Source: an uncultured Roseburia sp.
GTDB taxonomy: Bacteria; Bacillota; Clostridia; Lachnospirales; Lachnospiraceae
DNA length: 64,000 bases
Direction of reading: 5' to 3'
Assembly (NCBI GenBank): GCA_947567625.1
Contig: CANONN010000002.1
Span: forward strand, 38,765-102,764
Shown: in pieces, positions 1-64,000 of the stretch
Layout of the letters: each line of letters begins with the position of its first letter
How positions within the stretch are numbered: the first letter of the stretch is position 1
Made by a program: the position numbers and the translations under genes
The notes under the pieces: generated by a model
Told to the model about the DNA's origin: nothing
What the model saw: only the letters and a program-made list of their open reading frames with translations
Database searches by the model: none

Positions 1-136
1 CGACAAATGCAACTACTGCAAGAACCAGCAGCACCAGCACTTCGACGATCAGCAAAATCACCTTTTTCTGCTGCTTTTTTTTCTTTGCCCCCGCTTTTGT
101 TCCCCCCGTAGTTTTTCCCTGTCTTGTTCCACTCAT
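1..136 (-). CDS. N-terminus of a membrane-anchored protein, possibly LCP family (partial)
   Basis: Only the first 45 codons lie in the window; the gene runs off the left edge. The visible N-terminus starts MSGTRQGKTTGG, continues into a lysine/glutamine-rich cytoplasmic stretch, and then enters a hydrophobic segment rich in Leu/Val that looks like a single signal anchor. The start ATG (134-136, minus strand) has an AGGAG site that overlaps the stop codon of the preceding gene, 13 bases away, so the two are co-transcribed. A short basic tail plus one transmembrane segment at the end of a glycan operon fits the LytR-CpsA-Psr family, which attaches glycans to peptidoglycan. That is inference from position; no LCP domain residues are visible. 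Confidence 0.5.
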   Translation of the reverse strand, partial: MSGTRQGKTTGGTKAGAKKKKQQKKVILLIVEVLVLLVLAVVAFV

Positions 137-149
137 AATCTCTTATCTC

Positions 150-1568
150 CTAATATGCATTTTTATTGATAAATCCTCTGAAAACTGTCATAAACAATAT
201 CTTTATGTCCAGTCCCACTGTCCAGTTTTCGATATAATAAAGATCGTACTCGATTCTCTTACGGATGGAGGTATCTCCTCTATAACCGTTGACCTGCGCC
301 CATCCGGTTATCCCGGGACGCACCTGATGCTTTATCATATATCTTGGTATCTCTTCGCGAAACTTTTCCACATACTGCGGACGCTCGGGCCGCGGCCCCA
401 CCAGGCTCATATTGCCCTTTAGAACATTAAAAAACTGCGGCATCTCGTCCAAGCTTGTCTTTCTCAAAATCCTGCCGATCTTCGTGATACGCGGATCGTG
501 CGGCGTCGTCCAGCCCTTTTGCTCTTCTTCCTCGGTCTGGACATACATCGTGCGAAATTTATACATCCAAAAAGGTGTGTTGTGCAGACCCACCCTCTGC
601 TGTTTAAAGATCAGCGGCCCTCTCGAGGTAGTCTTGACCGCAATCGCCGTTATCAGCATGACCGGCGAAAACAGTGCGATACAAAAGATCGACCCGACGA
701 TATCGAGGCAGCGCTTCATCAGTGCGCGAAACGTATCCGACAACGGCACATACCGGATATTGATTACCGGCAGTCCCAAAAGGTCTTCCGTGTACGGCTT
801 CGTCGGTATGATATTGCCGTAATCGGGAATAAACTTGGTGTGTACGCCGGACTTCTCGCACTCCGCCACGATCTTCTCCAGTTTATAGTATTCCTCGAGT
901 CCGAGCGTGATCGCGATCTCATCCAGTCGGTTTTCGGGCAAAATCAGCGGCAGATTGTCGATATCGCCGATCACCTTTATCCCTTTGTAAGCGGTTCCCG
1001 GCGCAATATTGTCATCTAAAACACCTTTGATACTGTATCCCCACTGCGGATTTTGCTGGATTCTGTCAATATACTGCTCTGCCGCCCGCGAATATCCCAC
1101 CAACAGGATATGTTTCAGGTTGTATCCGTTTTTGCGGATGCTCCTCAACACATGGCGTATCAGCAGTCTCGCCGCTTCCTCGAGAACAATGTTTGTAAAA
1201 TAGAAATAAAAAAACATCTCCCGCGAAAAGTTCTGAAACTCCGCAAAATAGGATTGCAGTGCATACAACACGGCAAATGCTAACAGCAACCCCACCGTAT
1301 TGGCCATAAAAATATTGGAAAACTCCAGACGCCTCCCCTGCACCCGCTTGGGCGTGTACAGATGAAACGCGTAATACAGCAGGATATAGCCCGGTATTAT
1401 GACAATCAAAGCCCGCATATAGAACTCAAAGGACAGCACACCCGCCCCATGCTCTAAAATACCACTAACGAACTTAAGCCACCATGCAAATGCATAAGAA
1501 AAAAACACCACGAATCCGTCGACAATGACATGCAGCTTGTTCAAGTGCTTCTGATTATCTTTTATCAT
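150..1568 (-). CDS. Polyprenyl-phosphate sugar-phosphate transferase (WbaP/WcaJ type)
   Basis: This 472-residue protein has the length and layout of the long initiating transferases that move a hexose-1-phosphate onto undecaprenyl phosphate at the inner membrane face, the first step of glycan assembly. The N-terminus holds about four hydrophobic segments (roughly residues 12-135). A central nucleotide-binding-like domain follows (HILLVGYSRAAEQYI near 152). The C-terminal catalytic domain begins near 285 with a membrane hairpin and shows the family motifs QQRVGLHNTPFWMYKFRTM, TSLDEMPQFFNVLKGNMSLV, GPRPERP and RPGITGWAQVNGYRGDT. It sits upstream of the partial gene at the left edge and has its own promoter. 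A second, shorter transferase of the same superfamily is encoded at 37189-37845, so two glycans may be initiated here. The sugar cannot be told from sequence alone. Confidence 0.92.
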   Translation of the reverse strand: MIKDNQKHLNKLHVIVDGFVVFFSYAFAWWLKFVSGILEHGAGVLSFEFYMRALIVIIPGYILLYYAFHLYTPKRVQGRRLEFSNIFMANTVGLLLAFAVLYALQSYFAEFQNFSREMFFYFYFTNIVLEEAARLLIRHVLRSIRKNGYNLKHILLVGYSRAAEQYIDRIQQNPQWGYSIKGVLDDNIAPGTAYKGIKVIGDIDNLPLILPENRLDEIAITLGLEEYYKLEKIVAECEKSGVHTKFIPDYGNIIPTKPYTEDLLGLPVINIRYVPLSDTFRALMKRCLDIVGSIFCIALFSPVMLITAIAVKTTSRGPLIFKQQRVGLHNTPFWMYKFRTMYVQTEEEEQKGWTTPHDPRITKIGRILRKTSLDEMPQFFNVLKGNMSLVGPRPERPQYVEKFREEIPRYMIKHQVRPGITGWAQVNGYRGDTSIRKRIEYDLYYIENWTVGLDIKILFMTVFRGFINKNAY

Positions 1569-1651
1569 ATTGTCATCCCTATAGATTGCAGAAACTGCTT
1601 ATCATCAAAGCAATGCTTCCGCCTCATGACTTTTTAACATCACCATTTAAA

Positions 1652-1680
1652 ATAATACAATAATTTCCATGAAAGCACAA
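1652..1680 (-). promoter_or_regulatory. Putative sigma-A promoter of the sugar-transferase gene
   Basis: On the minus strand a TTGTGC -35 (1675-1680) and a TATTAT -10 (1652-1657) are separated by exactly 17 bases, about 85 bases upstream of the 1568 start codon. The -35 is a weak match and the -10 a good one. It is the best candidate in this 185-base gap. Confidence 0.45.
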
Positions 1681-1753
1681 CTCTTTTTTCCAAAAGAACT
1701 CTTGCGAGATTCTTAATATTTTCTTTATCCGCCCGATTTTAGGCGGCAGACGC

Positions 1754-2716
1754 CTACCTGTGAAGCAGGATACGGCCGATATTTAAGATCATTTCCGCCT
1801 CAATCGCACAGTAATTGGGTATATTTTTGAACCGAAACGGCGCCTTTTTGAGCGTTTTAAGGCCGCATAAACCATCCTTTATGCCTCTTGCGTACTCTCC
1901 CCCAAATCCCTTTTTCACAAAAAATGCCAGCTTCACCATAATCCCCACGCTAAGAAACGGGAGATTGATCAACCACTGCAAAAACGGCATATTTTTGAAT
2001 ATGACATAGATCGAATTGCGTGCCGCCAGATATACTTTTTTGTCGTTGTAGCGGGTTCCGGTGGTAGCGCTGCCCACATGATAGACGCGCGCCCGCGGCG
2101 CATAATAGCTGCGATAGCCCAAGACGCGCGCGCGATATCCCCAGTCGACATCCTCAAGATACGCGAAATGTGCCTCGTCAAGTCCTCCGACTGCCTGTAC
2201 GGCCCGCATATCAAAGATCGACGCGCCGCCGCAGGCAGAAAAGATACGGCACTCTTTCTGGTACGCCTCGATCGGCCTGCCTTTGCCCCGCGCGACTGCC
2301 CATCCGAGCAGTGTATAGAGGTCCCCGGCATTGTCGATCCTCGTGCGTGCGCGATAGTCAATCATGCATGCGCTGCAGGAACATGCGTCCGCGTGCTTTC
2401 TGATTGCCAGAAGCATCTCCTCCACAAACGTCTCCTGGGCCTCCGTGTCGTTGTTTAACAACAGCACATAAGGTGTGGCGGCTTTTGCCAGACCGATGTT
2501 GACGGCCCCGCAAAACCCCCTGTTTTCGGGCAGACACACCATCTCCATCGAAAGGATATCGGAGGAGAGCTCTGTGCTGCCGTCGGTGGAACCGTTGTCT
2601 ATCACCAAAAGTGTAAAATCACGGACCGTCTGTCTCTCCAGGGTCCTAATGCAGTTTTTCAGCAATTGCTTCCCGTTGTAGTTGGGAATCACAACCGTAA
2701 CCTCTTCTCCTGTCAT
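1754..2716 (-). CDS. Family 2 glycosyltransferase (rhamnosyltransferase-like)
   Basis: This is a 320-residue single-domain GT-A enzyme. The N-terminus reads VTVVIPNYNGKQLLKNC, the nucleotide-binding start of GT2 proteins. An LLLNNDTEA motif near residue 85 supplies the DXD-like metal site, and YLEDVDWGYRARVLGYR near 190 holds the acidic catalytic region typical of WbbL/RfbN-like rhamnosyltransferases. A hydrophobic C-terminal stretch (around residues 255-275) may dock it to the membrane. It starts 8 bases after the upstream gene's stop with a clear AGGAG site and is the last gene of the operon read from about 7540. Donor and acceptor are not readable from sequence. Confidence 0.88.
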   Translation of the reverse strand: MTGEEVTVVIPNYNGKQLLKNCIRTLERQTVRDFTLLVIDNGSTDGSTELSSDILSMEMVCLPENRGFCGAVNIGLAKAATPYVLLLNNDTEAQETFVEEMLLAIRKHADACSCSACMIDYRARTRIDNAGDLYTLLGWAVARGKGRPIEAYQKECRIFSACGGASIFDMRAVQAVGGLDEAHFAYLEDVDWGYRARVLGYRSYYAPRARVYHVGSATTGTRYNDKKVYLAARNSIYVIFKNMPFLQWLINLPFLSVGIMVKLAFFVKKGFGGEYARGIKDGLCGLKTLKKAPFRFKNIPNYCAIEAEMILNIGRILLHR

Positions 2717-2723
2717 TTCGCTC

Positions 2724-4691
2724 CTAACTGTTATCTCTCAGCGAATAGTTATGATATACCCGGGAAAGATTCTCGTTATAATAAGGGTCTCCATTTTTCA
2801 GTATAGAAATCCAATGATTTCGCATATATTCAATTTCTTTTTGAAAACGCGCCACTTTCTCCTGCGAATCCTCCGACCCTCTCGACTTTGACTCGTAGTG
2901 GTATGCCTCCACCCTTGGATGATACACGACCAGATACCCAAGGCTGCGCACTTTCAAACAGAAATCCACATCATTGAAGGCAACGGAGAGCCGCTCCGTA
3001 AAACCTCCCGCCGCCTCATAGACACGGCGCTTCGTCATCATGCAAGCCGCCGTCACGGCGCTGTAATCAATTTGCAGCGAAGCCTTGTGCAGATAACCGC
3101 CGCGCTCCCCGGACATCCCCGCAAAGAGGTTGTCCGCGATACCCCTGGCATTGCCGCCGATTCCTACCGCGATGCCCGCATGCTGAATCGTGTGGTCGGG
3201 ATAGTACAGTTTGGCTCCCACAATCCCCACCTCGTCGCGCTGGCAGGTGGCAAGCATCTCCGTAAGCCAGGAAGGGCCCATCAGCTCGATATCGTTATTG
3301 AGCAGCACAAAATAGCTGCCCTCCGCCTGCGCGGCCCCGAAATTATTGAGCTTGGAATAGTTAAACTCCTTTGGCCAATAGGCCACGCAGACACGCTGTC
3401 CCTCTGGAAGCAAACCCTCGCGGGTTTTGGGCGTGATCTCCTCGCCCGTTAAGCTGTCTTTGTAGCGCGCGCCTGTTTTTTCTTCGGGCGCCAATGTCTT
3501 ATAATAATCAAACGTTTCTTCCCTGCTATTATTTTCTACAATTATGATCTCATAATTCTTATAATCTGATTTTTTGATCGAATGGATACATTTTTTTAAT
3601 GTGTCCACCTCGTCTCTGCTCGGAATTATGATGGAAACGAGCGGTTTGGCGCGGAGCGTGTAATACACGGCATAAAACCCCATGTCTTTCGTCGCACGGA
3701 CACTTCCCTCAACTCCCATGCGCCTTAAATGGTCCTCGATCGCGCGTCTGCCCGCCTCCACGGCATACTGCTTGCCAAACGGATTTTCCGACGTGGAATC
3801 CTCGTGACAGCGCCAGTGATATAAGATGCGCGGCACATGGCCGATATGCCCGGCTATTTCCGCACAGCGCAGAATAAAGTCGTAATCCTGCGCGCCGTCG
3901 TATTCGCTGCGGATACCGCCCACACGCTCCACGATCTCCTTTTTCACCAGCAGAAAGTGCGTGATATAGTTGTTGGAGCGCAGCAGATCGATGTTGATAT
4001 CGGGCTTAAGGTGCGGCTGAAAGTGCGTCTTTCCCTCCATGTCCACCTTGTCCTCATCCGTATAAATCATGTCATACTCTGCCGCCCTGCCCTCGCCCTG
4101 CGGGACAAAGCCGGCCGCCGCCGGGGTTCCGGTCTTTGGCCCCTCCCCGCGCATCAAGCGCACCGCCTCATAGAGCGCATCGGGCGCCAGCAGGTCGTCA
4201 TGGTCTAAAAAAGCAATCCACTCGCCTTTCGCCATGGCAAGCGCCGCGTTGGTGTTTCCGGCGATGCCAAGATTCTCCGCAAGCTTCTGATATTCCACCC
4301 GCTTGTCCGCCTCGATATAAGGCTTTAAGATGTCTCTTAAGTCCCTGCGCCGTCCGCTCTCTTCCTGCCCATCGCCGCTGCCGTCCGCAAGACATAGCTG
4401 CCACTTGCCGTAGCTCTGGGCCTGCACCGACCGCACCATCTGCGTCAAAAAACGCTCCGGCGTCCGGTAAAGCGGCACCACAATACTGATTAACGGAGCA
4501 TCCTTCCAGGCGGACGCAAATTTGCGCTGACGCGCAAGCTCATCATCCGTCACCGCATGGCGGTCATACCATGGGCCGTAGGGCACCGTCTGGGGCTCCA
4601 TCTTCTCCTTGAGACGAATCCAAAACTCTCTCCAACCGTAATGCCTTAAATAGCGCACTCCCTTTATGACCTTAGAAAAAGTGAATTTCAT
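2724..4691 (-). CDS. Tandem-domain family 2 glycosyltransferase
   Basis: This 655-residue protein contains two GT2 catalytic domains. The first begins near residue 46 (PLISIVVPLYRTPERFLTQM) and carries WIAFLDHDDLLAPDALYE. The second begins near 355 (PLVSIIIPSRDEVDTLKKC) and carries YFVLLNNDIELMG. Both keep acidic metal-site residues, so both may be active, as in enzymes that add two sugars in turn or polymerise a repeat. It shares this plan with the 820-residue neighbour at 4981-7443, which suggests gene duplication, but it lacks that protein's N-terminal extension and has a longer insert before its second domain (near residue 405). The start follows the small zinc-ribbon gene by 15 bases and the stop precedes the next GT by 7, so it is mid-operon. 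Confidence 0.88.
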   Translation of the reverse strand: MKFTFSKVIKGVRYLRHYGWREFWIRLKEKMEPQTVPYGPWYDRHAVTDDELARQRKFASAWKDAPLISIVVPLYRTPERFLTQMVRSVQAQSYGKWQLCLADGSGDGQEESGRRRDLRDILKPYIEADKRVEYQKLAENLGIAGNTNAALAMAKGEWIAFLDHDDLLAPDALYEAVRLMRGEGPKTGTPAAAGFVPQGEGRAAEYDMIYTDEDKVDMEGKTHFQPHLKPDINIDLLRSNNYITHFLLVKKEIVERVGGIRSEYDGAQDYDFILRCAEIAGHIGHVPRILYHWRCHEDSTSENPFGKQYAVEAGRRAIEDHLRRMGVEGSVRATKDMGFYAVYYTLRAKPLVSIIIPSRDEVDTLKKCIHSIKKSDYKNYEIIIVENNSREETFDYYKTLAPEEKTGARYKDSLTGEEITPKTREGLLPEGQRVCVAYWPKEFNYSKLNNFGAAQAEGSYFVLLNNDIELMGPSWLTEMLATCQRDEVGIVGAKLYYPDHTIQHAGIAVGIGGNARGIADNLFAGMSGERGGYLHKASLQIDYSAVTAACMMTKRRVYEAAGGFTERLSVAFNDVDFCLKVRSLGYLVVYHPRVEAYHYESKSRGSEDSQEKVARFQKEIEYMRNHWISILKNGDPYYNENLSRVYHNYSLRDNS

Positions 4692-4706
4692 AATGCCGCT
4701 CCCGTT

Positions 4707-4907
4707 TTAATGCTTTCCTTTTTGGTGAATATACATCCAGCCATCCGCATAATCCTGCCTTTCTACCTCCGTCATCTGCGTATACGCGCCAAAATCCAGC
4801 TTAACCGGCGACATTTCTCTGCCCTTGCATTTATAGCACTCCACACCTTTTCTGCGGGAGACCACACGCATCCACCCGCAGGAGGGACAAATATACACTT
4901 TCATCAT
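4707..4907 (-). CDS. Small zinc-ribbon protein of unknown function
   Basis: This 66-residue protein has two CxxC knuckles, CPSC (residues 7-10) and CYKC (24-27), separated by 13 residues. That is the spacing of a small zinc ribbon of the rubredoxin/RNA-polymerase-subunit-M kind. The rest is charged, with no membrane segment or signal peptide, so it should be cytoplasmic. It is tightly packed between two large tandem glycosyltransferase genes (15 and 73 bases), has an AAGGTGAG site before the first of two adjacent ATG codons, and reads on the same strand. Conservation of both knuckles argues that it is real despite its size. No function is recognised; a role linked to the neighbouring transferases is only suggested by position. 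Confidence 0.7.
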   Translation of the reverse strand: MMKVYICPSCGWMRVVSRRKGVECYKCKGREMSPVKLDFGAYTQMTEVERQDYADGWMYIHQKGKH

Positions 4908-4980
4908 ATCATGTACTCACCTTTCTTACATTCCGCAGTTGCCGCACCGCAGACATACGCGGCCGGCCTACGCGCCGCGG

Positions 4981-7443
4981 TCAGCGGCGCAGTGAAAAAT
5001 CTGAATTGTCCAGCGTCAGATTGCGGTTATAGTAAATATCTCCATCCTCGATCACGGTCCGCCAGCGGCTAAGCAGCAATTCAATCTCCCTGTTGAAGCG
5101 TTCCACTTTCTCCGGCGAATCTTCCAATCCCCGCGATTTGGACTCGTAATGGAAAAGTTCCGCGTAGGGATTGTAGACCACCAGCTTGCCCATAGCTCTC
5201 ACTTTCAGACAGAAATCAATATCATTAAACGCGACACCGAGCTCCTCCGTAAATCCGCCGACCGCCTCGAAAACACTGCGCTTTACCATCATACAAGCCG
5301 CCGTCACCGCGGAGTAGTCCTGCGCACAAAGGATTCGGCCCATATACCCGGTGTCAAAACGCTGCTTGCCGATAAATGCATGTCCGGCCGTGCCGCCGAA
5401 CCCCAGGACTACCCCGGCATGCTGGATGCTCCCGTCCTCATAGAGCAGCTTAGCGCCGACGATGCCCACATCATCCCTCATGCAGCAGCCGAGCATTTCA
5501 CGGATACAGCAGCCGTCGATCATCTCGGTGTCATTGTTTAGCAGCAAGAGATATTCCCCGGCCGCCGCCTCGGCGCCGAAATTATTGATCTTAGAAAAAT
5601 TAAACTCACCTTCATACGTCAGGACCGTAAGATTATTGTGAACCGCCTGCAATTCTCTGTAGTAGGCAAATGTCTCCTGCCGGGTGCTGTTATTTTCCAC
5701 CACTATGATCTCAAAGCGCCGATAATCCGACTTTTTGTAGATCGCGTTCAGACACTTTGACAGATCGTCCACATGGTCCATATTGGGAATAATAATTGAG
5801 ACCAGCGGTTCGGCTTCCCACTGATAACGTGTGCGGTACAACCCGTAAAACTGTGCGTTTTCCACGACCGCGGGCACACCGATGCGCCTATAATGGGCCT
5901 CCACGGCACGCCGCCCCGCCTCATACGCATACAGCTTGCTCTCCGGGTTGGCGGCGGTAGAATCCCTGTGACACCGCCAGTGATATAAGATACGCGGCAC
6001 ATGGCAGATTTTTTGGGCCTGCTCGCAGCAGCGCAAAATAAAATCGTGGTCCTGCGCGCCGTCGTATTCACCCGACAACCCTCCGACGCGCTCTAAAATA
6101 CTGCGCTTTACGGCAAACAGATGACAGATATAATTGACGCTGCACAACAGATCAATATTAAAGTCCGGCTTAAAATGAGGCTCAAAATATTTTTTGCCCT
6201 CCATATCCACCTTATCCTCATCGGAGTAGAGCACATCAATGTCCGGCTGCCCGTTCAGCGCCCTGGCAAATTCGTACAGGGCGTCGGGCGACAGGATATC
6301 ATCGTGATCCATTAGAACGATATAATCTCCGGTCGCCATCTTGATGGCGGCGTTGGTATTTCCGGCAATCCCCGCGTTTTGTATGAGCGTGCTGTATCTA
6401 ACGCGGCCGTCGTTTTTTTGATACCCGGCCACGATGGCGGAAAGCTCGCGCAAAACTTCTTCCTCCCTGCTGCCGTCCGCCAGACATAGCTCCCAATCGG
6501 GGTAAGTCTGGCTTTGCAGCGACTCGATCATATCCCTAAGAAAAGCCGGCTTCGTTTTGTACATCGGCACGACGACAGAAAACTTTGGCCGAAATGCAAA
6601 GTCCTTTTGCCGCTTTCTTTGCCCTGCGAGCTCTTCTTCTGTCACCATGTATTTTTTGCGCCAATTCTCATAAGTATTCGGTTGTTTTTTGTTCAGCTTT
6701 GTATGAATTTTGCGTATGGTAGCCGTAAGACCGTTGCGGTTCAAATAGCGCATCGCGTCCCCGGCCGCCTTTGCGGCATCCGAAGTTCTGCTGCCGCCGT
6801 CCCATTTTTTGATGCGCGTGCAGGTACAATTTTTTGCCCCGCGCATCTCCAGATAAAACTTCTTTTCCCTGTCCGCAATTCCCTCGGCCTGTACCAGAAA
6901 ACCCGGCTTTGCGTCTTTTTCACACTCCGGGTAGATGCCCATCAGGTCTTTCCTGTAATAGTGGTCAATCTTCACCGGCAGCGGCTGTTTTTTTCCGTCC
7001 AGAAGCGACAGTTTCACTTCACCGCCGCCCATGCACCAGCCGCTGACTGCAATTTTCCCCTCTTCTCTGCGGCTGTTTTCTATATAGTAATGAATATCAT
7101 GTTCCAATTTGCGCAGTTTTTTGACCGAAAAGACGACGTCCCTGCTGCTTTTCCCGCGATAGGTGGTGTGAATGGAAAACCGGTGTCCCTCCCTCCAGTA
7201 TGGCGGCAGCGAAACGATGCCTACCACCTCCTCCTGGATTTCATTGACACTGCGAATATATTTCTGGCGCACCTCCGCGCCTTTGTTTACCAGCTTTACC
7301 ACCGGCAGCTCCTTCCCGTCAAATACGGCGGTCAGCGTATGGTCTTTTGTGGCGCCGTCATAGAACCACCCCACAAACACCAGTGTGTCCGCCTCCGAGA
7401 GATGAAACCGCATCTCCTCCACAAAAAATCTATGTGTATCCAT
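4981..7443 (-). CDS. Large glycosyltransferase: N-terminal beta-rich domain plus two GT2 domains
   Basis: This 820-residue protein has three parts. Residues 1-250 form a beta-rich region with two similar blocks (VFVGWFYDGATKDHT near 21; VSGWCMGGGEVKLSLLDGK near 133), which suggests a duplicated carbohydrate-binding-like or scaffolding module. The first GT2 domain begins near 287 (FSVVVPMYKTKPAFLRDM) with IVLMDHDDILSPDALYEF. The second begins near 545 (PLVSIIIPNMDHVDDLSKC) with LLLLNNDTEMID. No signal peptide or clear membrane segment is seen, so it should work at the cytoplasmic face. It is the first gene of the operon and lies directly behind the strong promoter at 7515-7543. Long multi-domain GT2 proteins of this type extend rhamnan-like or teichoic-acid-like chains; the sugars here are unknown. 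Confidence 0.85.
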   Translation of the reverse strand: MDTHRFFVEEMRFHLSEADTLVFVGWFYDGATKDHTLTAVFDGKELPVVKLVNKGAEVRQKYIRSVNEIQEEVVGIVSLPPYWREGHRFSIHTTYRGKSSRDVVFSVKKLRKLEHDIHYYIENSRREEGKIAVSGWCMGGGEVKLSLLDGKKQPLPVKIDHYYRKDLMGIYPECEKDAKPGFLVQAEGIADREKKFYLEMRGAKNCTCTRIKKWDGGSRTSDAAKAAGDAMRYLNRNGLTATIRKIHTKLNKKQPNTYENWRKKYMVTEEELAGQRKRQKDFAFRPKFSVVVPMYKTKPAFLRDMIESLQSQTYPDWELCLADGSREEEVLRELSAIVAGYQKNDGRVRYSTLIQNAGIAGNTNAAIKMATGDYIVLMDHDDILSPDALYEFARALNGQPDIDVLYSDEDKVDMEGKKYFEPHFKPDFNIDLLCSVNYICHLFAVKRSILERVGGLSGEYDGAQDHDFILRCCEQAQKICHVPRILYHWRCHRDSTAANPESKLYAYEAGRRAVEAHYRRIGVPAVVENAQFYGLYRTRYQWEAEPLVSIIIPNMDHVDDLSKCLNAIYKKSDYRRFEIIVVENNSTRQETFAYYRELQAVHNNLTVLTYEGEFNFSKINNFGAEAAAGEYLLLLNNDTEMIDGCCIREMLGCCMRDDVGIVGAKLLYEDGSIQHAGVVLGFGGTAGHAFIGKQRFDTGYMGRILCAQDYSAVTAACMMVKRSVFEAVGGFTEELGVAFNDIDFCLKVRAMGKLVVYNPYAELFHYESKSRGLEDSPEKVERFNREIELLLSRWRTVIEDGDIYYNRNLTLDNSDFSLRR

Positions 7444-7514
7444 GTACTGCCCCTTCCTGCCGTACTGATTCTACTCTTTTCTATACAGAATTTCCATTTT
7501 TTGCTTATTTTATA

Positions 7515-7543
7515 ATAGTATCATTTTATGTTAGCAGTTGCAA
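7515..7543 (-). promoter_or_regulatory. Sigma-A promoter driving the 7443-1754 glycosyltransferase operon
   Basis: On the minus strand TTGCAA (7538-7543) and TACTAT (7515-7520) are spaced by 17 bases. They lie 72 bases upstream of the first gene of the operon, in the divergent gap between 7443 and 7674. No equally good -10 was found for the plus-strand gene, although a TTGACA occurs at 7584-7589. Confidence 0.6.
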
Positions 7544-7673
7544 GGCTGTTTTGCTATTGCTGTCAAGCTTTCACTATTACGCCTTGACAAACTATTTTGC
7601 GCATCTCTCTTTACATTGCAGAGTGTTTCTGGTATTTTAGGTCTATTAAAATACACTTGACAGGAGGCATTCT

Positions 7674-8585
7674 ATGTATCCATCATCCTTTCGCATTTCA
7701 AAGTTATGCTCTGCGGCGCTTTTGCTCCTATTTGGCCTAATCTTGTACACGGTTGCAAAGCAGACAGCCCCACCCGCCGTCTCCGGCGGCGAATATCTGA
7801 TCACTCAGTACGCGGATGCCTCCGGCGCGCAGGGCACATGCTATACGATCGAGAATGAAGACGAGTTCTATATTATCGACGGCGGCTGGGCAGAAAATGA
7901 GGCGGCTCTGCGCGGCATCATCGCCGCCCATGGCAACCATGTGAACGGCTGGGTGATCTCCCACCCGCACAGGGACCATGCCGGCGCTTTTAACGCCATC
8001 TATCAAAACCCGGGGGATATCGTCGTCGACGCCGTCTATGACAATGGTTTTGACTACGATTTTATCGAGTCTGTCGGGGAACCCTACGATGATATCACTG
8101 TGATGGAGCGCTATGTCGCGCTGACCGCAAATGACCCGAAGGTGACACATTTAAAGCGCGGCGATGTTTTTTCCCTTGGCGCGCTCTCCGCCAAAGTGCT
8201 GAACGCCTGGGACGAATATGTCCTCTATACGGTCGGCGACGAAAAGGATTATCAGAACAACGGTTCTCTGCTTCTGCTGATTGAGAATCAAAACAGCGGC
8301 ATCCTTTTTTGCTCCGACATCAAGTATGATATGAACGATCTGCTGAGGGAAATGGCGCTGCCGGAGATCTCCTGCGACTACGTGCAGGTCGGACACCACG
8401 GAAACTGGTCGTTTTCCGCGGATTTCTATGAACAAACCGGGGCGTCGGTGTTTCTATTTGACGCTCCTGCGGAGATTACGGAGAGTGGAAACTTCCCGGC
8501 CAAGGAGCTGAAAGACGGGTTTGTGGAAAAAAACGGCACCGTCTATGATTTCTCGACAGCGCCCAATCATTTGATATTAGATTGA
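7674..8585 (+). CDS. MBL-fold hydrolase, ComEC C-terminal-like, membrane-anchored
   Basis: This 303-residue protein begins with a hydrophobic signal or anchor segment (LCSAALLLLFGLILYTVA, about residues 10-27), so the catalytic part is probably outside the membrane. The metallo-beta-lactamase signature HPHRDHAGAF (HxHxDH) lies near residue 100, LFCSDI near 220 supplies a likely metal-ligand Asp, and VGHHGNWSF near 242 a later His. This is the layout of the extracellular hydrolase domain of ComEC/Rec2 and of stand-alone relatives. The start has AGGAGG six bases upstream. It is monocistronic, divergent from the GT operon and convergent with the following acyltransferase. Substrate is unknown: phosphodiesters and nucleic acids are the known targets of relatives, and a link to glycan chemistry would be speculation. 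Confidence 0.85.
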   Translation: MYPSSFRISKLCSAALLLLFGLILYTVAKQTAPPAVSGGEYLITQYADASGAQGTCYTIENEDEFYIIDGGWAENEAALRGIIAAHGNHVNGWVISHPHRDHAGAFNAIYQNPGDIVVDAVYDNGFDYDFIESVGEPYDDITVMERYVALTANDPKVTHLKRGDVFSLGALSAKVLNAWDEYVLYTVGDEKDYQNNGSLLLLIENQNSGILFCSDIKYDMNDLLREMALPEISCDYVQVGHHGNWSFSADFYEQTGASVFLFDAPAEITESGNFPAKELKDGFVEKNGTVYDFSTAPNHLILD

Positions 8586-8689
8586 TAACAATTGATCGCT
8601 TATTGATCATTTCTGAAAAAAACAACTTGCATATTGATTCATTCTATGTGGTATAAAGTTTCCAAGCGATTCATCTATAAGTTATCGCA

Positions 8690-9748
8690 TTACCGCTGTA
8701 GGAACCTTCCCTTAAGTTTGAGCCCAATACCACAGACTTTATCGACAAACCACGCCTCCGGCCCATGCAGGATAGCCACGCGCAGACAGTCAATGACACT
8801 TCCGAGTGCAACAATAAGGACGGCAATCCCGATTAAGACCAGCTCATACCAGACGGATTCGCGCCACTGCACATAGTCAAAGAGATAGCGGCTGATGATG
8901 GCGCGCAGCGTCCACTCAAAGATAAACACCGCGGGCACATGCCTGGCCAGTCGGTTGACAAATTTATTTTCAAAATAAACGTTACGGAACATCAGGAAAA
9001 TAAGCACGGCCTGCGCAACGGTAAACAGGGTGTTATCCCTGGCGAAACGGTTCTGTACCACGCCCGTCGCCACATAGAGCGCGCCGTTTAGGCAAAAGTT
9101 GACTGCCGCCACGGCCGCAAAGCAGCCAAGGAGTTTTCCGGTGGAATAGCGTTTTTCTTTTTGATAGACACCGATATAGCGCCCCATGAGATAGAGCATC
9201 ACCATATGGACAATGCCTTTTCCCCCGTCGCCGTTGATATCAAAGAAGAAAAAGGTGGTGACCCCCGAAAAAATCACAAGCATCGTAAAGATTAACTGCT
9301 GCAGCCTCATTTCTCCTTGCTTTTCCACCATCTCGTTTAGAAAAGGACTTAAAAACGCGAGCGCAAAGTAACAGGTAAAATACCAGGAGCGCTTGCCGAT
9401 GACCGGCAGCAGGTAGGACAATATTTCCTCGCCGCCGGGTCTTGCTCCCCATGCCAATTGCAGCGCCAGGCTAATCCAGCAGTAAAAAATCAGCATCAGG
9501 TCAAGCCGCATCATTTTTTTGATATTGAGGCGAATCCCATAGTAACCGGAAATCAAGATAAAACAGGAAACGCCGATGTTTCCGATGACGGCCGCGAAGA
9601 TGCTAATCCACGCACTGACCTCGTTGTTTTCATAGCTGGCGCTGGCATGCATCCAAAATATCAATACCAGGCATACGATACGCAGCAGTTCGATCGCGGA
9701 ATTTCTACCTGCCGTTGCTTTTACAGTTGTGCTTTTTTCTATATTCAT
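8690..9748 (-). CDS. Membrane acyltransferase (Acyltransferase_3 family), copy 1
   Basis: This is a 352-residue polytopic protein with about ten hydrophobic segments. The N-terminal RNSAIELLRIVCLVLIFWMH contains the Arg and His typical of acyltransferase-3 proteins, which move acetyl or succinyl groups across the membrane onto surface sugars. A second landmark, GKGIVHMVMLYLMGRYIGVY, lies mid-protein. I chose the ATG at 9748 because a GAATGGAG site precedes it by a normal distance, whereas the ATG four codons earlier is part of that site. It is clearly paralogous to the enzyme at 21355-22404, with both landmarks and overall length matching. It is a single gene, convergent with the MBL hydrolase; the exact acyl group and target are unknown. 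Confidence 0.88.
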   Translation of the reverse strand: MNIEKSTTVKATAGRNSAIELLRIVCLVLIFWMHASASYENNEVSAWISIFAAVIGNIGVSCFILISGYYGIRLNIKKMMRLDLMLIFYCWISLALQLAWGARPGGEEILSYLLPVIGKRSWYFTCYFALAFLSPFLNEMVEKQGEMRLQQLIFTMLVIFSGVTTFFFFDINGDGGKGIVHMVMLYLMGRYIGVYQKEKRYSTGKLLGCFAAVAAVNFCLNGALYVATGVVQNRFARDNTLFTVAQAVLIFLMFRNVYFENKFVNRLARHVPAVFIFEWTLRAIISRYLFDYVQWRESVWYELVLIGIAVLIVALGSVIDCLRVAILHGPEAWFVDKVCGIGLKLKGRFLQR

Positions 9749-9857
9749 AGCGTGCTCCATTCTGTTGCGTTTTGAAAATGTCTTTTATCCTTCTTCTCAT
9801 TATTTTCACACTTTTGGCAGATACATCCGTTAAATCCTTACCACTTACCATACGCAC

Positions 9858-10949
9858 TTATTTCCGTTCATCTTTTTCCTGCTGCTGCAACTGAAACAAC
9901 ATCTTTTGTGTTTCAATCTCTGCCTTTAATTCTTCTTCCGTAGGAAGATACAACTTATACTTCGATGCAAAAAGTTGTTCATTTCCCTGAAGAATGGAGT
10001 ATCTTGCTATATCTTCATCTGTATCTGAACACAATACGATTCCTATCGTTGGGTTATCTCCCTCACTACGCTTTAACTCATCATACATGCGAATGTACAT
10101 ATCCATCTGCCCCACATCTTGATGCGTAATTTTCTCTGTCTTTAAATCAATTAACACAAAGCATTTTAAGATATAATTATAGAATACCAAATCAATATAA
10201 TAATCTTCTTTTTCCGTCCTTATATGCTGTTGCCTTGCAACAAAAGCATATCCCTTTCCCAGTTCCATTAAAAACTTCTGCAAATTAGATAATATACTTG
10301 ATTCCAAATCACTTTCTGTAAAGTCATTGCTTTGTGCCATTCCTAAGAATTCTGCTATAACTGGATTTTTTATAAATTCATACTTATCATTTTGATAATT
10401 GCCAGTCAACATTCTCATTTCCGCTTCAACTATATCAGGCTTTTGCGTCCGAAGCATCCTATAATAGTACTGAGAAGCTATGTTTCTCTGTAATGTCCGC
10501 ACACTCCAAGTCTGCTGATATGCTTCTTTTTCATACCATTTTCTAGCTTCCATATCTTCTACCTGCAACAGAACTCTATAATGTGTCCATGACAAAACCT
10601 GTCCGGAGGATTTTGGACTCAGTGCGTCCAAAATGTCAGGAAAGACCTCATAAAACTTCTTAAACTTGTATAAGCTGCTCACATCAAAGCCTTTTTTGTA
10701 TTCTTCTGTCAAAGCCTTTGACAATGTTTTCATTATCTCTTTTCCGTAGTTGTCTGTCCGGGTGTGTCCTTTCAATTCCTCTTCAACAATACGGTATCCG
10801 ATCAACCAATTTCTTTTAACTAACGTAGTATTCACTGACTGATACGCCTGATGTTGTGCCGCATCTATGATATTTTTCATATCTGACAAAATATTATCTG
10901 TGTTTGAATAATTCATAGATGTTATTATTTCCATTTTAGTATCACTCAT
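9858..10949 (-). CDS. YhcG-type PD-(D/E)XK nuclease-domain protein (DUF1016)
   Basis: This 363-residue soluble protein has the two-part layout of the YhcG/DUF1016 family. The N-terminal DUF1016 region includes WLIGYRIVEEELKGHTRTDN and YGKEIMKTLSKALTEEYKKG. The C-terminal PD-(D/E)XK-like fold shows YIDLVFYN and VLIDLKTEKI as the probable metal-site Asp and Asp-x-Lys. Such proteins are often found beside restriction systems and mobile DNA, but their reaction is poorly defined. I chose the ATG at 10949 because AGGAG lies seven bases upstream; the reading frame extends 11 codons further without a good site. The gene is visibly more AT-rich than the glycan genes around it and lies next to a decayed reading frame, which suggests horizontal arrival. 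Confidence 0.85.
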   Translation of the reverse strand: MSDTKMEIITSMNYSNTDNILSDMKNIIDAAQHQAYQSVNTTLVKRNWLIGYRIVEEELKGHTRTDNYGKEIMKTLSKALTEEYKKGFDVSSLYKFKKFYEVFPDILDALSPKSSGQVLSWTHYRVLLQVEDMEARKWYEKEAYQQTWSVRTLQRNIASQYYYRMLRTQKPDIVEAEMRMLTGNYQNDKYEFIKNPVIAEFLGMAQSNDFTESDLESSILSNLQKFLMELGKGYAFVARQQHIRTEKEDYYIDLVFYNYILKCFVLIDLKTEKITHQDVGQMDMYIRMYDELKRSEGDNPTIGIVLCSDTDEDIARYSILQGNEQLFASKYKLYLPTEEELKAEIETQKMLFQLQQQEKDERK

Positions 10950-10999
10950 GCTAGTTCTCCTATTATAGATGCCAATAGACATTCTGTACGTTTCTCAAT

Positions 11000-11253
11000 C
11001 TACTTGATATCATGAATAGCATCTTCCACGTTTCGCATCTTCACTGATTTATTACATACCTGTTCGCTGATTCTTAACATTAGCTTATTACATTGATTCA
11101 CTAAAGTCAAATTAAACTATCCATTCATATTGATACGTTCCTTGAACCGCTTCAACGACAGGCAAACCTTCGCTTCATAATCCAGCCCATAATATTTTTC
11201 CTTTTCTGTCAAATGATTCAATGAAAGTGCCCTGTTCCATGAAAAAATTCATA
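11000..11253 (-). pseudogene. Decayed reading frame interrupted by an amber codon
   Basis: This lies in the 378-base gap upstream of the YhcG gene. One minus-strand frame reads about 45 plausible codons (including HLTEKEKYYGLDYEAKV and LSLKRFKERINMNG), then a TAG at 11117-11119, then about 38 more in the same frame (NQCNKLMLRISEQV, KMRNVEDAIHDIK) to a TAG at 11000-11002. The charged, helical composition looks like former coding sequence. No start codon with a ribosome site and no recognised family were found. It may be the remnant of a partner of the YhcG-type gene. Nothing else was seen in this gap apart from the terminator. Confidence 0.3.
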
Positions 11254-11261
11254 TAAAAATA

Positions 11262-11305
11262 CCAGACAAATGTAACGTTTCCGCCAAATTTATCTGGCAT
11301 TTTTT
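11262..11305. terminator. Probable bidirectional terminator below the acyltransferase operon
   Basis: An inverted repeat CCAGACAAAT (11262-11271) / ATTTATCTGG (11288-11297), with one mismatch, is followed by six T on the plus strand and by TATTTTTATA on the minus strand. It lies 22 bases past the stop of the last gene of the 20112-11328 operon. Confidence 0.55.
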
Positions 11306-11327
11306 GCATGAGATCTACATAGAACTT

Positions 11328-12380
11328 TTAGCGCCGCTTCCTCCGCCACAATTCCTTTGCCTTATCCAGTAAAAACCCAAGCGCAAGACAACCGCAGACC
11401 GAAGCCGAGATGCGCGCCGTGTGATAGAGAATAAATGTAATGCCGGTAAGATCGGAAATATGAATCACCTTGCCCGCGATCATCTCAAAGATCTCGAGCC
11501 CTAAGATATGAAACGCCAGCAATACAATGGTATTTTTTCCGATGTAACCTATAAATGTGCCGACAAAATGATTCTGTATGAACTTCCCCATCCAAATGCA
11601 GATCATAGACCCGCTGACGCCGACCAAAATAAACAGCGGTACGCTAAGTGCCTGGTATTTACCGTACTCGCGCACAGACATGTTGATGCCGGGATTACAG
11701 TAGCTGAGCACGATGTAAGCGGCCAAAACCAACAGAAACGACAGGGGACTCGTCTTCTTCTCAAAATAGCCTGCCCTGCCAAGGAAAGTTCCCGCCAGCA
11801 TAAAAATTGTTCCCACGCAAGCGAGATCAAGGCTCCACGGCAGCAGCACCGGGATGTCGGCGAGCAGTATGGTAACCGCCGTAAGAACTGCCAGGCTTAT
11901 GGTCAAAAATTTAACACTCTTTAAGCAGCGGTCGACCAGCGCATGGTACAGAAGACTGGTTACAAAAAACGCCGTCAGATACCACATGGCGCCATTGGCA
12001 ACCGTAAACAGATAGACATTGTCCACGGAGCGGGTGGTATCATACAGACAGTACCGCGAATAGAGCACACCGAACGCAGAGCGAAGCGTCTCCGCAAAGT
12101 TTCTGCCCAAAAGCGCATAAAACGCCAGCAGCACCGCACTGTAGCCAAAATAGGGCAGCAACAGCCGTGACGCTTTCCTGCCGATATTTTCTCTGTAGCT
12201 GCGCCCCTCCTTGTATATGTAACCGGACACAACAAAAAACAGCGGGATATAGTAATTGATCAGATAGGAGCTCAGACCGCAGCTGTGTGAAATAATCACC
12301 AGCAGCAGTCCGATTCCCCTTGCAATATCGAGATATGGATAACGTTTCACGGCAGTCCCCTTTCTATCGACATAGCGCAT
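11328..12380 (-). CDS. Membrane acyltransferase (Acyltransferase_3, OatA/fucose-acetylase-like)
   Basis: This 350-residue polytopic protein begins with the hallmark YPYLDIARGIGLLLVIISHS, with the conserved Asp, Arg and His of acyltransferase-3 enzymes, and continues with about ten hydrophobic segments. YIPLFFVVSGYIYKEG near residue 65 is also typical. The start at 12380 is preceded by AGGTG and lies nine bases after the AsnB stop; an upstream in-frame extension would overlap asnB and has no site. It is the last gene of the operon, just before the terminator at 11262-11305. It differs in sequence from the other two acyltransferases in the window, so a different acyl decoration is likely. Placement beside fucosyltransferase and aminosugar genes suggests O- or N-acetylation of the glycan. 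Confidence 0.86.
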   Translation of the reverse strand: MRYVDRKGTAVKRYPYLDIARGIGLLLVIISHSCGLSSYLINYYIPLFFVVSGYIYKEGRSYRENIGRKASRLLLPYFGYSAVLLAFYALLGRNFAETLRSAFGVLYSRYCLYDTTRSVDNVYLFTVANGAMWYLTAFFVTSLLYHALVDRCLKSVKFLTISLAVLTAVTILLADIPVLLPWSLDLACVGTIFMLAGTFLGRAGYFEKKTSPLSFLLVLAAYIVLSYCNPGINMSVREYGKYQALSVPLFILVGVSGSMICIWMGKFIQNHFVGTFIGYIGKNTIVLLAFHILGLEIFEMIAGKVIHISDLTGITFILYHTARISASVCGCLALGFLLDKAKELWRRKRR

Positions 12381-12388
12381 TGTTTCAC

Positions 12389-14260
12389 CTACACGGCAAA
12401 TTCCTGCTTGATCATGGCCCGCTCCCACAGATACGGCTGTATCCGGTTCCAGATATCCGCGGCCTCATGGAACGTGGCATCGGGTTTTTCCAAAAATTCT
12501 GCCAAATCGCGCCGCACCTTCTGCGGATTTGGCACCAGCTCGCAGCTTGCAAACGCCGCGTCCGCGACCGTATCCAAAAAGAATTGGCGGTAGGGCCCCC
12601 GCATCCAGTCTAAAATCGGCGCATTAAAGCCGAGCTTCGTGCGCCGGTACGCGATTTCGTTGGGCATAAACGACGCCCCCGCGTCGCGGACGATGGACTT
12701 GGAAAAGCCGCCGTGCAGTTTGGATTTCCAGCCGATCGAAAAAGCAAACTCAACGATGCGGTAATCGAGAAACGGCATACGAATCTCAATGCCGCTCGCC
12801 ATACTGTCCCGGTCGTAATTGCGCAAAAGTGTCGGCAAGATGGTCTCGTGTGTGGAGACAAACAGCGTTTTATTGAGGTTGTCCAGCCGCTTCCAGTTCG
12901 GATGGGAGGCATATGCACTCTTTACCTCCCCGCGGCGCAAAAGCTTTTTGACATAATACTTCATCATATAATCGCGGTAGAGCGCATTTTTTAACCGCTT
13001 AAATTCGTCCGACTCCTCCGAAAGCCCCTCTTCGCGGCTCTGGTTTAAATATGCTGTCGTGATCTGGTTCACCTGAGCTTTCGTTTTGGCGTCGGGATAC
13101 GCCTTTAATATATCGAATCCATAGCCGGCGAACAATTCATCAGCCGCATGGCCGTCCAGCGAGACGGTGGTGCCATACTCCCGCTCTTTTTTGTAGAGCG
13201 CCATCATCGGCACCTGCGGGTTGCCCCAAAGCTCCTCAAAGCAGTAAAGCTGGCGCAAAAAATCTTTCTCCGACACCGCGTCGTCAAGCTCCATAAATGT
13301 ATGACCGATGCCAAGGAAGTCTGTCACCTGTCTGGCATACTTCGTCTCGTCAAGCTCCGTCCCCGGGAAACATGCCACATAGGCATGCTGCCAGTCGGCG
13401 TTGACGCGCGTATCCTTTCTGTGCTTGGAAATATGGGACATGGCACAGATTACGGTGGAGGAATCCAGGCCGCCGCTTAACCCCGTGCCAAGCGTCACAT
13501 CGCTGCGCATACGAATCTTGCAGGCGTCCAGAAACAATTCCCGAAACATCTCTACCTGATCGCGGTAATCGTCCGGCACTTTCACCAAGTGGTCGAGCGT
13601 ATTCCAATAACGCACGACCGTAAGATTTTTGTTTTTTATCCAGGCGTTATGCCCTGCCGGAAAACGTCGGATTCCCTCGATCAGGCAGTCCGGCTGATTT
13701 TCATAGTGATTATCCGAAAAATAGCGGGCAAAGAGCGCCCGGTTTGGCCGCACTTCGGGCAGCAGCGGCAGCAGCGCCTTCATCTCCGAGGCGAACGCAA
13801 ACCCTCCTTCCGGCAGCTCTGCATAAAACAGCGGTTTCACGCCAAAACGGTCACGGGAGAGAAAAAGCGTCTGCTCTGCGGCATCCCAGATTGCAAATGT
13901 CCACATTCCGTTAAAGTGCTCGACGCACGTTTCCCCCCACTCGCAATAGGACGCCAATATCACCTCCGAATCGCTGTCCCCGCGAAACGCATATCCTTTT
14001 TTCTTCAGCGCTTCCCTGATCTCCACAAAATTGTAGATTTCTCCGTTGTAGGTCAGATGATAGCGGTCGTTTCCATACGCCATCGGCTGGCTGCCGTTCC
14101 CCGACAGATCAAGAATCGAAAGTCTGCGATGCCCTAGCGTCACCGCCCCCTCCTGCCATAAGCCGAACCCGTCGGGTCCGCGGTGCGTCATGGTATTGAG
14201 GCACTTCATCGCCAGTTCTCTGTCCACCTGCTGATTGATTACACCATATATTCCACACAT
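12389..14260 (-). CDS. asnB: Asparagine synthase (glutamine-hydrolysing) type amidotransferase
   Basis: This 623-residue protein has a class II glutaminase domain at the N-terminus and an ATP-pyrophosphatase synthetase domain after it. The start was set at 14260 because the catalytic Cys must be residue 2 after Met removal (MCGIYGVINQQ). The glutaminase part also shows MTHRGPDGFG, HRRLSILDLSG and YNGEIYNF. The P-loop GLSGGLDSST of the synthetase domain lies near residue 260. It could make asparagine, but its position in a surface-glycan operon resembles WbpS-like enzymes that amidate uronic acids in O-antigens. The UDP-glucose dehydrogenase at 32310-33539 could supply such a uronic acid. That role is inferred. 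A long in-frame extension upstream of 14260 overlaps the next gene and is not considered coding. Confidence 0.9.
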   Translation of the reverse strand: MCGIYGVINQQVDRELAMKCLNTMTHRGPDGFGLWQEGAVTLGHRRLSILDLSGNGSQPMAYGNDRYHLTYNGEIYNFVEIREALKKKGYAFRGDSDSEVILASYCEWGETCVEHFNGMWTFAIWDAAEQTLFLSRDRFGVKPLFYAELPEGGFAFASEMKALLPLLPEVRPNRALFARYFSDNHYENQPDCLIEGIRRFPAGHNAWIKNKNLTVVRYWNTLDHLVKVPDDYRDQVEMFRELFLDACKIRMRSDVTLGTGLSGGLDSSTVICAMSHISKHRKDTRVNADWQHAYVACFPGTELDETKYARQVTDFLGIGHTFMELDDAVSEKDFLRQLYCFEELWGNPQVPMMALYKKEREYGTTVSLDGHAADELFAGYGFDILKAYPDAKTKAQVNQITTAYLNQSREEGLSEESDEFKRLKNALYRDYMMKYYVKKLLRRGEVKSAYASHPNWKRLDNLNKTLFVSTHETILPTLLRNYDRDSMASGIEIRMPFLDYRIVEFAFSIGWKSKLHGGFSKSIVRDAGASFMPNEIAYRRTKLGFNAPILDWMRGPYRQFFLDTVADAAFASCELVPNPQKVRRDLAEFLEKPDATFHEAADIWNRIQPYLWERAMIKQEFAV

Positions 14261-14334
14261 AATTTTCCACATTCTGCGCTGCTTTTGGGTTTCCGGTTTG
14301 CGGTCGCAGCGCGGACGCAAACTTCGGGTAAACA

Positions 14335-15096
14335 TTAATGTTTCTTTGAATGGCAAAATCCCCGCTTCCCTTCCCTGAAAATCAGCCACAGATAGCGGGT
14401 ATTGGTCACAAAATAGCGGCGAAACAGGCGCTTGGGGTCCTGTAGCAGCCGATACAGCCATTCCAGGCTGCATTTTTGCATCCAGCGCGGCGCGCGCTTA
14501 ATATTGCCGGCATGATAGTCAAACCCCGCGCCCACGCCGATCATGACGCCGCCCACGCTGCCTTTGTGCCGGTACATCCAGTTCTCCTGTTTGGGGGCGC
14601 CAAGCCCCACCCAGATAATGTCCGCTTTGGACGCGTTGATCTTTTCCACGTCAGCCGCATCCTCCTCACGGCTTAGCTGTCGAAACGGAGGCGACACCAT
14701 GCCCGCAATCTGTAAATGCGGATATCTTTCGGTGAGCTTTTGCCTAAGTAGAGCCAGCGTTTCCTCGGTCGCACCATAAAAATAATGACGAAGCCCATTG
14801 TCCCGCGCGAACAGCGCCAGCATCAAATCAGGCCCCGTCACCCGCTCCGCCTGCGGGAAACCGTGCTTCCTGCTGTAGACGGACAAGGGCTTGCCGTCCG
14901 GCAGCACAAACGCGGCCTCCCGCTGCACGACGCGGTAATTGAGGTCGTCATGTGCCATCACCGTGGTGTGCACATTGCCCACACAGATATATTCGCCGCG
15001 CAGCCCTTCGATATCTTTCTCGATGCGCGCCACCGTATCCTCCATCCGCGTCACCAAAACATCCGTCCCTAAAATGTTACAACATTGATTTTTCAC
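14335..15096 (-). CDS. WecG/TagA/CpsF family glycosyltransferase
   Basis: This is a protein of about 253 residues with the family's core: NVHTTVMAHDD, AAFVLPDGKPLSVYSRKHG, ERVTGPDLMLALFARD, IIWVGLGAPKQENWM and VGAGFDYHAGNIKRAP. Members are GT26 enzymes that add ManNAc, ManNAcA or glucose to a lipid-linked sugar early in glycan or teichoic-acid assembly, on the cytoplasmic side. The start is probably the GTG at 15096, because the in-frame ATG at 15108 is itself part of the GAATGGAG ribosome site. The C-terminus is Arg/Lys-rich (LLQDPKRLFRRYF), as is common for membrane attachment. It is separated from the upstream gene by the hairpin-rich spacer at 15110-15248. Confidence 0.9.
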   Translation of the reverse strand: MKNQCCNILGTDVLVTRMEDTVARIEKDIEGLRGEYICVGNVHTTVMAHDDLNYRVVQREAAFVLPDGKPLSVYSRKHGFPQAERVTGPDLMLALFARDNGLRHYFYGATEETLALLRQKLTERYPHLQIAGMVSPPFRQLSREEDAADVEKINASKADIIWVGLGAPKQENWMYRHKGSVGGVMIGVGAGFDYHAGNIKRAPRWMQKCSLEWLYRLLQDPKRLFRRYFVTNTRYLWLIFREGKRGFCHSKKH

Positions 15097-15109
15097 ACTA
15101 ATCTCCATT

Positions 15110-15198
15110 CCGAGAACGTTTACGTTCGAGGAACCGCAGGAGAAATCTGCGAATGCAGTTTCTCCTGTCGGATCAGGGCTTATTTGTGACGTTCTCGG
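15110..15198. other. Nested inverted-repeat spacer upstream of the WecG-type gene
   Basis: A perfect 10-base outer stem (CCGAGAACGT at 15110-15119, ACGTTCTCGG at 15189-15198) encloses a strong inner hairpin at 15137-15167, with arms CAGGAGAAA and TTTCTCCTG plus an inner CTGC/GCAG. On the transcribed minus strand, the outer arm nearest the gene ends immediately before the GAATGGAG ribosome site, so folding could affect translation. No coding sequence is seen here. Confidence 0.6.
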
Positions 15199-15208
15199 CA
15201 CAAATAAC

Positions 15209-15248
15209 CGTGTGATAAAATCAGCTATCAAGCTGATTTTTCACACTA
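15209..15248. repeat. 40-base intergenic hairpin repeat, copy A
   Basis: The arms GTGTGA-T-AAAATCAGCT and AGCTGATTTT-TCACAC give a near-perfect stem of about 16 pairs with a 4-base loop. The element is 37/40 identical to copy B at 18969-19008. Both overlap the stop codon of the gene transcribed into them. It may act as a terminator or as a 3'-end processing/stability hairpin. Confidence 0.75.
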
Positions 15249-16056
15249 CTACCTCCAAAGGAATCCCCCCAATATAGGACGGCAGGAGGCTAAATGTGCT
15301 GTTAAAGCTTCCCAGAATCTTTTTTCCCCTCGAGAGCGCCAACATTTCAATATAGGCATCCACCAGCCCCTCTTTTGAATTGCGGTCGATCACACCGTTC
15401 TCGTAAAAAATCAGTTTATCCGCCGGCATCTGCCGCTTAAGCTCTTCCTTTACCCCGGCGTCATCCGTGGCAATGAAAAAATTTGCATCCGCATCGGCTT
15501 CCAGCTCGCGGCGCATATACTCGACAAACAGCGACAGCGGGCTTTTGGCGATCGCCTCCACATGATCGGTTCTGCGGATATGCACGCCGACCGTGTGGGC
15601 GCCGATCTTTGCGAATAGCTCTTTTCCTTTTTCCTCCACGCTTTTGGCGGGCTTTAAAAAAGTATAACAGGATGCGTCGAGCTCACAGATCGGCCCAAAC
15701 GACTTAAGATAGATGCGCGGCGTATCCCGGATTACGTTCTGTAATCCCTCATATCCACGCTGCTTTTTGATCTCCTCGACCTCGCCGCACTCTAAGAAGC
15801 GCTCCGAACCTCTGCGCCATTTTTTCATGACAAAACTGCCCGCAAAATGAGCCAAAGGCTCCTTGGAATAACCGTTCTCACTTACCTCGATCACGCGCAT
15901 AGGCAGCTCAAAGAGCTCCGCCGCACGCACATTACACCCGACTTCCCGCTTCCACATAACAATCAATTCTCTGTTTAATTTCCTTGCCACCGCGTAAGCA
16001 GACCCCAAGCCCAAAAGCTTATTGCCTAACCCCGCGCAGGGTTCTATTATAATCAT
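15241..16056 (-). CDS. Fucosyltransferase-like glycosyltransferase (HxRRxD motif)
   Basis: This 271-residue protein opens with MIIIEPCAGLGNKLLGLGSA, close to the MxGLGNxLxxYA pattern of GDP-fucose-dependent transferases. It carries VGVHIRRTDHVEA near residue 155, the HxRRxD phosphate/GDP-binding motif shared by GT11, GT23/NodZ and protein O-fucosyltransferases. Near the C-terminus, ILGSFNSTFSLLPSYIGG matches the late Ser-rich acceptor/GDP region. No membrane segment is present. It is mid-operon between two hairpin-rich spacers. Together with the GT11 enzyme at 18016-18834 it implies that fucose or a related GDP-6-deoxyhexose is added, although no GDP-fucose synthesis genes occur in this window. 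The exact family assignment is uncertain. Confidence 0.7.
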   Translation of the reverse strand: MIIIEPCAGLGNKLLGLGSAYAVARKLNRELIVMWKREVGCNVRAAELFELPMRVIEVSENGYSKEPLAHFAGSFVMKKWRRGSERFLECGEVEEIKKQRGYEGLQNVIRDTPRIYLKSFGPICELDASCYTFLKPAKSVEEKGKELFAKIGAHTVGVHIRRTDHVEAIAKSPLSLFVEYMRRELEADADANFFIATDDAGVKEELKRQMPADKLIFYENGVIDRNSKEGLVDAYIEMLALSRGKKILGSFNSTFSLLPSYIGGIPLEVVV

Positions 16057-16090
16057 ACGCTAACCTCCCTGCCGCGACTCAAATCCGCGC

Positions 16091-16258
16091 GGAGAATCCA
16101 ACGTCATATATGACGTTGCCATGCATGGCGTGTTTTTGGGGATTCTCCAATGCGAACTTGTTCGCATTAGAGACTTAGAACTTCTTAGCGCGTGAACTTG
16201 TTTCACGTTAGCGCCCTCTGGCGTGAGCAAAAGCTCGTTTACGAGCTTTAGAAGTTCT
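16091..16258. other. Double multi-branched inverted-repeat spacer
   Basis: This 214-base gap contains two branched modules. Module 1: outer arms GGAGAATCC (16091-16099) and GGATTCTCC (16140-16148) enclose two adjoining perfect palindromes, AACGTCATATATGACGTT (16100-16117) and GCCATGCATGGC (16118-16129). A simple hairpin follows, AATGCGAAC/GTTCGCATT (16149-16168). Module 2: outer arms AGAACTTCT (16177-16185) and AGAAGTTCT (16250-16258) enclose CGTGAA/TTCACG (16191-16207) and AAAGCTCGT/ACGAGCTTT (16230-16249). No reading frame is supported here. Confidence 0.7.
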
Positions 16259-16270
16259 TCTCACACTCCA

Positions 16271-17998
16271 TTACTGTAGATGAATCGAACCGTCCTCCAC
16301 TTTGTACACCACATCACAGTTTTCAATCGTCGAGAGACGGTGCGCGATAATGAGCATCGTCATCTTGCCCTGCAATCCGTCGATCGCCTCCATGACCGCC
16401 GCTTCCGTCTCCGTGTCGAGCGCCGAGGTGGCCTCGTCAAGTACCAATACCTGCGGTCTGCGGTAAAGGGCCCTGGCAATGCCGATACGCTGTCTTTGTC
16501 CGCCGGAGAGCCGCACTCCCGCTTCCCCGATCATCGTGTCTAACCCCTCGTCGAGCGAACGCACAAATTCATCGAGCTGCGCCTGCTTTAGCGCCTCCCA
16601 GATTAGCGCGTCATCAATCGTTTCAGCCTGTCCGAACGCAATATTGTTGCGAATCGTGTCGTCGAGCATATAGATCGTCTGGGGTATATAGCCGATCTTT
16701 TCATGCCAGCCGCGGTAAGAGACGGCGATATCGGTGCCGTCGACCGTGATCCTGCCCTCTTTCGGCTTTAAAACGCCGAGAATCAAATCCACCATCGTCG
16801 TCTTGCCCGCGCCGGACGGACCGATAAACGCCACGGACTTATTCTTGGGAATCGTCACGTCAATATCCCGCAGCACCGGTTCCTCCACATCAGGGTAGGT
16901 AAACGTCATATGCTCCACCCGAATTTCACGCTCAAAAGGCAGAGAGGCATAATCGGCTTTTTTCTCGACGTCAATCTCCAAATCCCGGATACCGACATAC
17001 TGCTCGCCGATCTTGTGGATGACGACGCCGTTGTGAATGATAGACGCCAGATACTCCGACATTTTGTTTGCCGAGGGAAGCAGCGAAAAGGCCGCGGCCG
17101 CAAATACGCCCAGCACCCCGACAAAATGCGCCGGGTCAGCCCCCGACATATTGACGCGCACCGCGATCGCCGCCATCAGCCCGCCGATACAGAGCGCTTC
17201 CATCATCGGCTTGGGGATCGAACTCAAAAACGAATTTTGCTTGATCACATAAGTGTAAAGGCCGTTTTGTTTACAGAACTCTCCTTCAAAGTATGCCTCC
17301 CGGTTGGCAATCTTAATCTCCTTGATGCCGCCAAACGCCTGCTGCATACACTGTAAAATATTGGCATTGTAGATGCGGCGCTCGTCCCCGAAGCGCGCGA
17401 GCGTCCGCTTGAGCCGTTTCATAAACAGAAGCACCAAAAGCACCATGCCAAAGGCGATGCCCAGCGTAATCACAGGGTCGGTCACAATCAAAAAGATCAC
17501 TAACACCGCGCTGGTACATAGCTCCGCCGCAAGCTGAAGCATATTTAAAACGGCGGCGTAAAACATTTCGGGATCATTGTTGATGTCGCGCATCAGCTCT
17601 GCGCTGTTGTGGTTCAAAAAGAACGTATAATCCTTGCTGATGTAATAGCGCATCATCTGGTTTTGCATGTCCTGCTTGCCGTAGTAGGAAAACCGGTACT
17701 GCATGTTGTTCATGAAAATAATGAACCCGTTTTTGCCGATATACACCACGATAATCAGCACCGCAAGCGCCGTGATTAACTGTGTGGAATCCGTCATACC
17801 GAGCGCATCATAAAAATAACGGACATACCGGTTGGCAAGCAAAACCTCCGGCGTTGTCACCGCCTGTATAAACGGCAGCAAAATCGACACGCCAAGAAGG
17901 CTGACCGCAGAGTTGATCAGTATCAAAACCGCCATACCCAAAAGCCTGCGTCTTTGTCTGCCGTCAAAAACTTTAAATACACTCTTAATTAAATCCAT
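16271..17998 (-). CDS. ABC half-transporter with fused permease and ATPase (glycan flippase-like)
   Basis: This 575-residue protein has a six-helix membrane domain in residues 1-310 and an ATPase domain after about 340. The ATPase shows Walker A GPSGAGKTT, signature LSGGQRQR, Walker B VLVLDEATSALD and the switch AHRLST. This is the plan of MsbA/PglK-type exporters, which work as homodimers and flip lipid-linked glycans. The start at 17998 has GGAG seven bases upstream; an 11-codon upstream extension would overlap the fucosyltransferase gene. It follows that gene by only 17 bases, the one tight junction in this part of the operon. A role in flipping the fucosylated oligosaccharide is likely but not proven, since peptide or drug exporters share the fold. 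Confidence 0.9.
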   Translation of the reverse strand: MDLIKSVFKVFDGRQRRRLLGMAVLILINSAVSLLGVSILLPFIQAVTTPEVLLANRYVRYFYDALGMTDSTQLITALAVLIIVVYIGKNGFIIFMNNMQYRFSYYGKQDMQNQMMRYYISKDYTFFLNHNSAELMRDINNDPEMFYAAVLNMLQLAAELCTSAVLVIFLIVTDPVITLGIAFGMVLLVLLFMKRLKRTLARFGDERRIYNANILQCMQQAFGGIKEIKIANREAYFEGEFCKQNGLYTYVIKQNSFLSSIPKPMMEALCIGGLMAAIAVRVNMSGADPAHFVGVLGVFAAAAFSLLPSANKMSEYLASIIHNGVVIHKIGEQYVGIRDLEIDVEKKADYASLPFEREIRVEHMTFTYPDVEEPVLRDIDVTIPKNKSVAFIGPSGAGKTTMVDLILGVLKPKEGRITVDGTDIAVSYRGWHEKIGYIPQTIYMLDDTIRNNIAFGQAETIDDALIWEALKQAQLDEFVRSLDEGLDTMIGEAGVRLSGGQRQRIGIARALYRRPQVLVLDEATSALDTETEAAVMEAIDGLQGKMTMLIIAHRLSTIENCDVVYKVEDGSIHLQ

Positions 17999-18015
17999 CG
18001 TCTTTCTCCATTCTA

Positions 18016-18834
18016 TCACATGATCAACCAATCCTTAAGGCTCATCTGACGGCAGCCCGGGTACTCTGGCACGATCACTGTCTTATCGGGATTGCTGTTT
18101 AAATAGGCGGCCCATGTCGAAAATGAGCTGTTGGAAATGATCTGATTCTGACATGCCGCCATCAGGAAAAACTCGTCGATATCGCTAAAATCGCCCAAAT
18201 CGGCCGCGTATGTCAGCTTTTCTTCCCCTGCAATCTGCGCGAGCGCTTCTCTCGCCTTTGGCATATCGTTGGTAAATACCAGATAGGTAAGTTGCGGCTT
18301 TAACTGCCGCATCTTCGCGATCGCCGTCTCAAAAAACGCTCTGCCCGGCCCTACGATATCGCCGCCCCTCACATGAACTGCACAGGTAGGCGCTGCTTTC
18401 AGTTCTTCTGTCAGCTTTTTTACACGCTCGCCCTGCGGATAAGCCGGCGTCATCATGGCGGTAATTTCGTCGAGATAATCCGCAAAATATTCCAAAAACT
18501 GCCAATATCCGTGCAGATATCGGCTGCGCAGACCGCGGTGCGGCGCAAAAACGCGCGCGTCCACCGCATGAATATCGCGCTCCTTTACCACTTGGTACTT
18601 GAGATTGCGCCTGAGCCTCTTATAGATCTTCTGCCAGACCGTGCGGTTGGGAAACGATTCTCTCCCGTCATAGCGCAGATGAAACTTGTCCAGTTCAAAA
18701 TCACGCAGCGTGGAGTTGTCACACTCGGAGGTGTCAAGCAACAGCTTTTCTCCTCCGCGCCTGGCCGCCGCGTACCCACAGGCATAGTTGAATAACTGAT
18801 TCCCCATGCCGTCTCCAATCTTAACTACAATCAT
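18016..18834 (-). CDS. Alpha-1,2-fucosyltransferase-like enzyme (GT11)
   Basis: This 272-residue protein shows the GT11 start MIVVKIGDGMGNQLFNYACG and the GDP-binding motif CAVHVRGGDIVGPG (HxRGGD) near residue 180. The late motif ISNSSFSTWAAYLN follows near 240. GT11 enzymes transfer fucose from GDP-fucose, usually in alpha-1,2 linkage to galactose, in bacterial surface glycans. The ATG at 18834 is preferred because the upstream in-frame ATG at 18846 is the GAATGGAG ribosome site itself. The gene lies between the hairpin spacer at 18848-19008 and the ABC transporter. A fucosylated surface glycan is a known host-mimicry feature of gut bacteria; that consequence is inference. Confidence 0.9.
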   Translation of the reverse strand: MIVVKIGDGMGNQLFNYACGYAAARRGGEKLLLDTSECDNSTLRDFELDKFHLRYDGRESFPNRTVWQKIYKRLRRNLKYQVVKERDIHAVDARVFAPHRGLRSRYLHGYWQFLEYFADYLDEITAMMTPAYPQGERVKKLTEELKAAPTCAVHVRGGDIVGPGRAFFETAIAKMRQLKPQLTYLVFTNDMPKAREALAQIAGEEKLTYAADLGDFSDIDEFFLMAACQNQIISNSSFSTWAAYLNSNPDKTVIVPEYPGCRQMSLKDWLIM

Positions 18835-18847
18835 ACTAATCTCCATT

Positions 18848-18940
18848 CTGGAGCGTTTGCGCGACAGGGCGACGCAAATCCCAAATATTGCATATCACAG
18901 AAAAATTCGTGCGTCATCCGTGCTGTTTGTAACGCTCCAG
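18848..18940. other. Nested inverted-repeat spacer upstream of the GT11 gene
   Basis: A perfect 10-base outer stem (CTGGAGCGTT at 18848-18857, AACGCTCCAG at 18931-18940) encloses an inner TTTGCG (18856-18861) / CGCAAA (18873-18878) pair. As at 15110, the gene-proximal arm abuts the GAATGGAG ribosome site. A separate CGTGAA/TTCACG hairpin follows at 18955-18970. No gene is seen in this 171-base gap. Confidence 0.6.
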
Positions 18941-18968
18941 CACAATATAGCCAACGTGAACAAATTCA

Positions 18969-19008
18969 CGTGTGATAAAATCAGTGATCAAGCTGATTTT
19001 TCATACTA
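18969..19008. repeat. 40-base intergenic hairpin repeat, copy B
   Basis: Near-identical partner of copy A (15209-15248), with three differences in 40 bases. AAAATCAG (18977-18984) pairs with CTGATTTT (18993-19000). It overlaps the aminotransferase stop codon (19006-19008). Confidence 0.75.
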
Positions 19009-20112
19009 ACGCTCCAAGATCAAATCGCAGATTCTGTCCACATCCTCCAGGGACAAGTCCGCGTACAGCGGCAGGGTCAGCACCTTGCGCGATACGTCGA
19101 GCGCCACCGGCGTATCTTCGACAGAATAGCGATCGCGGTAACATGCAAAGCTGTTTGTGATCGGATAAAAGTATTTGCGGGTAAAAATATGCTCTTTTTT
19201 TAATTTCTCACTGATGGCATCGCGGTCCGCGTAAAACACGGACGGGTCAAACAATACCGGAAAATAGGCATAGTTGGGCTTTACCTTATCCTGCGGGGCA
19301 GACAATTTTAAACCTGGCACCCCTAAGAGGCGCTCTCTGTAGCGCGCGACCACGCGCCCGCGCTTTTCGATCTCTCTGTCCAAATGGCGCAGGTTGCAAA
19401 GTCCCATCGCCGCCTGAAATTCGTTCATTTTGGAATTGGCGCCCACCGCGTCGACCGTCACCTCATCGCGGATGCCAAAATTCTTTAAGCCGTACAAATC
19501 TTCTTTCAAGCCGTCCGCATCCCCGTTAAAGCAGACCGCGCCGCCCTCGATCGTGTGAAATACCTTGGTGGCATGGAAACTAAACATCGAGGCGTCGCCG
19601 AACGCGGCCACGCCGCGCCCCTGATATTCCACGCCGAATGTGTGCGCCGCGTCATAGATCACCTTCAGATGATGGCGCCGGGCAATCTCCTCGATCGCCT
19701 CCACGTCACAGAGATTACCGTAGACATGCACCGGCAGGATAGCGCTCGTGCGCTCCGTAATCAATGACTCGATCTTTGTCGCATCAATGGTATAGGTGTC
19801 GGGGTTGATGTCGCAGAACACCGGTTTTAATCCGTTTCTGACGATCGCATGCGTCGTCGAGGCGAACGTAAACGGCGTGGTGATCACTTCCCCGGTAAGT
19901 CCCATCGCCTGAAGCAACAGCTCCAGCGCCATATGGCCGTTCGCAAACAGCGACACATGGTCCACTTTCAGATAGCGCTCCAGTTGTTTTTCCAGCTCGC
20001 AGTGCTTCTTTCCCATATTGGTAAGCCAGCGGCTGTCCCATATATCTTTGATCTCCTCCACATACTCTGCAAATTCCGGCATGGAGGAGCGCGTCACTAA
20101 TATATCTCCCAT
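19006..20112 (-). CDS. DegT/DnrJ/EryC1 family sugar aminotransferase
   Basis: This is a 368-residue PLP-dependent aminotransferase of the nucleotide-sugar type. Landmarks are LFANGHMALELLLQAMG, TTPFTFASTTHAIVRNG, VIYDAAHTFGVEYQGRG and FSFHATKVFHTIEGGAVC, whose Lys (near residue 182) should bind PLP. Such enzymes convert a 4-keto-6-deoxy (or 3-keto) nucleotide sugar to the amino sugar; the sequence feels closest to 4-aminotransferases making 4-amino-4,6-dideoxyhexoses (VioA-like). No 4,6-dehydratase is in this operon, so the substrate must come from elsewhere. The start at 20112 follows a GGAG site, and the ATG four codons upstream is part of that site. It is the first gene of the operon behind the promoter at 20172-20200. 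Confidence 0.88.
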   Translation of the reverse strand: MGDILVTRSSMPEFAEYVEEIKDIWDSRWLTNMGKKHCELEKQLERYLKVDHVSLFANGHMALELLLQAMGLTGEVITTPFTFASTTHAIVRNGLKPVFCDINPDTYTIDATKIESLITERTSAILPVHVYGNLCDVEAIEEIARRHHLKVIYDAAHTFGVEYQGRGVAAFGDASMFSFHATKVFHTIEGGAVCFNGDADGLKEDLYGLKNFGIRDEVTVDAVGANSKMNEFQAAMGLCNLRHLDREIEKRGRVVARYRERLLGVPGLKLSAPQDKVKPNYAYFPVLFDPSVFYADRDAISEKLKKEHIFTRKYFYPITNSFACYRDRYSVEDTPVALDVSRKVLTLPLYADLSLEDVDRICDLILER

Positions 20113-20171
20113 TTTGATCTCCATTCTGGACTCTTTATAAAAATGCTCTCTCTATTCAATCTATACGTTCC

Positions 20172-20200
20172 ATGATAATAAATATGTTAATTTTTGTCAA
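20172..20200 (-). promoter_or_regulatory. Sigma-A promoter of the fucose/aminosugar operon
   Basis: On the minus strand a perfect TTGACA (20195-20200) and TATCAT (20172-20177) have 17-base spacing, 60 bases upstream of the aminotransferase start. It forms a divergent pair with the promoter at 20213-20240; only 12 bases separate the two -35 boxes, so a shared regulator could control both sides. Confidence 0.75.
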
Positions 20201-20212
20201 TCTTTCCAGTGC

Positions 20213-20240
20213 TTGACACATCTTTCTGTTACGCTATAAT
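20213..20240 (+). promoter_or_regulatory. Sigma-A promoter of the plus-strand glycosyltransferase operon
   Basis: TTGACA (20213-20218) and TATAAT (20235-20240), both perfect consensus, have 16-base spacing and lie 65 bases upstream of the 20306 start. It is probably one of the strongest promoters in the window. Confidence 0.8.
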
Positions 20241-20305
20241 GTTAGTATGTTTGGAAATACTAGAAATAATGAGCGAGAAAATACGAAAAGAGAGGTTTTA
20301 TTTAT

Positions 20306-21343
20306 ATGGCAGATACCACTTCCGTGATTATCCCCGTGATCGTACACCATGAGACCGGCGAAAAAGGCCAGTCCGGCGGCAAAAAGAATCAGGAATATTT
20401 AAAATACTGCATCCTGCAGGCTAAAAAGTACAACGAAAAAGTCGTGCTTCTGGGCGACAAATATAACCGGCCCTGGTGCGATGACTGGCACAATGCGGAT
20501 GATTTCATCACCGACAAATGGCGCGAATTCCACGCGGTCTTTGAAAATCTTTCTTTCTACCCCCAGGCTTGGGCGGAGGGCATTTTCAAGCGGTTTTACC
20601 TGATTTTGGAATATCTGGACCGAAACAATTTTGAAAACTGCGTCATTCTCGACAGTGACGTTCTCCTATATCTCAATGTCAGCGCCTACGAGCCGTTTCG
20701 CCGCTGCAAGGCGGCGGCCGAGACGCCTCTCGAGCAGGACATGCCCCTCCTCGAAAAAGGCAACGGCCTCAAATGGAAAACCTGCGCCGGTTTTTCCTAT
20801 TTTACGAGGGACGGCCTGCGTGAGTTCTGCGATTTCTGTATTGATATGTACAAAAATCACAAAGACCTCCTTATGAAAAAGTGGAATGTGCACCGCAAAT
20901 ATCAGATTTACGGCGGTGTCGGCGAGATGGCTCTGTTGCATCTTTGGATACAGACTCTTCCCGCCGGCGATTATCTGAATCTTCTCAAAGATGACGAAAA
21001 CCACTGTGTGTTTGACAACGCGGTGGGCGCTTCCGGCGGCTATCTCGAAAACCAATACGAATTCATCCGCCGCCTGTCGGTGAAGAATCTGCACTGGGAA
21101 AACGGCAGGCCCTACTGCTACACGGTGCGGGAACACCAAAAAACTTACTTTTTAAATCTGCACTTTGTCAGCATCACTAAAATATTTATGCAGGGCATCT
21201 GTGAGCATCAGCGCTACTCGGCGGGCGCAAAGTTATACACTTACTATTTGAAAGCGCGCGGCGTGCTCGCCGACATCAAGCACGGCAATACCAAATTTCA
21301 GCAAAAACGCAAAATACGACAGCACCAAAATCACGCTTCATAA
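20306..21343 (+). CDS. Putative GT-A-type glycosyltransferase of unrecognised family
   Basis: This 345-residue cytoplasmic protein opens with SVIIPVIVHHETG and continues YLKYCILQAKKYNEKVVLLGD, a Rossmann-like nucleotide-sugar region. It then has NCVILDSDVLLYLNVSAY near residue 112. The DSD behind a hydrophobic strand resembles the metal-binding DXD of GT-A enzymes such as GT8/GT32. A later CAGFSYFTRDGLREFC fits an acceptor loop. No signal or membrane segment is seen. It leads the operon driven by the 20213 promoter, ends 11 bases before the acyltransferase, and reads divergently from the fucose operon, so it probably acts on the same glycan. I do not recognise the family with confidence; donor and acceptor are unknown. 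Confidence 0.65.
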   Translation: MADTTSVIIPVIVHHETGEKGQSGGKKNQEYLKYCILQAKKYNEKVVLLGDKYNRPWCDDWHNADDFITDKWREFHAVFENLSFYPQAWAEGIFKRFYLILEYLDRNNFENCVILDSDVLLYLNVSAYEPFRRCKAAAETPLEQDMPLLEKGNGLKWKTCAGFSYFTRDGLREFCDFCIDMYKNHKDLLMKKWNVHRKYQIYGGVGEMALLHLWIQTLPAGDYLNLLKDDENHCVFDNAVGASGGYLENQYEFIRRLSVKNLHWENGRPYCYTVREHQKTYFLNLHFVSITKIFMQGICEHQRYSAGAKLYTYYLKARGVLADIKHGNTKFQQKRKIRQHQNHAS

Positions 21344-21354
21344 AAAGGAGTCCT

Positions 21355-22404
21355 ATGAAATCACGACCAACTTCCGGGGAACGCAACTCCGCCATCGAAC
21401 TGCTTAGACTGCTCTGCATTTTCGGCATCCTTATGATGCATGTGTTCGGAGATTTGCAGACGCCGCTCTCCACGTTAAACACTGCGGCGCATGTACTCGT
21501 CAATTCTCTGTTTAATACCGGCGTCACCTGTTTTATCCTGATCTCCGGTTATTTTGGCATACGATTTTCCATCGAAAAACTGGTACGGCTGGATTTGATG
21601 GTCATCTTCTTCTCCGTCCTTGGAACCCTTGCGACAGAGGAGTTTGCTGTCAAAGCGTTAGTCAAGGCAGCTTTCCCGGTGCTCACCAGACAGTACTGGT
21701 TTATCACCTGCTACTTTGCGCTCTGTATTCTGGCCCCCTTTCTCAACCGCGCAGCGGAAAAGATGACAAAAGAATGGTTTGGCAAATTGCTGTTTGCCCT
21801 TTTGTTTCTTTTTTCTGCCGTTCCCACGTTCGGTTTTTACGATATCATGCAGGACGCCGGCAAGGGTCTGGTACATTTTGTGATGATCTATCTGCTGGGG
21901 CGCTATCTGGCGCTGTATGAAAACCACTCCCACAAAACCAGCCGGCTTCTCTTAGGGCTGCTGCTGTGCGTAGGATTTATCTTTGCGGCGGATTTGGCGC
22001 TCACGGTGCGCGGCCATGCGGTATACAATACCTTTTCCAGAGACTGCTCGCTGTTTATCGTCCTCGCCTCCGTTTTGCTGTTCTTTCTGTTTTGGCAAAT
22101 GCGTTTTCACAGCGCCTTTGTCAACCACATCGCCGGGGATGTCCTTGCGGTCTATGTGCTCGACCGCTTTATCCGCGCGATACTGAATGACTTTGTAAAT
22201 CCGGGCGCATACGCCGCCCACCCTGCCCTGCTCTTTCTCGCTGCTGGCTATGTACTGGCCGTGATGGCAATTGCTATCCTCTTAAATGAACTGCGGAAAT
22301 TCACAATCGGACGCCTGGAACCTTGGCTTGTGAAATGGATTACACTTGCCATCCATAAAATCGGAGCTATCCTTTTGTCCCTATTTCACGTCATCCGCCA
22401 CTAG
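21355..22404 (+). CDS. Membrane acyltransferase (Acyltransferase_3 family), copy 2
   Basis: This 349-residue polytopic protein has about ten membrane segments. It starts ERNSAIELLRLLCIFGILMM with the conserved Arg and a following His, and has GKGLVHFVMIYLLGRYLALY mid-protein. Both landmarks closely match the enzyme at 8690-9748, so the two are paralogues that probably carry out the same kind of O-acylation at different positions or on different glycans. It is translated from an AAGGAG site 11 bases after the upstream stop. The following 54-base tandem repeat begins right after its stop codon. Confidence 0.88.
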   Translation: MKSRPTSGERNSAIELLRLLCIFGILMMHVFGDLQTPLSTLNTAAHVLVNSLFNTGVTCFILISGYFGIRFSIEKLVRLDLMVIFFSVLGTLATEEFAVKALVKAAFPVLTRQYWFITCYFALCILAPFLNRAAEKMTKEWFGKLLFALLFLFSAVPTFGFYDIMQDAGKGLVHFVMIYLLGRYLALYENHSHKTSRLLLGLLLCVGFIFAADLALTVRGHAVYNTFSRDCSLFIVLASVLLFFLFWQMRFHSAFVNHIAGDVLAVYVLDRFIRAILNDFVNPGAYAAHPALLFLAAGYVLAVMAIAILLNELRKFTIGRLEPWLVKWITLAIHKIGAILLSLFHVIRH

Positions 22405-22405
22405 C

Positions 22406-22526
22406 CGCATTGCCGAATCTGATATTCGGCTTGCGTCCCTGCGCGATAAATGGCTTCGGCACAAATTTAAATCGCATTGCCGAATCTGACATTCGGCTTG
22501 CGTTCCTGCGCGATAAATCGCTTCGG
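22406..22526. repeat. Tandem 54-base hairpin-containing repeat (two copies)
   Basis: Copy 1 (22406-22459) and copy 2 (22473-22526) differ at three of 54 positions and are separated by 13 AT-rich bases. Each begins CGCATTGCCGAATCTGA and contains the hairpin GCCGAAT/ATTCGGC. The second copy ends directly at the GAATGGAG ribosome site of the 22540 gene. Nothing coding is seen in this 135-base gap. Confidence 0.85.
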
Positions 22527-22539
22527 AATGGAGATTACT

Positions 22540-23472
22540 ATGACAAAAAAATTCTTATATCTGCGCTATTATCTTAAACATTTGCGCCACAAACTGCGCG
22601 CGAAGCGCGGAGGCGAGTACGCCTATATGCACACGCCTTTTCTTGGCAAAATGCCGCCTTCCGACGAGGAGGCAAATACTCTGATCAAACAGAAAATAAA
22701 AAGCGGGCAGCCTTTCGCGCTCTGCCGGCTGGGCAGCGCTGAATTCACCCTGATGCAGCTCTACGACGAATACAGGATGTTCCGCCACAACAGACTGCAC
22801 CAGAGCAATATGTACAGCCTCTTTCACGAGAGTATCGAGGAAATCGACCGCTGGTGTGCGCTCACCAAAAAAGATATGACAGACGTCGACATCATGGCGT
22901 ATTTTGAGGATCATCCGATCGAAGAATATCTGATTCGCACCTATTGCAGGCAGGCCGCGTTAATCCGTCTGGAGCAAATTGAAACGTTCCTCTATGACGA
23001 GCCCTGGACGCTGGCGCTCGAGGGCAAACGGGTGCTGATTATCAGCCCGTTTGTGGAAACCATCAAACAGCAGTACCCGCGCATGGATAAAATCTATGAG
23101 GGGCAAAAGGTCCTGCCGTCATTTGAACTTTTAACACTGAAATCCGTCTGGTTTTCCGGCACGGATGACGATTTTGACACTTATTTTGATGCCCTGGATT
23201 ATCTCTATACCGAGGCGATGAAGATTGATTTCGATATCGCGCTGTTAAGCTGTAGTACGTTTGGCTTTAATCTCGCCTGTATGTTTAAGCGCGCCGGCCG
23301 ACAGGCCATTCAGTACGGCGGCGCCCTGCAGGTTTTGTTCGGCATCAGGGGCGCGCGCTGGGACAATTCGCCCTACACCAAATATTATAACGATTACTGG
23401 GTGCGCGCGCCAAAGACCGAGGCGCCGAGCAAAAGCTTTCAGAAAAAGCTGGACAATGGATGTTACTGGTAA
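22540..23472 (+). CDS. GT-D-fold-like glycosyltransferase (DUF1792-related)
   Basis: This is a 310-residue soluble protein. Near residue 60 it has PFALCRLGSAEFTLMQLYD, close to the RxGxGE-type motif of GT-D glycosyltransferases (DUF1792; DGT1 of streptococcal adhesin glycosylation). Near 265 it has AIQYGGALQVLFGIRGARW, the GGxxQxxFGxxGxRW signature of the same group. LALEGKRVLIISPFVETI mid-protein is a typical nucleotide-binding strand and loop. The start at 22540 follows a GAATGGAG site; the frame stays open upstream through the repeat but without support. It is the last glycan gene of this plus-strand operon. The fold assignment rests on these two motifs, and its acceptor (glycan or glycoprotein) is unknown. 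Confidence 0.7.
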   Translation: MTKKFLYLRYYLKHLRHKLRAKRGGEYAYMHTPFLGKMPPSDEEANTLIKQKIKSGQPFALCRLGSAEFTLMQLYDEYRMFRHNRLHQSNMYSLFHESIEEIDRWCALTKKDMTDVDIMAYFEDHPIEEYLIRTYCRQAALIRLEQIETFLYDEPWTLALEGKRVLIISPFVETIKQQYPRMDKIYEGQKVLPSFELLTLKSVWFSGTDDDFDTYFDALDYLYTEAMKIDFDIALLSCSTFGFNLACMFKRAGRQAIQYGGALQVLFGIRGARWDNSPYTKYYNDYWVRAPKTEAPSKSFQKKLDNGCYW

Positions 23473-23482
23473 GAAAAAAGTC

Positions 23483-23511
23483 TTTATCTGGCATATAATG
23501 TATGATACAAT
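23483..23511 (+). promoter_or_regulatory. Possible extended -10 promoter of the DUF3048 gene
   Basis: TACAAT (23506-23511) preceded by TG, with a weak TTTATC -35 at 23483-23488 (17-base spacing), lies 46 bases upstream of the start codon. Confidence 0.35.
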
Positions 23512-23557
23512 AAATTAGCATGTCTGAATATGCAAGTGTAAAGAATGGAGGATGATC

Positions 23558-24676
23558 ATGAAGAAACGTATTGCAGTAATTGGTATGCTTACAATAGCAG
23601 CGCTATCGTTTGCAGCCTGCGGAAAAGACAAAGGGGAGGAAGATCTGTCCACAGAGATGGAGGAACTCACCGAAGTCGCAGAAAATACAGAGACGGCATC
23701 AGAGACCGAAGAGGAGGAGGTGCTGCCCGAAGGGATGTACCGCAGTGAGCTGACGAACGAGCTGATCGACGAGAGCCTTAAAAATCAGCGCCCGATTGCG
23801 GCTATGGTGGACAACGAGTCGATTGCGCTGCCTCATTACGGCATGTCGGAGGCGGATGTCGTCTATGAGATGATGAACAGTACGCTAAACGGGCGCATCA
23901 CCCGCTTTATGGTGCTGGTAAAGGACTGGGAAAAGATCAAGCAGCTGGGCAGTATCCGCAGCGTGCGTCCGACCAATGTACTGTTGGCTTCCGAGTGGGG
24001 AGCGATACTCTGTCATGACGGAGGGCCGTTCTATGTGGACGAGTATATGGCCGACCCTTCCATCGACCATTTCAGCGGTACATTCTCCCGTGTGGACAAC
24101 GGTAAAAAGAGAGAGTACACCGAATATATCGTATCCGGGGATATGGAAAAGAATTTTGAGAGAACCGACGTATCAAGGGAATATCTGTCCTATTACGAAG
24201 GGCCTCATTATCAGTTCGTCAAGGGCGATGCACAGGTAGATTTGACCGATCATACCGATCAGATCGCGGCGGGTAAAATTGAACTACCGTTCCAGCACAA
24301 CGGTTCCTATGTGGAATACGATAAGGACAGCGGCGAATATCTGTATTTTGAGTACGGTAAGGCGCATGTCGACCCGGGCAACGACAATAAGCAGCTCGCG
24401 TTTAAAAACGTCTTGATTCAGAGCGCCGGATTTACGCAGTATGACGAGCACGGCTATATGATATTTGATGTCGTCTCCCAGGGCGGCGGTTACTATGTCA
24501 CCAACGGCAACGCCATTCCCGTTTCCTGGAAAAAAGAGAGCATGACGTCGCCGACCCGCTACTACGACACCCAGGGCAACGAGATCACCTTAAACACAGG
24601 TAAAACTTATGTCGCGCTGGTCCCGGTAGACAATTGGCCGGAAGTAAAAATTGACGGCGTTGAAATTGGGCCGTAA
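23558..24676 (+). CDS. DUF3048 (YerB-like) lipoprotein
   Basis: This is a 372-residue predicted lipoprotein. The N-terminus MKKRIAVIGMLTIAALSFAAC gives a short signal with Cys21 as the likely lipidated residue, followed by a Glu/Thr-rich spacer. The DUF3048 domain shows PIAAMVDNESIALPHYGMSE, FMVLVKDWEKIKQLGSIRSV and ILCHDGGPFYVDEYM. Its C-terminal half (near WKKESMTSPTRYYDTQGNEI) matches the second half of the same family. Bacillus YerB belongs here; function is unknown, but a wall or surface role is assumed from secretion. The ATG at 23558 has GGAGG six bases upstream. It is probably an independent transcript ending at the strong hairpin at 24694-24750. Confidence 0.88.
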   Translation: MKKRIAVIGMLTIAALSFAACGKDKGEEDLSTEMEELTEVAENTETASETEEEEVLPEGMYRSELTNELIDESLKNQRPIAAMVDNESIALPHYGMSEADVVYEMMNSTLNGRITRFMVLVKDWEKIKQLGSIRSVRPTNVLLASEWGAILCHDGGPFYVDEYMADPSIDHFSGTFSRVDNGKKREYTEYIVSGDMEKNFERTDVSREYLSYYEGPHYQFVKGDAQVDLTDHTDQIAAGKIELPFQHNGSYVEYDKDSGEYLYFEYGKAHVDPGNDNKQLAFKNVLIQSAGFTQYDEHGYMIFDVVSQGGGYYVTNGNAIPVSWKKESMTSPTRYYDTQGNEITLNTGKTYVALVPVDNWPEVKIDGVEIGP

Positions 24677-24693
24677 ACCTCTGCAATATCAAG

Positions 24694-24755
24694 AATCCGT
24701 ACTGCCAGCCAGGAACGCGTTTCAAAATGCGTTGGCTGGCAGTACGGATTTTTAG
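24694..24755. terminator. Strong bidirectional terminator
   Basis: A perfect 18-base stem (AATCCGTACTGCCAGCCA at 24694-24711, its complement at 24733-24750) is followed by a short T run on the plus strand. It lies between two convergent genes: 18 bases past the DUF3048 stop and 33 bases from the methyltransferase stop. Confidence 0.85.
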
Positions 24756-24782
24756 TATGCTTTTCCATTTTTCTTATACGAT

Positions 24783-26297
24783 CTATGCAAATCTCATCTG
24801 TCTGGCGCCAAGCAATGACTGAAACGCATCATACATTGACAGCGTAACATAATTGGACAACTTCAATTTTTGCTCTGTTCTTGTCAAGTCATCAAATGTC
24901 AAAGAATCCACAATTTTGTCAAAATCGATGCGCGTAAGAACTTTCTTTGTATACGGTCTTTTTGCATCTAAAAACGCTATATTTGTAAGAAATCTCTGAA
25001 CTCTCTCTGAATTCAATAAAAGCATTGCAACGTATGCCAAATCATAACTGTCGAAACATATAAAATAACTTGTATCGTCTATCATAACAGGCTTATTGTC
25101 ATCAGAATACAACACAGAAAACAACGGCTGTTTGTAGAAACCGCTGACCCCCACTTTGAATTTTGAATAGGAATAATCGCCTACACCAAACATAGAAAAT
25201 GGAGGCGCACCACGATAAATTGAACTCTTTCTATTATCAAACAGTTCCATATTTTTATTTAGATATTCCCATGTTTTTGGTACTTCTTGCTCAAGATGCA
25301 TTGTATCTTCGCGTATTTTTTTTTGTGTTACAATAACAAATTTAGAAAAACTGTGGATAACCGGTAATTTAAACATACTGCTTTTCATTAGGGGGAAAAC
25401 TATATCATCTTCAATATGTATCACTTCCTTCTGCCCGTTTTGAAGTGTACCATTATGTAAGGTTAGTTCCATTATTTTTGCACAGTCATGTTTTACTCCT
25501 TGTCGCCATTCAAAACAACACCGTCCGTCAAAATTTTCTGTTTCTAAATTACTATGAATCTGACCGTTTATATAAACTAATTGTGATTTGATAGTTCCGG
25601 GGGATTCAAAATCATAAACATTACATAGATCTGTTGACATCATTTTATCTGAAAGTTGAATAATCAAAACACAGGCATTTGCATATACGCCAAATACCTT
25701 AAAAGCATCAAACTCCACTATATCGCATAACGAAAACGAAATACAGTTGCGTTTCAGTTCTTTGAAAACATTTCTTGCAACAGACGTTTTACAAAGCATA
25801 GAAATGATTGTATTCGTATCTCTGTATTCGTGAATCAGTTTTAAAATAATATATTCGCAAATGTCAAAATTACTTGCTCCTGTTATCGCATCAACGCCTT
25901 TAAATCCTTTGAAATTAGCTTTTATGGGTATATTATTAGAATCAAGAACAGACAACGTGCTATTCGTTACCCACGGCGGATTACCGATCACGAGAATTTG
26001 ACGTTTGTCTTTAATTAAATCTTTCGACAAGAACGCGAAAAAATCTGCATTGATGATATTCACTCTACTGTCATTTATGGAGTTTCTGCAAATATCGCAG
26101 TATTCTGAATTTATTTCAATTCCATAGTACTCATTAGCATCAAAAAATAGGCTGCTTTTTATAAAACTGCCAACACCGCAAGTTGGTTCAACAATTGCAG
26201 ATGGCTCTATATTATGATAATCTTTCAGATAATGACAAATCTTTTCCGCAAAATCAATTGGAGTTTGATAGTCACCATATTCACGTTTACCAATCAT
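24783..26297 (-). CDS. Type II DNA adenine methyltransferase (gamma class, TaqI/Eco57I-like)
   Basis: This 504-residue protein has the gamma-class order of motifs: TPIDFAEKICHY (motif X) at the N-terminus, then SAIVEPTCGVGSFI (motif I, SAM binding) near residue 34, GIEIN (motif II), and VIGNPPWVTNS (motif IV, NPPW, the N6-adenine catalytic tetrad) near 102. A large C-terminal half without motifs would be the target-recognition domain. It should protect host DNA from the adjacent nuclease. Its start overlaps the nuclease gene by 11 bases, so the two are translationally linked. The pair is more AT-rich than the flanking glycan genes, which suggests horizontal acquisition. Recognition sequence cannot be read from the protein. 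Confidence 0.9.
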   Translation of the reverse strand: MIGKREYGDYQTPIDFAEKICHYLKDYHNIEPSAIVEPTCGVGSFIKSSLFFDANEYYGIEINSEYCDICRNSINDSRVNIINADFFAFLSKDLIKDKRQILVIGNPPWVTNSTLSVLDSNNIPIKANFKGFKGVDAITGASNFDICEYIILKLIHEYRDTNTIISMLCKTSVARNVFKELKRNCISFSLCDIVEFDAFKVFGVYANACVLIIQLSDKMMSTDLCNVYDFESPGTIKSQLVYINGQIHSNLETENFDGRCCFEWRQGVKHDCAKIMELTLHNGTLQNGQKEVIHIEDDIVFPLMKSSMFKLPVIHSFSKFVIVTQKKIREDTMHLEQEVPKTWEYLNKNMELFDNRKSSIYRGAPPFSMFGVGDYSYSKFKVGVSGFYKQPLFSVLYSDDNKPVMIDDTSYFICFDSYDLAYVAMLLLNSERVQRFLTNIAFLDAKRPYTKKVLTRIDFDKIVDSLTFDDLTRTEQKLKLSNYVTLSMYDAFQSLLGARQMRFA

Positions 26298-26886
26298 AGT
26301 TTATAACTCCTTGGACACTATTATCTAACGCAATAGCCCTTGCATATTGCAACCGCCATTGCAATGCGTTACTTATCGTCAAATATCCTTGCTTCGGAGG
26401 ACACTCAAGAATCTCTTCGGCAAGGTCATGATAAACAATATCATCACCAGGAACATTTCTATCTTGTAAATATCCGATAATATCCTCCTTGTTTGCACCG
26501 TCGTACACCATTTCTCGCAAACGTTTCGTAATGGTGTAATCCGCGGTTCTATCCCCGTCGATAAAAGTACAATGTGTAAAATTTAATGTACAGGTGTCGT
26601 TTATATCCCGTTTGTCATAAACAAAGATCAATAGATTATATCCCAAACCGAAAATTTTTTGACGGGCATTCTGAAACGGACAGCTTGATTGCGGCTGAGT
26701 AATAGAAGTGACCTTTATGTCTGTTTGAATTTCATCTCCGGGCAAATCAATGCCTTTTGCACTACTTCCCACATCTACAACGTATTGTGAATGAAGAAAG
26801 CTTTGAAATTTATGCTCAACATAAGTACCGACAGCTTTTCCATCGGTAACACCTAATAATTCAATATGATTTTCGAGACTTTCCAT
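26287..26886 (-). CDS. Putative type II restriction endonuclease (N-terminally interrupted)
   Basis: This is a 199-residue soluble protein directly upstream of and overlapping the methyltransferase gene, the usual place for the cognate nuclease. The segment DVGSSAKGIDLPGDEIQTDI followed by KVTS fits a PD-(D/E)XK core (Asp ... Asp-x-Lys), with an upstream Glu in GTYVEHKFQSF. The ATG at 26886 lacks a good ribosome site. A strong one (GACAGGAG) precedes an ATG at 26941-26943 in the same frame, but codon 5 from there is TAA (26929-26931). The next 14 codons (TIDKLIECARLFCE) read as plausible protein joining smoothly to MESLENHIELL. The gene may therefore be nonsense-mutated or restart internally. 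The exact nuclease family is not recognised. Confidence 0.7.
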   Translation of the reverse strand: MESLENHIELLGVTDGKAVGTYVEHKFQSFLHSQYVVDVGSSAKGIDLPGDEIQTDIKVTSITQPQSSCPFQNARQKIFGLGYNLLIFVYDKRDINDTCTLNFTHCTFIDGDRTADYTITKRLREMVYDGANKEDIIGYLQDRNVPGDDIVYHDLAEEILECPPKQGYLTISNALQWRLQYARAIALDNSVQGVINYDW

Positions 26887-26928
26887 TTCACAAAACAGAC
26901 GTGCACATTCGATGAGTTTGTCTATAGT

Positions 26929-26943
26929 TTATACTGGCTTCAT
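26929..26943 (-). other. Four-codon frame with strong ribosome site and in-frame stop before the nuclease
   Basis: ATG AAG CCA GTA TAA in frame with the downstream nuclease gene. A GACAGGAG site is at the right distance. It could be the true original start with a mutated fifth codon, or a tiny leader peptide coupled to the nuclease. Confidence 0.55.
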
Positions 26944-26969
26944 GATATCTATCTCCTGTCCCCGCAGAT

Positions 26970-26998
26970 GTAATAACTCAAGAAACATTTTACTACAA
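26970..26998 (-). promoter_or_regulatory. Possible promoter of the restriction-modification pair
   Basis: TTGTAG (26993-26998) and TATTAC (26970-26975) have 17-base spacing on the minus strand, just upstream of the GACAGGAG site. Both boxes are imperfect. Confidence 0.3.
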
Positions 26999-27004
26999 TG
27001 CCAC

Positions 27005-28705
27005 TTATATCTCAATAAGATCTTCCCACCGCACAAGATAAACCGTGCAATAGGTGCTCTTTGCCACCTTAGAAAGTCCGCTGCTCTTCTCTCCGCGGCA
27101 ATGCTCCAAATAAGCCACGGCATCCGTAAGCTCTTTCTCTTTTTCGTTGATATAAAGGATGACCCCATCCGCGCCAGCGATCACTTCATCCCGGTACGGC
27201 TCATCATCGCCTGCTATGCGGCACAGATGGCCTGGAATGGTAAAGTCAAAAAACGAGCAAAACATCTCATAGTTTAACGTATTGTCAGTGGTATCCGTAT
27301 AGACGACCCAAGGGATATCCGCATATCCCTCCAGCGTTTCCCTCGTATCCGCAGGGCGGTTGGCCAGATACATCACATTGCGGATATCGGAACCGATCAG
27401 CCAGGCGTCAAGCGCGAGCAGCAGCGCGGCGCCGAGCACTCCTGCCTGGCCGCTAAAAGCCCCGATGCGCGCCGGCCAGCCGCTTGCGCCTTCGCCTTCG
27501 CCCGTATGCACTGATACCGTTTTCGTTTCCCGCACGGCATGCTCATGAATAAGCCGCTTGTCCATAAGCTGCTTCCAAAGCCATGCGATGTCGTCATAAA
27601 TCACATAGGCAAACAGCAGAAAGAGAAGACCGGCCGGCGCCCAAAAATAGCGCGCCGCCCGCTCGTCCACTGTGTGGGCAATAAACGCCATGGTAAAGAT
27701 CGAGGAAAGGAGGCCAAGCGCCACGCCGCGTCCCTCTCCCGTCCCTCTCCTGCGGCAGAAAAAAGCGGCAAAAGACAAAAGCAATAAACATAAAACGACT
27801 GCCCAGTGGAGCTGATAGGTGCTCAAAAGCTCAGCCAGGCTCACGAGCAGATAGTGTCCCTCTTCCGCCAGATTTGAGAAATCAAAGATATTGGCAATCC
27901 CGGTGCCGCCGTGTCCCTGCGTGATATTGGTAATCCACTGTGGAAAAATCAGCGTTGCCGCCAGCAGCGCCGCCGCCATATCGGCCACATACAGGGCCAG
28001 ATGGCGCCACTTTTTGCCAGGCAAAAGGCTGGCACAATAAAAAAGCGACAGAAACCCGATAAAGAACCAATAATGAAAATGCGTCAGCAGGCCGCCCACA
28101 GTGACAAGAAAAAGCAGCAGCCAGCGCCACCATCCATTCTTTTCCTCCGTCTTTAGCGTTACGACCAGCAGCCAGGAGGCGACCACAAAGAACAAAAACG
28201 GACAGTACATGCGTATCGTCATCATCTGCGACAACAGCAGCGGGTGAAAGGCCAGCCCCAGTGTATAAAGCATCGCCAGCACCTTTTTTTTGCACACATG
28301 ATAGCACAGGCCAAACAGTATCGCGACAAAGGGCACAAAAAACAGAAAATTGGCCGCCAGACCAATCCATTTTGTGGCGCGTCCCACAAAGAGGACCGAG
28401 CATATCCGCAAAAGGATATAGTACAGCGGCACATTGTCTTTGGGGAAATCCGCCAGTATCTCTTTTAGCATCAGGCTGCGGTAGGGCGCACCAAAATACA
28501 TTTTCACGTCATACCCCGACACCCATTTCTGGCTCTCGGCCAGCACATTGGGCCTGCCGAGCCGGTTGACGATCTCGTAGGTGTAGACCTCATCGCAAAA
28601 CCAGATATCTTTTCTGCATCCAAATAATAAAAACCCTAATATTCCAAGCAGGACTGTCACGCAAAATACTGCGAACAGTCCTCGATTCCACTTCTCTCTC
28701 ATCAT
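27005..28705 (-). CDS. GT-C-type membrane glycosyltransferase (PMT/ArnT-like, GT39 related)
   Basis: This 566-residue polytopic protein has about 11-12 membrane segments. After the first segment, an extracytoplasmic loop carries DIWFCDEVYTYEIVNRLGRP; the Asp-Glu pair near residue 38 matches the catalytic acid in the first loop of PMT/ArnT enzymes. These enzymes take a sugar from a polyprenyl-phosphate carrier and transfer it on the outer face. A long charged cytoplasmic loop (around 385-415) and a soluble C-terminal tail follow. The start codon overlaps the stop of the GtrB-like gene (ATGA), so the two are tightly coupled: one makes the lipid-linked sugar, the other uses it. The acceptor is unknown. 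Confidence 0.75.
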   Translation of the reverse strand: MMREKWNRGLFAVFCVTVLLGILGFLLFGCRKDIWFCDEVYTYEIVNRLGRPNVLAESQKWVSGYDVKMYFGAPYRSLMLKEILADFPKDNVPLYYILLRICSVLFVGRATKWIGLAANFLFFVPFVAILFGLCYHVCKKKVLAMLYTLGLAFHPLLLSQMMTIRMYCPFLFFVVASWLLVVTLKTEEKNGWWRWLLLFLVTVGGLLTHFHYWFFIGFLSLFYCASLLPGKKWRHLALYVADMAAALLAATLIFPQWITNITQGHGGTGIANIFDFSNLAEEGHYLLVSLAELLSTYQLHWAVVLCLLLLSFAAFFCRRRGTGEGRGVALGLLSSIFTMAFIAHTVDERAARYFWAPAGLLFLLFAYVIYDDIAWLWKQLMDKRLIHEHAVRETKTVSVHTGEGEGASGWPARIGAFSGQAGVLGAALLLALDAWLIGSDIRNVMYLANRPADTRETLEGYADIPWVVYTDTTDNTLNYEMFCSFFDFTIPGHLCRIAGDDEPYRDEVIAGADGVILYINEKEKELTDAVAYLEHCRGEKSSGLSKVAKSTYCTVYLVRWEDLIEI

Positions 28706-29643
28706 CTCACTTTATCCAAATCCGCACGGTTGCTCTCCGCGATAATATAATGGGGGCGCTTTTTCACCTCCATATAAGTCTTTGCAATGTATTGTCCCAT
28801 GATACCCATGCAAAACAACTGGACGCCGCCCACAAATACAATGATACATGCGGTTGAGGCCCAGCCCTCCACGGGGTCGCCAAAGACCATTCTGCGAATC
28901 ACAATAAACAGGACCGCAAAAAACGAGACCACGGTCATAAAAATGCCAAACCATGAGGCAAAGCTCAGCGGCGCCTGGGAAAAATTGATCACACCGTCGA
29001 TCGCATACTTAAACAGTTTCCAAAAATTCCACTTCGTCTCCCCCGCAACGCGGTTGACATTTTCGTAGGGCATCCAGTAAGTGCGATAGCCAATCCACCC
29101 GAATATTCCCTTGGAAAAACGATTGTACTCTCCCATCGCCACGATGGCATCCGCCATCTCTTTTTTCATCAGGCGGAAATCGCGCGCGCCGTCGACGATA
29201 TCGGCGTCGGAAATCCGGTTGATGAGCGCATAAAACCGACGCGCAAACCAGCTGCGTATCGGAGGTTCCCCCTTTCTCGTCACACGTCTGGTAGCGACAC
29301 TGTCGTACTCGCCCTGCTGCAATATGGACAGCATATCCGGCAAGAGAGCGGGCGGGTCCTGCATATCCGCATCCATCACCGCCACATACTCTCCGTGCGC
29401 ATTGCAAAATCCGGCGTACATTGCCGCTTCCTTGCCGAAATTCCTGGAAAAGGAAAGATAGACCACTCCATCATCCTGTTTTGCGAGTTCCTTTAAAATG
29501 GCCAGTGTGCCGTCTTTGGAACCATCATTGACGAAAATCAACTCATATTCTGTTTTCATGCTGCCAAGCACTTTTTTGATCTCCGTGTAAAAAATTGGCA
29601 GCGCCTCTTCCTCATTATAACAGGGCACAATCAACGATATCAT
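28702..29643 (-). CDS. GtrB/DPM1-like polyprenyl-phosphate glycosyltransferase
   Basis: This 313-residue GT2 enzyme has a catalytic domain beginning MISLIVPCYNEEEALPIFYT, with YVAVMDADMQDPPALLPDM (DXD) near residue 90. It ends in two C-terminal membrane segments (around 230-255 and 265-285), the plan of GtrB. It should load a sugar onto undecaprenyl phosphate on the cytoplasmic side. The start at 29643 has GAGGAG eight bases upstream, 14 bases after the upstream stop; a longer frame would overlap the secreted-protein gene. With the GtrA-like protein (31793-32257) and the GT-C enzyme (27005-28705) it completes a three-part outside-glycosylation module. Confidence 0.9.
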   Translation of the reverse strand: MISLIVPCYNEEEALPIFYTEIKKVLGSMKTEYELIFVNDGSKDGTLAILKELAKQDDGVVYLSFSRNFGKEAAMYAGFCNAHGEYVAVMDADMQDPPALLPDMLSILQQGEYDSVATRRVTRKGEPPIRSWFARRFYALINRISDADIVDGARDFRLMKKEMADAIVAMGEYNRFSKGIFGWIGYRTYWMPYENVNRVAGETKWNFWKLFKYAIDGVINFSQAPLSFASWFGIFMTVVSFFAVLFIVIRRMVFGDPVEGWASTACIIVFVGGVQLFCMGIMGQYIAKTYMEVKKRPHYIIAESNRADLDKVR

Positions 29644-29657
29644 AGCCGTTCTCCTCA

Positions 29658-31775
29658 TTACGCTTTTTTCCATTTTGCATACAGGGTCAGATTACCGGTA
29701 GAACCTTTTTTGATTTGCGTAATCTTTTTGGTAAATTTTTTGTTCGTATACCATCCCACAAACTTGTATCCTTTGCGTGTCGGATTCTTTAGTTTGATGG
29801 TCTTGGTGGCAATCGTATATGTTTTGGGATTCCTGCCGCTGTTTTTGCCCCCGCCAAGCTGATAGGACACCTTATATTTCACCGGCTTCCACTTCGCGTA
29901 AAGATTTAACGTCCCCTTTGTCTTGGCCGTGATCTTTGTGAATTTCTTTGTCAGCTTTTTGTTCGTGTACCATCCCACAAACGTATAGCCTTTCTTCGTA
30001 GGATTTTTTAAGGTAACTTTTTTGCCCGGCGTATATCCCGACGGATTCTTGCTGTTATTTTTGCCTCCGTTTAATTCATAGGCAATCCTGTATTTTCCCG
30101 TAAACCACTGCGCATAGAGGTTGAGATTGCCGTTCAAGGTTACGGTCTGACCGGCTGCGTAGGTAATCCCGGTGCCGTCCGCTTTCGTATTCCACTCAAG
30201 AAATGTATTCCCGCTCCGTTTATAGGCATTGGACGAAATGCTCACCGTATCACCGACCGAGACGACCGTCGGCGCCATGGAGCCGGAGGTGGATTGATTG
30301 CCGTAATAAGTCACCATCGCCACCTGCCTGTCGGCACTGTCCCACATGCCGTCGTGCACTGCCATATAGCGAAGTTTTGGCGTACTGTTCGTCTTAATCA
30401 CACCTTGATAGCGGCGGCTCTTGGTGGACGCAGGGGTCGGCAGGGAGCCGTCCAGCGTATAATATATCTCCGCTCCCGGCGTAGCGCCGCTAAATGTAAT
30501 CTTATATGTCTTGCCGCTCAAGGATACGCCGACCGCGGGTACGGCCGCCGTCTGCGTCACCGCAGGGAGCGTGCCGGGAACGGTATAATCACCGGTCTGC
30601 GACGAATCTACGGTGCAGGGCGGCAGTATACCGTCCCATATCTCCTCCTCCTGGTGGTGGAGATAGCTCTGTCCCGCTGTCTCCGTGTCATAATAATAGT
30701 CGCTTCTCCAGAAGAAGCGGTAGCGGTCCGGCACGCCGTCGTCCCATGTCAGATCAACATTATACCAGGAGTCATTGATGCGCACTTTATTCCACTCGTG
30801 CGTAAGGCTGGTGACCGCCACCGTATCGACCCCGACCGCATTACACATCATGGCATACGCCTGGGAATACCCGGCGCACACGGTCTTGTCCGTGCAAAAT
30901 ACGCTGTAGGCCGACTGGGTATACTCCGACTCCTCGTCAAAATCGTTATCCAAAATAGCATAATTGTACTCGACCTTATCAATAATGAAATCGTGCAACA
31001 GCTTTGCCTTTTCCGCCTCGCTGCCAAGGGAAGCCGCCTGTGCCTCCCACACATCGGCCTGCGCCTTCACCGCTGCGGTGGCCATCAGCCGCTTATTGCC
31101 GTCGGCAAACGCAGGATAGACGATAAGCGCGAAATAGTCAAACACACCGTTCGTCCCGCTCAGCCACGCAGACTCAAGAAAATAATACTGTGGATTGGAA
31201 AAGCGGAAGATCGATAAAATTTCTTTCATCTTCTCCTTGCTCAAGCTGCTATGCGTGACAAACTCTGTAGCATAAAACGCGCCGCCATTGGAGGCAGGGC
31301 GCGCCTCCAATGTCTTTGTCGAACGCAGAAGCTTTGCACTCACGGCATCCAGGGCATCGTAAAACTCCTGCTCATTGTCTGTCATCTGATTGTAGAAATA
31401 CCATGTCCTGTATTTATCCCACTCAGAGCTATAGATCGCGGAGGAGCGCAGAGAGGAATAACGCGCCAGCTCACTGCTGTCATACAGCAAATCCTCATCC
31501 AGTTCATCCAGCGCTACCTCCACCTCTTTGTTTGGTACACGCCCGACGGGAAATTCACCGTCCTCATTGTGCATCGACCAGCGATCGCCCCAATTCTGCT
31601 CCCGCACAAGCGGCTGAATCATGGTATCCACCGTTGATTCCTCCGGGACGGCTATCGTCTCACTCTCCTGCGCTTCGGCCGTCGTAACCTCCGCCGAGAA
31701 CGCCGGAACCGGCACAAACAGCGACCCGATTGCCATAAAGCCGGCCATGGCAATCGCCAACCATCTTTTTTTCAT
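29658..31775 (-). CDS. Secreted transglutaminase-like protein with three InlB-type B-repeats
   Basis: This 705-residue protein has a signal peptide (residues 1-28, ending in SLFVPVPAFSA). The transglutaminase-like core near 285-345 shows the Cys (KTVCAGYSQAYAMMCNAVGV), His (SLTHEWNKVRIND) and Asp (WYNVDLTWDDG) of the triad. A chitobiase-like beta module follows (PGAEIYYTLDGSLPTP near 435). Three C-terminal repeats end in LYAQW, LYAKW and LYAKW, typical of Listeria-Bacteroides/InlB B-repeats; the last two are very Lys-rich. There is no LPXTG or membrane anchor, so basic repeats binding anionic wall glycan are a reasonable guess. It lies between gtrA-like and gtrB-like genes, which is unusual. 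It may crosslink or process surface peptides; activity is unproven. Confidence 0.85.
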   Translation of the reverse strand: MKKRWLAIAMAGFMAIGSLFVPVPAFSAEVTTAEAQESETIAVPEESTVDTMIQPLVREQNWGDRWSMHNEDGEFPVGRVPNKEVEVALDELDEDLLYDSSELARYSSLRSSAIYSSEWDKYRTWYFYNQMTDNEQEFYDALDAVSAKLLRSTKTLEARPASNGGAFYATEFVTHSSLSKEKMKEILSIFRFSNPQYYFLESAWLSGTNGVFDYFALIVYPAFADGNKRLMATAAVKAQADVWEAQAASLGSEAEKAKLLHDFIIDKVEYNYAILDNDFDEESEYTQSAYSVFCTDKTVCAGYSQAYAMMCNAVGVDTVAVTSLTHEWNKVRINDSWYNVDLTWDDGVPDRYRFFWRSDYYYDTETAGQSYLHHQEEEIWDGILPPCTVDSSQTGDYTVPGTLPAVTQTAAVPAVGVSLSGKTYKITFSGATPGAEIYYTLDGSLPTPASTKSRRYQGVIKTNSTPKLRYMAVHDGMWDSADRQVAMVTYYGNQSTSGSMAPTVVSVGDTVSISSNAYKRSGNTFLEWNTKADGTGITYAAGQTVTLNGNLNLYAQWFTGKYRIAYELNGGKNNSKNPSGYTPGKKVTLKNPTKKGYTFVGWYTNKKLTKKFTKITAKTKGTLNLYAKWKPVKYKVSYQLGGGKNSGRNPKTYTIATKTIKLKNPTRKGYKFVGWYTNKKFTKKITQIKKGSTGNLTLYAKWKKA

Positions 31776-31792
31776 AAATTATCCGCTCCTCT

Positions 31793-32257
31793 CTACTTTT
31801 TTTTGAATATCCACAATTTGCTGAGAATATAATTCAGCGCGATCACAATGATCTGCGCAATCACTTTCATGACAATGCTGTTAAGCTCCATGCGGGTAAT
31901 GAAAAGATAGAGAATGATCTCTTCCACCAAAAGCGTCACCAGCCGCCCGCAAAGAAAGCTCATCATCTGTGCAAAAAACGCTTCCGTGCCGCTTGTTCTC
32001 CCGTCAAACACCCAAATCCGGTTGGTAAAAAAGGCGAAAAAAACGGCGATCACCCAGGAAATGATATTGGCAACCAGCTCATTGATTCCAAAGCCCACAT
32101 TGAAAAAGCTGTAGCTGAGCACACTGATCAGAAACGTACAACCGCCGAAAAACAGATACATCAGCACTTCCTTGTGCTTCAGATAAAAAGGCTCGAACCA
32201 GCGGAATATCCATATATGCACCAGCTTATCAAAAATATCTTTCTTTTGTTCCTCCAT
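31793..32257 (-). CDS. GtrA-like membrane protein
   Basis: This 154-residue protein has four membrane segments and the GtrA-family pattern: EVLMYLFFGGCTFLISVLSY early, VAFF-like helices with AFFTNRIWVFDG in the middle, and NYILSKLWIFKKK at the end. GtrA proteins are thought to flip polyprenyl-phosphate-linked sugars or assist their transfer. Its gene is read just before the transglutaminase-like, GtrB-like and GT-C genes, which supports one functional module. It starts from an AAAGGGG site. Confidence 0.88.
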   Translation of the reverse strand: MEEQKKDIFDKLVHIWIFRWFEPFYLKHKEVLMYLFFGGCTFLISVLSYSFFNVGFGINELVANIISWVIAVFFAFFTNRIWVFDGRTSGTEAFFAQMMSFLCGRLVTLLVEEIILYLFITRMELNSIVMKVIAQIIVIALNYILSKLWIFKKK

Positions 32258-32309
32258 TCACAATCCCCTTTTCTTCACCGTTATCCTTTTATCAAAAATT
32301 GCCGGTTGT

Positions 32310-33539
32310 CTAATCCTGGTGATACAAGTCTCTGGTATACACCTTATCCTCCACATCGGCCAGCTCGGGCGCAAAGCGGTTCGCCACGATCACATCAGAT
32401 TTCTTCTTAAATTCATCCAAAGACACAACCACACGGCTGCCAAAAAACCGGTCTTTTTGCAGTGTCGGCTCATAAATGATAACCTCAACGCCTTTGGCTT
32501 TCAGGCGTTTCATAATCCCCTGAATCGAGCTCTGGCGAAAATTATCGGACTCCGCTTTCATCGTGAGACGAAAGATGCCAATCACACTGTCTCTGCCCGG
32601 CAGGCCGTTCCTGCCTGCCCCGTCACGAAAATATCCCGCTTTCTCCAATATGCGCTCGGCGATAAAGTCCTTCCTTGTGCGGTTGGCATCCACAATCGCG
32701 CCGATGATATTGTTGGGCACAGATTCGTAGTTGGCCAATAACTGCTTTGTATCCTTGGGAAGGCAGTAACCGCCATATCCGAACGACGGGTTATTGTAGT
32801 GCGTGCCAATCCGCGGGTCAAGGCCGATGCCCTCGATAATATTGGCCGTATTTAATCCCCGCACTTCCGCATAGGTATCAAGCTCGTTAAAATAGCTGAC
32901 ACGCAGCGCCAGATAAGTGTTGGCAAACAGCTTCACCGCCTCCGCCTCTGTGCTGTACATAAACAGCGTGGCGATCTCCTCCTTGACGGCGCCCTCTTTT
33001 AACAGCTCTGCAAACACATGGGCGGCCTCCTCCATCTCGCCGTTGTCTCTGGGAATCCCCACAATGATGCGCGACGGATACAGATTATCGTATAACGCCT
33101 TTCCCTCCCGCAAAAACTCCGGTGAAAACAAAATCCGCTCCGTATGATACTGCTGTCTGACTTGCGCAGTATAGCCTACCGGCACCGTAGACTTAATCAC
33201 CATCACCGCACCCGGGTTCACCGTGTTCACCCGCTCTATGATATCTTCCACGGAACTGGTATCAAAATAGTTCTTGTCCGGGTCATAGTTCGTCGGTGTG
33301 GCAATCACAACATAATCCGCATCTGCAAGCGCCCGATCACCGTCGGTTGTCGCCCGCAAACGCAGCTCTTTTTCGGCCAGATACGTCTCAATCTCCCGAT
33401 CGACGATCGGTGACTTCCTGTCATTGATCATCGCCACCTTTTCCGGCAGCACATCAAGCAGCGTCACCTCGTGATGCTGCGACAGCAAAACGGCGTTCGC
33501 CAGTCCCACATAACCCGCACCTGCGACTGTTATCTTCAT
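32310..33539 (-). CDS. ugd: UDP-glucose 6-dehydrogenase
   Basis: This 409-residue NAD-dependent nucleotide-sugar dehydrogenase has the N-terminal dinucleotide motif [22 protein letters not shown] contacts [13 protein letters not shown] and [31 protein letters not shown], and the catalytic Cys loop [15 protein letters not shown] near residue 260. The C-terminal UDP-binding domain includes [20 protein letters not shown]. It oxidises UDP-glucose to UDP-glucuronic acid, or could act on a related UDP-hexose, supplying acidic sugar to the glycan. Length and motifs are those of short bacterial Ugd. A GAGGGAGAG site lies just upstream of the start. Confidence 0.92.
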
Positions 33540-33643
33540 CTCTCCCTCTCAATCTGCCGGCGTTACACCTCTTGTCCGGCCTCCTATATCTATTTCATGA
33601 TCCCTCTGCTTTTTCTTATTATCTCCCTGCCAAAGCTGCCTCT

Positions 33644-34621
33644 CTATTTCTGACGCTCACTAGCTTCTTTCTTTGCATCCCCGGTGCGCTCGCTGATGAT
33701 ATAGCGCGGCCTCTCTTTCGTCTCCATGTAGATCTTGCCGATATACTCTCCTATGACGCCAAGGCAGATCAATTGAATCCCGCCGATAAAACAGATAATG
33801 CTCGTCATACTCGCCCAGCCGGTCACCGTCTTTCCCATCATCTGCACTGCGATGGACCACAGAACGCCGATAAAGCTGCACAGGGAAATGAGAAGCCCCA
33901 GACCGGTAATGATGCGAATCGGGCGGATACTTAAGCTGGTGATTCCGTCGAGCGCCAGCTTCATCATCTTCCCGAGCGGGTAATGGCTTTTGCCCGCCAT
34001 ACGTTCATGCCTCTCATAATACACACTCGTGCTCGTAAACCCCACCAGAGGCACAAGTCCGCGCAAAAACAGATTGACTTCCTTGAAATCCGCCAGATGC
34101 CGCAGCACGCGCGCGGAAATCAGACGATAGTCCGCGTGGTTATAGACTACCTCGGCTCCCATCCAGCTCAAAAAGCGGTAAAAACCCTGTGCAGTGGCGC
34201 GCTTTAATAATGTATCGGTATTGCGCTTGCTGCGCACGCCGTAGACTACCTCGCTGCCCTCCATATACGCGTCTATCATATCGTTCATGGCGTTGATATC
34301 ATCCTGCCCGTCGCAGTCGATGGATATCGTGATATCACACGAATCTTTCGCTTCCATAAGACCCGCAAGCACAGTATTCTGATGCCCGCGGTTACGGCTC
34401 TGCCGGATGCCCATGAAATAACGGTTCTGCTGCGCCAGATCGCTTATAATCTGCCATGTGGCATCTTTACTCCCGTCGTCCACCAGCAGGATACGGCTCT
34501 CTGCGTCAATCTTTCCCTGGCCGATCAGCTCCATAAGCTTGTCCAAAAACATCCGGCTGGTAAGCGGCAGTACTTCCTCTTCATTATAACACGGAATGAC
34601 CATGTATAAAACCGGTTTCAT
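33644..34621 (-). CDS. GtrB-like family 2 glycosyltransferase with C-terminal membrane segments
   Basis: This 325-residue protein has its catalytic domain beginning VLYMVIPCYNEEEVLPLTSR, with ITISIDCDGQDDINAMNDM (DXD) near residue 100, and two membrane segments around 230-255 and 265-290. It resembles the GtrB-like enzyme at 28702-29643, including the shared GYIGKIYMETKERPRYIISE-type tail, but is a separate gene. It probably makes another polyprenyl-phosphate sugar or a membrane-bound transfer. The start at 34621 overlaps the stop of the polymerase-like gene by four bases (ATGA); a long upstream extension in this frame lies entirely inside that gene and is rejected. Confidence 0.88.
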   Translation of the reverse strand: MKPVLYMVIPCYNEEEVLPLTSRMFLDKLMELIGQGKIDAESRILLVDDGSKDATWQIISDLAQQNRYFMGIRQSRNRGHQNTVLAGLMEAKDSCDITISIDCDGQDDINAMNDMIDAYMEGSEVVYGVRSKRNTDTLLKRATAQGFYRFLSWMGAEVVYNHADYRLISARVLRHLADFKEVNLFLRGLVPLVGFTSTSVYYERHERMAGKSHYPLGKMMKLALDGITSLSIRPIRIITGLGLLISLCSFIGVLWSIAVQMMGKTVTGWASMTSIICFIGGIQLICLGVIGEYIGKIYMETKERPRYIISERTGDAKKEASERQK

Positions 34622-36252
34622 TCTTTTTTCTCTATGCATTTTAATACCCCCAAAAACAGAAACACGGTCGGCGTTAAAAATGTCTGCGGGTTGTTTACCA
34701 TCGCCTGGGCAAGATACCCCAGGATTCCGGCGATACCGGCGATCAGCAGGGGATTGTCTGCCGCCTTTTTCGCACATTTGACCACGGCGCCGATCAAAAT
34801 GCCAAAATAACCGACCGCGCCCACAATGCCCGTCGTCACCAGGAACTGAAGTGCTTCATTGTGCGCGTCGATGTACATACCGTTGTATAGCGTCATCATC
34901 TCCTGCGTATAGTCGATCGCCATGAGCTGGCCAAAACAATTTAACCCATATCCAAAGATCTTTTGATACCACGGGAGTTTCCAGAAAGCGGTCAGACAGC
35001 GCTTCCAGACATAACCGCGGTTGCTGCCGAAAGAATCCGTAACCTGCAAATGATTGAGCAAGGCAAACGTACCCTGCCACTCGCCCTCTCCTCTGGTATT
35101 GGCCACAATGAAAACAACAAGGACGCAAACCGCCGCCACAGCCACGGCGATAAAAACCACTCTGCGCAGCAGAAGATACGGAAAAGCGACCTGCTTTTTG
35201 CCAAGCAGGCCAAACACGAGAAAGCAAAGCGCGAGCAAGGCTCCCGTCGCGATGACCATTCCCCAGCTTGTGATAAAATTTTGCAGCCCAAGTTCCCGGA
35301 ACTGGAGATAGAGCGCCGCATCGGCCCCCGCAGCCTCCCCGATCACAAGCGAAAGCCGCATCAGGAAATTGGCCAGCCAGAAAAAGCCGCACAGTTCCAG
35401 AAATTTCCTCATGCCGTCATGGCTCTTGCAGGCAAACCAGAAAAGCACAAGATAGCCTGCGCCAATCCCAAGCAGCCAACTGTCGCTGACCGTAGCGTAC
35501 GCCTCGTAGATACCCGCCACGAGGAAAACGGCATAGACCGCTTTCCTGATTTTGTGTTCGCTCACAAAGTAAAATGCCATGACAACGGGCAGAATCAGAC
35601 AGAGATAGCCCGCATTGACATTGACATTTCCGATCGTGCTGATAAACATCGCATACTGGCTCTCGATCAGATTGTCATACATATGGAAAATATCTATCCC
35701 CCAAAATTGCAGATCACCGAGCAGAATCACCACCGCGTTGGAGGCGATAAACGCCCACAGCAGCGCAGCTTTATATTTTCCGTTTTGCATACGCAAATGT
35801 TTGGCGCACATGCGATAGACAAACAAATACAACAACATAACCATCGCCCCGAGCCTTCTGCCCTCGGTGCCCCAAAACGCCTCGCTGCGGTAATCGGACA
35901 CCAGCGTTGAGAGAATCACCGCCGCAAAAAAGACGCCGGCAAACAGATCTTCTTTGGGCACACCCTTAAGCCACGCCGCAAAAGATGCGGGCTTTTCCGG
36001 CGTCTTTACGCCGTTGTCCACCCAATAGAACAGCAGGCCGATCACCGCCGCCACAAGGAAGAAAATGGTCACTCCCTTATAATATGCCAGTTTCGAGCGC
36101 ACGATATCAATAAATCCATCGTGAAAAAACACCGGATAGGTGAGCAGCATCCAAAAGACATAGGCAAACGTGCTGGTCTCCAATATCGTCGTTCCCAAAG
36201 ACTGCTGTACCTTTGTCTTTTTATTATTTCCCTTTCCCACTCTGCTACTCAT
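34618..36252 (-). CDS. O-antigen polymerase/ligase-like membrane protein (Wzy/WaaL type), copy 1
   Basis: This 544-residue protein has about 12 membrane segments. A large extracytoplasmic loop near residues 400-470 contains GSNRGYVWKRCLTAFWKLPW, GYGLNCFGQLM and NGMYIDAHNEALQFLVTTGI. The last element (HNEALQFLVTTG) closely matches the HNxFLxxxxxxG signature of O-antigen ligases and polymerases. It would polymerise or attach the glycan on the outer face. The start at 36252 has AGGAGG upstream and overlaps the SDR gene by eight bases. Ligase and Wzy polymerase cannot be separated by sequence inspection. A second candidate of this class is at 44212-46254. Confidence 0.88.
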   Translation of the reverse strand: MSSRVGKGNNKKTKVQQSLGTTILETSTFAYVFWMLLTYPVFFHDGFIDIVRSKLAYYKGVTIFFLVAAVIGLLFYWVDNGVKTPEKPASFAAWLKGVPKEDLFAGVFFAAVILSTLVSDYRSEAFWGTEGRRLGAMVMLLYLFVYRMCAKHLRMQNGKYKAALLWAFIASNAVVILLGDLQFWGIDIFHMYDNLIESQYAMFISTIGNVNVNAGYLCLILPVVMAFYFVSEHKIRKAVYAVFLVAGIYEAYATVSDSWLLGIGAGYLVLFWFACKSHDGMRKFLELCGFFWLANFLMRLSLVIGEAAGADAALYLQFRELGLQNFITSWGMVIATGALLALCFLVFGLLGKKQVAFPYLLLRRVVFIAVAVAAVCVLVVFIVANTRGEGEWQGTFALLNHLQVTDSFGSNRGYVWKRCLTAFWKLPWYQKIFGYGLNCFGQLMAIDYTQEMMTLYNGMYIDAHNEALQFLVTTGIVGAVGYFGILIGAVVKCAKKAADNPLLIAGIAGILGYLAQAMVNNPQTFLTPTVFLFLGVLKCIEKKE

Positions 36253-37192
36253 GATTATTTCCTCCTCTGTTCTCCCGTTTCGCATCCCCCGTTTGTTCCC
36301 ACATATGGCGGATGCTTTCTTCCAACGTATATTTGCAATAGTCTCCGGCTTCTAAGACGCTCATATCCTTTTCATAGGTGAGGCTGCCAAACGCCTTTCT
36401 TGCCATTGCTCCGATCTTTCCAGGCATCCGCAAAGACAGCGCGACGAAAGGATGAAGCGCTCTCGTCAGGCGAACCCTTCTTCCCATCGCCTCCCCGAGC
36501 GCCGCCACCATTCGAGCCGTTTGCACATACTCTGCATTTTGTGGAAAATACAGTCCCGCCGCGCGCCCTTTCGCCGCCTGCCACAAAAATTCACATAAAT
36601 TATCAATATACAACATACTGCGCTCATTGGCGTACTTCGGAAAAAACGGCAGCCTGCGCGCCAAATTTTCCAGCGTCCGGTAATTGCCGCGGCAGTTTTT
36701 CCCGTAAATCATCGGCAGTCGCGCCACCACAAGCGCCGTACCGTCCTTATGCCACTTAGGAAATAACTGCATCAGGCTCTGCTCCGCCTGCCATTTGCTG
36801 TCGCCGTAGAAATTAGAAGGCGCCGGCCGGCTGTCGCCCGTGATGCGCATCACGTTCCGGCTACTGCTGTCCCCATAGACAATAATGCTGCTCGGATAAA
36901 TGTACTGACCCGCGCCGTCCGCGATCGCTTTTTGCGCTGCCTGCACGGCAAGCGCACAATTCACCTGATAGTATGACTCCCGCTCCTTTTGCGTCACACT
37001 CCCGATATCGGCATGCGCCCTGCCCGTCACATTCAAAATACAGTCGTAAACCGACCAGTCCGCAGCCCTCCACGCGTCAGAGCGCAGGCTTGCCACCTCA
37101 CAGACCGATTCACCGCCATAATTTTCCTGCAAATATGTTTGAAAATAGGTGCCTATATAGCTTCCGGCACCGAGTATTAAAAATCGAATCAT
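36245..37192 (-). CDS. NAD-dependent epimerase/dehydratase (extended SDR)
   Basis: This 315-residue extended SDR has nucleotide motif MIRFLILGAGSYIGTYFQTY and active-site SNFYGDSKWQAEQSL (YxxxK) near residue 145, preceded by YPSSIIVYGDSS. Together with the CapD/WbpM-like dehydratase and the short sugar transferase immediately upstream, it fits the three-step routes that make UDP-QuiNAc or UDP-FucNAc and load it on the lipid carrier, where the SDR reduces the 4-keto group. Its start overlaps the transferase stop by four bases (ATGA). The precise sugar is inferred, not shown. Confidence 0.85.
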   Translation of the reverse strand: MIRFLILGAGSYIGTYFQTYLQENYGGESVCEVASLRSDAWRAADWSVYDCILNVTGRAHADIGSVTQKERESYYQVNCALAVQAAQKAIADGAGQYIYPSSIIVYGDSSSRNVMRITGDSRPAPSNFYGDSKWQAEQSLMQLFPKWHKDGTALVVARLPMIYGKNCRGNYRTLENLARRLPFFPKYANERSMLYIDNLCEFLWQAAKGRAAGLYFPQNAEYVQTARMVAALGEAMGRRVRLTRALHPFVALSLRMPGKIGAMARKAFGSLTYEKDMSVLEAGDYCKYTLEESIRHMWEQTGDAKRENRGGNNHE

Positions 37193-37845
37193 TTTTTGTC
37201 ATCCTGTCCCATGCTTCCGGTGCCGCCTTCGACCACACCGTCCGCCTTTGCCACCGAGCCAAACGTGCCAAAAAAGCATTTGAGATCAAATCCAAAAGAC
37301 ATATTCTTCACATAATCCCCGTCCAGCTTTGCTTTCACCGGTATCAGAAGTTCATCCCTGCCGTTGATCTGAGCCCAGCCGGTCAGCCCCGGCATGACGT
37401 CGTTGGCGCCGTAGCGCTCCCGCTCCGCCACTAAATCATCCTGATTCCAGAGCGCGGGCCTTGGCCCTACAAAGCTCATATCGCCCTTTATAATATTAAA
37501 AAGCTGGCTCAGCTCATCCAGAGATGTCCTGCGCAAAAACTTGCCACTTTTCGTCAAAAACGCCCCAGGGTCCGACAACAAATGCGTCGGCATATCTTTG
37601 GGCGTGTCGGTCCGCATCGTGCGGAACTTATAGATCGTAAAATAGGTCTTGTGGATACCGACACGCTTCTGCTTAAACAACACCGGCCCCGGTGAATCCA
37701 GCTTGATCGCAATACAGATTACCAGCAATACCGGAGACAACACCACCGTTGCCCCCAGAGCCGCCAAAAAATCCAGGATGCGCTTGATCTTCATATAGCG
37801 CAGCTGCTTTCTCGTCAGTATGTGCTTATCTTCCCTGCGCACCAT
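37189..37845 (-). CDS. Short initiating phosphoglycosyl transferase (PglC/WbpL-side type)
   Basis: This protein of about 218 residues consists of the catalytic domain only. A re-entrant hydrophobic segment (KRILDFLAALGATVVLSPVL) is followed by KQKRVGIHKTYFTIYKFRTM, LRRTSLDELSQLFNIIKGDM, GPRPALWNQ and PGLTGWAQINGRDEL. It transfers a phosphosugar to undecaprenyl phosphate. The Shine-Dalgarno AGGAGG lies three bases before an ATG at 37845 and six before a GTG at 37842, so the start could be either. The upstream extension overlaps the dehydratase gene. It is the second initiating transferase of the window, next to a dehydratase/SDR pair that could make its substrate. Confidence 0.92.
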   Translation of the reverse strand: MVRREDKHILTRKQLRYMKIKRILDFLAALGATVVLSPVLLVICIAIKLDSPGPVLFKQKRVGIHKTYFTIYKFRTMRTDTPKDMPTHLLSDPGAFLTKSGKFLRRTSLDELSQLFNIIKGDMSFVGPRPALWNQDDLVAERERYGANDVMPGLTGWAQINGRDELLIPVKAKLDGDYVKNMSFGFDLKCFFGTFGSVAKADGVVEGGTGSMGQDDKK

Positions 37846-37864
37846 ACCCCTCCTTTTGCCCGCC

Positions 37865-39736
37865 TCAGACATTTTCCGGATGGTAGGTGGGCACAATCTC
37901 CTGTACCCATCTTCGGATATCGGCGGGTTCCGTCACTACATAATTTTTTAATTTTTCCAACTGCTCCAAAAAATGCTCCTCATCCATCTCGATCGGTTTG
38001 CCGATATGAATCAGCTTATTTTCCGTCTCCGTCAAGCCCTCTTCCTCCATCAACATCTCCTCGTAGAGCTTTTCTCCCGGGCGAAGGCCGGTAAAAATAA
38101 TGGAAATATCTTCATCGGGCTTATGGCCGGAAAGCAGGATCAGGTTGCGCGCCAGATCGAGAATCCGCACAGGCTCCCCCATGTCGAGCACAAAAATCTC
38201 ACCGCCTTTTGCATACGCCCCCGCCTGCAACACCAGGGAAACCGCCTCGGGAATCGTCATAAAAAAGCGCACGATATCGGGATGTGTCACAGTCACAGGC
38301 CCGCCTCGCTCGATCTGCTTGCGGAACAGCGGAATCACGCTGCCGTTGCTGCCCAGCACATTTCCAAAGCGCACTGCAACATATTCCGTGGCAGAACGTC
38401 TGTTGTAAGTCTGAATGATCATTTCACAGATGCGCTTGCTGGCCCCCATGATATTGGTGGGGTTGACGGCCTTGTCCGTGGAAATCTGTACGAAACGTTT
38501 GACATGGTATCGGTCCGCCGCCTGCACCAGCTTCAGCGTGCCGAGCACATTATTTTTGATCGCCTCATTGGGGCTGTCTTCCATTAACGGCACATGCTTG
38601 TGCGCCGCCGCATGATAAATAATCTCGGGATGATACGTCTCAAAGATAAAGTTCATGCGGTTGGTATTGCGGATGGAAGCGATCAGCACCACCAAATCCA
38701 GCGCCGGGAAAGCCGCCCGCAGCTCATTTTGAATATCGTAGGTGGTATTCTCATAGATATCCACGATAATCAACTGCCTGGGCTGATGGCACGCAATCTG
38801 ACGACAGAGCTCGCTTCCGATGGAACCGCCGCCGCCGGTGATCATAATCACCTTGCCCGAGACATAGCCCATGATCGAGTCGAGGTCTACCGAAACGGGC
38901 TCGCGCCCCAAAAGGTCATTGACGTCGACATCTTTTAAGCTGCTGATACTGACTTCGCCGTTGACTAACTGGTAGATGCCGGGCAGGCGCTTAAGCTCGC
39001 AGCCGGTCTCTTTGCAGACGTCGAGTATCTCCTTAATCTGCTTTGGCGGCGCGCTCGGCATGGCGATGATAATCTCATGCACATGCAGCTCCTGCACCTT
39101 GGCCGGAATACAGTGGCGGTCTCCGACTACTTTTGCGCCATGGATATAGCTGCCGATTTTAAAATGGTCGTCATCTACAACCCCCACGACGCGTTTCCTG
39201 ATATAATAGCTGTTTTTGATCTCCTTGATCAGCTGATTGCCGGCATCACCGGCCCCCACGATCAACACGTTCCGCTGGTAAGTCCCGTTTTGGCGCAGCG
39301 TGCGCAATGCTCTCACGCCGCGGTAAGAGTAGCGGCATCCCATGACGAGGGCGATGAGAAACATGCCGTAGAGCACATAAAAACTCCGCGGAATCGGATA
39401 GGTCGTATTCTCCCATCTGCCGAGCAGAAAGATCACCAACACCGCCAATACATCGAGCACGCAGGCGGAAACGATATACATCATCTCCAGCGCCCCCGCA
39501 TAGCTCCACAGGCTCGAGTAGAGGCGCAGCGCCCAGAAAATCACGAGCGTTACCGCCAGCATCCAGGGAATCCGCCGCCAGTATTCATCCAGATATGCCA
39601 GCGGAATAGCGGTAAAGTGAAATTCAAATCTCACAAATAACGCCAACATGCCGGCGGTAATCACCGCCAGCATATCGTAGCACATCAAAAATATTCTGCG
39701 AATCAACAGCTGTCTGTCATGTATCAATTGTTTCAT
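37865..39736 (-). CDS. Membrane-bound UDP-HexNAc 4,6-dehydratase (CapD/WbpM/PglF family)
   Basis: This 623-residue protein has four N-terminal membrane segments (residues 10-125), then a small nucleotide-binding domain (RNVLIVGAGDAGNQLIKEI near 150). The catalytic SDR domain has VIMITGGGGSIGSELCRQI near 295 and FVQISTDKAVNPTNIMGASK near 425. In that motif Met replaces the usual SDR Tyr, a hallmark of this large dehydratase family. It converts UDP-GlcNAc to a 4-keto-6-deoxy intermediate at the membrane. Length is typical for WbpM/PglF. It is the first gene of the 39736-27005 operon and feeds the SDR and transferase that follow. Confidence 0.93.
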   Translation of the reverse strand: MKQLIHDRQLLIRRIFLMCYDMLAVITAGMLALFVRFEFHFTAIPLAYLDEYWRRIPWMLAVTLVIFWALRLYSSLWSYAGALEMMYIVSACVLDVLAVLVIFLLGRWENTTYPIPRSFYVLYGMFLIALVMGCRYSYRGVRALRTLRQNGTYQRNVLIVGAGDAGNQLIKEIKNSYYIRKRVVGVVDDDHFKIGSYIHGAKVVGDRHCIPAKVQELHVHEIIIAMPSAPPKQIKEILDVCKETGCELKRLPGIYQLVNGEVSISSLKDVDVNDLLGREPVSVDLDSIMGYVSGKVIMITGGGGSIGSELCRQIACHQPRQLIIVDIYENTTYDIQNELRAAFPALDLVVLIASIRNTNRMNFIFETYHPEIIYHAAAHKHVPLMEDSPNEAIKNNVLGTLKLVQAADRYHVKRFVQISTDKAVNPTNIMGASKRICEMIIQTYNRRSATEYVAVRFGNVLGSNGSVIPLFRKQIERGGPVTVTHPDIVRFFMTIPEAVSLVLQAGAYAKGGEIFVLDMGEPVRILDLARNLILLSGHKPDEDISIIFTGLRPGEKLYEEMLMEEEGLTETENKLIHIGKPIEMDEEHFLEQLEKLKNYVVTEPADIRRWVQEIVPTYHPENV

Positions 39737-39790
39737 TTATATACCTTCCATAATTGTCCTGCAATTCCTCATTATTAAGGTATATCATAT

Positions 39791-39819
39791 TTTATCCAGA
39801 AACAAAAGCTTTCTTGCAA
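39791..39819 (-). promoter_or_regulatory. Possible promoter of the 39736-27005 glycan operon
   Basis: TTGCAA (39814-39819) and GATAAA (39791-39796) have 17-base spacing on the minus strand, 54 bases before the dehydratase start. The -10 is weak; this is the best candidate in the 98-base gap. Confidence 0.3.
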
Positions 39820-39834
39820 AATATTTTCAATTTC

Positions 39835-42800
39835 TTATAAATTTTGTATGATATTCAGCAACTTATCCGCATAATCCGGGTCGGCCGCCCAGCCGCCGCC
39901 ATAAGGATTTTTCGGGATTGCCAGCCACTCAACATAGGGCGCGCTGCCGCGTTTCACCAGGGAAAACCTCGGGTCGACGCATGCCTGATTGAGGGGCTCG
40001 TTGCTGGCATACGCTTTTAGATGCTGCGTCTGCGCGCGCAGACCGGTCCGCACGTCCGCAAATACCTCTCCCGGCACACCGTTTCCGGTCGCGCCGATTC
40101 CGCCGAAGTTGCACTGCCATGCCGCCACATCGCCGTCAAAGCGCAGACCGCCGGTCTCTAAGATCACCTGTGCAAACAGCACTTCGGTCTTTACTCCCTC
40201 GGCCTTTGCCTCCTCTTTCAAAATGGTAAAGAATGTGGCCGCGTCCGGCGCGCCTTTATCGGCGTAGATTTCGGCCGGATAGGTGAAACGCGATTGGTAA
40301 TAGGAGGTCATCTGCTCTACCGTCACGCTGCTCTCCCCCATAATCGTGTGCCCTGCCACCTGCTCGCGCACGGACGACCAGGGGCCGTAAACCACGCTGC
40401 CGTTGCTTAAAGAGGCGTAAGCCCGCACTCTGTAATAGTAAGTGGCGCCCTGCTGCAAATTGGGATGCTGATACGAGGGAAGCGCCGTCTTTGCCAGCGA
40501 GACAAAATTGGCGTCCTTTTGCAGGCTGCATGAGAGCTCATAGCCGGTCGCGTTTGGCACCGGCGTCCAGCCGAGCGTAAGCGTATTATTTCCCTGCAAA
40601 TCTCCGTAATTGATGCTGTTTTTGGCGAGCACCGGCACGACAATCGTGGCGCTGTAATCGCCCCTGCCCTCCGCCTTTCCCATCAGCGTCGTATTGGCCG
40701 CAATGCGGTAAGAATATACCTGCCCGCTCTTAATGTCATCATCGACATATTTGAACTGACTTTTTTTCACTTTGGAAACCTTTTTAAAGCTGCCGCTGGT
40801 GCCGATGCGGCGATAAATCGTGTAGCCGTCGGCATTTTTGACCTCTCCCCAGTTTAACGTCACTTTGCCGCCGCTGGTGCCGGTCACCGCAGATATCGCG
40901 GCCTGCTTAATCGTCCAAGCCTTTTTTGCCCCGGAGAGCTTGGATACGCTGTTGGCATCCCCGCTCTTCTTGTAGGTCTGTATCTTGTAGTAATAGGTCT
41001 TTCCGTTCACAACCGACTTATCATCATATTTGACGGTCTGGCTGCCTTTGACCTTGGCGATCTGCTCGTATTTGCCGTTCTTCTTGGTACTGCGGTAGAT
41101 CAGATAGCCGCCCACGCCGGAAGTCTTTTTCCAGCCAAGGCGAATCGTCTTTCCGTCCACCGCCTTTAAGGACGTGATCTCGGTTGCCGGCAGAATCTTG
41201 CCCGCGACTGCCTCACAGTCGCCGCTGTAGCCTTTCACACCGCCCACCTTATTGATCGTTTCCACTTTATAATAGTAGGTTGTGCCCTGTTTTACATTTT
41301 TATCCTCGTAAAACGTATCGCCCCGCACGGTCGCAAGATTTTTAAACGTTCCGTTCTTGCTGGTGCCGCGCTTGACAATATAGCCGTAAGCGCCGTCCAC
41401 TTCCTCCCAGATCACATCGAGCCGGCCGTTTTCTGTAGCCGCCACGGACTCGATCGACGTTAGCGGCGCTGTCCGTCCACTCTTTACCGCCGAATCGCCC
41501 GAATAACCGATCGTTTCCCCGGTCTTGCTCAAAACTTCCACCACATAATAATAGGTCTTGCCCGGCGATCTCTTTTTATCCTTATAGGAAACCGTACCAG
41601 CCGATGTGATCGTCTTGATCTCTTTATAAGTTCCGTTCTTTTTTGTGCTCCGCTTTACGCGGTAACCGTAGGCATCCGCGACTTTCTCCCAGGAAATCTG
41701 CAATGTCTTGGAATTCACGGATTTGACGGAAGTAATTTTTGTCCGCGCGATCGTCCGGCCGCCGACTGCCGCCGACTGTCCGCTGTAGATGGCCACATCG
41801 CCGCTCGTACCGACCGCCTGTATCTTATAATAGTACGTTTTGCTTTTTTTTACGCTGTCGTCCTGATAGCTTGTCTCACTTCCCGAGGAAGTGTCCGCAA
41901 TTTTTCGGAAAGAACCATTGATATTGGTACAGCGGTAAATCTCATAATAGGACGCACCGCTTACTTTATTCCAGGAAATCTCAAGCTCTGTCTCGTCGAG
42001 CGAAAGCACTTTGATATTCTGCGGCACCGCAATCGTCATGCCCTCGTCCGGCTCGGAGGCCGTACCTACCCCCTGCAGGTTGTTAAACACATGGTAAGCC
42101 TGCACCTTATAGCGGTAAAGCACCTGATCGGCGGGCACGGTATCGGTATAGGTGTTGGTCTTTTTACCGTTTACCTGCGCTACCTGCTCATACTTGCCGT
42201 TGCCGCTATCGCGCAGAATCAAGTATCCTGCCGCTCCCGCCACAGCTTTCCAGGTCAGCGTGATCTGTCTGCTGGCACGGGACTCGACCGATACGATTCT
42301 GGGCTGTTTTAACGCCATTCCTGACACTACCGCCGAATCCTCGACCGTCCGACCGTCCGAAAATACGGGTTTTACCTTATAGTAATAGGTCGTACCTGCT
42401 TCGACCGCGGCGTCGGTATAATTGAGCGCCCCGGTAACCTTTTTGATCTTTTTAAATCCGCTGTCTTTTTGGGTACTGCGGTACAGATCGTAATAGGCAG
42501 CCCCGTCCGCCTGGCTCCATTCCAGATAAATCTTACCGCCGGACTGCGATAAGACAGCCGTAAACTGGGAATTCATTCCCTTCTTGTACAGGCCGTATTT
42601 TTCCGCAATCGCCGTGGCGTCCGCGATGCCAAGCATCTGCAATTTTTCGTCGGAGCTCAGATAATTATAGTAATCGTTGCTGTTGCTTAAGAATGCGTGC
42701 TCGATCAATACCGCGGGAATTCCCGCCTTTTTACAATTGCGGATCACTCCCAGATAATCTGCCGTGGAACCGTCGTCGTAGGTGTAATCGGAAGAATCCC

Positions 42801-44103
42801 GCGTCATAATGCCGGGTCCCCATGTACTAAGTCCAAGGGCCGTCAGCTTGTAATAAATCCTTGCCGCCAAATCCCGGCCGATCTCCGAAAGATCATAGCG
42901 GTAATTGGCGTTGGGGTAATAAACGCCCACACCGCTGACACCGCTGCTCGTGCTGGCGTTGAGGTGGAAGCTGACATAGATATTGGCCCCCACGCTCGCG
43001 GCGAACTGCACGCGCCGCTCATTACAGGTCCCGGAAGAAATCCATCCGCCGTACGCATACGGACAGGCGCCGCTCTCGCGCACCATATAGACCGAAACGC
43101 CGCTGTAAGTTTCCAGTTCCATTTTACAATACTGCGCGATCTTTAATGTCAAAGTCTCCTCGCCGACGCCAAAATAGCGGGCGCCCGCGTGCATATCGTC
43201 GTGCCCGGCGTCGAGCACCACAACGAGATTACCGGCTTTTTTGATATCCGTGTATCTGGATAATCCGTCCGCAATCCCCTGCCCGGACATATCGTCGATC
43301 ACGTTCTCGGAGATCACATTGCCCTCCCCGTCCATCTGAATGACGTTGGCTTCCATCTCTTCGAGCACGCTCTCATTGATCAGCACGTCGTCGGGATTGG
43401 CCTCCACCTGCTGATTCACGCCGAACACAGCCGACATTTCCAGCTTTTTGATATCGAACTTCTTTTCTTCTCCCCGGTAGCGGCAGGTGATTTCCAACAC
43501 CTCATAGCTGCCGGCCAAGCTTCCATCCGCAAACTCCAGCTCAAACAGCGCCATATCCTGTACGGCCGCCTTAGCGGGAACGACGAACCGCTCTCCGGTC
43601 GTGTGATTGACATACGTCATCGCCACATCTTCCAGCTGCTCGTACTCCTCGCCGATGCTCACGACAATATTCTGGGTCCCGGGCGTCTCGATGTAGGGAG
43701 ATTCCACCAACAGATAGTTGAGCCCAACCTCTTTTTGCGCATCCTCCTCACCGCCTTTTTCCGTCGCAAAATCGCCTGACCCGGGGGAAAGCTCCTGTGC
43801 AGGTCCCTCCGTATCCTCTGTATCTGCATCCTCTGTCGGGAATTCGTCCGTATCCCCCTTATCCTCTGTATCCACAGCCCCCGGCGCGGGTTCATTTGCA
43901 TCCCATGTATCCTGCGCGTTCCCGGGCCCCGATGGCTCCGGTGTAGCCGTCTGCGGGGAATCCTCCCCCTCCTGCGGCGTAACCGCGGATTCTGCGCCCT
44001 GCCACTCCTGCTGCTTTTGTGTACCATACACCATATGTTCTGCCGGGATGGCAGTAAATCCCACGCAGACCGCCAAAAATGCTGCCAAAATCCTTTTTCT
44101 CAT
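39835..44103 (-). CDS. Secreted two-enzyme peptidoglycan hydrolase: amidase, eight FN3 modules, glucosaminidase
   Basis: This 1422-residue protein has a signal peptide (1-27), an acidic Pro/Thr/Glu linker to about 125 and a beta-rich region to about 270. The zinc amidase-3 domain is near 290-510: VVVLDAGHDDMHAG holds the first His, GVGEETL the Glu, YVSFHLNAS the second His and VLIEHAFLSN the catalytic Glu. Eight FN3-like modules follow, recognised by repeated GYxIxRSTKKNG-type and TYYYKV-type strands (about 515-1270). The C-terminal glucosaminidase domain includes VLFAQVILETGGLRFDG and the flanking NFGGIGATG. It could cut both the peptide-glycan amide and the glycan chain. The start at 44103 was chosen for its Lys-Arg signal start. 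No surface anchor is seen. Confidence 0.9.
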   Translation of the reverse strand: MRKRILAAFLAVCVGFTAIPAEHMVYGTQKQQEWQGAESAVTPQEGEDSPQTATPEPSGPGNAQDTWDANEPAPGAVDTEDKGDTDEFPTEDADTEDTEGPAQELSPGSGDFATEKGGEEDAQKEVGLNYLLVESPYIETPGTQNIVVSIGEEYEQLEDVAMTYVNHTTGERFVVPAKAAVQDMALFELEFADGSLAGSYEVLEITCRYRGEEKKFDIKKLEMSAVFGVNQQVEANPDDVLINESVLEEMEANVIQMDGEGNVISENVIDDMSGQGIADGLSRYTDIKKAGNLVVVLDAGHDDMHAGARYFGVGEETLTLKIAQYCKMELETYSGVSVYMVRESGACPYAYGGWISSGTCNERRVQFAASVGANIYVSFHLNASTSSGVSGVGVYYPNANYRYDLSEIGRDLAARIYYKLTALGLSTWGPGIMTRDSSDYTYDDGSTADYLGVIRNCKKAGIPAVLIEHAFLSNSNDYYNYLSSDEKLQMLGIADATAIAEKYGLYKKGMNSQFTAVLSQSGGKIYLEWSQADGAAYYDLYRSTQKDSGFKKIKKVTGALNYTDAAVEAGTTYYYKVKPVFSDGRTVEDSAVVSGMALKQPRIVSVESRASRQITLTWKAVAGAAGYLILRDSGNGKYEQVAQVNGKKTNTYTDTVPADQVLYRYKVQAYHVFNNLQGVGTASEPDEGMTIAVPQNIKVLSLDETELEISWNKVSGASYYEIYRCTNINGSFRKIADTSSGSETSYQDDSVKKSKTYYYKIQAVGTSGDVAIYSGQSAAVGGRTIARTKITSVKSVNSKTLQISWEKVADAYGYRVKRSTKKNGTYKEIKTITSAGTVSYKDKKRSPGKTYYYVVEVLSKTGETIGYSGDSAVKSGRTAPLTSIESVAATENGRLDVIWEEVDGAYGYIVKRGTSKNGTFKNLATVRGDTFYEDKNVKQGTTYYYKVETINKVGGVKGYSGDCEAVAGKILPATEITSLKAVDGKTIRLGWKKTSGVGGYLIYRSTKKNGKYEQIAKVKGSQTVKYDDKSVVNGKTYYYKIQTYKKSGDANSVSKLSGAKKAWTIKQAAISAVTGTSGGKVTLNWGEVKNADGYTIYRRIGTSGSFKKVSKVKKSQFKYVDDDIKSGQVYSYRIAANTTLMGKAEGRGDYSATIVVPVLAKNSINYGDLQGNNTLTLGWTPVPNATGYELSCSLQKDANFVSLAKTALPSYQHPNLQQGATYYYRVRAYASLSNGSVVYGPWSSVREQVAGHTIMGESSVTVEQMTSYYQSRFTYPAEIYADKGAPDAATFFTILKEEAKAEGVKTEVLFAQVILETGGLRFDGDVAAWQCNFGGIGATGNGVPGEVFADVRTGLRAQTQHLKAYASNEPLNQACVDPRFSLVKRGSAPYVEWLAIPKNPYGGGWAADPDYADKLLNIIQNL

Positions 44104-44148
44104 GTTCTTTGTCGCCTCTCGTTTTATCGTCAATCCATTTCTTTGCAC

Positions 44149-44177
44149 ATCATATCACGATCTTATTCAAAACGAAA
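44149..44177 (-). promoter_or_regulatory. Putative extended -10 promoter of the hydrolase gene
   Basis: TATGAT (44149-44154) preceded by TG, with TTTCGT (44172-44177) 17 bases upstream, lies about 45 bases before the start codon on the minus strand. This suggests that the hydrolase is transcribed separately from the polymerase-like gene. Confidence 0.5.
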
Positions 44178-44211
44178 CTGTGTTTTTATGGAAATTTCTC
44201 TTATGATTTTC

Positions 44212-46254
44212 TTAATTCGCTTGACACGCACCGCCGGCCGCGCGCTCTTTCGCCTTGCCGCCCTCCTTTGCAAACAGCTCGCCCATCAGCGTGTACATCA
44301 CAATCCAGCACAGATAGAGAAACGGAAGCTCCAGATTTTCCATAAGAATCAGAAAAACACAGGCCGCCATGGAGGCAAACATAAAATAGCCGTAAGAGTC
44401 GGTATTTCTGCGCAGATAGCGCCATCCGCCAAAGAAACAGCAGCCCACCATCACGGTGTAAGGTATCCCGGCAAATATCCCATAGCGGTACATCATGGCG
44501 ATCACACCGTTGTGCGGCCAGCGGGTGCCCCCCCAGATCTTCGCCTTATACGCATGCCCGGTCAGATTCATCTCGCGAAGATGCGCCGCCCAATACAGGT
44601 TGCGCATGGAAGTAATCTTTTCCAGGGACTGTCCGCCAAACAGCTTTTTGATGATACGGTGTTCCATTATGGAGACTTCGGCCTCCCCCTGCCCCGCATA
44701 GACGGTCTTTGGCTCAAAATAATTCCACACGGTAATATCAAAATCGGCATCGCTCTTTATCTTGATCTCGGTTCCCAGTATGTGCGGCAGATGTAAAAGC
44801 CCCCAGGTTCCCGCATAAGAGACCGGCACGGCCGTCAATATCATAAGCGCGATGACTGCCAGCGTCTTTTTTCTCCTGGCACGTCCTTTTAACAACACAA
44901 ACCGGTAAAACATCCAGATCACAAACGCCGCAAACACCGGTATAATCCCGGAAGAGCTCTGCGTCTTCCACAAAAGGAACCCCGCCAGTGTAAATTCTGT
45001 CACAAAGAGAAACAGCCGCCATGATAAGCCGTCCCGCCCAAGCTCTCTGTCTACACACCACAACAGCGCGATGCAGACAAACAGCAGATACATCCCGTAC
45101 ATCCCGGGCCTGTAATAACTTCCGAGATAGCGCATCCCTTCCGTCCAGGGCCGGCACAGAAAGCAAAATACCGTGGTAACGGCAAAGCTGATGTGAATCG
45201 CGGCAATCAGGTCACGAAAGACCTGCCGCCTGTCCCTCATGTTATTCCACATAAAATAGAAATAACCGAGCACAAAAACCATAATATAGCCCTGATAGGC
45301 ATAGCGCTTTTGTACAATCACATCCGACACACAGGCAAGCAGCCACAGCACAAGCCACGCGCCTGCGAGCCTGCGGTTCCACGCGATTCGCACCAGCTGC
45401 TTTTCGTAACACAAAAACCCCAAAAGCATAAAAACGACGCTGCCCACAAGACAGTGAATACACAGGTAGTCCGCCCCCTCGTAAAGATGCAGGTCCATGA
45501 CAACCATCATGTATAAGATCAGGAAGAGAAACAGCGCCGTTCTTACGGCTGCCCTCGCCCGTTCTCTAAGTCTGCCAAAAAAGCGTCCGCCCGCTTCTCC
45601 GACAAGCAGATAGACGCTCTGCAGTCCTTCTATGATGCGGTACCAGTCAGGGCGCTTTTTGCTCCTGCGAAGCAAAAGCGCCGCCCCTCCCGTCACCAGC
45701 AAATACATAAGAAAAGCCGCCGCAAACACGCCCGCAGCCCGCACAGGGTCATAAGAGAGCATTTTCACACGGAATTGCAGCTTGTCAATGGAAAGCGTAA
45801 CGCCCTGGCAGTCCCTCAACACAATATCCACATAGCGGTAGCGCTTGCCCTTTTTCTTGATGACATTCTCGCCCTCATGCAGCAATACATCTTTCGTCGC
45901 CAAAATCTCCCAATCAGCGGATAGAAAGACGAGCTGAGCGGGAAGCTCCTCCACATTCAAATGGGACAGCTCCATAATCATGTAATTCCACTTTGTGTTG
46001 CCCCGCCAGGTGTCAAACTGTTTGTGCGCCTCGGCTTCCGTCACCAAAAAGCAGCCGTCCGCCGCCGAATATTGATAGCCCAAGGAATCGCTCTCCCGGT
46101 ACGGATGCGTGACGTCACAGACTTTTCCACACTTATAAAACTCATTGAGACTGTCGCTGTCGGAACTATACATAAGCATCGGGACGGCGGCCGCCATGAT
46201 GCCGACAGCCAGCCAGATCATTATATTTATCACATTTATTCTACATTTCTTCAT
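44212..46254 (-). CDS. Polymerase/ligase-like polytopic membrane protein, copy 2
   Basis: This 680-residue protein has one N-terminal membrane segment, an extracytoplasmic beta-rich domain of about 145 residues (near 40-175), then about 11 membrane segments. A late external loop contains AHLREMNLTGHAYKAKIWGG followed by RWPHNGVIAMMYRYGIFAGI. The HNGV...YRYGIFAG stretch resembles the HNxx...G signature of Wzy/WaaL proteins. The large N-terminal external domain is not usual for these proteins and might bind the acceptor. The start at 46254 uses the GGAG just upstream. It has its own promoter and a hairpin-bearing leader. A membrane sensor or GT-C enzyme is not excluded. Confidence 0.65.
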   Translation of the reverse strand: MKKCRINVINIMIWLAVGIMAAAVPMLMYSSDSDSLNEFYKCGKVCDVTHPYRESDSLGYQYSAADGCFLVTEAEAHKQFDTWRGNTKWNYMIMELSHLNVEELPAQLVFLSADWEILATKDVLLHEGENVIKKKGKRYRYVDIVLRDCQGVTLSIDKLQFRVKMLSYDPVRAAGVFAAAFLMYLLVTGGAALLLRRSKKRPDWYRIIEGLQSVYLLVGEAGGRFFGRLRERARAAVRTALFLFLILYMMVVMDLHLYEGADYLCIHCLVGSVVFMLLGFLCYEKQLVRIAWNRRLAGAWLVLWLLACVSDVIVQKRYAYQGYIMVFVLGYFYFMWNNMRDRRQVFRDLIAAIHISFAVTTVFCFLCRPWTEGMRYLGSYYRPGMYGMYLLFVCIALLWCVDRELGRDGLSWRLFLFVTEFTLAGFLLWKTQSSSGIIPVFAAFVIWMFYRFVLLKGRARRKKTLAVIALMILTAVPVSYAGTWGLLHLPHILGTEIKIKSDADFDITVWNYFEPKTVYAGQGEAEVSIMEHRIIKKLFGGQSLEKITSMRNLYWAAHLREMNLTGHAYKAKIWGGTRWPHNGVIAMMYRYGIFAGIPYTVMVGCCFFGGWRYLRRNTDSYGYFMFASMAACVFLILMENLELPFLYLCWIVMYTLMGELFAKEGGKAKERAAGGACQAN

Positions 46255-46297
46255 TTTACTCTCCATAGTCAGGCTGATTTCTCATCTTAATCCCCAT

Positions 46298-46349
46298 GCC
46301 GCCTTTGGCGGCTCAAATAGGTATGAAAAACGCCGCTTTTGCGTTTTTC
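46298..46349 (-). promoter_or_regulatory. Two-hairpin 5' leader of the polymerase-like gene
   Basis: Between the promoter (46393-46421) and the start at 46254, the transcript would form GAAAAACGC/GCGTTTTTC (46325-46349, perfect 9-base stem with Us inside the 3' arm) and then GCCGCC-AAA-GGCGGC (46298-46312). This could be an attenuator-like leader. The rest of the 360-base divergent gap holds only the two promoters and the ribosome sites. Confidence 0.5.
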
Positions 46350-46392
46350 TTGTGTGAAACTTAATATCATGCCGTTAAAATTTTCCATGGTA

Positions 46393-46421
46393 ACTATAAC
46401 ATACCTTACCGGAAATTGTAA
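46393..46421 (-). promoter_or_regulatory. Sigma-A promoter of the polymerase-like gene
   Basis: TTACAA (46416-46421) and TATAGT (46393-46398) have 17-base spacing, with a TG one base before the -10 on the minus strand. It lies about 140 bases before the start codon. Confidence 0.6.
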
Positions 46422-46549
46422 CCCTGCAAAACCTAACACTTTTGTAATATTCGCGTGCCTTTGGTACGAAATAAGAGACAAGGCGATCTTCTTTTACGCT
46501 TTACCTTATCATGGAAAAATTAAGGTAATTTTAAACATCTTTTCTACAA

Positions 46550-46578
46550 TAAACAGAGAAAAAATGTTATACTATAAT
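46550..46578 (+). promoter_or_regulatory. Putative promoter of the beta-helix protein gene
   Basis: TAAACA (46550-46555) and a perfect TATAAT (46573-46578) have 17-base spacing, 36 bases before the ATG; an overlapping TATACT is also present. The short leader contains a consensus AGGAGG (46602-46607). Confidence 0.6.
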
Positions 46579-46614
46579 AAAGTACAGATCAAACGATTTT
46601 TAGGAGGTTCACGA

Positions 46615-49600
46615 ATGAAAACCTTAATCCGCAAAAAAACACTGCTCACTTTTTCATTGTGCGGCCTGCTTTTTGCACAGTCTCTGACGCCGGTACACGC
46701 CGCCGCCATCACCCCGGGCGAGAGCAGCTCACAGACGGAAAATACCGATACACAGCAGCCATCATGGGAAGGAATGGACACAGAATCCGGTTTTCCCCCC
46801 TCCCAGGACGGCAGTACAGAACTCCCGGGAGATCCGGGTGAAATTACAAGTTCCGAGACGGAGGACAAAACCAACGCTGACACAGAACCGGCTGCGGATG
46901 ACTTGGAAACCGGCGATTCCCAAGTATCCGTTCCCGCCCCCACGGACGAAGCTTCCGAGTCACAGGAGGGCATCCGTCTGTCGAACGAAGATATCGCGTC
47001 GCAAGAAGACATCGATCTTGCCGATGATATGAAAGCAGACGGCAGCGACGTCATCGAAAACGGCTACCGCATCCGCGTGATCACTCCCGGGGAATGTGCA
47101 AGCGCGGAGATCACTTTAAAAGACACCCCCGCTTCCGCCGGCGTCACACAGACGGTATCGGACGTGACAAAGCTGCTGCGCAAATATTTAAATGAGGCGC
47201 GCACCCAGGCGACGGACGAGCTGCCCACAAAAATCATTGTCGAACCGGGCGTCTATCTTCAGACGGCAGCCCTGCGCATTTACAGCAACACCTACCTGTA
47301 TATGGACGGGGTGACAATCTTTAGCAAAAATTCCGGCAATATGTTAATTACGGGTATCACATCCAATGACGTAAAACAGTCGGGCTACTGTTACCGCAAC
47401 ATCACGATCGACGGCGGCGCGAACGGCTGCGTATATAATAAGAATTACGTTGCGGATACCAAAAGCAATGCGTCGTCCACTACCATAAAAGTAGGACATA
47501 CGCAAAATTTTACCATGAAAAACTGCACGCTGATGAATACCCGAAACGCACATTTTATGGAAGTCACGGGTATCAACCAGTTCACCCTGCTCAACTGCAC
47601 GTTTAAAAACCAGATTTTAGAGACGACAGCCAAGACGAAAACCTATGAAGCGATTCAGTTTGACGTGCTGGTGCCGGGCCATATCAACGGCTTCGATTAC
47701 GAGCTGATCAAAAGCCAGAATATCACGATTGACAGATGCAAGTTTACCAACGTCGCCCGCGGCATCGGCAGCCACAATGCGATCTTGAATTTACCTCTGG
47801 AAAATATCTCCATTACAAACTGCACGTTTGATATGCTCACCAGCTCCGCCATCCAGGGAATGGACTGGAAAAACTGTACGATATCCGGCAATTATATGAC
47901 CAATGTTCCGCGCGGCATCACACTTCTTGCCCCGCGCAAGGACGACACTTATCTGCCTTCCACCATCGCGGCGAACGGCGGCGCGCCGTCGACGCTGCCG
48001 GACACGTATACTTCGCCCGCTTTAAACCAGAATATCACGATCGCCAACAATACAATCCACTGTTCGGGCACCGACGCGTATGTCCCGGACTATGATTGCA
48101 GCGGCATCCTTCTGTGGGGAACCACCAGCAACGGAACGCCGTCGTCCACAGGCACGGACACCCTGCCGGCCGGCAATTACTATCTCAGCGGCGTTACGGT
48201 CACGGGAAATAAAATATCGGCAGCCAGCGGCGTTGTCATGCGGGATGTCTACCATTCAACCGTCTCCGGCAACACGTTGACCTGCCCATTTTCCACAGGG
48301 ACAAACTACTATGGGATTCTCTCCCAGAACGGCTGTACAGGCATCACATTATCCGCCAATACGATTCAATACTTCCCGACCGCGGGTATCCTCTGCCAGG
48401 TCGGCGATAATTACCGCATCGCAGATAATTCCGTACTGCCACAGGGAGACGGCATTGTATTTCAGTGGGTCACTGCCAGCTCCATCACCGGCAACACGGT
48501 CAATAACATGGGCGTCGGCAACGCGGCGAACGGCGGTATCCGCGTTCAGCACGCTTCCGAAGTTACCGCCGTCGACAACAATAAAATATACAACTATATC
48601 GGCGCCGCCGTGACAGTCACCGACAGCGCCAGCGTCGTCTCCCTCTGCAAAAATACGATCGAAGGCTGCCGCTATTACGGTATCTATCTGGCAAATGCTT
48701 CGGTGTCCAAGCTAGAGGGCAATGCGCTCAAAAACTGCGGTTCCAGCAGCCAGACGGAATCCTACGCGGCGATCACCGTCGCGGCAGGCGGCAAAGCCAC
48801 TTCCATAAAGCAAAATACCATCGCAAATTCCAGACAGGCAGGAATCCAGATCGTGCAGGGTGAAGTTACCACCGTAAGCGGCAACACCATCACTTCCCCC
48901 GCCCGCTACGGCATCGAATTAAATCAGGGCAAGGTAAGCGACATCAACAGCAACACCATAAAGACTGCCGGCAATTACAGTATCGTCGTATACAATGACG
49001 CAAAAGTAAGCGAAATCAATAAAAACAAAATCTCGTCCGGCAAGGCCATCGGTATTCACATCGCCAGCACCGCATCCGCGCTGACAGTCGACGCCAATAC
49101 CGTCAAAAATTGCCAGACGGCACAGATTTTTGTCAACCGCAGCAAAAAACTGAAAGCTGTGACGATCAGCAACAACAAACTTACCGGTTCTGCCAAGAAG
49201 CAGGAGGGCATCCGCATTGATTCCGGTGATGTCGTCCTATCCAAAAACACCTTAAAGACCTGCCGCTACGCCGTTTTGTTTAAAAACGCCTCCTCTGTGA
49301 AAGGAACGGTTTACCCGAATACCTTTACCAAAAATAAATACAACTCCATCCGGTACGACGGCATATCTTATAAGAATCTGGCGGCTCCGACTTCTCTCAA
49401 GGCGGCAAACGCCGGAGCCAAAAAGATTAAGCTGAGCTGGAAAGCCTCTAAAAAAATAAGCGGGTATGTGATTTCACGCTCCAAGAAAAAGAATAGCGGA
49501 TTCAAGCAGGTTGGAACCGTTTCTTTCCAGAATACTTCCTATACGAATAAGAAGTTAAAGAAAAACACGAAATATTACTACAACGTGGCGGCATACCGCA

Positions 49601-49671
49601 CGACGGAGGACGGCAACCTCACTTTCTACAGCAATCCTTCCAAAACAGTGGCAAGAAAAACGCCGAAGTAA
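46615..49671 (+). CDS. Secreted right-handed beta-helix protein with C-terminal FN3 module
   Basis: This 1018-residue protein has a signal peptide (1-30, ending in LTPVHAA), then an acidic Ser/Thr/Glu/Asp-rich linker to about 135. From about 165 to 905 it shows a long series of parallel beta-helix turns marked by N-x-I/V-x-x-N and GI-type repeats, such as NCTFKNQILETTAKT, ITIANNTIHCSGTD, VTGNKISAASGVVM and VDNNKIYNYIGAAV. The C-terminal 90 residues form an FN3-like module (LKAANAGAKKIKLSWKASKK, KKNTKYYYNVAAYRT). Beta-helix proteins of this plan are lyases, epimerases or adhesins acting on polysaccharide; no catalytic residues can be assigned. The ATG at 46615 has AGGAGG at ideal spacing; an upstream extension is spurious. 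No sortase motif is seen. Confidence 0.85.
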   Translation: MKTLIRKKTLLTFSLCGLLFAQSLTPVHAAAITPGESSSQTENTDTQQPSWEGMDTESGFPPSQDGSTELPGDPGEITSSETEDKTNADTEPAADDLETGDSQVSVPAPTDEASESQEGIRLSNEDIASQEDIDLADDMKADGSDVIENGYRIRVITPGECASAEITLKDTPASAGVTQTVSDVTKLLRKYLNEARTQATDELPTKIIVEPGVYLQTAALRIYSNTYLYMDGVTIFSKNSGNMLITGITSNDVKQSGYCYRNITIDGGANGCVYNKNYVADTKSNASSTTIKVGHTQNFTMKNCTLMNTRNAHFMEVTGINQFTLLNCTFKNQILETTAKTKTYEAIQFDVLVPGHINGFDYELIKSQNITIDRCKFTNVARGIGSHNAILNLPLENISITNCTFDMLTSSAIQGMDWKNCTISGNYMTNVPRGITLLAPRKDDTYLPSTIAANGGAPSTLPDTYTSPALNQNITIANNTIHCSGTDAYVPDYDCSGILLWGTTSNGTPSSTGTDTLPAGNYYLSGVTVTGNKISAASGVVMRDVYHSTVSGNTLTCPFSTGTNYYGILSQNGCTGITLSANTIQYFPTAGILCQVGDNYRIADNSVLPQGDGIVFQWVTASSITGNTVNNMGVGNAANGGIRVQHASEVTAVDNNKIYNYIGAAVTVTDSASVVSLCKNTIEGCRYYGIYLANASVSKLEGNALKNCGSSSQTESYAAITVAAGGKATSIKQNTIANSRQAGIQIVQGEVTTVSGNTITSPARYGIELNQGKVSDINSNTIKTAGNYSIVVYNDAKVSEINKNKISSGKAIGIHIASTASALTVDANTVKNCQTAQIFVNRSKKLKAVTISNNKLTGSAKKQEGIRIDSGDVVLSKNTLKTCRYAVLFKNASSVKGTVYPNTFTKNKYNSIRYDGISYKNLAAPTSLKAANAGAKKIKLSWKASKKISGYVISRSKKKNSGFKQVGTVSFQNTSYTNKKLKKNTKYYYNVAAYRTTEDGNLTFYSNPSKTVARKTPK

Positions 49672-49812
49672 TATGGATTTGGGCACAGCATGATATCTGC
49701 AAAAAAGCTGCGCATGAATTGGATGTAAAAAAGAATCACATCGTGATTTTGCAAGTTGCCCCGCAACTTAGGCATTGACGCGTCTGACGACGCAGTTTCC
49801 TGTTAAAGAAAT

Positions 49813-49850
49813 AAATCGAGAGGGGAAGATGGTTCTTCCCCTCTCGATTT
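49813..49850. terminator. Strong bidirectional terminator between the beta-helix gene and glf
   Basis: AAATCGAGAGGGGAAGA (49813-49829) and its exact complement (49834-49850) form a 17-base stem with A/T-rich ends. It overlaps the glf stop codon. Upstream, the 177-base gap holds further small hairpins (AATCAC/GTGATT, AAGTTGC/GCAACTT) and no gene. Confidence 0.85.
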
Positions 49851-50943
49851 ACAGACTGCTCACCAGCTGTAAGGCCGCTTCTATGACTTTATCCATATCA
49901 TAATATTTGTAATTGCCAAGTCTTCCGCCAAATATGACGCGGCTCTCTTTTTCCGCCAGATTGCGGTATCCCTCAAACAGTTCATTGTTTTTATCATTGT
50001 TGACCGGATAGTAAGGCTCATCGCCCTTTCGCCATTCACTGGAATACTCCCTTGATATGATCGTAAACGGCTGCCTGCCAAATTCAAAATGCTTATGCTC
50101 GATGATGCGCGTATAGGGCACTTCCCGCTCGGTATAGTTGACCACGGCATTGCCCTGATAATTTTCCATCTCCAAACGCTCTGTCTCAAAGCGCACAGAG
50201 CGGTACTCCAATACTCCGAGTTTATAGTCATAGTACTCGTCAATCATACCGGTGTAGATCACCCGGTCTGCCACCTCGCCGTTCTTCTCCACAAATGCGC
50301 GGTAGGTAACGCCCAGTCGGACCTCGATTCCCTCCAGCATTTTTTCGATAATGCGCGTATAACCGCCGACGGGTATTCCCTGATAGCGGTCATTAAAGTA
50401 ATTGTTGTCATAGATAAACCGCAGCGGCAGTCTTTTGATGATAAAGGCCGGCAGCTCCCTGCAGTCTCTGCCCCACTGCTTCTCGGTATAGCCCTTGATC
50501 AATTTTTGGTAAACATCTGTGCCCACGAGCGACAGGGCCTGCTCTTCGAGGTTTTGCGGCTCGCGGATACCGAGATCGGCGATCTGCGCGGCGATGATCT
50601 CCTGCGCTTCCCCGGGCGTGGAGATTCCCCACATCTTGCTGAACGTATTCATATTAAACGGCAGATTATACAGCTCGTCCCGATATTTTGCAATCGGTGA
50701 ATTGACATAGTGGTTAAACTCCGCAAACTGATTGATATAATCCCACACCTGCCGGTTGGAAGTGTGGAAGATATGCGCGCCGTATTTGTGCACGCGAATC
50801 CCGTCCACATCCTCACAATAGATGTTGCCGCCGATGTGCTCACGCTTATCGATCACCAGACACTTTTTGCCTCTTTTTTTCATCTCATGCGCGAACACCG
50901 CGCCGAATAAGCCGCTCCCCACTACCAGATAATCGTATTTCAC
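49849..50943 (-). CDS. glf: UDP-galactopyranose mutase
   Basis: This 364-residue FAD enzyme has the N-terminal dinucleotide motif YLVVGSGLFGAVFAHEM, followed by VIDKREHIGGNIYCED, KYGAHIFHTSNRQVWDYINQ, and GYTEKQWGRDCRELP. The FAD tail near the C-terminus is ESRVIFGGRLGNYKYYDMDK. These are the standard Glf landmarks. It converts UDP-Galp to UDP-Galf, so the cell can make galactofuranose-containing glycans. Translation probably starts at a GTG (50941-50943) nine bases after GAGAGGAG. It stands alone, convergent with the beta-helix gene, with no obvious galactofuranosyltransferase identified beyond the generic GT2 enzymes. Confidence 0.95.
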   Translation of the reverse strand: MKYDYLVVGSGLFGAVFAHEMKKRGKKCLVIDKREHIGGNIYCEDVDGIRVHKYGAHIFHTSNRQVWDYINQFAEFNHYVNSPIAKYRDELYNLPFNMNTFSKMWGISTPGEAQEIIAAQIADLGIREPQNLEEQALSLVGTDVYQKLIKGYTEKQWGRDCRELPAFIIKRLPLRFIYDNNYFNDRYQGIPVGGYTRIIEKMLEGIEVRLGVTYRAFVEKNGEVADRVIYTGMIDEYYDYKLGVLEYRSVRFETERLEMENYQGNAVVNYTEREVPYTRIIEHKHFEFGRQPFTIISREYSSEWRKGDEPYYPVNNDKNNELFEGYRNLAEKESRVIFGGRLGNYKYYDMDKVIEAALQLVSSL

Positions 50944-51033
50944 TGTTTTTTACTCCTCTCACCAAGAATTTCTGCACTCTAATTTTTCATAGATACATTA
51001 ATATAATTAAGAAATAAAATAATTGCATTTAAA

Positions 51034-51333
51034 TCAACTGAAAATCTTTGTAATATCCTGATATTGATTCACTACTCGGTAAATTTCGACGGTCTCTTTC
51101 TGAACCTTATATAGCACAATATAATCATTCCATACTACCTATTTGTAATCCGTCTTAAACCTCACACGTTTGGACAAATTTGCGCCTACCTAAGGAAATT
51201 GCTGTATATATTCAAATTGCCTGTAAATCACCTGCACGGTTTCTAATGCTTTATCGGCATTATCCTCTGCGATAAACGCTTTCATCGTTTTTATGTCTTC
51301 AGCCACTACTGGATTCATTCACAATTCCATCAT
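51034..51333 (-). pseudogene. Broken RelE/ParE-type toxin gene (two in-frame amber codons)
   Basis: The minus-strand frame after the antitoxin reads PVVAEDIKTMKAFIAEDN, ALETVQVIYRQFEYIQQFP, then TAG (51190-51192). It continues VGANLSKRVRFKTDYK, TAG (51139-51141), and then VVWNDYIVLYKVQKETVEIY, with RVVNQYQDITKIFS before the true stop at 51034. Order and spacing match a RelE/ParE-superfamily mRNA-interferase or gyrase toxin of about 95-100 residues: an N-terminal helix pair, the KRVRF-type basic strand and the YRVVxxxQD C-terminal strand. A further TGA separates the first two ATG codons from the probable start at 51318. With two internal stops the toxin should be inactive. Confidence 0.75.
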
Positions 51334-51337
51334 ATAC

Positions 51338-51585
51338 TTACTCCCCAACCTCAGACTTTAACTCATCCATCGTCAGCCAACCTTTTCCGCCATCAACAGC
51401 TTCTTCTGCCTCATGCAGTTTCTCCAGCAGCCTTTTTTCCGCTTTCTCACGCTCATAATCTTCTATATCCATTACCACGAATCTACCCCTGCCATTTTTA
51501 GTCAAGAACACTGGCTCCCCAACCTGACAGTTTTTCAAGACCTCATTATAATTCTTAAATCTGATACCGGTAATATATTAGCCAT
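51338..51585 (-). pseudogene. Frameshifted Phd/YefM-type antitoxin gene
   Basis: With an AGGTGG site upstream, translation would start at 51585 as MANILPVSDLR and then hit a stop within six codons. Inserting a single base in the AAGAATT run restores the frame exactly: NYNEV then LKNCQVGEPVFLTKNG, RGRFVVMDIEDYEREK and the acidic C-terminus to 51338. That full product (about 83 residues) is a classic Phd/YefM antitoxin. A one-base deletion therefore disrupts the gene. The residual open frame has only a TTG near 51538. Either the operon is dead or this is an assembly error in an A run; the toxin stops favour true decay. Confidence 0.75.
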
Positions 51586-51729
51586 AAATTTACCACCTCT
51601 TTCCAATCAAACAATCGCATTTCTTTTTATCATTATAATTGAAAATGCTGCAACAATCAACGAAATACTATATATCCCAACAGGAACCCTCTGCAACGGG
51701 AAACGCCCTTTCCTCCGGCAACACACCCC

Positions 51730-52263
51730 TTATGATAAGCTGCACTCCAACTGGCAGTCAAACGGCTCTTGCCTGACATGACCTTCGTGATATACTTCCG
51801 CCTCCACACACCCCATTTTTTTGTAAAAAGCCTGGCTCTCGACGGCAGAATGGGCGGATATATATAACTTACGCGCTCCATTCTCCTTTGCCCACCGTTT
51901 CGCCTCCAGAAACAGTGCGGCGCCGATGCCGTTCCCGCGCATATCTTCGGACACATGGATACTCGAGAGGTCGAGATACTTCTGCTCACCGCCAAATAGC
52001 CCGGGTTCTACCGAGGCAAAGCCCTTTAAGTTCCCGCCGCAAAAAGCGGCAAATACAACCCCGCCGGACGAAGCCGTATTTCGCAAACAGGAAATCAGCA
52101 CCTGATAATCGGCCTCTGTCCAGTCGTCAAGAAACGGCGCATCTTTGATCGTCCATGCACCGTTTTCCTTTCTCCAGCATTTGGTCACGTTTTGGCGGCG
52201 GATAAAATCGTGAAACAATGTTCTGTCGATCTCATCCGCATGCAAAATTCTGTATTGTATCAT
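51730..52263 (-). CDS. GNAT-family N-acetyltransferase
   Basis: This 177-residue single-domain acetyltransferase has motif A (HVSEDMRGNGIGAALFLEAK, with R-x-x-G-x-G/A for acetyl-CoA) near residue 108, preceded by the beta4 strand YLDLSSIHVS. C-terminal QAFYKKMGCVEAEVYHEGHV is typical of motif B in small GNATs. It is soluble and stands alone. The ATG at 52263 is preceded by GGAGG eight bases upstream. Substrate unknown; many relatives acetylate small amines, antibiotics or protein N-termini. It sits between the broken toxin-antitoxin pair and the frameshifted plus-strand gene, inside a region of mixed composition. Confidence 0.85.
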   Translation of the reverse strand: MIQYRILHADEIDRTLFHDFIRRQNVTKCWRKENGAWTIKDAPFLDDWTEADYQVLISCLRNTASSGGVVFAAFCGGNLKGFASVEPGLFGGEQKYLDLSSIHVSEDMRGNGIGAALFLEAKRWAKENGARKLYISAHSAVESQAFYKKMGCVEAEVYHEGHVRQEPFDCQLECSLS

Positions 52264-52480
52264 TTATTTCATCCTCCATGATCTGTTCTACCGGTTGGTC
52301 AAATATGACGCACGAACTTCTGTTGTCAGCCAACCATGTCTTCTGCCATGCTTTTCCTTTGGCAGATCCTATCGTTTCACCGCTTCTAAGTATAGCAAAA
52401 CAGATGGTCAAAAACAATAAGCCACCGTGTTACATTTCAAAACCCGTCGGAAGGTTCCGTGCGGGACAAAGTAAATTTGA

Positions 52481-52508
52481 TTGCAATTTTTGATGAAACA
52501 GTTATAAT
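52481..52508 (+). promoter_or_regulatory. Promoter of the frameshifted membrane-protein gene
   Basis: TTGCAA (52481-52486) and perfect TATAAT (52503-52508) have 16-base spacing, about 50 bases before a GGGGAGG site and ATG at 52557. The rest of the 293-base gap (52264-52556) shows no convincing gene. Confidence 0.6.
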
Positions 52509-52556
52509 ATTTTTATAGATTATCTTTTTTCTATGCTGTTACGGGGAGGTACAGTT

Positions 52557-53536
52557 ATGTTAGCAGAAGATAAAAAAGCATCTTATCTATTTTTGCGACG
52601 TTGATCGTCGTCATTCTTTCATCCTGTGTCAAAAACCCAATCATACAAATACTGTTTATTGCCATTTTTATCGCGGCATGCTGGCTGATCTTCAGTAATT
52701 TAAATTCAAAAATGAAATGGAAAAAAATCTTGATTGTCATTTGCTGCGTTACGGAAACGCTTATTATCATAGCGTCCATTGTCAGCATTGGTTCTATCAG
52801 CAGTTTTTTCCGCCATATGAAAAATTTTTTTGTCTATGAGCAGACAAGCGCCAACGGGACCTTAACCGATTCCATCGCGCCCGCGTCCGCTTCCAGTGAT
52901 TACAGCCAACAACTGGCAGAACTAAAAGAAAGCATCGAGGGGCTTGACAATCGTGTATCGGGTATCGATCAAAGTATTGTGGAAATGGATGCCAGCCTCG
53001 ACGTTTTTACAAACGATCTGAAACATCTCTATATCAATGACAGCATAGATGATGTGGAAGTAGAAGAAATCCTGCAAAAAATAAATGAAAAATATGACAA
53101 TTACACCGGTGACGTTTTTTTAAGTTTAAGAACAGACCCCTACGCATTTGAACTATTTTACAAAATGTATCTGTCAAAGGAGCCCTATTATTATTGTAAT
53201 TTGATAAGTGCCTTTGAAAAATACGGCGTAGATTTTGATAAACTTGATATTGATGTGCATGATTTAATCACATGGGACATCGAAGTGTTGTTTATGCATT
53301 ACAACATTAAAAACTATATTGACAACGAGCTCGATTTCCATTCTGAAGATGTAATCGATGATATCAGCTTCTATTATAAAGACTTCAAAATTAATATGCA
53401 GCGGTACAGTGATACGTTTGACTACGATTCATGGAACCTGCATTACGAAGGTTACACGGCAAAAGAGCTTGATGAAAAAATGGAAACGCGCATTATGAAT
53501 TACTATAAAAAGTTCATCATAAATTTTCAGGATTGA
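52557..53536 (+). pseudogene. Membrane/coiled-coil protein gene with a one-base frameshift at its 5' end
   Basis: A strong ribosome site (GGGGAGG) and ATG at 52557 open a frame that stops after 15 codons. One extra A in the run of six at 52572-52577 would join it (MLAEDKKSILSIFAT) to the long frame that continues LIVVILSSCVKNP from 52602 to 53536, giving about 326 residues. That product has two or three membrane segments (to about residue 80), a coiled-coil-like stretch (QQLAELKESIEGLDNRVSGI) and an acidic, Tyr-rich C-terminal domain. No family is recognised. The homopolymer makes sequencing error, slippage or real mutation all possible. It lies upstream of the SecB-like operon but with its own promoter. 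Confidence 0.6.
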
Positions 53537-53688
53537 AGCTGCATGGTTTATATCTTTCGTTCTCCAATTTTTAATGTAATCATATCATCAATCCACCTGC
53601 TTTGCCTCTCCGGTATATTGGATATGATTAAGCAGCAAACACTCCAACACTTTAGATGGTCAAACATGTCAAACAAACGTTCTGCCTT

Positions 53689-53717
53689 TTATTATATCGT
53701 TGATATACAATTATAAT
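53689..53717 (+). promoter_or_regulatory. Putative promoter of the SecB-like operon
   Basis: A perfect TATAAT (53712-53717) has TTATTA (53689-53694) 17 bases upstream, 26 bases before the probable ATG at 53743. Confidence 0.4.
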
Positions 53718-53742
53718 ACTACAAATGATGGGAGTTTATCTT

Positions 53743-54198
53743 ATGAGAAATGAATTATTTGTATTTCCTGATTATTTTTCAGAAAATTCGGTTAAATTAA
53801 TAATATCAAACGGGAAACCTGATTCCCTACACATATATAGAGTCGGCAAATATGGAAAAGACAAAACAACTGCTTTTCTGAATTATTATGATGAAATACA
53901 ACAGGGTTTAAAAACTGTTAGAAATCCAGAAAAGTATTTAGAAAAATGTAAGAATAATATGGTTCAACTTTCTGTATCATGTTATTATGATATCGATGAT
54001 CTTACATACTATTTTGAAGTTACTTTAAAAGACACTTATCCTGAGCGGATATTATTAGAGGGGATATCTAACCCTTGTCATGGATTAATTCAAAAAACGT
54101 CAGAAAGAAAAACAGAAACTAAAAATTCTCATGTTGACTGGTGGCTTTATAAAAATGCAACTCCATGGATTGATTTTAATGAGGTGAATAATGAATGA
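53743..54198 (+). CDS. First gene of the SecB-like operon, unknown function
   Basis: This 151-residue soluble protein, strongly AT-rich in codon use, has no recognised family. Visible landmarks are SLHIYRVGKYGKDKTTAFLN near residue 30, MVQLSVSCYYDIDDLTYYFE near 75, and SHVDWWLYKNATPWIDFNEV at the end. The start at 53743 follows GGGAG by eight bases; an ATG six codons earlier has no site. Its last codons overlap the next gene by eight bases (54191-54198), a sign of translational coupling. Because the operon ends in a SecB-like chaperone, and such chaperones are known to control toxin-antitoxin pairs, this could be a toxin, an antitoxin or a chaperone client. The sequence alone does not decide. 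Confidence 0.6.
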   Translation: MRNELFVFPDYFSENSVKLIISNGKPDSLHIYRVGKYGKDKTTAFLNYYDEIQQGLKTVRNPEKYLEKCKNNMVQLSVSCYYDIDDLTYYFEVTLKDTYPERILLEGISNPCHGLIQKTSERKTETKNSHVDWWLYKNATPWIDFNEVNNE

Positions 54199-54781
54199 AC
54201 TATATTTTAGTAACGTAATTCAAATTGGAAATTTATATTTAGAAAAAGTTCTTAATAAATTTGAAGATGAAAATATCATATTTATATGTAAAGATTTAAA
54301 TGGTAATCGTTATTTATGTATTTGTTATGAATTCCGTTTATCCTTGAAATGGATTATATGTAAAATTACACCTGAAACTTTAATAAAACTAATCGCAAAT
54401 AGAATAGATATAAATACCGTCTTTGAACTTGAACAGAATCATTGGATTCAAATTCTATACAAAAATGGGAATGAAATATCAAGAATATTTACTTGTGATA
54501 ATTCGGTTGAAAATATTCTCCCAAAGCGTGGAGTGTTCCTAAAAACGGATCAGGAAATCTCAAAATATTTACGATTTATTTGTTTTAACTTTACAAAAAC
54601 ATCTTCCTATACATGTGAGCGATTTATCAAATATCCATCACAAAGATTGACAACCGGTTTAAATACTACTAATAATTGTTCCTGTTCAAATTCCAATTAT
54701 ATCATATCTTATGATTTAAACAATGCTCGTAATAAGAATGAAAAAGATTTATCCTTTATAAATTTATTTGATGCTGCATAA
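54191..54781 (+). CDS. Second gene of the SecB-like operon, unknown function
   Basis: This 196-residue soluble protein is rich in Ile, Asn and Lys. The N-terminal half alternates short hydrophobic strands (IQIGNLYLEKVLNKFED, IIFICKDLNGNRYLCICY, LKWIICKITPETLIKLI), suggesting a compact alpha/beta domain. The C-terminus is Asn/Ser-rich and probably flexible. No motif, signal or membrane segment is recognised. It is coupled to the upstream gene by overlap, with GAGGTG just before its ATG, and followed by the SecB-like gene nine bases later. A flexible, aggregation-prone C-terminus next to a SecB-like chaperone is what is seen in chaperone-dependent antitoxins, but this comparison is inference. 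Confidence 0.6.
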   Translation: MNELYFSNVIQIGNLYLEKVLNKFEDENIIFICKDLNGNRYLCICYEFRLSLKWIICKITPETLIKLIANRIDINTVFELEQNHWIQILYKNGNEISRIFTCDNSVENILPKRGVFLKTDQEISKYLRFICFNFTKTSSYTCERFIKYPSQRLTTGLNTTNNCSCSNSNYIISYDLNNARNKNEKDLSFINLFDAA

Positions 54782-54790
54782 GGAGTAAAA

Positions 54791-55171
54791 ATGAAAGAAA
54801 GTTTTTTCCAATTTTCGGATCCTCAACTCGTAAAACTAAATTTTCAAATAAATGAGGATTTTGATGAACAACTTTTTACCGGTTTCTCTATAGAAAGCGA
54901 AGTACATATTGGCATTATTGAACAAGGTAAAGAAGCATTAGTTAGTTTGCAATTAATGATTGGTAATTCTTCAGCAAACTATCCTTTTCAAATTTTAATA
55001 GTTATGTCAGGAAACTTTACATGTGATAAAGAGGATTATTTTGATAAATTACTCAACACAAATGCCCCTGCCTTGCTATTATCTTATACAAGGCCCATTA
55101 TTTCGCTAATTACTGCCCAGGCAGGATACCCCTCGTTTCATTTACCGTTTATGAATTTCACCGAATCATAG
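54791..55171 (+). CDS. SecB-like chaperone-domain protein
   Basis: This is a 126-residue protein. The C-terminal part LNTNAPALLLSYTRPIISLI followed by TAQAGYPSFHLPFMNF closely follows the SecB signature, in which an Asn-Ala-Pro-x-x-Leu/Phe strand, a helix with Arg, and the Gly-x-x-x-x-x-Leu-Pro-x-x-Asn-Phe end form the core. The N-terminal half has the expected four-strand pattern (VKLNFQINEDFDEQLFTGF, HIGIIEQGKEALVSLQLMIG). Classic SecB belongs to Proteobacteria, so a SecB-like gene in a Firmicute, in an AT-rich island and ending a three-gene operon, points to an accessory role such as toxin-antitoxin-chaperone systems rather than general export. AAGGAG lies just before the ATG. The motif match is by eye. 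Confidence 0.8.
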   Translation: MKESFFQFSDPQLVKLNFQINEDFDEQLFTGFSIESEVHIGIIEQGKEALVSLQLMIGNSSANYPFQILIVMSGNFTCDKEDYFDKLLNTNAPALLLSYTRPIISLITAQAGYPSFHLPFMNFTES

Positions 55172-55181
55172 ACCATTTATC

Positions 55182-55230
55182 TATAGGGATAACTTTTCTT
55201 CATATAAAATAGCAGAAAACTATCCCTATA
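55182..55230 (+). terminator. Hairpin closing the SecB-like operon
   Basis: TATAGGGATA (55182-55191) pairs perfectly with TATCCCTATA (55221-55230), and the stem can extend inward with CTTTTCT/AGAAAAC. It starts 11 bases past the stop codon. No T run follows, so it may be a 3' stabiliser rather than a classic terminator. Confidence 0.45.
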
Positions 55231-55268
55231 TGATCGTCTTACCACTCAACGTCTCCATAGCAAATCAG

Positions 55269-56084
55269 TCACGGACGATACCGCCCTCTTAAATTTTGAA
55301 ATAGTATTTTGAGCAGCTCGCCGTTTCCCCGCAGGAAGCTTATTTTCGTGGGTGTTTTTCCCTTTTTTGGATATGCTCTCGTTACAGGTATCTCACAAGC
55401 TTTCAGTCCAATCTGTGTCGCCCTGACCGACAAATATGCCAACAATTCATATGTCATAAATACATCGCGCAAGGGCTGTACACGTTCGTCCCTCAGATAT
55501 CTTGCAGAATACGCTCTGTATGCGTTTGTCGTATCCGTGAATCTCTGTCCGGCAGTCAGGGAAATAATCGGTGCATGAAGCAGTCTTACCGACAAGGTCC
55601 GTATGAGAGGCGTATGAATTGCTTTTCCCCCCTTTACAAATCTCGAACCCTGCACCAGATCATAGCCTTCCTCCAATTTGCTGATAAATTGGGGAACATC
55701 TTCAATGCTATCCTTATTATTGCCGTCAATCGTGATCAATCCGCGATATCCACGTCTTAACGCCCACCAGATTCCCATGCGGAGCTGCGCACCCTGCTTT
55801 CCGATATCTTGCTTTACAAGAAGCGTATTCACCCGCAGCCTGCGAAGTTCCGATTCTTCTGTGCAGCCGTCTGTCGACCCGCCGTCGCAGACCACAATAT
55901 CTGCATAATCGGCGATATCATATTTGCAGGCGCGCGCCAATTCTTTCCGTATTCTCTCTCCTTCGTTGATGATCGGAATCAAAACCACATACTCTTTTGA
56001 TTTTTCCCGATACTCGTTGCACACAAATTTCGGTACGCCTTCCTGCCGCTCAAAAACCATAGTACCATCATCCCCCTCTTCCAT
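55269..56084 (-). CDS. Family 2 glycosyltransferase
   Basis: This GT-A enzyme is up to 271 residues. YVVLIPIINEGERIRKELAR near residue 31 begins the catalytic domain, VVCDGGSTDGCTEESE follows, and YRGLITIDGNNKDSIEDVP near 115 contributes the acidic site (DGN in place of the usual DxD). LVQGSRFVKGGKAIHTPLI follows in the DPM1/GT2 style. There is no membrane segment. It begins four bases after the TIM-barrel gene's stop. The ATG at 56084 has no good ribosome site, and the one at 56060 (MVFERQEG), after GAGGGGG, may be the real start. It is the last gene of the operon running from 63920. The altered metal motif is worth noting; the product is probably a lipid-linked or nucleotide-derived glycan intermediate. 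Confidence 0.82.
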   Translation of the reverse strand: MEEGDDGTMVFERQEGVPKFVCNEYREKSKEYVVLIPIINEGERIRKELARACKYDIADYADIVVCDGGSTDGCTEESELRRLRVNTLLVKQDIGKQGAQLRMGIWWALRRGYRGLITIDGNNKDSIEDVPQFISKLEEGYDLVQGSRFVKGGKAIHTPLIRTLSVRLLHAPIISLTAGQRFTDTTNAYRAYSARYLRDERVQPLRDVFMTYELLAYLSVRATQIGLKACEIPVTRAYPKKGKTPTKISFLRGNGELLKILFQNLRGRYRP

Positions 56085-56087
56085 GTA

Positions 56088-56888
56088 TCAGATGCCATCA
56101 TTCAAAAAAATGCTGCTAACATACTGCATCGTCTTGTCTAATACAGTAATATCATCAACCTTTCCCATTTCAATCGAAATAAATCCGGTATAGCCCCCGC
56201 TTCGCAATACCTCGCACAGCTCCTGGTGAAAATCCCTTTTTTGAATCGGCATTAAGCCAGGTTCGCTGATATGGACATGATGGATCAGATGCACCTTACC
56301 GATAAGTTCCGAAACGCGCTCGCCCTTGCAAAGCATCGTGCCAACATCAAGATTGAGAAGAAATCCTTTTGACTGAACCATTTGTATTAACTCCAGCGCT
56401 GATGACGTGTCATTAATATAATTCGTATGATATATTTCGGGATTTGCCTCCATTCCGATCACCGTTCCCATTTTCGCTGCGAAGTCGCCCATTTCCCGAA
56501 AAAACGAAATCGCCTCTTTCTCATCCGCCCCCTTGGGCCGGTTTCTGTTTCTGGGACACCCGAACACAAGATTTTTGCAGTCGATTGCGGCGGCAAACGC
56601 GATCGCCTCTTTCGTATAATTTGACAGTACCGTTCGCTCCTCATCCGTTCCGAATAATTTTTCCTGTTTTCCAAACCAAATGGATTGCATGGAGGGAATA
56701 CAAAATCCATATGTTTGCTTTATCGCCTCCCTCCATAATTTTGCCTCATTCTTTCTGTGATACGGCTGGTCGGGAAAAATCCTTGTCGGCGCAATCTCCA
56801 AACCGCTATATCCGTAAGCTTTCATCCAATCATACACAACCGCATCATACTCGGCCGTCCACCCAATATTCGATATCGCCAGTTTCAT
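56088..56888 (-). CDS. Sugar-phosphate isomerase/epimerase-like TIM barrel (AP endonuclease 2 fold)
   Basis: This 266-residue protein opens with MKLAISNIGWTAEYDAVVYD and YGYSGLEIAPTRIFPD. It shows the four metal ligands of the xylose-isomerase-like barrel in order: Glu in VIGMEANPEIYH, Asp in FLLNLDVGTML, His in LIHHVHISEPG and Glu in GFISIEMGK. Members are isomerases, epimerases or dehydratases of small sugars and inositols. Its place between two glycan genes suggests that it makes or converts the sugar used by the operon. It is translated four bases after the giant membrane-protein gene. Substrate is not predictable by eye. Confidence 0.85.
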   Translation of the reverse strand: MKLAISNIGWTAEYDAVVYDWMKAYGYSGLEIAPTRIFPDQPYHRKNEAKLWREAIKQTYGFCIPSMQSIWFGKQEKLFGTDEERTVLSNYTKEAIAFAAAIDCKNLVFGCPRNRNRPKGADEKEAISFFREMGDFAAKMGTVIGMEANPEIYHTNYINDTSSALELIQMVQSKGFLLNLDVGTMLCKGERVSELIGKVHLIHHVHISEPGLMPIQKRDFHQELCEVLRSGGYTGFISIEMGKVDDITVLDKTMQYVSSIFLNDGI

Positions 56889-56892
56889 CCTG

Positions 56893-59800
56893 TCAATCTC
56901 CTTCTAAAATATGCATCTTTACATCATGCAAAAAACCGTCCGCCTCGATCACAACCGCATTTACTTCCCGCAAATACCAGTAATAGTCTGCGCTCACCCT
57001 GATCAGATAATCGTGCTCACCTTCGTTCACCGTCATACGATACCGATACTTCTCTGTAAATGTGCCATTTTCATAATTCCCTGCTTTAACAAGCACATCC
57101 GTCATTTCATCATCACTGCGGTACAAATCTCCCTGATCCATGCCATCGTAAACCGCATGAATCATGAGATAATTGCCGTTCTTTCCCGGAACCACGCTCT
57201 CCTTATCAAACACGAACAAATTTCCCTGTGCCGTCAGTTCTGCCACGACCACATTTTCACAGGCTTCCTCCTGATCTGTTTCTGCCCAAATCCGCGGAAG
57301 CTGTCGAAGCGTATAATGATGTAAAACCCCGCTGTAGGCATAGGTTCCGTCCTCCTTGGCTGTCGGTCCGTCATATCCCCATGTAATGAGACTGTCCCTC
57401 ATGCTCGCAGCAATGCGGTCAATCCGCACCACGCCGTCCGCCGGCAAATCCAGACGTAATCTTGTAAATTCCGTCACGGGAACGGTAAATTCGGCTATTC
57501 CGGCGCCTGCCGCAGCCCAAACGGACACACTTTTTGCTTCTGTGTAATTTTCACCCGCATCTGTCGTATAATACATTTGCATCTGTCCACTTACATCTGT
57601 CTCGTATCCCACGCAAATCGTTATAGGGAGACCAACATAATCCGACGTGTCGATACATGTTTGCAGCTCCGCCAGAAACGGGTCTGTGCTGCCGGACAAA
57701 GCCCGCACCTGATTCCCATCTTTCGACAACACACAATCATTCACAGCCACCTCATTGCCCAAAATAAATTGCTCCGTATAATCCACTCCGTCCGCCAGCT
57801 TATCCGTCATTTCCTGATAGCGCTCCGGCAGACACCAGACGGCAAATACTGAGCCGTAAGTACATAGCGGTACATAATGCTGATATATATATTCCGACAC
57901 CCGATAATATCGATACGCGTTTGCAATGCCGTCAAGCTCACTGGAACAATGACTGTTTACGGAATCGCCAGGCATGACTACCAAAGGAATATCTTTCATT
58001 TCCTCTAAAAACATCTCCTGTGCAAATTCCCCCGACAGCTGAAGTGGAGATTGTGACACATATACCGGGTTTTTTCTTTCCAATGCGGAATAGACAAAGG
58101 ATGCATTGACAAAATCTACAAAGGTCTCGTCCTCATCCAACAACAAATCCATGACGACCCGATATGGTTTTATTGCTTCTGTGAGAGCATCATCCCAAAC
58201 GGTTCGGACGGCCCGCTCTGTAGACAGTCCATACATTTGCCAATCTGTCTGCCCCTGGGATAAATCGTTCCGATCAGATACCATGTCCTGCACATTGCCC
58301 TTCGTATACCATGCATCAACAAAGGTTCCTGTTTTTTGGGCAGCCTGCTCCACAATTGATTGCTCCGTAAAATTCGTGGCTCCCACTATCATCGTATGAC
58401 CCAGAATCAAAATCGCAAATGTCGGAAGAAACACTTTCTTATTTCTCCTCCAGCAACTGATAAAGAGAGCCAGAAATACATAGCAGGTCCACATAGCCGT
58501 AACCCGAACCGCACCCTCCATTAATGTATGCCTCACCAGGCCGCGCGAAAAATTTGCCAGATAAGCAAATCCCAATAACAGCAGCAGCATCCACCTGTTG
58601 CGGTCCGTATGCTCCCGCATCGTTTTTGCGTACAATGTGTACATAAGACAGGCAATCAAAGCAAGCGGGCAAATCATGTATACCCATGTGAAGGCCCCGC
58701 TTGCAGTATCGCCGATACCAACATATGCCCAGTTAATATTTGAACTGCTAATCGCCAGAAATTCCCTTAATCGCTGTATCGGAGAAATCCCGTTCACCGC
58801 GCATAACACACACCACACACTAAGACAGACTGCCCCCCATCCGGCAAGGGTGCCTATCAGCTGCTTGGCCGCTCTCTTGTTTTTGTCCACCGCTATATAG
58901 GCAGTCAGCGCGATCACAGCGGCAATGCCAAATGCAAACCCCAGATCCAGCCGGTAAACAACACACCATATAATTGCAAACCACACCCATATGGCTCTGA
59001 CATATGTGTTTTTTCTCATGTAAGCTATGATGGCAAGACACACCAGCATCCCCAGTCCATAATAATGCCAGACGCTATAAAACGGGAAAAACAATGCCGC
59101 AAACAACGCCATATCTTCGTTCCACACATACTTTACAAGATAGAAAAAGCAAAGGGCACTGATTGTGAGAATATACGGCGCATACGGGCTAAATATCGCC
59201 CCGGCATAGTCATTGTTTATCCAGCCGTACAGCAGCCCTTCCCAAACATTGGTCATCATATGCCCGCCATAGTGTTCTACCAAAGGTATCGTACCAAACT
59301 TTATAAAATCACTGATCAATACACTGGAATTCGCAGACTCCATAAGATCTGCCTGGCAGACCTGTACGAGGGGAATCTGCGCAGATAGACAGGATACGCC
59401 AAACACGAGAAACGGATATGACCATTTCTTCCACTTATCGGTATTCCAACCTTTTTTTTGCGCGATTACGCACACTGCCACAGAAATACCGAGCAAAACG
59501 GCAACAACAACTGCATAGAAGCTGTCTCTTTTACTCACAAAGACATTATGCTGGTTTAAAATATGAAACAGCTCAATGCAAAAAGAAGTCAAAAACGGCA
59601 ACAAACTGAACAGTACTGCCAAAACACCCAAACGAACGGAACATTTATCACTTCCTAACCATCTGCCATGAAAACGTGCCATAAACAGACAGCATACTAG
59701 CAAAATAACCTGAACGCCAAGCAGCAGCATCCCATCTTCCCAGCTTTGACGCCAGAGGACGGCGATGACATAAGCAAAAGAAACAGCCATCATTAACAGT

Positions 59801-60930
59801 TTCGCATACACATTGACTGTGATATTATTTTCAAGATGAAACAAAAGATATCCTGCCGCCATAAGCAGCAATAAGATCAGCAGGAACAAAGAATAATCAA
59901 AAAAATCCACTTTGTTTTCACAATCATGAAACCAGGTAAAACATTTGATTCCGACCGCTACATTTGCCAGGACAATAAAATGATCGAGAAATGTAGCCAT
60001 CTTATCTCCCTCTGTCCCGCGTTCTTTTTGGCATAAATAATTGGCCAGACAAAAAAACAGGGCCAAGGCGACTGCAAACAGCAAAAACCAGTGAAAAAAA
60101 TTACTGTTTCTTTTGGACGCGTCGATATTATCCAACAACGCAATCCCTATCATCCGTTTAAAATCTGTAACTTCATTTCGCATAGAGTCCAGAGGACAAT
60201 GCAGTAGGGCAAATAGAACAGAGCCAAAAACGGCATATCCCAGCCCATGCTTTTTTTCAGATGTGCGAAAAGCATCATATAACGTCTCAAATTTCAGGAT
60301 ACTGTAACCAAGCGCTGTCAACAACAACACAGACAAAAATAACTGCAAGATGCATTTAATGATGCCTCCCGCGCTCCAAGATTGATCTACGAACTTAAAT
60401 CCAACCGCAAGCGTTCCGTTGACCAAGCCATCGGACACATAACACGAACCGTAAACGGCCGGCGCCGTGACATTTGCTGCGACACACACACTGTCCAATC
60501 CTTCCTCTGCACGAAATGTGATGCCATACTCTTGTCCACGGCATAAATCCGTATCATCAACTGCCACCGTATTCCAGGCATTGGCCGTATAATCATTTAA
60601 ATTGACTTCCACGGTTTTTAATTCTTTTCCTTTGCCGTCTGTCAGGCCAATTGTCATTTGCTGCCCTTTGAGCTCACCAAAATAGACATCCACACTCATC
60701 AGATGATTGCCTTGTGCCTCAAATTTCTGAGTCACCAGCCTGTGTCCAGACAAATTCAGGGCTTCCGTAAACTCCAATCGGCTCGAATAATGCCTGATTG
60801 TTTCATACGGTTTTGTCCCCCTGATGATGAGTGACTGTGCAACCGCAACCAGTAGGAATAAAAAAACTGCTGCTTTTACTCCCCATATCATGTACTTTTT
60901 AATGGGTATCCTGCCTACCATTTCTCTCAT
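56893..60930 (-). CDS. Giant polytopic membrane protein, unknown (possibly GT-C-like)
   Basis: This 1345-residue protein has one N-terminal membrane segment (about 17-37), then an extracytoplasmic beta-rich domain of about 160 residues (LVTQKFEAQGNHLMSVDVYF, YGITFRAEEGLDSVCVAANV). About 20 membrane segments lie between 195 and 860, and an external C-terminal domain of more than 450 residues follows. A loop near 535 contains LISDFIKFGTIPLVEHYGGH, which might play the part of the acidic first loop of GT-C enzymes, although no family signature is certain. The best start is the ATG at 60930, ten bases after AAAGGAG and inside the SDR gene (32-base overlap). Related very large membrane proteins occur in glycan loci and are often unannotated. 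Confidence 0.7.
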   Translation of the reverse strand: MREMVGRIPIKKYMIWGVKAAVFLFLLVAVAQSLIIRGTKPYETIRHYSSRLEFTEALNLSGHRLVTQKFEAQGNHLMSVDVYFGELKGQQMTIGLTDGKGKELKTVEVNLNDYTANAWNTVAVDDTDLCRGQEYGITFRAEEGLDSVCVAANVTAPAVYGSCYVSDGLVNGTLAVGFKFVDQSWSAGGIIKCILQLFLSVLLLTALGYSILKFETLYDAFRTSEKKHGLGYAVFGSVLFALLHCPLDSMRNEVTDFKRMIGIALLDNIDASKRNSNFFHWFLLFAVALALFFCLANYLCQKERGTEGDKMATFLDHFIVLANVAVGIKCFTWFHDCENKVDFFDYSLFLLILLLLMAAGYLLFHLENNITVNVYAKLLMMAVSFAYVIAVLWRQSWEDGMLLLGVQVILLVCCLFMARFHGRWLGSDKCSVRLGVLAVLFSLLPFLTSFCIELFHILNQHNVFVSKRDSFYAVVVAVLLGISVAVCVIAQKKGWNTDKWKKWSYPFLVFGVSCLSAQIPLVQVCQADLMESANSSVLISDFIKFGTIPLVEHYGGHMMTNVWEGLLYGWINNDYAGAIFSPYAPYILTISALCFFYLVKYVWNEDMALFAALFFPFYSVWHYYGLGMLVCLAIIAYMRKNTYVRAIWVWFAIIWCVVYRLDLGFAFGIAAVIALTAYIAVDKNKRAAKQLIGTLAGWGAVCLSVWCVLCAVNGISPIQRLREFLAISSSNINWAYVGIGDTASGAFTWVYMICPLALIACLMYTLYAKTMREHTDRNRWMLLLLLGFAYLANFSRGLVRHTLMEGAVRVTAMWTCYVFLALFISCWRRNKKVFLPTFAILILGHTMIVGATNFTEQSIVEQAAQKTGTFVDAWYTKGNVQDMVSDRNDLSQGQTDWQMYGLSTERAVRTVWDDALTEAIKPYRVVMDLLLDEDETFVDFVNASFVYSALERKNPVYVSQSPLQLSGEFAQEMFLEEMKDIPLVVMPGDSVNSHCSSELDGIANAYRYYRVSEYIYQHYVPLCTYGSVFAVWCLPERYQEMTDKLADGVDYTEQFILGNEVAVNDCVLSKDGNQVRALSGSTDPFLAELQTCIDTSDYVGLPITICVGYETDVSGQMQMYYTTDAGENYTEAKSVSVWAAAGAGIAEFTVPVTEFTRLRLDLPADGVVRIDRIAASMRDSLITWGYDGPTAKEDGTYAYSGVLHHYTLRQLPRIWAETDQEEACENVVVAELTAQGNLFVFDKESVVPGKNGNYLMIHAVYDGMDQGDLYRSDDEMTDVLVKAGNYENGTFTEKYRYRMTVNEGEHDYLIRVSADYYWYLREVNAVVIEADGFLHDVKMHILEGD

Positions 60931-61840
60931 TTTCCACAAACTCCTTTATCTCTTTCAACACCGCTTTTTTATCGCAGATATACCCATCCCGTCCCCCAAA
61001 TATCTCAGCATAGCGTGTCCTGTAATCGTAATATGCCGGCGTTCCTGTAAGCTCATTGACAAAATTTTCACCGCTTAAAAAATGATAAATTTCCCCGGCC
61101 GAAAGAGGTTCCGTCGCCGGATGCCAAATCCGCAGATCATGTTCCAGTGCGATATGAATATCCGACCACAGCCGGTTTAGCGGATAAAACTGATACACGC
61201 TTCGGCTGTCAGTGAAATCAAGCGCGGTAAATCCAAGCGATTGACATTTTTGTTGCAATCTCTTACGCACATTCTCATCCAAATCTTTTACTTTATAAAA
61301 CCCGTCTCCCTGATTCTGATAATATTGTTTTAATTCTGCATCTCTTTCTGAGAGCTCCTCCAGTTTGCTCTCTCGCAGCATATAAGGAATGATATTGATA
61401 TAATCATATAGGAAATTCTTTTTTAAGTTCTTTCCAAACAATCCGGGCAGTCTTATAATCAAAGCATCCGCAAAGTGCTTGCGCCCCCAAAGTTCGAGCT
61501 GATAACGATGGTATCCATAGGCCATGCCTGAATCTGTTTCGACCACCGACTCTTCGTTCACGTTTCTTGGATTCTGAAATACATCAATGGTGGAGATCAG
61601 TACCAGTTTTCGGGGCGCAATTTGTGCGATGTTTTCCTCCGCCTCCCGGATCAGCTGCCAGTCCTTTTCGGGCGCGTGATTGGCCAAATATTTTTCTGCC
61701 CGCAGTCCTGCATAGATCAATAAATCCGGCTTCGTTCCGTAAGCCTCGCCGATGTTCTTTGAGTTATACACGGCATCAAACACACCATTTGCATAGATAT
61801 TACTTCCGACAAACCCCGTATATCCAACCAATATGTTCAT
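60899..61840 (-). CDS. Extended-SDR-like protein with an altered active site
   Basis: This is a 313-residue protein. The start MNILVGYTGFVGSNIYANG keeps the GxxGxxG nucleotide motif, and KLVLISTIDVFQNPRNVNEE supplies the Ser/Thr-rich strand with Asp. In the usual YxxxK position it has GMAYGYHRYQLELWG, so the catalytic Lys is replaced (Arg at the best alignment). LIIRLPGLFGKNLKKNFLYD and the later substrate half are typical of extended SDRs. It may bind NAD(P) and a nucleotide sugar but work by another mechanism, or be regulatory. It overlaps the giant membrane-protein gene and follows the GT2 gene by 15 bases. Confidence 0.8.
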   Translation of the reverse strand: MNILVGYTGFVGSNIYANGVFDAVYNSKNIGEAYGTKPDLLIYAGLRAEKYLANHAPEKDWQLIREAEENIAQIAPRKLVLISTIDVFQNPRNVNEESVVETDSGMAYGYHRYQLELWGRKHFADALIIRLPGLFGKNLKKNFLYDYINIIPYMLRESKLEELSERDAELKQYYQNQGDGFYKVKDLDENVRKRLQQKCQSLGFTALDFTDSRSVYQFYPLNRLWSDIHIALEHDLRIWHPATEPLSAGEIYHFLSGENFVNELTGTPAYYDYRTRYAEIFGGRDGYICDKKAVLKEIKEFVENERNGRQDTH

Positions 61841-61855
61841 CGATGCTTCCTCCCT

Positions 61856-62803
61856 CTATTTTGTTAATTTTTCTATACTCTCAAAACTATAGCGTTTTCT
61901 CCGAAACACAAGTTCCACAAGCATCTGAAGGTACTTGATCACAATCGTCAAAATCGCAAAGAGTCCAAAGAAAGCAACGGAAAAAAAGAGAATGGTTGTC
62001 GTCCAGCCCGCCACCGGTCGAGCCAATGCATAAATTGCAAGTGAATACACCGCAACTGCAATTGATACCAGCATCATAAAAACGGTCATTCCTACACCGA
62101 ACTTATAGCCCACATCGGTATATAAAATCAGCGCCTTCAGTGCAAGGCCCTTGCGGTATTTTCTTTCTTCTCTGTCCGTCATTTTTTTGCCCGCCAACCC
62201 TTTTTCTATTGGCTGATATACGATGGTATCCATCTTGAGCCCGCAATTTGCATAAACTGCCTTTCGGTATGGCACTGCTTTATTCATGCTGTCTATACGG
62301 TTAATCACTCTTCGGCTCAATATGCGAAAGCGTTCCGTATGCATATTCGCAGCAATTTCTGTAAAATGACAAAATACTTTGTAAAACAGCTGCGATGTCA
62401 ATCGTTGGCGCTGCTTTGGCACAGCGGTAACAATATCATATCCCTGCAAAGCACGGCGGTATACCCGCATAATCTCCTGTCCGTCAAAGTCCGGTATCGG
62501 CGAGTCAAATTCAAATACAAAATCCCCGATCGACAATTCAACGCCTGCATTCATGGCAGCTTCCACGCCATGAAAATAACTCATATGCAGCACAGAAATA
62601 CTTAAATTCCCCTCTGACGTGCGGAAAGCCTTGATCTGTTCCACACTCCCATCGTCGGAATGGTCATCCACACAGATCACCTCGGCATGTTCAAAATATT
62701 CTTCCACCACCGGTATCACGGTACTTAGAAAATTCGCTATCCACTTTTCTGCATTGTGTACATAAATCACAACAGAGACAAAATTTTTTTCTTTACTCTC
62801 CAT
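61856..62803 (-). CDS. GtrB-like family 2 glycosyltransferase
   Basis: This 315-residue protein has FVSVVIYVHNAEKWIANFLS at the start, VICVDDHSDDGSVEQIKAF near 40, and GDFVFEFDSPIPDFDGQEIM near 95. Two C-terminal membrane segments (around 225-250 and 262-290) match the GtrB/DPM1 plan. The DSP in place of a canonical DXD is unusual. The start at 62803 lies inside the end of the oxidoreductase gene (11-base overlap), with GAGGTG upstream. It probably makes a polyprenyl-linked sugar for the giant membrane protein or another outer-face enzyme of the operon. Confidence 0.82.
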   Translation of the reverse strand: MESKEKNFVSVVIYVHNAEKWIANFLSTVIPVVEEYFEHAEVICVDDHSDDGSVEQIKAFRTSEGNLSISVLHMSYFHGVEAAMNAGVELSIGDFVFEFDSPIPDFDGQEIMRVYRRALQGYDIVTAVPKQRQRLTSQLFYKVFCHFTEIAANMHTERFRILSRRVINRIDSMNKAVPYRKAVYANCGLKMDTIVYQPIEKGLAGKKMTDREERKYRKGLALKALILYTDVGYKFGVGMTVFMMLVSIAVAVYSLAIYALARPVAGWTTTILFFSVAFFGLFAILTIVIKYLQMLVELVFRRKRYSFESIEKLTK

Positions 62804-63920
62804 CAGACAACACCTCATCTAAATCATATACTGTATTAATTTTGCCGGATAACACGCCGACAAAAGTCGGATGCTTTGCGTAGGTCCGAATAACGGTCGG
62901 TCTCGAATCATCGATCTCAGAACTCATGAGAATCGGCTTCATTGAAAACAAAGAATCTTTATACGAAAAAGCATATTCTTCCCGTAAATATTTTCTTGCC
63001 AGATTCGCCATATACGGAAAAGCTGTCGCAGGTTTGGCGGGACAGTTATTGCAATTTCCCAATTGCTTTGTCGAACAGTAATCACCGCTCTTTTGCTGAC
63101 AGGAAAAAGTTGGCAGTTCTTCATAACTTGTCGTATGCGGCGTAAAGGTCACCGATGTCAGCGAGTGAAATCCCGTTTTCCCAAACGGCATGATTGAGAA
63201 AAAGGGGCCGTCCATGACCGTAAACCCATAATTTTTCAGCTTATCATTGACATCACATAAAATAATTTCACAGAGTTCATATTTAATTTTAAACTTCTCA
63301 TAGCCGGCCATATCCAAAATCTGGTTTGTCGAAGCAAAAGAGGCATTGAACACAAAGCGCGACTTATATTCGCTTCCGTCCTCCAACCGGATCAAAAACA
63401 CATCCGTATGCCGCTCTATGGCAGTAATATCTACATGATACCGTATCTCCACAGAATGATATTTCGACAGCTCATCCAGATAATAATCGCGCAGGAGCAT
63501 CGCATCATAAGTGTATTCTCTTGTACGGTATGCCCCATCACAAAGCGTACCGTTAAAAAACTGCTCTGGGTTAAGCTCTTCACAGGGAATCCCTGCAGCA
63601 TGACAGAATTTTTGAAATTGTTCGCCGCTTGACCAGGAATATTGCCTGGAGGTTGCATAAATTTTATCAAACTCCCTGTTAATACAAAAACCGTAGTCTT
63701 TATAAAATCTTTCAAAATATCCCGCTGATTTCATCGCTGTAGAAATCGATCGAGGGTAATGGTAACCCTGATGTACACGCGCCTGATTAATATAAGTTGC
63801 CCTCTGAAACGGCTGCGGATCACGCTCTAACACAAGGACGCTCTGCCCTTTGCGACAACAAAAAAGAGCTGCATAAAGCCCATATAACCCGGCACCGATA
63901 ATGATCTTATCGTAAACCAT
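62793..63920 (-). CDS. FAD-dependent oxidoreductase (DAO fold) with a four-cysteine motif
   Basis: This 375-residue protein starts with the dinucleotide motif KIIIGAGLYGLYAALFCCRK and VLVLERDPQPFQRATYINQA, then VHQGYHYPRSIST, a DAO-family substrate loop. FVFNASFASTNQILDM is the mid FAD strand, and TFVGVLSGKINTVYDLDEVL ends the FAD domain. An insertion near 272-295 contains four cysteines spaced C-x7-C-x7-C-x2-C (Cys274, 282, 290, 293), which could bind zinc or an iron-sulfur cluster. The start at 63920 follows GAGGGAAG. It heads the visible operon; sequence to its right (63921-64000) shows no further gene. It may oxidise or isomerise a sugar, as Glf-like flavoproteins do, but substrate is unknown. 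Confidence 0.8.
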   Translation of the reverse strand: MVYDKIIIGAGLYGLYAALFCCRKGQSVLVLERDPQPFQRATYINQARVHQGYHYPRSISTAMKSAGYFERFYKDYGFCINREFDKIYATSRQYSWSSGEQFQKFCHAAGIPCEELNPEQFFNGTLCDGAYRTREYTYDAMLLRDYYLDELSKYHSVEIRYHVDITAIERHTDVFLIRLEDGSEYKSRFVFNASFASTNQILDMAGYEKFKIKYELCEIILCDVNDKLKNYGFTVMDGPFFSIMPFGKTGFHSLTSVTFTPHTTSYEELPTFSCQQKSGDYCSTKQLGNCNNCPAKPATAFPYMANLARKYLREEYAFSYKDSLFSMKPILMSSEIDDSRPTVIRTYAKHPTFVGVLSGKINTVYDLDEVLSDGE

Positions 63921-64000
63921 CTTCCCTCGTTCCCTTTCTACCTGCCAGTAAGCGGTATCACAATGCACTACGTGCACAGCCAAAAATGTCTACTTTTTTA

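What the first reader, a model, noticed from the sequence alone, without database searches (positions are those of the whole stretch)
53743..55230. AT-rich three-gene operon ending in a SecB-like chaperone in a Firmicute
Seen: three tightly packed genes (8-base overlap, then 9-base gap) with own promoter and 3' hairpin; the third has the SecB NAP...LPxxNF signature; the other two match no family I know. Known: SecB is mainly proteobacterial, and stand-alone SecB-like proteins act as chaperones of toxin-antitoxin systems (TAC systems such as Rv1955-Rv1957). Inference: this may be an undescribed chaperone-controlled toxin-antitoxin or defence module. It sits beside another, decayed toxin-antitoxin pair, which is common in such islands.
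Basis: partly seen in the sequence, partly recalled or inferred. Interest (0 to 1): 0.75.

Follow-up and report, generated by a model that had tools for sequence, protein, structure and literature searches.

The report
Three-gene chaperone-guarded toxin-antitoxin defence operon
A small AT-rich operon in a gut-type Clostridia genome looks like a new kind of toxin-antitoxin (suicide-type) phage-defence switch in which a SecB-like chaperone keeps an unstable antitoxin alive; the same three genes recur together in dozens of related genomes and in some phage contigs.

Summary
The three genes are real and densely packed. Gene 3 is a SecB-family chaperone (just over the Pfam cut-off; family profile matches E. 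coli SecB over its length, E 9e-11; best PADLOC match CmdC). Genes 1 and 2 are distant relatives of PD-T4-10 A and B, a two-gene anti-phage toxin-antitoxin. The trio is conserved: 37 of 49 gene-1 clusters have gene 2 and a SecB hit, and the three proteins diverge together (Mantel r 0.84-0.91, n=32). B proteins of seven two-gene loci are about 400-430 aa; here gene 2 keeps only the DUF6575 domain plus a variable, predicted-disordered tail ending in Ala-Ala in 28 of 37 clusters (background 1 of 196 ORFs), like the ClpX degron of CmdA. Two natural deletions remove tail, degron and chaperone sequence together and spare gene 1. Gene 1's confident model weakly resembles ADP-ribosyltransferase folds, with invariant Arg, Ser and His.

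Best reading: a toxin-antitoxin-chaperone system built on a PD-T4-10-like core (gene 1 toxin, gene 2 antitoxin, gene 3 chaperone). Open conflict: published PD-T4-10 tests call the DUF6575 partner the toxin. No function was tested here.

The parts
53743..54198 (+). gene 1, 151 aa: PD-T4-10_A-related protein, ADP-ribosyltransferase-like fold suggested; candidate toxin
   Evidence: alternative in-frame ATG at 53725
54191..54781 (+). gene 2, 196 aa: DUF6575-like N-terminal domain plus tail; candidate antitoxin
54191..54523 (+). DUF6575-like folded domain (about residues 1-111)
   Evidence: (mean pLDDT 90 or more over residues 1-80, about 75 over 81-110)
54569..54778 (+). variable tail of gene 2 (about residues 127-196; a predicted helix runs to 135, and residues 151-196 have pLDDT below 50); candidate chaperone-addiction region
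54770..54778 (+). codons for the C-terminal Asp-Ala-Ala, candidate ClpX degron
   Evidence: the genome's own tmRNA tag also ends in AA
54791..55171 (+). gene 3, 126 aa: SecB-family chaperone of the CmdC/TAC type
55182..55230 (+). hairpin downstream of gene 3, possible transcript end
   Evidence: no T-run

Best explanation
It is a toxin-antitoxin-chaperone (TAC) operon whose toxin-antitoxin core is a distant relative of the two-gene defence system PD-T4-10. Gene 1 is the toxin, an ADP-ribosyltransferase-like enzyme with invariant Arg33, Ser79 and His130 (inferred from fold and conservation). Gene 2 is the antitoxin. Its DUF6575 domain holds gene 1, and its tail is a chaperone-addiction region ending in a ClpX degron (tail, predicted disorder and Ala-Ala end are shown; binding and degradation are inferred). 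Gene 3, the only SecB match found in the genome assembly, binds the tail and shields it. When phage proteins or unfolded substrates draw the chaperone away, ClpXP destroys the antitoxin and gene 1 stops growth, aborting the infection (inferred from CmdTAC, HigBAC and the M. tuberculosis TAC). My confidence that it is a TAC-type module at all is about 0.85; that gene 1 rather than gene 2 is the toxin, about 0.7; that its role is phage defence, about 0.7.
For: Conserved trio: 60 loci with gene 1 form 49 clusters at 95% identity; 48 have gene 2 and 37 have gene 2 plus a SecB hit. Co-divergence of the three proteins: Mantel r 0.91, 0.84, 0.86, n=32, p 1e-4, the floor of 9,999 permutations. SecB identity: E. 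coli SecB, E 9e-11, profile 4-132; 14 of 15 A6 members hit Pfam SecB at E up to 0.1; PD-T4-9_C = CmdC, E 2.6e-9. PD-T4-10 kinship: hhalign gene 1 against two A proteins E 9.6e-14, gene 2 against two B proteins E 1.9e-10, N-terminal part only; 31 of 39 gene-2 proteins hit PADLOC PD-T4-10_B at E up to 0.1, best 2e-13. Tail: 18% mean pairwise identity against 30% for the domain; pLDDT below 50 over 151-196. Degron: gene 2 ends in AA in 28 of 37, gene 1 and SecB in 0 of 37 each, background 1 of 196 ORFs. [quoted passage not shown] Natural deletions: relative to L044, L055 lacks about 560 bp and L047 about 276 bp; each removes gene 2's tail and degron plus SecB sequence and leaves gene 1 open, as expected if the chaperone is needed only because of the tail. 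Gene 1: model pLDDT 92.9; R33, S79 and H130 invariant in 39 of 39 three-gene proteins and in 13 of 13 of a mixed set of six three-gene and seven two-gene proteins. Mobility: AT-rich; trio near phage tail or helicase genes in IMG/VR contigs.
Against: PMC9519451 (passages): in PD-T4-10 the DUF6575 protein (B) was toxic alone, A neutralised it, and A could not be deleted, which is the opposite polarity. Gene 1's fold assignment rests on weak Foldseek matches (PDB best E 0.15, none at or below 0.001; BFVD best 2.4e-3, to an uncharacterised protein), and the classical catalytic Glu is not at the expected place. The window's gene 2 is below the DUF6575 cut-off, and neither gene 1 nor gene 2 of the window matches PADLOC alone; only 3 of 39 gene-1 proteins hit PD-T4-10_A. 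Tails are not richer in aromatic or basic residues, as SecB-binding motifs would suggest. Nine of the 37 gene 2s do not end in AA (three of these are broken genes; L021 ends in Leu-Ala). Six systems have a third gene that the SecB model does not recognise. Nothing was tested in cells.
Confidence: 0.62

Rival explanations
1. Same module with PD-T4-10 polarity: gene 2 (DUF6575) is the toxin, gene 1 its antitoxin, and the chaperone and degron set the lifetime of the toxin.
For: PD-T4-10B was toxic alone, was neutralised by A, and A could not be deleted (PMC9519451, passages). Genes 1 and 2 are related to A and B by profile.
Against: In the TACs whose tails are described in the passages I read (CmdTAC; the M. 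tuberculosis HigBA1 TAC and three others), the chaperone-dependent tail is on the antitoxin, and for CmdA and HigA1 the degron too. Gene 2's folded domain has only Cys, Pro, Trp and Phe as invariant or nearly invariant residues, while gene 1 has invariant Arg, Ser and His. The C-terminal two thirds of two-gene B proteins, where the toxicity could lie, is absent here. The same paper's CmdTAC spot assay had to be corrected (PMC11445053, whole text), so polarity from such assays can mislead; that correction does not concern PD-T4-10.
Confidence: 0.22
2. The trio is a phage- or element-borne accessory unit that is not a toxin-antitoxin, for example a modifying enzyme (gene 1) with a scaffold protein and a dedicated folding chaperone.
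For: No toxicity was tested here; some copies sit in phage contigs; an ART-like enzyme could act on one specific target.
Against: Kinship with an experimentally shown TA pair; the Ala-Ala end on gene 2 only; deletions that spare gene 1 and gene 2's domain but remove tail and chaperone sequence.
Confidence: 0.1
3. An ordinary solitary SecB with unrelated neighbours.
For: Firmicutes do carry solitary SecB-like genes (PMC4257090, passages).
Against: Gene 1 and gene 2 relatives accompany it in 37 of 49 clusters, and the three diverge together.
Confidence: 0.02

Closest known systems
PD-T4-10 (two-gene TA defence system, E. coli; PMC9519451, passages)
   Same: Gene 1 is related to component A and gene 2's first domain to component B (DUF6575); same order; adjacent or overlapping genes.
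   Different: In the seven two-gene loci examined (L007, L008, L106-L108, L110, L111) the DUF6575 protein is 399-432 aa with a further C-terminal region, and no SecB was found in the stretch held. Here that region is replaced by a disordered degron tail, and a SecB gene follows. E. coli PD-T4-10 itself was not among the loci fetched.
CmdTAC / PD-T4-9 (PMC11618068, passages)
   Same: Three-gene order; SecB-like third gene with CmdC as best PADLOC match; second protein with an unstructured C-terminus ending in Ala-Ala.
   Different: Gene 1 shows no detectable relation to CmdT-like proteins (hhalign probability 0.2% against a two-sequence profile); gene 2 has a DUF6575-like domain, whereas CmdA is described with a pair of N-terminal helices and a long unstructured C-terminal domain.
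HigBA, MqsRA and HicAB TAC systems, including Rv1955-Rv1957 (PMC5105189, PMC8165232, passages)
   Same: Chaperone-addiction extension that is variable in length and sequence; C-terminal ClpX degron (Val-Ala in HigA1).
   Different: No relation of genes 1 and 2 to those toxin and antitoxin families was seen in Pfam or NCBIfam scans.
Other SecB trios in Clostridia and phages: GNAT type (L003, L012, L102) and CmdT type (L004, L015, L084, L085); types of L012, L102, L084 and L085 assigned by eye
   Same: Same layout, related SecB; the middle protein ends in AA in six of these seven and in SA in L102.
   Different: Different first and second proteins. The Ala-Ala end is not universal: of five trios with an HTH-type middle protein by eye (L086, L088, L089, L098, L099), one ends in AA. 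L090 was left out because its middle gene was not resolved.

Membership tests
TAC (toxin-antitoxin-chaperone) | three-gene operon with a SecB-family third gene | tested here: met
   SecB just over the Pfam cut-off; trio in 37 of 49 clusters
TAC (toxin-antitoxin-chaperone) | antitoxin with a variable, unstructured C-terminal extension absent from two-gene homologues | tested here: met
   tail in place of the two-gene C-terminal region; pLDDT below 50 over 151-196; 18% against 30% identity
TAC (toxin-antitoxin-chaperone) | ClpX-type C-terminal degron on the antitoxin | tested here: met
   sequence only: ends DAA; AA in 28 of 37 clusters against 1 of 196 background ORFs; degradation untested
TAC (toxin-antitoxin-chaperone) | extension carries SecB-binding stretches rich in aromatic and basic residues | tested here: inconclusive
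   no bulk enrichment in 38 tails; the window tail has one such stretch by eye (about residues 125-153)
TAC (toxin-antitoxin-chaperone) | toxin neutralised only with antitoxin plus chaperone | not testable with these tools
   needs expression tests
PD-T4-10 | component A homologue | tested here: met
   by profile: hhalign E 9.6e-14; PADLOC hits at E up to 0.1 for 3 of 39 members, none for the window protein alone
PD-T4-10 | component B with DUF6575 and a long C-terminal region, two genes without chaperone | tested here: not met
   DUF6575 part only; a chaperone gene is present; so it is built on a related core but is not filed as PD-T4-10
PD-T4-10 | B toxic, A antitoxin | not testable with these tools
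   needs expression tests
CmdTAC (PD-T4-9) | CmdT-type ADP-ribosyltransferase toxin | tested here: not met
   no PD-T4-9_A hit for gene 1; hhalign against two CmdT-like proteins E 0.37
CmdTAC (PD-T4-9) | CmdC-type SecB chaperone | tested here: met
   PADLOC PD-T4-9_C E 2.6e-9 over residues 1-124
SecB family (PF02556) | match over the curated cut-off | tested here: met
   26.7 bits, cut-off 26
ADP-ribosyltransferase superfamily (gene 1) | ART fold | tested here: inconclusive
   confident model; 11 of the 50 PDB rows listed (of 129 matches) are ART-fold toxins or RES toxins, several chains of few proteins, all at E 0.45-3.0; 5 of the 50 BFVD rows listed are named as ART-superfamily enzymes; fold class of these names recalled
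ADP-ribosyltransferase superfamily (gene 1) | R-S-E or H-Y-E catalytic residues | tested here: inconclusive
   Arg33 and Ser79 invariant and on the first and second predicted strands; His130-x-Asp132 where E-x-E would be expected; the comparison with the ART motif is by eye and recall

The most novel reading that the evidence does not exclude
An ART-like protein (A) and the DUF6575 domain form one constant defence core onto which different sensing cassettes are plugged at the C-terminus of the DUF6575 protein: at least two different C-terminal regions in two-gene systems, and a chaperone-addiction tail with its SecB in this three-gene family. The chaperone cassette would thus be a detachable phage sensor, lost as a unit in L055 and L047, and the published toxin and antitoxin roles in PD-T4-10 would need re-examination.
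Probability: 0.35. Interest if true: 0.8.

Novelty: new variant of a known kind. Interest (0 to 1): 0.64.

Why it matters
It would put another toxin-antitoxin core under SecB control, besides the HigBA, HicAB, MqsRA and CmdTA types; bear on why SecB-like genes occur in monoderm bacteria (PMC4257090, passages, says their sporadic presence suggests functions to be discovered); and show chaperone addiction standing in the place of another C-terminal region on the same protein family. It also makes a direct conflict testable: which of the two PD-T4-10-type partners is the toxin.

Tried and rejected
Solitary-SecB and housekeeping readings were rejected on synteny. A CmdT relationship of gene 1 was tested and not found (two-sequence profile, so a weak test). 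A single-sequence scan of genome contigs with SecB found no relative. tblastn of window gene 2 in plasmids and of window gene 1 in plasmids found nothing; gene 2 in phages found only tape-measure proteins at E 0.3 or worse; window gene 1 was not searched in phages. L007's A protein found one plasmid hit and no phage hit, L007's B six plasmid hits and no phage hit. Viral scans with A1 and A10 found no relative. Fold search of gene 2 gave nothing significant. Aromatic/basic enrichment of the tail: not seen. Promoter: at chance. L005 (same-genus SecB match at E 4e-4) was judged spurious because it overlaps, on the opposite strand, larger ORFs. L026-L034 were dropped: each match has in-frame stops and my profiles found no ORF there. 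L109 (M. abscessus plasmid) has a short 134-aa DUF6575 ORF with no gene-1 or SecB hit and was left out of the seven two-gene loci. In L107 and L108 gene 1 is assigned by position and alignment, since my gene-1 profile missed it; it missed gene 2 in L110 and L111, which PADLOC recognises. The structure alignments A7 and A8 hold 39 sequences each; near-duplicates, broken genes and the unnamed-genome loci were left out. In the cluster counts, broken systems and L070 (contig ends after gene 1) were kept; L076 (no gene-1 ORF found) and L017 (no ORF hit) were not counted.
Full report
OBSERVATION. The window carries three + strand ORFs, 53743-54198 (151 aa), 54191-54781 (196 aa) and 54791-55171 (126 aa), with an 8-base overlap and a 9-base gap. 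The unit is 28.3% GC against 49.2% for the window outside 51000-55300. It lies among what read as polysaccharide-type genes: a UDP-galactopyranose-mutase-like ORF at 49849-50943 and a glycosyltransferase-like ORF at 55269-56084 (names by eye; not searched). A 3' hairpin is significant (z -4.6) but lacks a T-run. Promoter-like sites are at chance level.

GENE 3 IS SECB. Pfam SecB 26.7 bits against a cut-off of 26. A profile of 15 related proteins matches E. coli SecB over its length (1qyn, E 9e-11, profile 4-132 to chain 7-135); 14 of the 15 hit Pfam SecB singly at E up to 0.1. The best PADLOC match is PD-T4-9_C, the CmdC chaperone (E 2.6e-9). The genome assembly (93% complete) has no other SecB match at E 10 or better. 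The fold of gene 3 itself was not modelled.

GENES 1 AND 2 ARE A PD-T4-10-LIKE PAIR. A search of 398 genomes of the phylum for DUF6575 (PF20215) at E 0.001 gave 2 hits; the window's own genome is not among them. In both, the DUF6575 gene (about 400 aa) is preceded by a small gene that aligns with window gene 1. PADLOC names the pair of L007 PD-T4-10_A (5.2e-6) and PD-T4-10_B (1.6e-14). Profile comparisons against these loci alone agree: gene-1 profile against the two A proteins E 9.6e-14; gene-2 profile against the two B proteins E 1.9e-10, confined to the first 130 positions of B; these are pairwise E-values, not database-calibrated. Over the family, at E up to 0.1, 31 of 39 gene-2 proteins hit PD-T4-10_B and 22 of 39 hit DUF6575, but only 3 of 39 gene-1 proteins hit PD-T4-10_A (best 8e-6). 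The window's own genes 1 and 2 do not hit PADLOC.

THE TRIO IS CONSERVED. Gene-1 profiles found matches in 16 of 397 genomes of the family at E 0.01, of which 7 (the window's own included) are strong at E below 1e-4; 42 loci in genome contigs; and 7 loci in viral contigs. SecB-based scanning gave 9 viral loci, of which L010, L011 and L016 have the trio; the same three contigs came back in the gene-1 scan (L077-L079). In all, 60 loci with gene 1 fall into 49 clusters at 95% identity; 48 have gene 2 and 37 have gene 2 plus a SecB hit. The profiles used for this count were built from the window and L010, L011, L016, L020-L025 among others, which therefore match by construction. Among the 42 loci, by my reading: 31 have a SecB hit (two of them shortened, L047 and L049); L055 keeps only a SecB remnant fused to gene 2; six (L060-L063, L065, L066) have a small third ORF that the SecB profile does not recognise (profile comparison with SecB: probability 73%, E 3e-5, 90 columns; suggestive only); L053 and L071 have no evident third gene; L070 runs off its contig; L076 has no gene-1 ORF and only a weak SecB match (E 0.006). 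By record title most are Lachnospiraceae or other Clostridia, largely metagenome assemblies; one (L067) is titled Verrucomicrobia. In 32 complete systems the distance matrices of the three proteins correlate at r 0.91 (1-2), 0.84 (1-3) and 0.86 (2-3), p 1e-4, the floor of 9,999 permutations.

GENE 2: DOMAIN SWAP AND DEGRON. The seven two-gene loci examined (L007, L008, L106, L107, L108, L110, L111) have DUF6575 proteins of 399-432 aa and no SecB in the stretch held. L007 and L008 share a C-terminal region matching PADLOC PDC-M63B; L110 and L111 (Pantoea, Rahnella) have a visibly different one (reading). An eighth hit, L109, has only a 134-aa DUF6575 ORF and no partner found. In the three-gene family the N-terminal domain (median 111 aa to the LP motif) is followed by 32-189 residues; beyond the first 15 of these the mean pairwise identity is 18%, against 30% in the domain. 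AlphaFold gives residues 151-196 of the window protein pLDDT below 50. Gene 2 ends in Ala-Ala in 28 of 37 clusters; gene 1 and SecB in 0 of 37 each; 1 of 196 background ORFs of 150 aa or more does. The 28 are related, so they are not independent events. Of the nine others, L036, L047 and L049 are broken (in L036 a following ORF ends in DAA), L021 ends in Leu-Ala, and L056, L058, L064, L067 and L073 have other ends. The genome's own tmRNA tag ends in AA (AEDNLAFAA). [quoted passage not shown] PMC8165232 (passages) gives Val-Ala for HigA1. PMC5105189 (passages) describes the chaperone-addiction extension as variable in length and composition and transferable. Tails are not richer in aromatic or basic residues than the domain, which is against a simple reading of SecB-binding motifs.

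NATURAL DELETIONS. Against L044 (97.5% identical over the shared first part), L055 lacks about 560 bp, from the gene-2 tail to near the end of SecB; L047 lacks about 276 bp relative to L044 (87% identical), from the tail through the SecB start. Gene 1 and the DUF6575 domain stay open in both. PMC5105189 (passages) reports that HigA1 without its last 42 residues suppresses toxicity without the chaperone, albeit less efficiently. These are single contigs, n=2, and assembly error is possible.

GENE 1. The model is confident (pLDDT 92.9, pTM 0.86). PDB Foldseek has no significant hit (best E 0.15); 11 of the 50 rows listed are cholera-type, EcPltA, LT-IIb or RES toxins of ADP-ribosyltransferase fold at E 0.45-3.0, several being chains of the same protein, and most other rows are unrelated proteins (fold class recalled). 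In BFVD the best hit is an uncharacterised phage protein (E 2.4e-3); five of the 50 rows listed are named RNA 2'-phosphotransferase, PARP or ADP-ribosyl transferase, alongside named rows that are none of these. Arg33, Ser79 and His130, on the first, second and fifth predicted strands, are invariant in 39 of 39 and in 13 of 13 of a mixed set of six three-gene and seven two-gene proteins. Asp132 is present in 38 of 39 three-gene proteins (Asn in L016), and Thr stands there in six of the seven two-gene proteins (reading). I take an ART-like enzyme as likely but unproven.

POLARITY CONFLICT. In PMC9519451 (passages) PD-T4-10B was toxic alone, A neutralised it, and A could not be deleted. Position, degron, tail and conservation point the other way here. 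I prefer gene 1 as toxin but hold the alternative at 0.22. PMC11445053 (whole text) shows that the same paper's CmdTAC spot assay had to be corrected; it does not mention PD-T4-10.

MOBILITY. Of eight neighbours of the trio scanned in three IMG/VR contigs, three match named phage families (tail protein in L079, 1e-12; tail fibre in L078, 4e-13; DNA helicase in L077, 4.8e-133), four match families of unknown function and one matches none. A different SecB trio sits between endolysin and integrase of Lactobacillus phage LJ. Of 60 other genomes searched in the genus, 4 carry the neighbouring glycosyltransferase-like gene at E 1e-60; in the stretches held, their DNA match to the window stops at 55290-55342 and there is no match to the operon.

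LITERATURE. In the held library DUF6575 occurs in 1 paper and PD-T4-10 in 1, the same one. SecB with toxin-antitoxin and Lachnospiraceae: 0. Two further searches (7 papers, 6 listed; 59 papers, 15 listed) showed nothing on this combination in titles or abstract beginnings; two of the listed papers were searched for SecB and held nothing on it. A 2024 Cell Host & Microbe paper on TAC phage sensing is cited in PMC11980606 (passages) but is not held, so a mention there cannot be excluded.

Noticed in passing
window 52601-53536 (+): 311-aa protein with N-terminal hydrophobic segments, 37% GC, just upstream of the trio; only weak PspB/XhlA/SLATT-type matches. May belong to the same island.
   Followed up: no
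window 51190-51538 (-): Phd/YefM antitoxin gene followed by a 41-aa ORF with no family match, probably a truncated toxin; a GNAT acetyltransferase lies at 51730-52263 (-).
   Followed up: partly
L003 484-1893; L012 3011-4414; L102: GNAT acetyltransferase (Pfam for L003, by eye for the others) + short protein ending in AA or SA + SecB: another SecB trio, including one in the window's own genus (L003).
   Followed up: partly
L006 3608-5222 (Lactobacillus phage LJ): orf57-orf58-SecB between endolysin and integrase; orf58 ends in AAA. Looks like a phage-carried TAC of unknown toxin family.
   Followed up: no
L009 2983-4423 (Lactobacillus gasseri plasmid): Three-gene unit (216 aa, 116 aa, SecB) near annotated MazF- and RelB-type toxin-antitoxin genes.
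   Followed up: no
L060-L063, L065, L066: Same genes 1 and 2, but the third gene is a small protein that the SecB profile does not recognise, and gene 2 lacks the Ala-Ala end: possible unrecognised chaperone type.
   Followed up: partly
L007, L008, L110, L111: DUF6575 proteins of two-gene systems carry different C-terminal regions (PDC-M63B-like in L007 and L008, another in L110 and L111), as if modules are exchanged behind a constant domain.
   Followed up: partly
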